From positions 1 to 10,913 of the forward strand of contig SLIE01000469.1 of NCBI GenBank assembly GCA_007135795.1: DNA of 10,913 bases, written 5' to 3'. The position numbers and the translations under genes are program-made. The DNA is from Desulfobacterales bacterium. Its GTDB lineage: Bacteria; Desulfobacterota; Desulfobacteria; Desulfobacterales; Desulfosalsimonadaceae. Every line of letters begins with the position of its first letter. Within the stretch, counting starts at the first letter, position 1. Below, piece by piece: positions 1-10,913 of this stretch. Below the pieces are notes generated by a model that made no database searches, was not told the origin of the DNA, and worked only from the letters and a program-made list of their open reading frames with translations.

Positions 1-2
1 AA

Positions 3-98
3 TCAGAGGCGAAAGCGGTACTCGACGAGGCAATTACAATGGGGGATGCATCCGCCATTGCGCAATTTCTGGCTGATTTCAGATCGAAAAGACTTTAA
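3..98 (+). CDS. C-terminal end of an unrecognised protein (partial)
   Basis: Frame 3 is open from the window edge to a TAA at 96-98 and gives 31 residues ending in QFLADFRSKRL. The composition (alanine-rich, alternating acidic and basic residues, likely helical) is protein-like. Frame 1 is also open up to position 102 but reads as a basic, tryptophan-rich string less typical of a real protein. I do not recognise the family, and 31 residues are too few to assign a role. It is followed at once by a weak inverted repeat with a T-rich stretch that may end its transcript. That a gene ends here is moderately likely; its identity is unknown. Confidence 0.5.
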   Translation, partial: SEAKAVLDEAITMGDASAIAQFLADFRSKRL

Positions 99-123
99 TT
101 AAGCGGTTTTTTTGTAGTCTTTT
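87..123 (+). terminator. Weak candidate terminator after the first gene
   Basis: AAAAGACT (87-94) pairs with AGTCTTTT (116-123) as an 8-bp perfect inverted repeat around a 21-nt loop that contains a run of seven T. The stem is A/T-rich with a large loop, so this is a weak call made mainly from its position at the stop codon. Confidence 0.3.
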
Positions 124-553
124 ATGAGCATTATAAATGAGTTTTCCTTACTATTGCACTGCCTAAAAATATAGCGGGCTTTGCCCGGTTTTAAAGGCGT
201 GCCAGGCAGGAGCCTGGCGCTCCCAGGGGGAAGATTGTGCGGGTGGGAATCGTTGTGGCTGTTTGGTTTTAATTGGAATTAGCGAAACGGTTTTCCAAGA
301 GCCATCTTAATGCCCGCGGCTCCGGGTCAAACCTGGTTGCGCCAGGCTCCCTGCCTGGCATAAAATCCGGGCGATAGCCGGGGCGTTGGTTTTTTTCAAA
401 TGGCAGCAGTCTTTACCCTGATCAACACAGTCTTTCCTTCTGTCGGTCCCGGAGTCGGCATCGAAATAGCGAGTGTTTCCATTCCGATACCAACCCTGAG
501 ACGCAACAAGCGTAGAGTCGTTGTAACGATTCAATATTTACGTGAAAGGTTCC
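99..553. other. Non-coding stretch with REP-like repeats
   Basis: No convincing gene was found in these 455 bases. Short open frames on both strands run straight through the inverted repeat arms and have no ribosome binding site, so they look like chance. The repeat pair (170-385) is listed separately. The part at about 430-500 shows faint six-base periodicity on the minus strand (GATGCC, GACTCC, GGGACC) and may be a decayed simple repeat. Confidence 0.6.
170..385. repeat. Pair of inverted REP-like hairpin repeats
   Basis: The core at 200-220 starts TGCCAGGCAGG and ends AGCCTGGCGC. The segment at 339-360, read on the minus strand, is the same apart from one extra G. Each core is itself a hairpin (GCCAGGC/GCCTGGC with a 4-5 nt loop). 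Similarity continues outward: the CGGGCTTTGCCCGG-like block at 173-187 matches, inverted, the CCGGGCGATAGCCGGGG block at 367-383. Head-to-head hairpin units separated by about 120 bases resemble BIME/REP arrangements. That this is a multicopy genomic repeat is inference. Confidence 0.65.
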
Positions 554-937
554 TTACTTTTTCCTGGAACCGATCAATGGGAGTTCACGGGTGATTTCAA
601 AAAATACGACATGTGTGTCTTCTTCACCTGTAATGTCTTCGTGATATACCCGCCTTCTAAGCGAACTGATGAGTTCCTGGTCCGTATCTTCCTTTACCTT
701 TTTCAAAAAAAATCGTTTGCCCTTATAACCGGGGCCATCTTCCATAAAAAGATAGGCTGCTTTAGGGTTGGACTGCAAGTTGGCATAGGAGAGTCGATCT
801 CGCATCAGCAGGACGAACTTACCATCATCCATAATATGGGGGCGGGCATAGATTGCATTGTCAACATTGCCTTCATTGTCTGCTGTCGATAGAACGGAAA
901 CCCCTTTGTTTTTTTCAAAGTACGCCTTCAGATCCAT
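554..937 (-). CDS. Pyridoxamine 5'-phosphate oxidase-like flavin-binding protein
   Basis: The 127-residue protein fits the small single-domain PNPOx-like split-barrel family, which usually binds FMN (sometimes F420 or haem) as a dimer in the cytoplasm. Visible family features are an N-terminal helix then a strand reading VSVLSTADNEGNVDNAIYARP (about residues 13-33), the strand FVLLMRD (41-47), and LSYANLQSNPKAAYLFME (49-66), the usual helix and strand next to the flavin phosphate. The length is normal for stand-alone members. The ATG at 937 is chosen because AAGGAG lies just upstream (943-948 on the plus strand). It is transcribed alone, opposite to the HAD gene, from a candidate promoter at 999-1026. 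The true substrate cannot be read from sequence; most such proteins are not vitamin B6 oxidases. Confidence 0.85.
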   Translation of the reverse strand: MDLKAYFEKNKGVSVLSTADNEGNVDNAIYARPHIMDDGKFVLLMRDRLSYANLQSNPKAAYLFMEDGPGYKGKRFFLKKVKEDTDQELISSLRRRVYHEDITGEEDTHVVFFEITRELPLIGSRKK

Positions 938-998
938 TGTAACTCCTTTATTCAGTGACTGGTAAACTGTTGCCGTGCTTAGCCTTTTGTCTTATACC

Positions 999-1026
999 AA
1001 AATAGCCAGAAGTGGGGTAATGTCAA
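999..1026 (-). promoter_or_regulatory. Candidate sigma-70 promoter for the flavin-binding gene
   Basis: On the minus strand TTGACA (1026-1021) is followed after 16 bases by TATTTT (1004-999). The -35 is a perfect match and the -10 matches four of six. Transcription would start near 992, leaving a 5' leader of about 55 nt before the ATG at 937. Confidence 0.45.
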
Positions 1027-1290
1027 GTTTAAATAGTTCCAGATGTTCCTCTTGCTCTAATCCTGCAAGTTTATGATGTTGATGAAGTTCGGGCATGTAG
1101 GGACGACCAGCGTGTCGTTTTTCATGCAACCATGTCGACATTCAGGCACTCGCCAGTTGGAAATTTCAATTACGCAACCTTTGACGCAGCCAACACGTTA
1201 AAGCATTGATCAGGGAGTCATAATTAAATTAATGAAGAGTGAAGTGGGACACGGGGTTGAGGAAAGGTCGAAGAAAGCCAGTAGTCTGAC

Positions 1291-1319
1291 TTTACAGGAC
1301 TTGTATGATAGGTTATATT
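1291..1319 (+). promoter_or_regulatory. Candidate sigma-70 promoter for the HAD phosphatase
   Basis: TTTACA (1291-1296) and TATATT (1314-1319) are separated by exactly 17 bases, and each matches five of six consensus positions. The predicted start near 1326 gives a 37-nt leader to the chosen ATG at 1363 and argues against the upstream in-frame TTG at 1327. Confidence 0.45.
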
Positions 1320-1362
1320 AATTAGTTTGACTGATGAAAACAATCCGGAAGGGGTTATGCAT

Positions 1363-2016
1363 ATGGCAGGATTTCAAAAAAAGAAGATATTCGTTTTTTC
1401 TGACTTTGACGGCACGATTACAGCGATGGAAAGCCTTGAAGCAGTATTTGTCAAATTTTTGCCCGGACAGTGGGAGCCTGTTAAAAAGAAGATTTTAGCG
1501 AAAGAGACGACCTTGCGTGAGGCAGTGCCAAGGATCATCGAACAGATACCATCCCAAAAATGTACAGAAATTCTTGAATTTGTTTCACAAATGCCAATAC
1601 GTGAAGGCCTTGAGGATTTTATCGATTTTCTGGATGAAAGGGGTATCCCGCTGGTTATCGTGTCGGGTGGTATCCGGAAAATGGTGGAAATAAAGCTCGG
1701 TGCTCTGATAGAACGTGTTCATGATGTGATCGCAGTGGATGTGGATGCAAGCGAAAAGCATCTTCGGGTTCATTCGGCCTACGCGGGTGGTGATGAGCTG
1801 GTGGATAAAGCCGCTGTGATAAACCGGTATCCGGCAGATGTAAAAGTAGTCATTGGAGACGGTCTTACTGATTTTAACATGGCGCGTCATGCTGATCTTG
1901 TGTTTGCACGCGATGCTCTTTCAACGTATTTGATGGAAAACGGAATTTCTCATATTCAATGGAATGATTTCACGGATGTGAAAAACAGGTTTCAACAATG
2001 GCTTGCTCAAAATTGA
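1363..2016 (+). CDS. HAD-superfamily phosphatase, MtnX/SerB-like
   Basis: This 217-residue cytoplasmic phosphatase of the HAD superfamily (HAD-IB type) would hydrolyse a phosphate ester through an aspartyl-phosphate intermediate with Mg2+. Motif I is SDFDGTIT with nucleophile D14 and acid/base D16. Motif II is the serine in VIVSGG (S101). Motif III is probably K149 in DKAAVI. Motif IV is IGDGLTD with D166 and D170. The ending GDGLTDFNMARHADLVFARD resembles MtnX-like 2-hydroxy-3-keto-5-methylthiopentenyl-1-phosphate phosphatases more than classical SerB, but no methionine-salvage gene is nearby, so the substrate is open. The start at 1363 is chosen because GGAAGGGG (1347-1354) lies 8 bases before it; ATG 1357 and TTG 1327 are in frame but badly spaced. 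The next gene starts about 220 bases downstream, so it may be transcribed alone. Confidence 0.85.
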   Translation: MAGFQKKKIFVFSDFDGTITAMESLEAVFVKFLPGQWEPVKKKILAKETTLREAVPRIIEQIPSQKCTEILEFVSQMPIREGLEDFIDFLDERGIPLVIVSGGIRKMVEIKLGALIERVHDVIAVDVDASEKHLRVHSAYAGGDELVDKAAVINRYPADVKVVIGDGLTDFNMARHADLVFARDALSTYLMENGISHIQWNDFTDVKNRFQQWLAQN

Positions 2017-2235
2017 GCATATTCCGGGTTCGGGCTATTGAAGGTCATGAACCGCTATTCGGTATCTGTCAAAATATGACGAAAACGATGTTGCATGTCA
2101 TTAAGGCAATCAACTGAAATCGCAATAATCCCTCGACTCTTTCAGGCAAGGATCACAGATGCACAACTTTCAATCACTTGTCTGGCCGGTATTGAGAAAG
2201 AGTGTAACGCCAACTATATTCACGGCAAGGACTTG

Positions 2236-3213
2236 ATGTGTCGCATGAACAGTTATTCCCAATTTGATCCCCCGACTTTGCTGAAAAACCCTTTCGTTCA
2301 GTCTTATCTTGCAAGTACGAATTTGCGCGCACTCGGGAAAAGTCCGATGCTTGACGCGGCACGGAAAATGATCATCGAGACTTCCGATAAAACTCGATTG
2401 CTGGGGTTTTATTCGCCGAATCCCAAATCTTCGGGGCTTGTTCTGCTGCTGCACGGATGGGAAGGAAGTTCGGATTCGACATACATTCGCTGTACGGGAC
2501 GCTATTTTTTTGAACGCGGGTATTCTGTATTCCGTCTGAATCTCAGGGATCACGGGGATAGTCATCATTTAAATACCGGGATCTTTTTCGGATCCCTTTT
2601 CAGGGAAGTTTTTGAAGCAGTTCGTCAGGTTGCCCGAATCGAGGCAGACCTGCCGTTTTTCATGGTGGGGTTTTCTCTTGGGGGTAATTATATCCTGCGC
2701 CTTGCTATACAAGATGCCACCGAGTCGATTCCAGGTCTTGCCCATGCGGTTGCCATCAGTCCGGTTATCGATCCGGCCCGGGCAACCCGATTGATCGATT
2801 CCCGTCCGTCATTCAGATATTATTTTTTGCAAAAATGGAGACGGTCGCTTATTCGCAAGCAAGCGGTGTTTCCGGGAAAATACGATTTCAAGGATATCCT
2901 TAAACTGAAAAGCATCTATGATATTACAGCGAAATTGCTGGAACGCTATGGTAATTTCAGTGGCTCCAAGGAATATTTTAACAGTTACACGTTATCCGGT
3001 GAATCGCTGGCAATAATTCAGAGGCCGGCCACTATAATCACCGCCATGGACGACCCAATTATTCCGCCGGATGATTTCAAAGATCTGACTTTCAGTGATA
3101 GCACCCGGCTTGTGATGCATCGTCACGGGGGGCATAACGGTTTTATTGAGACTTGGAATCTCAATGTGTGGTATCAGCCCTTCATGCTTCATCTTTTCAA
3201 CAGTTACCTGTAA
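2236..3213 (+). CDS. YheT-like alpha/beta hydrolase
   Basis: This is an alpha/beta-fold hydrolase of the YheT/EMB8 type (325 residues, normal for the family). Members are predicted carboxylesterases or lipases with mostly unknown substrates. Visible features are the family N-terminus FDPPTLLKNPFVQSYL (10-25), the oxyanion segment LLHGWEGSSDSTY (71-83), the arginine/aspartate motif LNLRDHGDS (101-109), the nucleophile elbow GFSLGGN with S147, an acidic residue in TAMDDPIIPP (D272 or D273) and the catalytic histidine H300 in RHGGHNGF. The frame is open upstream to an ATG at 2095, but those 47 extra residues have no ribosome binding site and do not resemble the family. AAGGA at 2227-2231 supports ATG 2236 (4-nt gap) or ATG 2245 (13-nt gap), so the exact start is uncertain by three codons. 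No signal peptide is evident. Confidence 0.85.
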   Translation: MCRMNSYSQFDPPTLLKNPFVQSYLASTNLRALGKSPMLDAARKMIIETSDKTRLLGFYSPNPKSSGLVLLLHGWEGSSDSTYIRCTGRYFFERGYSVFRLNLRDHGDSHHLNTGIFFGSLFREVFEAVRQVARIEADLPFFMVGFSLGGNYILRLAIQDATESIPGLAHAVAISPVIDPARATRLIDSRPSFRYYFLQKWRRSLIRKQAVFPGKYDFKDILKLKSIYDITAKLLERYGNFSGSKEYFNSYTLSGESLAIIQRPATIITAMDDPIIPPDDFKDLTFSDSTRLVMHRHGGHNGFIETWNLNVWYQPFMLHLFNSYL

Positions 3214-3349
3214 AAGAACCCGCTGGCTCACGCATTACCCCCGCTTGAGATTTGTAATTTTCGATTCGTAATACCGCTTGTTCACCTTTCAATACAAGCC
3301 GTCTGAGTGCGACTTTTTATAGGCATATCAGTCCTGGTTTTAATAAAAA

Positions 3350-3363
3350 AACGAACGTTCGTT
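3350..3363. promoter_or_regulatory. Palindromic operator, likely for a TetR-type repressor
   Basis: AACGAACGTTCGTT is a perfect 14-bp palindrome. A perfect -10 box, TATAAT (3369-3374), begins 5 bases after it, so a repressor bound here would cover the spacer of that promoter. Short perfect palindromes in this position are typical operators of TetR-family repressors, which often control fatty-acid degradation genes. The regulator itself is not in the window, so the protein partner is inferred. Confidence 0.55.
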
Positions 3364-3368
3364 AGATT

Positions 3369-3401
3369 TATAATTGACTTGCATCATATATATAACATAA
3401 A
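3369..3401 (+). promoter_or_regulatory. Candidate promoter(s) of the acyl-CoA dehydrogenase operon
   Basis: Two overlapping possibilities exist. TATAAT (3369-3374) is a perfect -10 but would have an A-run as its -35. TTGACT (3374-3379) with CATAAA (3396-3401) at 16-bp spacing is a balanced pair starting near 3408. Both lie just downstream of the palindrome. The leader to the ATG at 3536 would be about 130-155 nt. Confidence 0.45.
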
Positions 3402-3535
3402 AGACAGAGCATGCGTTATTTTTCAGGTGTCGGGAAGGTGATGACGCTTCGCCTCATTCGTGTGATCGTTAACTTCATATATTTTGTAAGCGTATTTGGA
3501 CCTATTTTTATCGAACTTTTCAGAAAGGAATGGAT

Positions 3536-5356
3536 ATGGCACAGGACCTTGCAGATCGAAGAGACATCGATTTTGTTATCTGGGAACAGATGGGTGGGGA
3601 AGAACTCATTAAATTCGACCTTTACAAGGACTTCAATAGAAAAACCTGCGACATGATCATAACAGAGGCACGAAAGATTGCCATAAAGGAGATGCTCCCG
3701 ACATTGCAGGAAGGGGATACCCAGGAAGTTCGCTTCAGTAATGGAGAGGTGAAAGTACCGGATTCTTTTCACCGGGTTCATAAACTGCTTCTCGAAGGGG
3801 AGTGGGCAAGTTTGCAGGTTCCCACAAAAATGCATGGTCAGGGTGCGCCACCACTGGTTGCCTGTGCGGCGACCGAATATTTCATGGGCGGAAACTGGGC
3901 GCTTATGTCTTATGCCACCATGGGTAACGGTACCGCCGAAATGATCCAGCAGTATGGTACACAGGAACAAAAAGACAAATATATTGAAAAACTCGTTTCC
4001 GGCGAATGGGGCGGAACAATGTTGCTCACGGAATCAGGTGCGGGTTCGGATGTAGGTGCACTGGAAACATCGGCTGTTCAAAACGATGACGGTACATATA
4101 CGTTGAGTGGCAACAAGATTTTTATCACCAACGGGGAACACGACCTGTGTGATAACATCATTCATCCCGTTCTTGCCAGAATCGAGGGAGATCCGTCAGG
4201 AAGCAAGGGAATTTCCATATTTATCGTGCCCAAGTACATGGTCAATGACGATGGTACCCTGGGGGAAAGAAACGACATCGTTTGTACCGGAACCGAAGAA
4301 AAGCACGGCATCCATGCAAGTGCCACATGCTCGATGGCATTGGGAACAAAGGGGAAGTGCGTCGGATTTCTGCTGGGTGAAGAACGCAAGGGAATGCGTA
4401 TCATGTTCCACATGATGAACGGCGCCAGAATGGCAACCGGTCTTCAAGGGCTTTCCTATGCATCTGCCGCGTACATGCTGGCGGTCAATTACGCACGAAC
4501 CCGTATTCAGGGAAGGGATCTCATGGATACCTTCTCCGCGGATGCCGTATCCGTTCCCATTATCAAGCATCCGGACGTGCGAAGAAACCTGTTGTGGATG
4601 AAATCCTATGTGGACGGCATGCGCAGTTTCTTTTACTATACTGCCCGGTGTCGGACATTGTCTCACATTGCCACGTCCGATGAAGATCGGGAATACTACC
4701 TTGACATGTATGATTTGTTGACCCCCCTGATCAAGGATTATCTGGCTGTTCACGGACATGAAGTATGCATCCAGGCCATGCAGGTGTATGGCGGTGCGGG
4801 GTATTGCAAGGATTTTCCGGTTGAGCAGTATGCACGCGATTGCAAGATTGCCTCTATTTATGAAGGCACAAGCGGTATTCAGGCGATGGATCTTCTGGGG
4901 CGTAAGCTTGCAATGAAAAAGGGTGCGGTTTTTGTTACATTCCTGAATGAAATTCAGAAAACGGTCAAGGAAGCCCGGGGCATCAACGGGCTTGAAGCTC
5001 TGGCGGACAATCTTGATGAAGCCGTCAAGCGGCTTGAAGAGATTGCCACGCATCTCGGTAAAACCGTCATGACACCACAAATCAAGGTCGCCTTTGCGCA
5101 CTCACTCCCTTTCCTCGAAGCGATGGGTGATGTCATTATGGCATGGATGCTTGTATGGCGAGCGTCAGTAGCGTCCCAGAAACTTGACAATGCAAAGACC
5201 AAAAAAAGTGATATCGCCTATTACAATGGTCAGATAAAGACGGCGGAATTTTTCATATCAACGGTTTTGCCCGGCACCATGGGCAGGATGAGCGCGATTG
5301 CCAATACATGTCCGGCTGCGATTGAAATTGATGATGAGGGTTTCGGCGGGATATGA
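3536..5356 (+). CDS. Acyl-CoA dehydrogenase, long form (about 600 residues)
   Basis: This FAD-dependent acyl-CoA dehydrogenase oxidises an acyl-CoA to the 2,3-enoyl-CoA and passes electrons to ETF. At 606 residues it belongs to the long subfamily (DmdC / FadE5-like), with an extra C-terminal helical domain after the usual 380-residue core. Visible features are the substrate/flavin motif LLTESGAGSDVGALETSA (163-180), SGNKIFITNGEHD (191-203), the central helix around MMNGARMATGLQGLSYAS, QVYGGAGYCKDFPVEQYARDCKIASIYEGTSGIQ with catalytic base E443, and a C-terminal extension (about 460-606) ending in the glycine-rich DEGFGGI. AAGGA (3525-3529) is 6 bases before ATG 3536; the in-frame ATG at 3530 touches it, so 3536 is preferred. 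The downstream enoyl-CoA hydratase would use its product. Chain length or substrate class cannot be set from sequence; DmdC-type activity on methylmercaptopropionyl-CoA is one possibility. Confidence 0.92.
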   Translation: MAQDLADRRDIDFVIWEQMGGEELIKFDLYKDFNRKTCDMIITEARKIAIKEMLPTLQEGDTQEVRFSNGEVKVPDSFHRVHKLLLEGEWASLQVPTKMHGQGAPPLVACAATEYFMGGNWALMSYATMGNGTAEMIQQYGTQEQKDKYIEKLVSGEWGGTMLLTESGAGSDVGALETSAVQNDDGTYTLSGNKIFITNGEHDLCDNIIHPVLARIEGDPSGSKGISIFIVPKYMVNDDGTLGERNDIVCTGTEEKHGIHASATCSMALGTKGKCVGFLLGEERKGMRIMFHMMNGARMATGLQGLSYASAAYMLAVNYARTRIQGRDLMDTFSADAVSVPIIKHPDVRRNLLWMKSYVDGMRSFFYYTARCRTLSHIATSDEDREYYLDMYDLLTPLIKDYLAVHGHEVCIQAMQVYGGAGYCKDFPVEQYARDCKIASIYEGTSGIQAMDLLGRKLAMKKGAVFVTFLNEIQKTVKEARGINGLEALADNLDEAVKRLEEIATHLGKTVMTPQIKVAFAHSLPFLEAMGDVIMAWMLVWRASVASQKLDNAKTKKSDIAYYNGQIKTAEFFISTVLPGTMGRMSAIANTCPAAIEIDDEGFGGI

Positions 5357-5368
5357 TCATCATTGAGT

Positions 5369-5398
5369 ATGGTGCCTGAACAAATCTTCAGGGACCAT
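5369..5398 (+). promoter_or_regulatory. Hairpin between acyl-CoA dehydrogenase and enoyl-CoA hydratase genes
   Basis: ATGGTGCCTGAA (5369-5380) pairs with TTCAGGGACCAT (5387-5398) as a 12-bp stem with a single G-G mismatch and a 6-nt loop, starting 13 bases after the upstream stop. The tail is only GTTTTC, so it is a poor intrinsic terminator. It more likely acts as an mRNA processing or 3'-end stabilising structure that would let the two genes be expressed at different levels. Confidence 0.55.
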
Positions 5399-5450
5399 GT
5401 TTTCAGCAGTTCAACCGATCCTTTGCATCTTTTTAATGGAGATAACGCCA

Positions 5451-6221
5451 ATGAAACTCGACAATGTAACTTTGGAAGTAAAAGACAATATCGGCACTAT
5501 TGCGATAAACAGACCGCCTGCAAACTCCTGGAGCCTCGCGGCCCTGGAGGATTTTGAAAAAGCACTGGATGCGGTGGAAAAGGACAATAGCATCAGGGTT
5601 GTCATTGTGACAGGAGCGGGAGAGAAGTGCTTTTCCGCCGGATTCGACGTCACTGATGCCGCCAATGTGGCAAAATCCGGACCCATGGGGCAAAGCCTGT
5701 GGACCCGCGTGGACCGTTTCCCCAAGCCAGTTATCGCCGCTATCAACGGGCATGCACTGGGAGGCGGCCTGGAGTTGGCCATATCATGTCACTTCAGAAT
5801 CATGATAGATACCCCCAAGGCAAAAATCGGCCTGACCGAGCTTAATCTGGGGATTATACCCGGCTGGGGTGGGACACAGCGCCTCATGCGAATTACCGGG
5901 AAACAAAAAGCCCTGGACATGATTCTTTTCAGTAAGCGTATCAATGCACCGGAAGCACTCGAAATCGGTTTGGCAGATGAGATACATCCCCCGGAAAAAT
6001 TCATGGAAGCGGTTTATCAATTTGCACAAAAACTTGCCGAACGCCCTCCAATTGCGGTAAGGTGTGTTCTTGAGGCCATAAGCGCCGGAATTTATGAAGG
6101 CATGGATGCAGGTCTCAAAAAAGAGGAGCAAGGAAGTAAGGTCGTTTCCACGTCCAAGGATTGCGTTGAGGGGTTTACAGCCTTTTTGGAAAAAAGGAGT
6201 CCCAGGTTCACCGGGGAATAA
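5451..6221 (+). CDS. Enoyl-CoA hydratase/isomerase (crotonase family)
   Basis: This 256-residue crotonase-family enzyme probably adds water across the enoyl-CoA made by the upstream acyl-CoA dehydrogenase (second step of beta-oxidation). Features in order are the first oxyanion-hole segment GEKCFSAGFDV (57-67), the second in NGHALGGGLELAISC (99-113), and both glutamates used by hydratases: E108 in GGGLE and E130 in LTELNLGIIPGWGGTQR. Having both glutamates favours true hydratase activity over isomerase or hydrolase members that lack one. A basic/acidic C-terminal helix (KRSPRF) ends the protein. ATG 5451 is chosen because GGAGA (5438-5442) lies 8 bases upstream; in-frame ATGs further up (such as 5397) fall in or near the intercistronic hairpin. 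The 94-base gap and same orientation suggest an operon with the acyl-CoA dehydrogenase gene. Confidence 0.92.
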   Translation: MKLDNVTLEVKDNIGTIAINRPPANSWSLAALEDFEKALDAVEKDNSIRVVIVTGAGEKCFSAGFDVTDAANVAKSGPMGQSLWTRVDRFPKPVIAAINGHALGGGLELAISCHFRIMIDTPKAKIGLTELNLGIIPGWGGTQRLMRITGKQKALDMILFSKRINAPEALEIGLADEIHPPEKFMEAVYQFAQKLAERPPIAVRCVLEAISAGIYEGMDAGLKKEEQGSKVVSTSKDCVEGFTAFLEKRSPRFTGE

Positions 6222-6273
6222 ATTACCGATTGCGTGCTTGGGTAAAATCTTTCTCTAAAGGCGGTTTTTGCAT

Positions 6274-6405
6274 ATGTATATTGAATTACAGTATGTTATA
6301 GCACTTGTGGCGGGTATTCTGATACTTGCTGTACCCAAGTTTTTGCGATATATTGTGGCCATTTATTTGATTGCCTATGCTGTAATGGGTCTTATGCGGT
6401 GGTAG
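6274..6405 (+). CDS. DUF3096-like 43-residue membrane micro-protein
   Basis: An ATG at 6274 opens a 43-codon frame ending TAG at 6403-6405. The product starts MYIELQYVIALVAGILILAV, then PKFLRYIVAIYLIAYAVMG, and ends LMRW. This is two short hydrophobic helices joined by a PKFLRY turn, the pattern of the DUF3096 family of small bacterial membrane proteins (N-terminal IELQ, a central GILILxxP, then a YIVAIYLI helix). The function of that family is unknown. AAAGGCGG (6257-6264) lies 9 bases upstream as a plausible ribosome binding site. It sits 52 bases after the enoyl-CoA hydratase on the same strand and could be read through from it. The MITE-like element begins 3 bases after its stop. The family assignment is from memory of the pattern. 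Confidence 0.75.
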   Translation: MYIELQYVIALVAGILILAVPKFLRYIVAIYLIAYAVMGLMRW

Positions 6406-6407
6406 GG

Positions 6408-6548
6408 TACAAGCTATCCCAAAAAAAGATCACGCCCGCAGGCAAGGGGTGAGGCGATGAAAAAGGGGCGCATATACGTATAGGTGAGCATTTTGAAGAG
6501 TCTCACAACGCCGCCAGAGGGTGTTAGATTATTTTGAGATAGCTTGTA
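6408..6548. mobile_element. MITE-like element with 17-bp terminal inverted repeats
   Basis: TACAAGCTATCCCAAAA (6408-6424) is matched inverted by the segment at 6532-6548 (TACAAGCTATCTCAAAA on the minus strand), 16 of 17 bases identical. The enclosed 141 bases include both TA ends, as expected for elements of the IS630/Tc1-mariner group that duplicate a TA on insertion. The interior has no transposase frame but holds a perfect palindrome TATACGTATA (6473-6482) and a GTGAG/CTCAC hairpin (6484-6506). A non-mobile intergenic repeat with the same symmetry is the alternative. Confidence 0.5.
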
Positions 6549-6644
6549 ATAACCCGAATCCAGTACTTATATGTTTCATCTACAGTATTATTGCTTTTCC
6601 GTAAGTTCGGTATGAGTTACGCTATGCGATGAAAAAAATCTCCG

Positions 6645-6676
6645 CCCCGGATGTAAAACGGGGAGAATAATTTTTC
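6645..6676 (+). terminator. Weak candidate terminator upstream of the aroF promoter
   Basis: CCCCG (6645-6649) pairs with CGGGG (6659-6663) around a 9-nt loop, followed by AGAATAATTTTTC. The stem is short, but the place fits: it would insulate the aroF leader from transcripts arriving from the left. Confidence 0.3.
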
Positions 6677-6705
6677 TTGACGAAATGTGTAATTGTTTCT
6701 AAAGA
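6677..6705 (+). promoter_or_regulatory. Candidate promoter for the aroF leader
   Basis: TTGACG (6677-6682) and TAAAGA (6700-6705) are 17 bases apart; the -35 is good and the -10 weak. Transcription would start near 6712, about 76 nt before the leader-peptide ATG at 6788. It is the only reasonable pair seen between the MITE-like element and the leader. Confidence 0.35.
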
Positions 6706-6787
6706 ATAACTTAACAATCATCTTGATGCGATTTCGCTGATTGTCTGATTTCTCAAACTCTTGTTTTGAAGGTGGGTGTAGTTTCAA

Positions 6788-6892
6788 ATGACAGGCGTAA
6801 TTTGTGGAATTAAATTTGATTTTACAGTGGCATGGTACTGGTGGCGAATCACTGACACCTGTATTTGCGTCCCAGGGCCGATACCATTGTAA
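6788..6892 (+). CDS. Leader peptide with Trp-Tyr-Trp-Trp (attenuation of aroF-aroB)
   Basis: A 34-codon frame starts at ATG 6788 and stops at TAA 6890-6892. Codons 16-19 (6833-6844) read TGG TAC TGG TGG, giving AWYWWR, and codons 10-12 read TTT GAT TTT (FDF). Three Trp codons in four, with Tyr and nearby Phe, is very unlikely by chance. It is the hallmark of leader peptides that sense charged tRNA by ribosome stalling. A strong intrinsic terminator starts 22 bases after its stop, and the first downstream gene makes DAHP, the committed precursor of Trp, Tyr and Phe. AAGGTGG (6769-6775) is a somewhat distant ribosome binding site (12 nt). An in-frame GTG at 6827 is a shorter alternative start. 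The peptide itself probably has no function after synthesis. Confidence 0.65.
   Translation: MTGVICGIKFDFTVAWYWWRITDTCICVPGPIPL
6832..6887 (+). promoter_or_regulatory. Possible 1:2 leader RNA stem over the Trp codons
   Basis: ATGGTA (6832-6837), which covers the first Trp codon, can pair with TACCAT (6882-6887). The following CTGG (6838-6841) can pair with CCAG (6872-6875). A possible antiterminator pairing is GTCCC (6869-6873) with GGGGC (6924-6928), which would open the top of the terminator stem. These are short pairings found by eye, so the exact RNA switch is uncertain. Confidence 0.35.
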
Positions 6893-6913
6893 TTCGAAGT
6901 ATATATCTGGCAG

Positions 6914-6955
6914 AAAAAGCCGCGGGGCCGAAAGGACTCCGCGGCTTTTTTTTTG
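6914..6955 (+). terminator. Strong intrinsic terminator/attenuator before aroF
   Basis: AAAAAGCCGCGG (6914-6925) pairs perfectly with CCGCGGCTTTTT (6939-6950). The GC core is 7-8 bp, the loop contains GGCCGAAAGG, and an uninterrupted T-run (6946-6954) follows. It lies between a promoter-bearing leader and aroF with no full gene upstream, so it should act as an attenuator and not as a simple end-of-operon signal. Confidence 0.85.
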
Positions 6956-7013
6956 CTTGATCCATTGGGTATTGTAACCGGGTTCTAAATCTATAGATAG
7001 CAGGAGGGGTAAC

Positions 7014-8030
7014 ATGTTGATCGTCATGAACCGTGATGCCACGGAAGAGCAGGTAAACGATGTCATTCGAATGATTACGACCTGCGGATATACCGCACAT
7101 CCTATTCCCGGGGGTGAGCGGGTTTCGATCGGTGTTCTGTATAACAAGGGAGCTGTTGATGATGCCCTCTTCCGGTCTATGCCCGGTGTCAAGGAAACCA
7201 TACCGGTTACCAAGCCTTACAAACTTGTCAGCAGGGAGTTTCATCCGGTCGATACCATTGTTCGTGTCGGGGATGTCTCGATCGGGGGGGATGCGCTGGT
7301 CATCATCGGCGGTCCGTGTGCCGTTGAGAGCGAAGCGCAGGTTATGGCCATAGCCGGGCATGTGAAAGCGGCCGGGGGCGATATCCTCCGCGGCGGTGCG
7401 TTCAAGCCTCGTACATCCCCTTACTCGTTTCACGGCCTTGGCGAGGAAGGTCTGAAAATACTGGCAAAAGCAAAAGCAACATTCGGGCTTCCGATTGTAA
7501 CCGAGGTAATGGATCTCAGCTGTTTTGACATGGTAGAAGCCTACGCTGATATTATACAAATCGGCACCCGGAACATGCAGAACTTCAGCCTGCTTCGACG
7601 CGCCGGGGAATCGAAAAAACCGATACTTTTGAAACGCGGCATGTCCGCCACAGTTGATGAATGGTTAATGGCCGCCGAATATGTCATGACTGAAGGCAAC
7701 ACGAACGTGATTCTTTGCGAGCGCGGGGTCCGTACTTTTGTAAGGCACAGCAGAAACACCCTTGACCTTTCAGCCGTACCCGTTGTTAAACGGTTGAGTC
7801 ATCTCCCCATAATTGTCGACCCGAGTCATGCCACCGGGTACCGGGACCAGGTAATGCCGTTGGCAAGGGCATCTGCGGCAGTGAGTGCACACGGCTTGAT
7901 GATCGAGGTACACCACGCACCTGAAACGGCAAAATGCGATGGTGGGCAGTCGCTGTTACCCGATCAGTTTGCAGTTCTTTGCAAACAGGTCAGGGCGATA
8001 TTTGAAGTGTCCGAAGGAAGAGAACTGTAA
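7014..8030 (+). CDS. aroF: 3-deoxy-7-phosphoheptulonate (DAHP) synthase, type I-beta
   Basis: This is the first enzyme of the shikimate pathway, condensing phosphoenolpyruvate and erythrose 4-phosphate to DAHP in the cytoplasm. The 338 residues match the length of the Thermotoga-type enzyme. An N-terminal ferredoxin-like (ACT-like) regulatory domain (about 1-70) precedes the TIM barrel (about 80-338). Metal ligands are visible as C102 (GGPCAVES), H272 (DPSHATG), E298 (MIEVHH) and D309 (KCDGGQSL). Substrate-contact motifs GGAFKPRTSPYSF (127-139), IGTRNMQNF (183-191) and LLKRGM (205-210) are intact. The N-terminal domain in this class usually gives feedback inhibition by Tyr or Phe, which would add allosteric control to the leader attenuation. 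Ribosome binding is strong: AGGAGGGG begins at 7002, spaced well from ATG 7014. aroB follows after 27 bases, so the two form an operon. Confidence 0.95.
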   Translation: MLIVMNRDATEEQVNDVIRMITTCGYTAHPIPGGERVSIGVLYNKGAVDDALFRSMPGVKETIPVTKPYKLVSREFHPVDTIVRVGDVSIGGDALVIIGGPCAVESEAQVMAIAGHVKAAGGDILRGGAFKPRTSPYSFHGLGEEGLKILAKAKATFGLPIVTEVMDLSCFDMVEAYADIIQIGTRNMQNFSLLRRAGESKKPILLKRGMSATVDEWLMAAEYVMTEGNTNVILCERGVRTFVRHSRNTLDLSAVPVVKRLSHLPIIVDPSHATGYRDQVMPLARASAAVSAHGLMIEVHHAPETAKCDGGQSLLPDQFAVLCKQVRAIFEVSEGREL

Positions 8031-8057
8031 CGGGTAGTTGTTTTTCAGGAGACAGAA

Positions 8058-9098
8058 TTGAAAATACATGAAATTTCCGGGCAAACCGGTTCGTCGAGGA
8101 TATTGGTCGGCAGGGTCATGGATACCATCACCCAATACCTGCCCAATGGGTCCCCCCTGATCATTCTAACCGATGATAATGTCAGGCATTATTATGAAGA
8201 CCGGTTCCCACCAGCCCAAACGATTATAACAATGGGCACGGGAGAAGGGCACAAGACCCTCGATACGGTGCAAATGATCTATGAGCGCCTTGTATCGATC
8301 GAGGCGGATCGCTCCATATTTCTTTTGGGGATCGGGGGGGGAATTGTCTGTGATATAACCGGTTTTGTAGCCTCCACGTATATGCGGGGGGTGCGTTTCG
8401 GTTATATGCCGACGACCTTGCTTGCCCAGGTGGATGCCGGGGTGGGGGGGAAAACCGGGTTCAATTTCATGGGCTACAAGAATATGATCGGGACGTTCAA
8501 CCAACCTGAACTGGTTGTTTGTGATCCTGAGTTCTTTCCCACGCTTTCCCCGGTCGATCTTTCATGCGGTTTTGCGGAAATCATAAAACATGCTGCCATT
8601 GCAGATCATTCATACTTCGAGATACTTGAAAATTTCGATATTAAAAAACAGATGGACGACCCAGGGGTTGTTGAGGATATCGTGCACAGGTCCGTGATGA
8701 TAAAAGCCGACATTGTGAACCGGGATGAAAGGGAACGGGGAGAGCGGCGAAAACTCAATTTCGGTCATACCCTGGGGCATGCGCTTGAAAAGACGATCGG
8801 TATGCCGCATGGCGAAGCGGTTGGCATCGGAATGATGGCGGCGGCAAATCTCTCCCTTGAAAAAAATCTCCTGCAGCCCGGAGATGTGCTGCGTTTGAAA
8901 AATTTATTAGAATCTTTTCATCTTCCCACTGCTGTAGATCTGGATGTTTCCAAGGTTATGGATGCCCTTGCCCGTGACAAAAAAAAGGAAGGAAAGATGA
9001 TTCACTTCGTGCTGCTCAATGGCATCGGAAAAGCCGTGATTGAAAGTATTTATCTCGATGTTTTGGAAAAGGTGCTCTTTAAGAAACAGTCGGCCTGA
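8058..9098 (+). CDS. aroB: 3-dehydroquinate synthase
   Basis: This NAD- and Zn-dependent enzyme converts DAHP, the product of the gene upstream, to 3-dehydroquinate (second shikimate step). At 346 residues it has normal length. Family motifs are GIGGGIVCDITGFVASTYMRG (91-111, nucleotide binding), PTTLLAQVDAGVGGKTGFN (118-136), and the zinc ligands E174 (GFAEIIKHA), H237 (LNFGHTLGHALE) and H251 (MPHGEAVGIGM). The start is a TTG: AGGAGA (8047-8052) lies 5 bases before TTG 8058, and the next in-frame ATG would cut about 20 residues including the first strand, so TTG is preferred. The gene is probably co-transcribed with aroF. No terminator was seen after the stop; the convergent minus-strand gene ends 15 bases further on. 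Confidence 0.95.
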   Translation: MKIHEISGQTGSSRILVGRVMDTITQYLPNGSPLIILTDDNVRHYYEDRFPPAQTIITMGTGEGHKTLDTVQMIYERLVSIEADRSIFLLGIGGGIVCDITGFVASTYMRGVRFGYMPTTLLAQVDAGVGGKTGFNFMGYKNMIGTFNQPELVVCDPEFFPTLSPVDLSCGFAEIIKHAAIADHSYFEILENFDIKKQMDDPGVVEDIVHRSVMIKADIVNRDERERGERRKLNFGHTLGHALEKTIGMPHGEAVGIGMMAAANLSLEKNLLQPGDVLRLKNLLESFHLPTAVDLDVSKVMDALARDKKKEGKMIHFVLLNGIGKAVIESIYLDVLEKVLFKKQSA

Positions 9099-9113
9099 TA
9101 TGCGTTCGCCCGG

Positions 9114-9395
9114 TCATTCAATTAAATATCGGGGGTTTTGGATGCGCTCGCTTTTACACCTGGGGCATTTGCCCGGTCTTTCAGGGCGGCTTCGATCCTT
9201 GAACTGGTAATCACATATCAGGCATGAAGAAGGAATAATGATCAATTTTTTCCCCTGCGCCAATACCGACTTTTTAATATGCGGTATATGTGTATAGACC
9301 TCTTTTTCACTTATGCTCAAAAGTTGGGAAATCTCTCTTGCGTCATGATCGCCGCTTTCAAGGAGTTCAATGATCTGTTTCCGGATGGTGGACAT
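9114..9395 (-). CDS. Small transcriptional regulator: HTH plus zinc ribbon
   Basis: The protein is 93 residues long. Residues 1-45 form a compact winged-helix/ArsR-like helix-turn-helix (TIRKQIIELLES, then DAREISQLLSISEKEVYTHIPHI). Residues 57-82 form a zinc ribbon with four cysteines, C58-x2-C61 and C77-x2-C80 (SCLICDYQF, then GKCPRCKSERI). This architecture matches predicted regulators with an HTH fused to a Zn ribbon (COG3357-like), common in archaea and deltaproteobacteria. Targets are unknown. It would act in the cytoplasm on DNA. ATG 9395 is supported by GAGG just upstream. It lies 91 bases downstream of the patatin gene in the same direction and may share its transcript, and it converges on aroB with a 15-base gap. 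Confidence 0.8.
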   Translation of the reverse strand: MSTIRKQIIELLESGDHDAREISQLLSISEKEVYTHIPHIKKSVLAQGKKLIIIPSSCLICDYQFKDRSRPERPGKCPRCKSERIQNPRYLIE

Positions 9396-9486
9396 GGCAT
9401 TTACCTCTACTCGGCATTCCGATCTGTTTTTGAACGTTAAAATAAAGGTCAGTGAGGGAGTGAGGATACTATTTGGTCAAGACAAG

Positions 9487-10419
9487 TTATGCCAAAAAGG
9501 GGCCCAATTGCATTTTGGCATTCGTATACCCCTCATTTATCAGTTTTTTTGCCTGAGCCATCGAATAATTGAACATCGACTCGATTCCCAGTATTTCAGG
9601 GGGTGCCACTATCCGGAGCGTCACGTCATTTAAGGAAAGGTCAAGTCCCGGAGAACCATACCGGGGTGTGTCGAAGACTTCGGCATTTGGTGTCAGTCGC
9701 CATGTGTTATCCGGAAGAAGCGCGGTGTAGGAACCGATCAGCATATGCTCCACTGCGAGATTTAGAGCCTGTTTTCCTGTTTTTGGCTCGTCTGTTTCAA
9801 AAGCGCCGACCGGTGAGTGAAGCACCACGATGATTTCCCGTGCATTTAAGGCCAACGCAGGTGCAATGGGTGTATTGGCCATCAGACCGGCATCCCAGTG
9901 CGGTATACCGTCAATGTATTGCCAGGGGAAAACCATGGGTATGGCCGTTGCCGCCATTATATGGTGGATATCGATGATCTTGTTGGTGAAGTAGCGGATC
10001 TGCCCTGTTTTCATATTCAAGGCGCTGATAAGGATGCGGGTTTTGCTTTTTCTAAGCGCATGGATGTCGATATGGGTCTCAAGAACGGTCCGTATACTTC
10101 GGATATCTGCTGGCGGTGAGTATTTGCGACGATTTTTAAGCGTGTTTAAAAATCCTCGCAGAGAAAACCGTCGAATCTTTTTTCGATCATACATAAACCA
10201 GAGTGCGGATATTTGATCAACCGTCATTCCTGATCCCCAGGCGACAGCATTGATCGCCCCGATGGATGTACCGCATATCATGTCCGGTATCCAGCCAAGT
10301 TCATTCAGGTATTTAATAACGCCGACCTGGTAAGCGCCTCTGGCGCCTCCGCCGGATAGAACAAGCGCGCGTTCTATTACAGGGTTATCAAGGTCTGATG
10401 AAGTCCCTGATGAAGTCAT
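9487..10419 (-). CDS. Patatin-like phospholipase
   Basis: This 310-residue patatin-family serine hydrolase would act as an acyl hydrolase or phospholipase through a Ser-Asp dyad. The oxyanion-hole motif is LSGGGARGAYQVGV (21-34), the nucleophile is S52 in GTSIGAINA, and the dyad aspartate is D176 in HWDAGLMANTP, a DAG version of the usual D-G/A-G motif. Conserved AATAIPMVFPWQYIDG (156-171) precedes it. No signal peptide or outer-membrane barrel domain is present, so it is likely cytoplasmic or peripherally bound to membrane, like RssA-type proteins. ATG 10419 has GAGGA about 9 bases upstream. It is the first gene of a possible two-gene minus-strand unit with the HTH/zinc-ribbon gene. The natural substrate is unknown. 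Confidence 0.92.
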   Translation of the reverse strand: MTSSGTSSDLDNPVIERALVLSGGGARGAYQVGVIKYLNELGWIPDMICGTSIGAINAVAWGSGMTVDQISALWFMYDRKKIRRFSLRGFLNTLKNRRKYSPPADIRSIRTVLETHIDIHALRKSKTRILISALNMKTGQIRYFTNKIIDIHHIMAATAIPMVFPWQYIDGIPHWDAGLMANTPIAPALALNAREIIVVLHSPVGAFETDEPKTGKQALNLAVEHMLIGSYTALLPDNTWRLTPNAEVFDTPRYGSPGLDLSLNDVTLRIVAPPEILGIESMFNYSMAQAKKLINEGYTNAKMQLGPFLA

Positions 10420-10505
10420 TGAAAGATATCCTCTGTTCTCACCTGTTATTTAATCAAACATTTCGATAATTGAAGGGATCACGCATGGTGAATTCCCGGT
10501 TTTAG

Positions 10506-10517
10506 TTCGTTAACGAA
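10506..10517. promoter_or_regulatory. 12-bp perfect palindrome, possible operator
   Basis: TTCGTTAACGAA reads the same on both strands and lies 33 bases upstream of the -35 box of the PhaR-type promoter, between divergent genes. It uses the same AACGAA/TTCGTT half-words as the palindrome at 3350-3363 but in the opposite order. Binding by a regulator is inference. Confidence 0.35.
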
Positions 10518-10550
10518 AGAGATACGCTCACCCGTCATGCTGTTAAATTC

Positions 10551-10578
10551 TTGACAGTATCGCAACGTGTCATATTAT
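10551..10578 (+). promoter_or_regulatory. Near-consensus sigma-70 promoter for the PhaR-type gene
   Basis: TTGACA (10551-10556) and TATTAT (10573-10578) are separated by 16 bases; the -35 is perfect and the -10 matches five of six. The start would be near 10585, leaving a long leader of about 235 nt before the ATG at 10820. Confidence 0.6.
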
Positions 10579-10819
10579 TTCTAATAATAATTCAATGGAT
10601 GTGCGACAAAAATCAAGCAGTATGGATGCGGTAGAAATAGACATCATTTTTCGAGTGATATCATGTAAAGTGTTTGTTGTTCAATTCAATAATAGACATT
10701 TTCAGGCGATTGTCATCGTGATGCTGAAACGGCATGGCAAGTCGTTAAAGTGCTTTCCGCTATGGTGCCGTTGTCTTCTGTATGGTTTCTCACGCATCGA
10801 CAAATCAGGAGGTGTAGTC

Positions 10820-10913
10820 ATGTACGTGATCAAGCGTTATCCAAATGGCAGATTCTACGACACTGTCGGTAAAAAATATATTAACCGTAAAAAGATCGCC
10901 CAGCTTATCGATT
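10820..10913 (+). CDS. phaR: PHB/PHA accumulation regulator, N-terminal DNA-binding domain (partial)
   Basis: The 31 visible residues, MYVIKRYPNGRFYDTVGKKY then INRKKIAQLID, match the start of the polyhydroxyalkanoate accumulation regulator DNA-binding domain (PHB_acc_N), whose signature is IKxYPNxRxYDTxxxxYI. Such proteins bind DNA and polymer granules and control PHA synthesis and phasin genes; in deltaproteobacteria the domain also occurs in regulators without obvious PHA genes nearby. AGGAGG (10807-10812) lies just before ATG 10820 and fixes the start, although the frame is open for 75 more codons upstream. The rest lies beyond the window edge, so the C-terminal domains cannot be judged. 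Confidence 0.8.
   Translation, partial: MYVIKRYPNGRFYDTVGKKYINRKKIAQLID

Follow-up and report, generated by a model that had tools for sequence, protein, structure and literature searches.

The gene pair aroF-aroB in a Desulfobacterales bacterium is preceded by a short reading frame with the codons TGG TAC TGG TGG in a row and by a terminator hairpin. This raises the question of whether the first step of aromatic amino acid synthesis is controlled there by attenuation and, if so, which amino acids the leader would sense. The stretch of DNA analysed, here called the window, is 10,913 nucleotides long and comes from a draft genome that is 82% complete; the nearest named relatives of its aroF are in Desulfobacterales and Desulfobacteraceae MAGs at 84-86% identity.

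Anatomy of the leader region and its conservation in the family

The features on which the argument draws are all on the plus strand:
6677-6705, plus: promoter-like (sigma-70-like) site, recognised by its sequence pattern, TTGACG (6677-6682), 17 nt and TAAAGA (6700-6705)
6788-6889, plus, with a TAA stop at 6890-6892: leader peptide frame of 34 codons, with corresponding frames in relatives
6833-6844, plus: proposed regulatory codons TGG TAC TGG TGG, in which Trp is the conserved residue
6833-6845, plus: strand 1 of the 1:2 hairpin, from RNAalifold and pair counts, overlapping the Trp codons
6869-6887, plus: strand 2, the 3' part of which pairs with strand 1 and the 5' part, GUCCCAGGGC (6869-6878), with strand 3
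6919-6928, plus: strand 3, GCCGCGGGGC, common to the antiterminator and the 5' arm of the terminator
6914-6954, plus: intrinsic terminator (3:4) with nine T, 97.6% of cells paired and 13 changed on both sides
7002-7007, plus: aroF ribosome binding site AGGAGG
7014-8030, plus: aroF, a type I-beta DAHP synthase with an N-terminal ferredoxin-like domain (PF00793 and PF18152)
8058-9098, plus: aroB, 3-dehydroquinate synthase (TIGR01357), 27 nt 3' of aroF, with TTG as its listed start codon

The leader frame translates to MTGVICGIKFDFTVAWYWWRITDTCICVPGPIPL and contains TTT GAT TTT at 6815-6823 ahead of the Trp run. Both groups of codons had been named in the original prediction and are present, the GC-rich terminator and the aroF ribosome binding site that it had placed after them were located, and the domain and family matches agree with its reading of the downstream genes as aroF and aroB. 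The ribosome binding site of the leader itself, AAGGTGG, lies 12 nt 5' of the ATG and is weak. The distance from the leader stop codon is 21 nt to the A-U foot of the terminator and 26 nt to its G-C stem, and the hairpin at 6913-6951 has an energy of -27.9 kcal/mol; a simple terminator pattern scan did not include the 6914-6954 terminator among its matches, probably because the bulge in its inner stem gives a loop longer than the pattern allows.

Given the promoter-like site, a leader RNA would be expected to run from ~6712 to ~6950. Of the 21 family leaders, 19 (all but L085 and L086) carry the pattern of TTGAC, 16-18 nt and a TA-box 5' of their Trp codons, compared with 1.3 of 21 on average and 4 at most in shuffles; the hexamers had been picked by eye from the sequences before counting. 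Further 5' of the promoter the plus strand encodes a 43-residue DUF3096 protein (6274-6405; PF11295, E = 1e-14), and by eye a resembling frame also stands 5' of the leader in L013. Convergent with aroB is a PF0610-like zinc ribbon protein on the minus strand (9114-9395), and a seemingly similar reading was seen by eye after aroB in L111.

The genes upstream of the leader share its direction. Three Trp in four codons occur at two places over all six frames of the window (the leader and 9386), and when 6222-7013 was shuffled 300 times with dinucleotides preserved, such a cluster appeared in some frame in 8 of the shuffles. Taken by itself in a single genome, the cluster is thus no more than moderately improbable.

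An aroF match at E <= 1e-80 was found in 33 of the 36 genomes of the window's family and the leader element in 24 of them (covariance model, at least 73 bits, the next match scoring 46 bits). The model was built from 21 of those 24, the other three being new matches, and in one of these, G010, the leader leads into an aroF truncated at the contig end. Weak minus-strand matches overlap the strong ones and probably reflect the model's palindromic terminator. Among the 12 family genomes without a strong leader match, no full aroF of this type was found at threshold in G006 and G022 (no match) or in G008 and G013 (fused paralogue only), G032 holds a partial aroF gene, and no leader was found in five others (G016, G018, G024, G025 and G026). 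A terminator retained without the leader frame, the finding that the original prediction had held would count against it, does occur in the remaining two, G028 (locus L109) and G033 (locus L099), a minority beside the 24 of 36 with the element. In both loci the terminator follows a promoter-like site, and decay of an attenuator is possible there.

The peptide cores in the family include WYWW, FWW, WWW, WRWW and WCWW, with Trp retained and the slot between the Trp residues varying; the slot that holds Tyr in the window is also occupied by R, C or W in family relatives. In the six leaders from the window's genus it reads Y, F, Y, W, W and Y, all aromatic. The leader of a cultured relative, Desulfospira joergensenii (L022), has a weaker form that reads FYCW. 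In L086, L127 and L315 a similar element of ~100-150 bp, perhaps a dispersed repeat and seemingly an insertion, was seen by eye between the terminator and the DAHP synthase gene.

Predicted competing RNA structures

Unguided folding of 21 aligned leaders by RNAalifold yielded a 1:2 hairpin, whose 5' arm holds the Trp codons, and the 3:4 terminator; both of these covary. In the 1:2 hairpin 87.7% of cells are paired, five pairs show double changes and 18 cells are changed on both sides; neither its number of double-changed cells nor its covariation score was reached in any of 500 shuffles, and pairing fell to 22-57% when the partner was moved one, two or three columns along. The alternative 2:3 pairing, of strand 2 with the terminator 5' arm, typically comprises 5 + 3 pairs (GCCCY.CGG with CCG.GGGGC) and excludes both 1:2 and 3:4 (strand 2 in common). 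It did not covary among the 21 family leaders, where 76.7% of cells were paired and 396 of 500 shuffles scored at least as high. Such a result may be expected where strand 4 constrains strand 3, and where strand 2 is held both by strand 1 and by the reading frame. In the order-wide comparison 22 of 27 families had a 2:3 duplex stronger than the one formed after shuffling of strand 2 (p = 0.0015), and the 1:2 duplex exceeded its shuffles in 18 of 27 only (sign p = 0.12, Wilcoxon 0.013). Both pairings had been drawn by eye in the original prediction; the first gained covariation, while the second is conserved and beats shuffles but does not covary.

The last Trp codon lies 69-81 nt from the terminator foot in the 21 family leaders. 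No leader family of Rfam matched at the gathering score, nor at a relaxed threshold, where the six sub-threshold matches all lay over the terminator hairpin.

Recurrence across the order and the codon content of the leaders

A survey of the order found aroF at E <= 1e-130 in 104 of 242 genomes, at 105 loci, 102 of which have 150 nt or more of upstream sequence (L101, L133 and L197 were dropped). The rule applied was two Trp in five residues followed by a terminator of -12 kcal/mol or lower starting no more than 60 nt from the stop. Such a frame and terminator stood upstream of aroF at 66 of the 102 loci, compared with three when the reverse strand was read, none in any of three rounds of shuffling (0, 0 and 0 of 102) and 1 of 60 aroF loci of mostly other phyla. 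With controls so close to zero, the recurrence before aroF is not a matter of chance. Seven of the 36 loci that miss the rule were near misses, leader-like but below a cut-off and scored as misses (L143, L154, L180, L195, L206, L208 and L223). When the rule was applied to other residues the counts out of 102 were Arg 46, Leu 42, Gly 41, Phe 34, Ile 24, Asn 23, Tyr 16, Gln 15, Cys 14, Met 11 and His 8; they are high because frequent residues pass easily and the same frames are scored again, and Trp tops them all though it is usually the rarest. Among the 87 loci with at least 400 nt downstream, aroB came next after aroF in 38, at 25 of the 53 loci that have a Trp leader and at 13 of the 34 that lack one. 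In eight it is trpE that follows; these eight belong to a single family and each has a Trp leader. The leader thus appears tied to aroF rather than to aroB.

Leaders of the same kind stand before other genes of the pathway. The window's genome also has a Trp leader 5' of trpE (L128, ...QPNWWWQTF...), in which the leader MNQSYAYPKNMYQPNWWWQTFTRVCRQTA and terminators precede trpE-trpG on the reverse strand (~1084-1290, counted on the reverse complement), with a cinA-like gene in divergent orientation. The aroF leader model matches sites upstream of trpE at 38-44 bits, for example G020:C261:37480-37602, and further weak matches near trpE lie at G023:C6:1187527-1187647 and G014:C42:12163-12273. 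To judge from their sequences, the aroF and trpE leaders may share ancestry. At 17 family loci a second DAHP synthase was listed, its open frame spanning 567-694 codons, and a Pfam check of two of these showed fusion to prephenate dehydratase and ACT. All 16 of the loci examined (L112-L127) carry a Phe-rich leader of the form ~RRFFFxFRSVHPxV, with no Trp cluster, and a terminator; several seem by eye to have two terminators in tandem. The suggestion that aroF-aroB would couple the amino acids to one control point was therefore overstated, since the second enzyme has a leader of its own. In the incomplete assembly of the window no second TIGR01361 match was found at E <= 1e-70.

The trpE leaders serve as a control for the Phe and Tyr codons. 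The comparison set comprised genomes with an aroF Trp leader and a trpE among the matches listed, minus those with trpE directly after aroF, with the addition of G000 and of three genomes in which the rule found no Trp leader before aroF, giving 41 loci; a Trp leader was found by the same rule in 35 of these 41 upstream regions, among the trpE matches listed. Counted over the final eight residues of the core, Trp has a share of 38.6% both in aroF leaders (204/528) and, among the matches listed, in trpE leaders (108/280 in 35 leaders), whereas Phe and Tyr make up 10% and 7.6% in the former and 2.5% and 2.1% in the latter. Phe or Tyr is present in 51 of 66 aroF cores and, among the matches listed, in 11 of 35 trpE cores (p = 1e-5). 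Pairing by genome and by family, done to lessen the effect of kinship, gave more Phe/Tyr in aroF in 25 genomes, equal numbers in 5 and fewer in 4 (n = 34, p = 1e-4), and for families 12, 3 and 2 (p = 0.013). The pairing included the trpE leaders of G259 and G153, which fall below the terminator cut-off, and excluded that of G130, which does likewise; read as a tie (one F/Y each), G130 would give 25, 6 and 4 of 35 genomes and 12, 4 and 2 of 18 families, leaving the sign tests unchanged. The enrichment is also local, Phe and Tyr forming 28.7% of the non-Trp residues at -7 to -1, 7.3% at -20 to -9 and 5.5% at +1 to +10.

At eight loci of one family (L187, L203, L204, L209, L215, L217, L219 and L222) a single Trp leader precedes aroF and then trpE. 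Their cores hold 0.375 Phe/Tyr each, compared with 1.55 in the other 58; Phe or Tyr occurs in three of the eight, each time at the far end of the core, and at least one is present in 48 of the 58 cores without a directly adjoining trpE (49 of 59 before L187 was added to the eight). Where aroF has joined the trp operon the leader is thus, as read from these sequences, nearly Trp-only.

It is possible, though we consider it rather doubtful, that aroF is preceded by a pure Trp attenuator in which the Tyr and Phe codons are incidental. Only Trp is widely retained, position -2 in the 66 aroF cores being W in 39, R in 7, Y in 6 and C in 6; three or four Trp codons would be enough for stalling; and with a Phe-specific leader on the sister gene Phe sensing would be unnecessary here. 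The replacement of the window's Tyr by R, C or W in its family fits the same explanation, and so does the independence of Phe/Tyr content from the number of TIGR01361 genes (1.67 vs 1.47, p = 0.61, in incomplete genomes), a result that led to rejection of the idea that Phe/Tyr content rises where there is a single DAHP synthase. Against it stand the absence of the enrichment from trpE leaders, its restriction to the seven positions that lead up to the last Trp and the aromatic character of the variable slot throughout the window's genus. The first reading of the Tyr codon had itself been that it was incidental, the slot being often Trp, Arg or Cys, and the comparison with trpE leaders reversed it. 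With high confidence, Trp is the main input. The mixed Trp/Tyr/Phe sensing of the original prediction holds as an order-wide tendency, suggested by the comparison with trpE, and not as a fixed W/Y/F formula, 15 of the 66 aroF cores having neither Phe nor Tyr.

Proposed mechanism and its place among known systems

The sequence evidence makes it very probable that aroF-aroB is controlled by a classical Trp-type ribosome-mediated transcription attenuator, as originally proposed, since relatives conserve the leader frame with its Trp codons, the terminator and the competing pairings (24/36 in the family; 66/102 for the rule in the order). Transcription would start near 6712 and a ribosome would translate the leader. 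With charged tRNA-Trp plentiful the ribosome would reach the stop codon and either cover strand 2 or allow 1:2 to form, and in both cases the terminator at 6914-6954 would end the transcript. Stalling on the Trp codons (6833-6844) would instead hide strand 1, strand 2 (6869-6878) would pair with strand 3 (6919-6928), and with 2:3 formed the terminator would be blocked and aroF-aroB transcribed. The Phe and Tyr codons lie just 5' of or within the Trp run and, with moderate confidence, the switch would open on shortage of these amino acids also; the spacing suggests that a ribosome stalled at their positions would still cover strand 1. For the order as a whole we see roughly even prospects that the aroF leader is a multivalent attenuator integrating the three aromatic amino acids, with Trp dominant, alongside a Trp-only leader on trpE and a Phe-only leader on aroF-pheA.

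Other explanations of the conserved leader fare less well than this attenuator. Action of the leader RNA or peptide also in trans has a precedent in peTrpL of Sinorhizobium, as described in an excerpt of PMC7298713. It is very unlikely here, the peptide outside the Trp run being poorly conserved across the order. TnaC-type arrest peptides stall in response to free Trp, and the tail CALRPVP after the Trp run, Pro-rich and conserved in the window's family, could be taken for a sequence of that kind. This is highly improbable: the tail varies outside the family across the order, it is explained by the nucleotides of strand 2, with CAPW and CALR alternating over the same pairing, and it would make little sense for a biosynthetic gene to be induced by Trp. 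A chance frame beside a plain terminator that ends the upstream operon would suit the common direction of the upstream genes and the 8 of 300 shuffles with a Trp cluster, but is extremely improbable in view of the recurrence at 66 of 102 loci with controls near zero and of the covariation within the very hairpin that holds the Trp codons.

The attenuator proposed here shares with classical trpL tandem Trp codons and the logic of 1:2, 2:3 and 3:4 pairings; it differs from the trpL of trpE operons in governing the shared entry step and in having Phe and Tyr beside its Trp codons. Multivalent attenuators are known from the ilvGMEDA and thrABC operons of enterobacteria, which carry branched-chain or Thr/Ile codons; these likewise hold the codons of several end products in one leader, with other amino acids and other hosts. 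The aroF-pheA leader (L112-L127) is found in the same genomes, on the same first enzyme and with the same class of mechanism, but is Phe-rich without a Trp cluster and precedes an enzyme fused to prephenate dehydratase. In Escherichia coli aroF encodes a DAHP synthase of a different type.

The following comparisons draw on excerpts of the cited papers. For E. coli aroF-tyrA an attenuator has been proposed with Tyr tRNA as the signal (PMC2659441, PMC8632094), alike in its position before a DAHP synthase operon and unlike in that signal. The closest precedent is Corynebacterium glutamicum, in which aroF is preceded by a Phe-Tyr-Phe leader (aroR) that is reported to respond to Phe and not to Tyr (PMC11802643, PMC4046766). 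It combines, as here, an aromatic-codon leader peptide with attenuation before a DAHP synthase operon; it differs in its Phe-Tyr-Phe codons, with no Trp reported in those excerpts, and in belonging to an actinobacterium. The uORFC-13-1 motif of Acholeplasma aroF, a proposed Phe leader (PMC8632094), likewise has an upstream frame and a terminator before aroF, but with Phe codons, another structure and in another phylum. Trp attenuators precede trp operons and trpS in a survey of actinobacteria (PMC1262725), and the DAHP synthase of the Simkania trp operon is thought to be dedicated to Trp (PMC3937554). The excerpts of open-access literature that were searched yielded no report of an aroF Trp leader in Desulfobacterales. 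Such control had been called much less documented, which is apt for Desulfobacterales, but for Corynebacterium leader control of aroF has been reported, and for Acholeplasma and E. coli it has been proposed. As far as could be seen, the mechanism is classical and what is new is its position and codon mix.

If the multivalent reading is true, there would be a division of labour in the codons of the leaders, the mix in each mirroring the end products that its gene serves. The three leaders of one pathway, at the entry step, the Trp branch and the Phe branch, would then form a natural experiment on the tuning of attenuators, and multivalent attenuation at a branch point would become testable by exchange of codons. 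A mostly uncultured group of bacteria would thereby gain an amino acid regulon that can be read.
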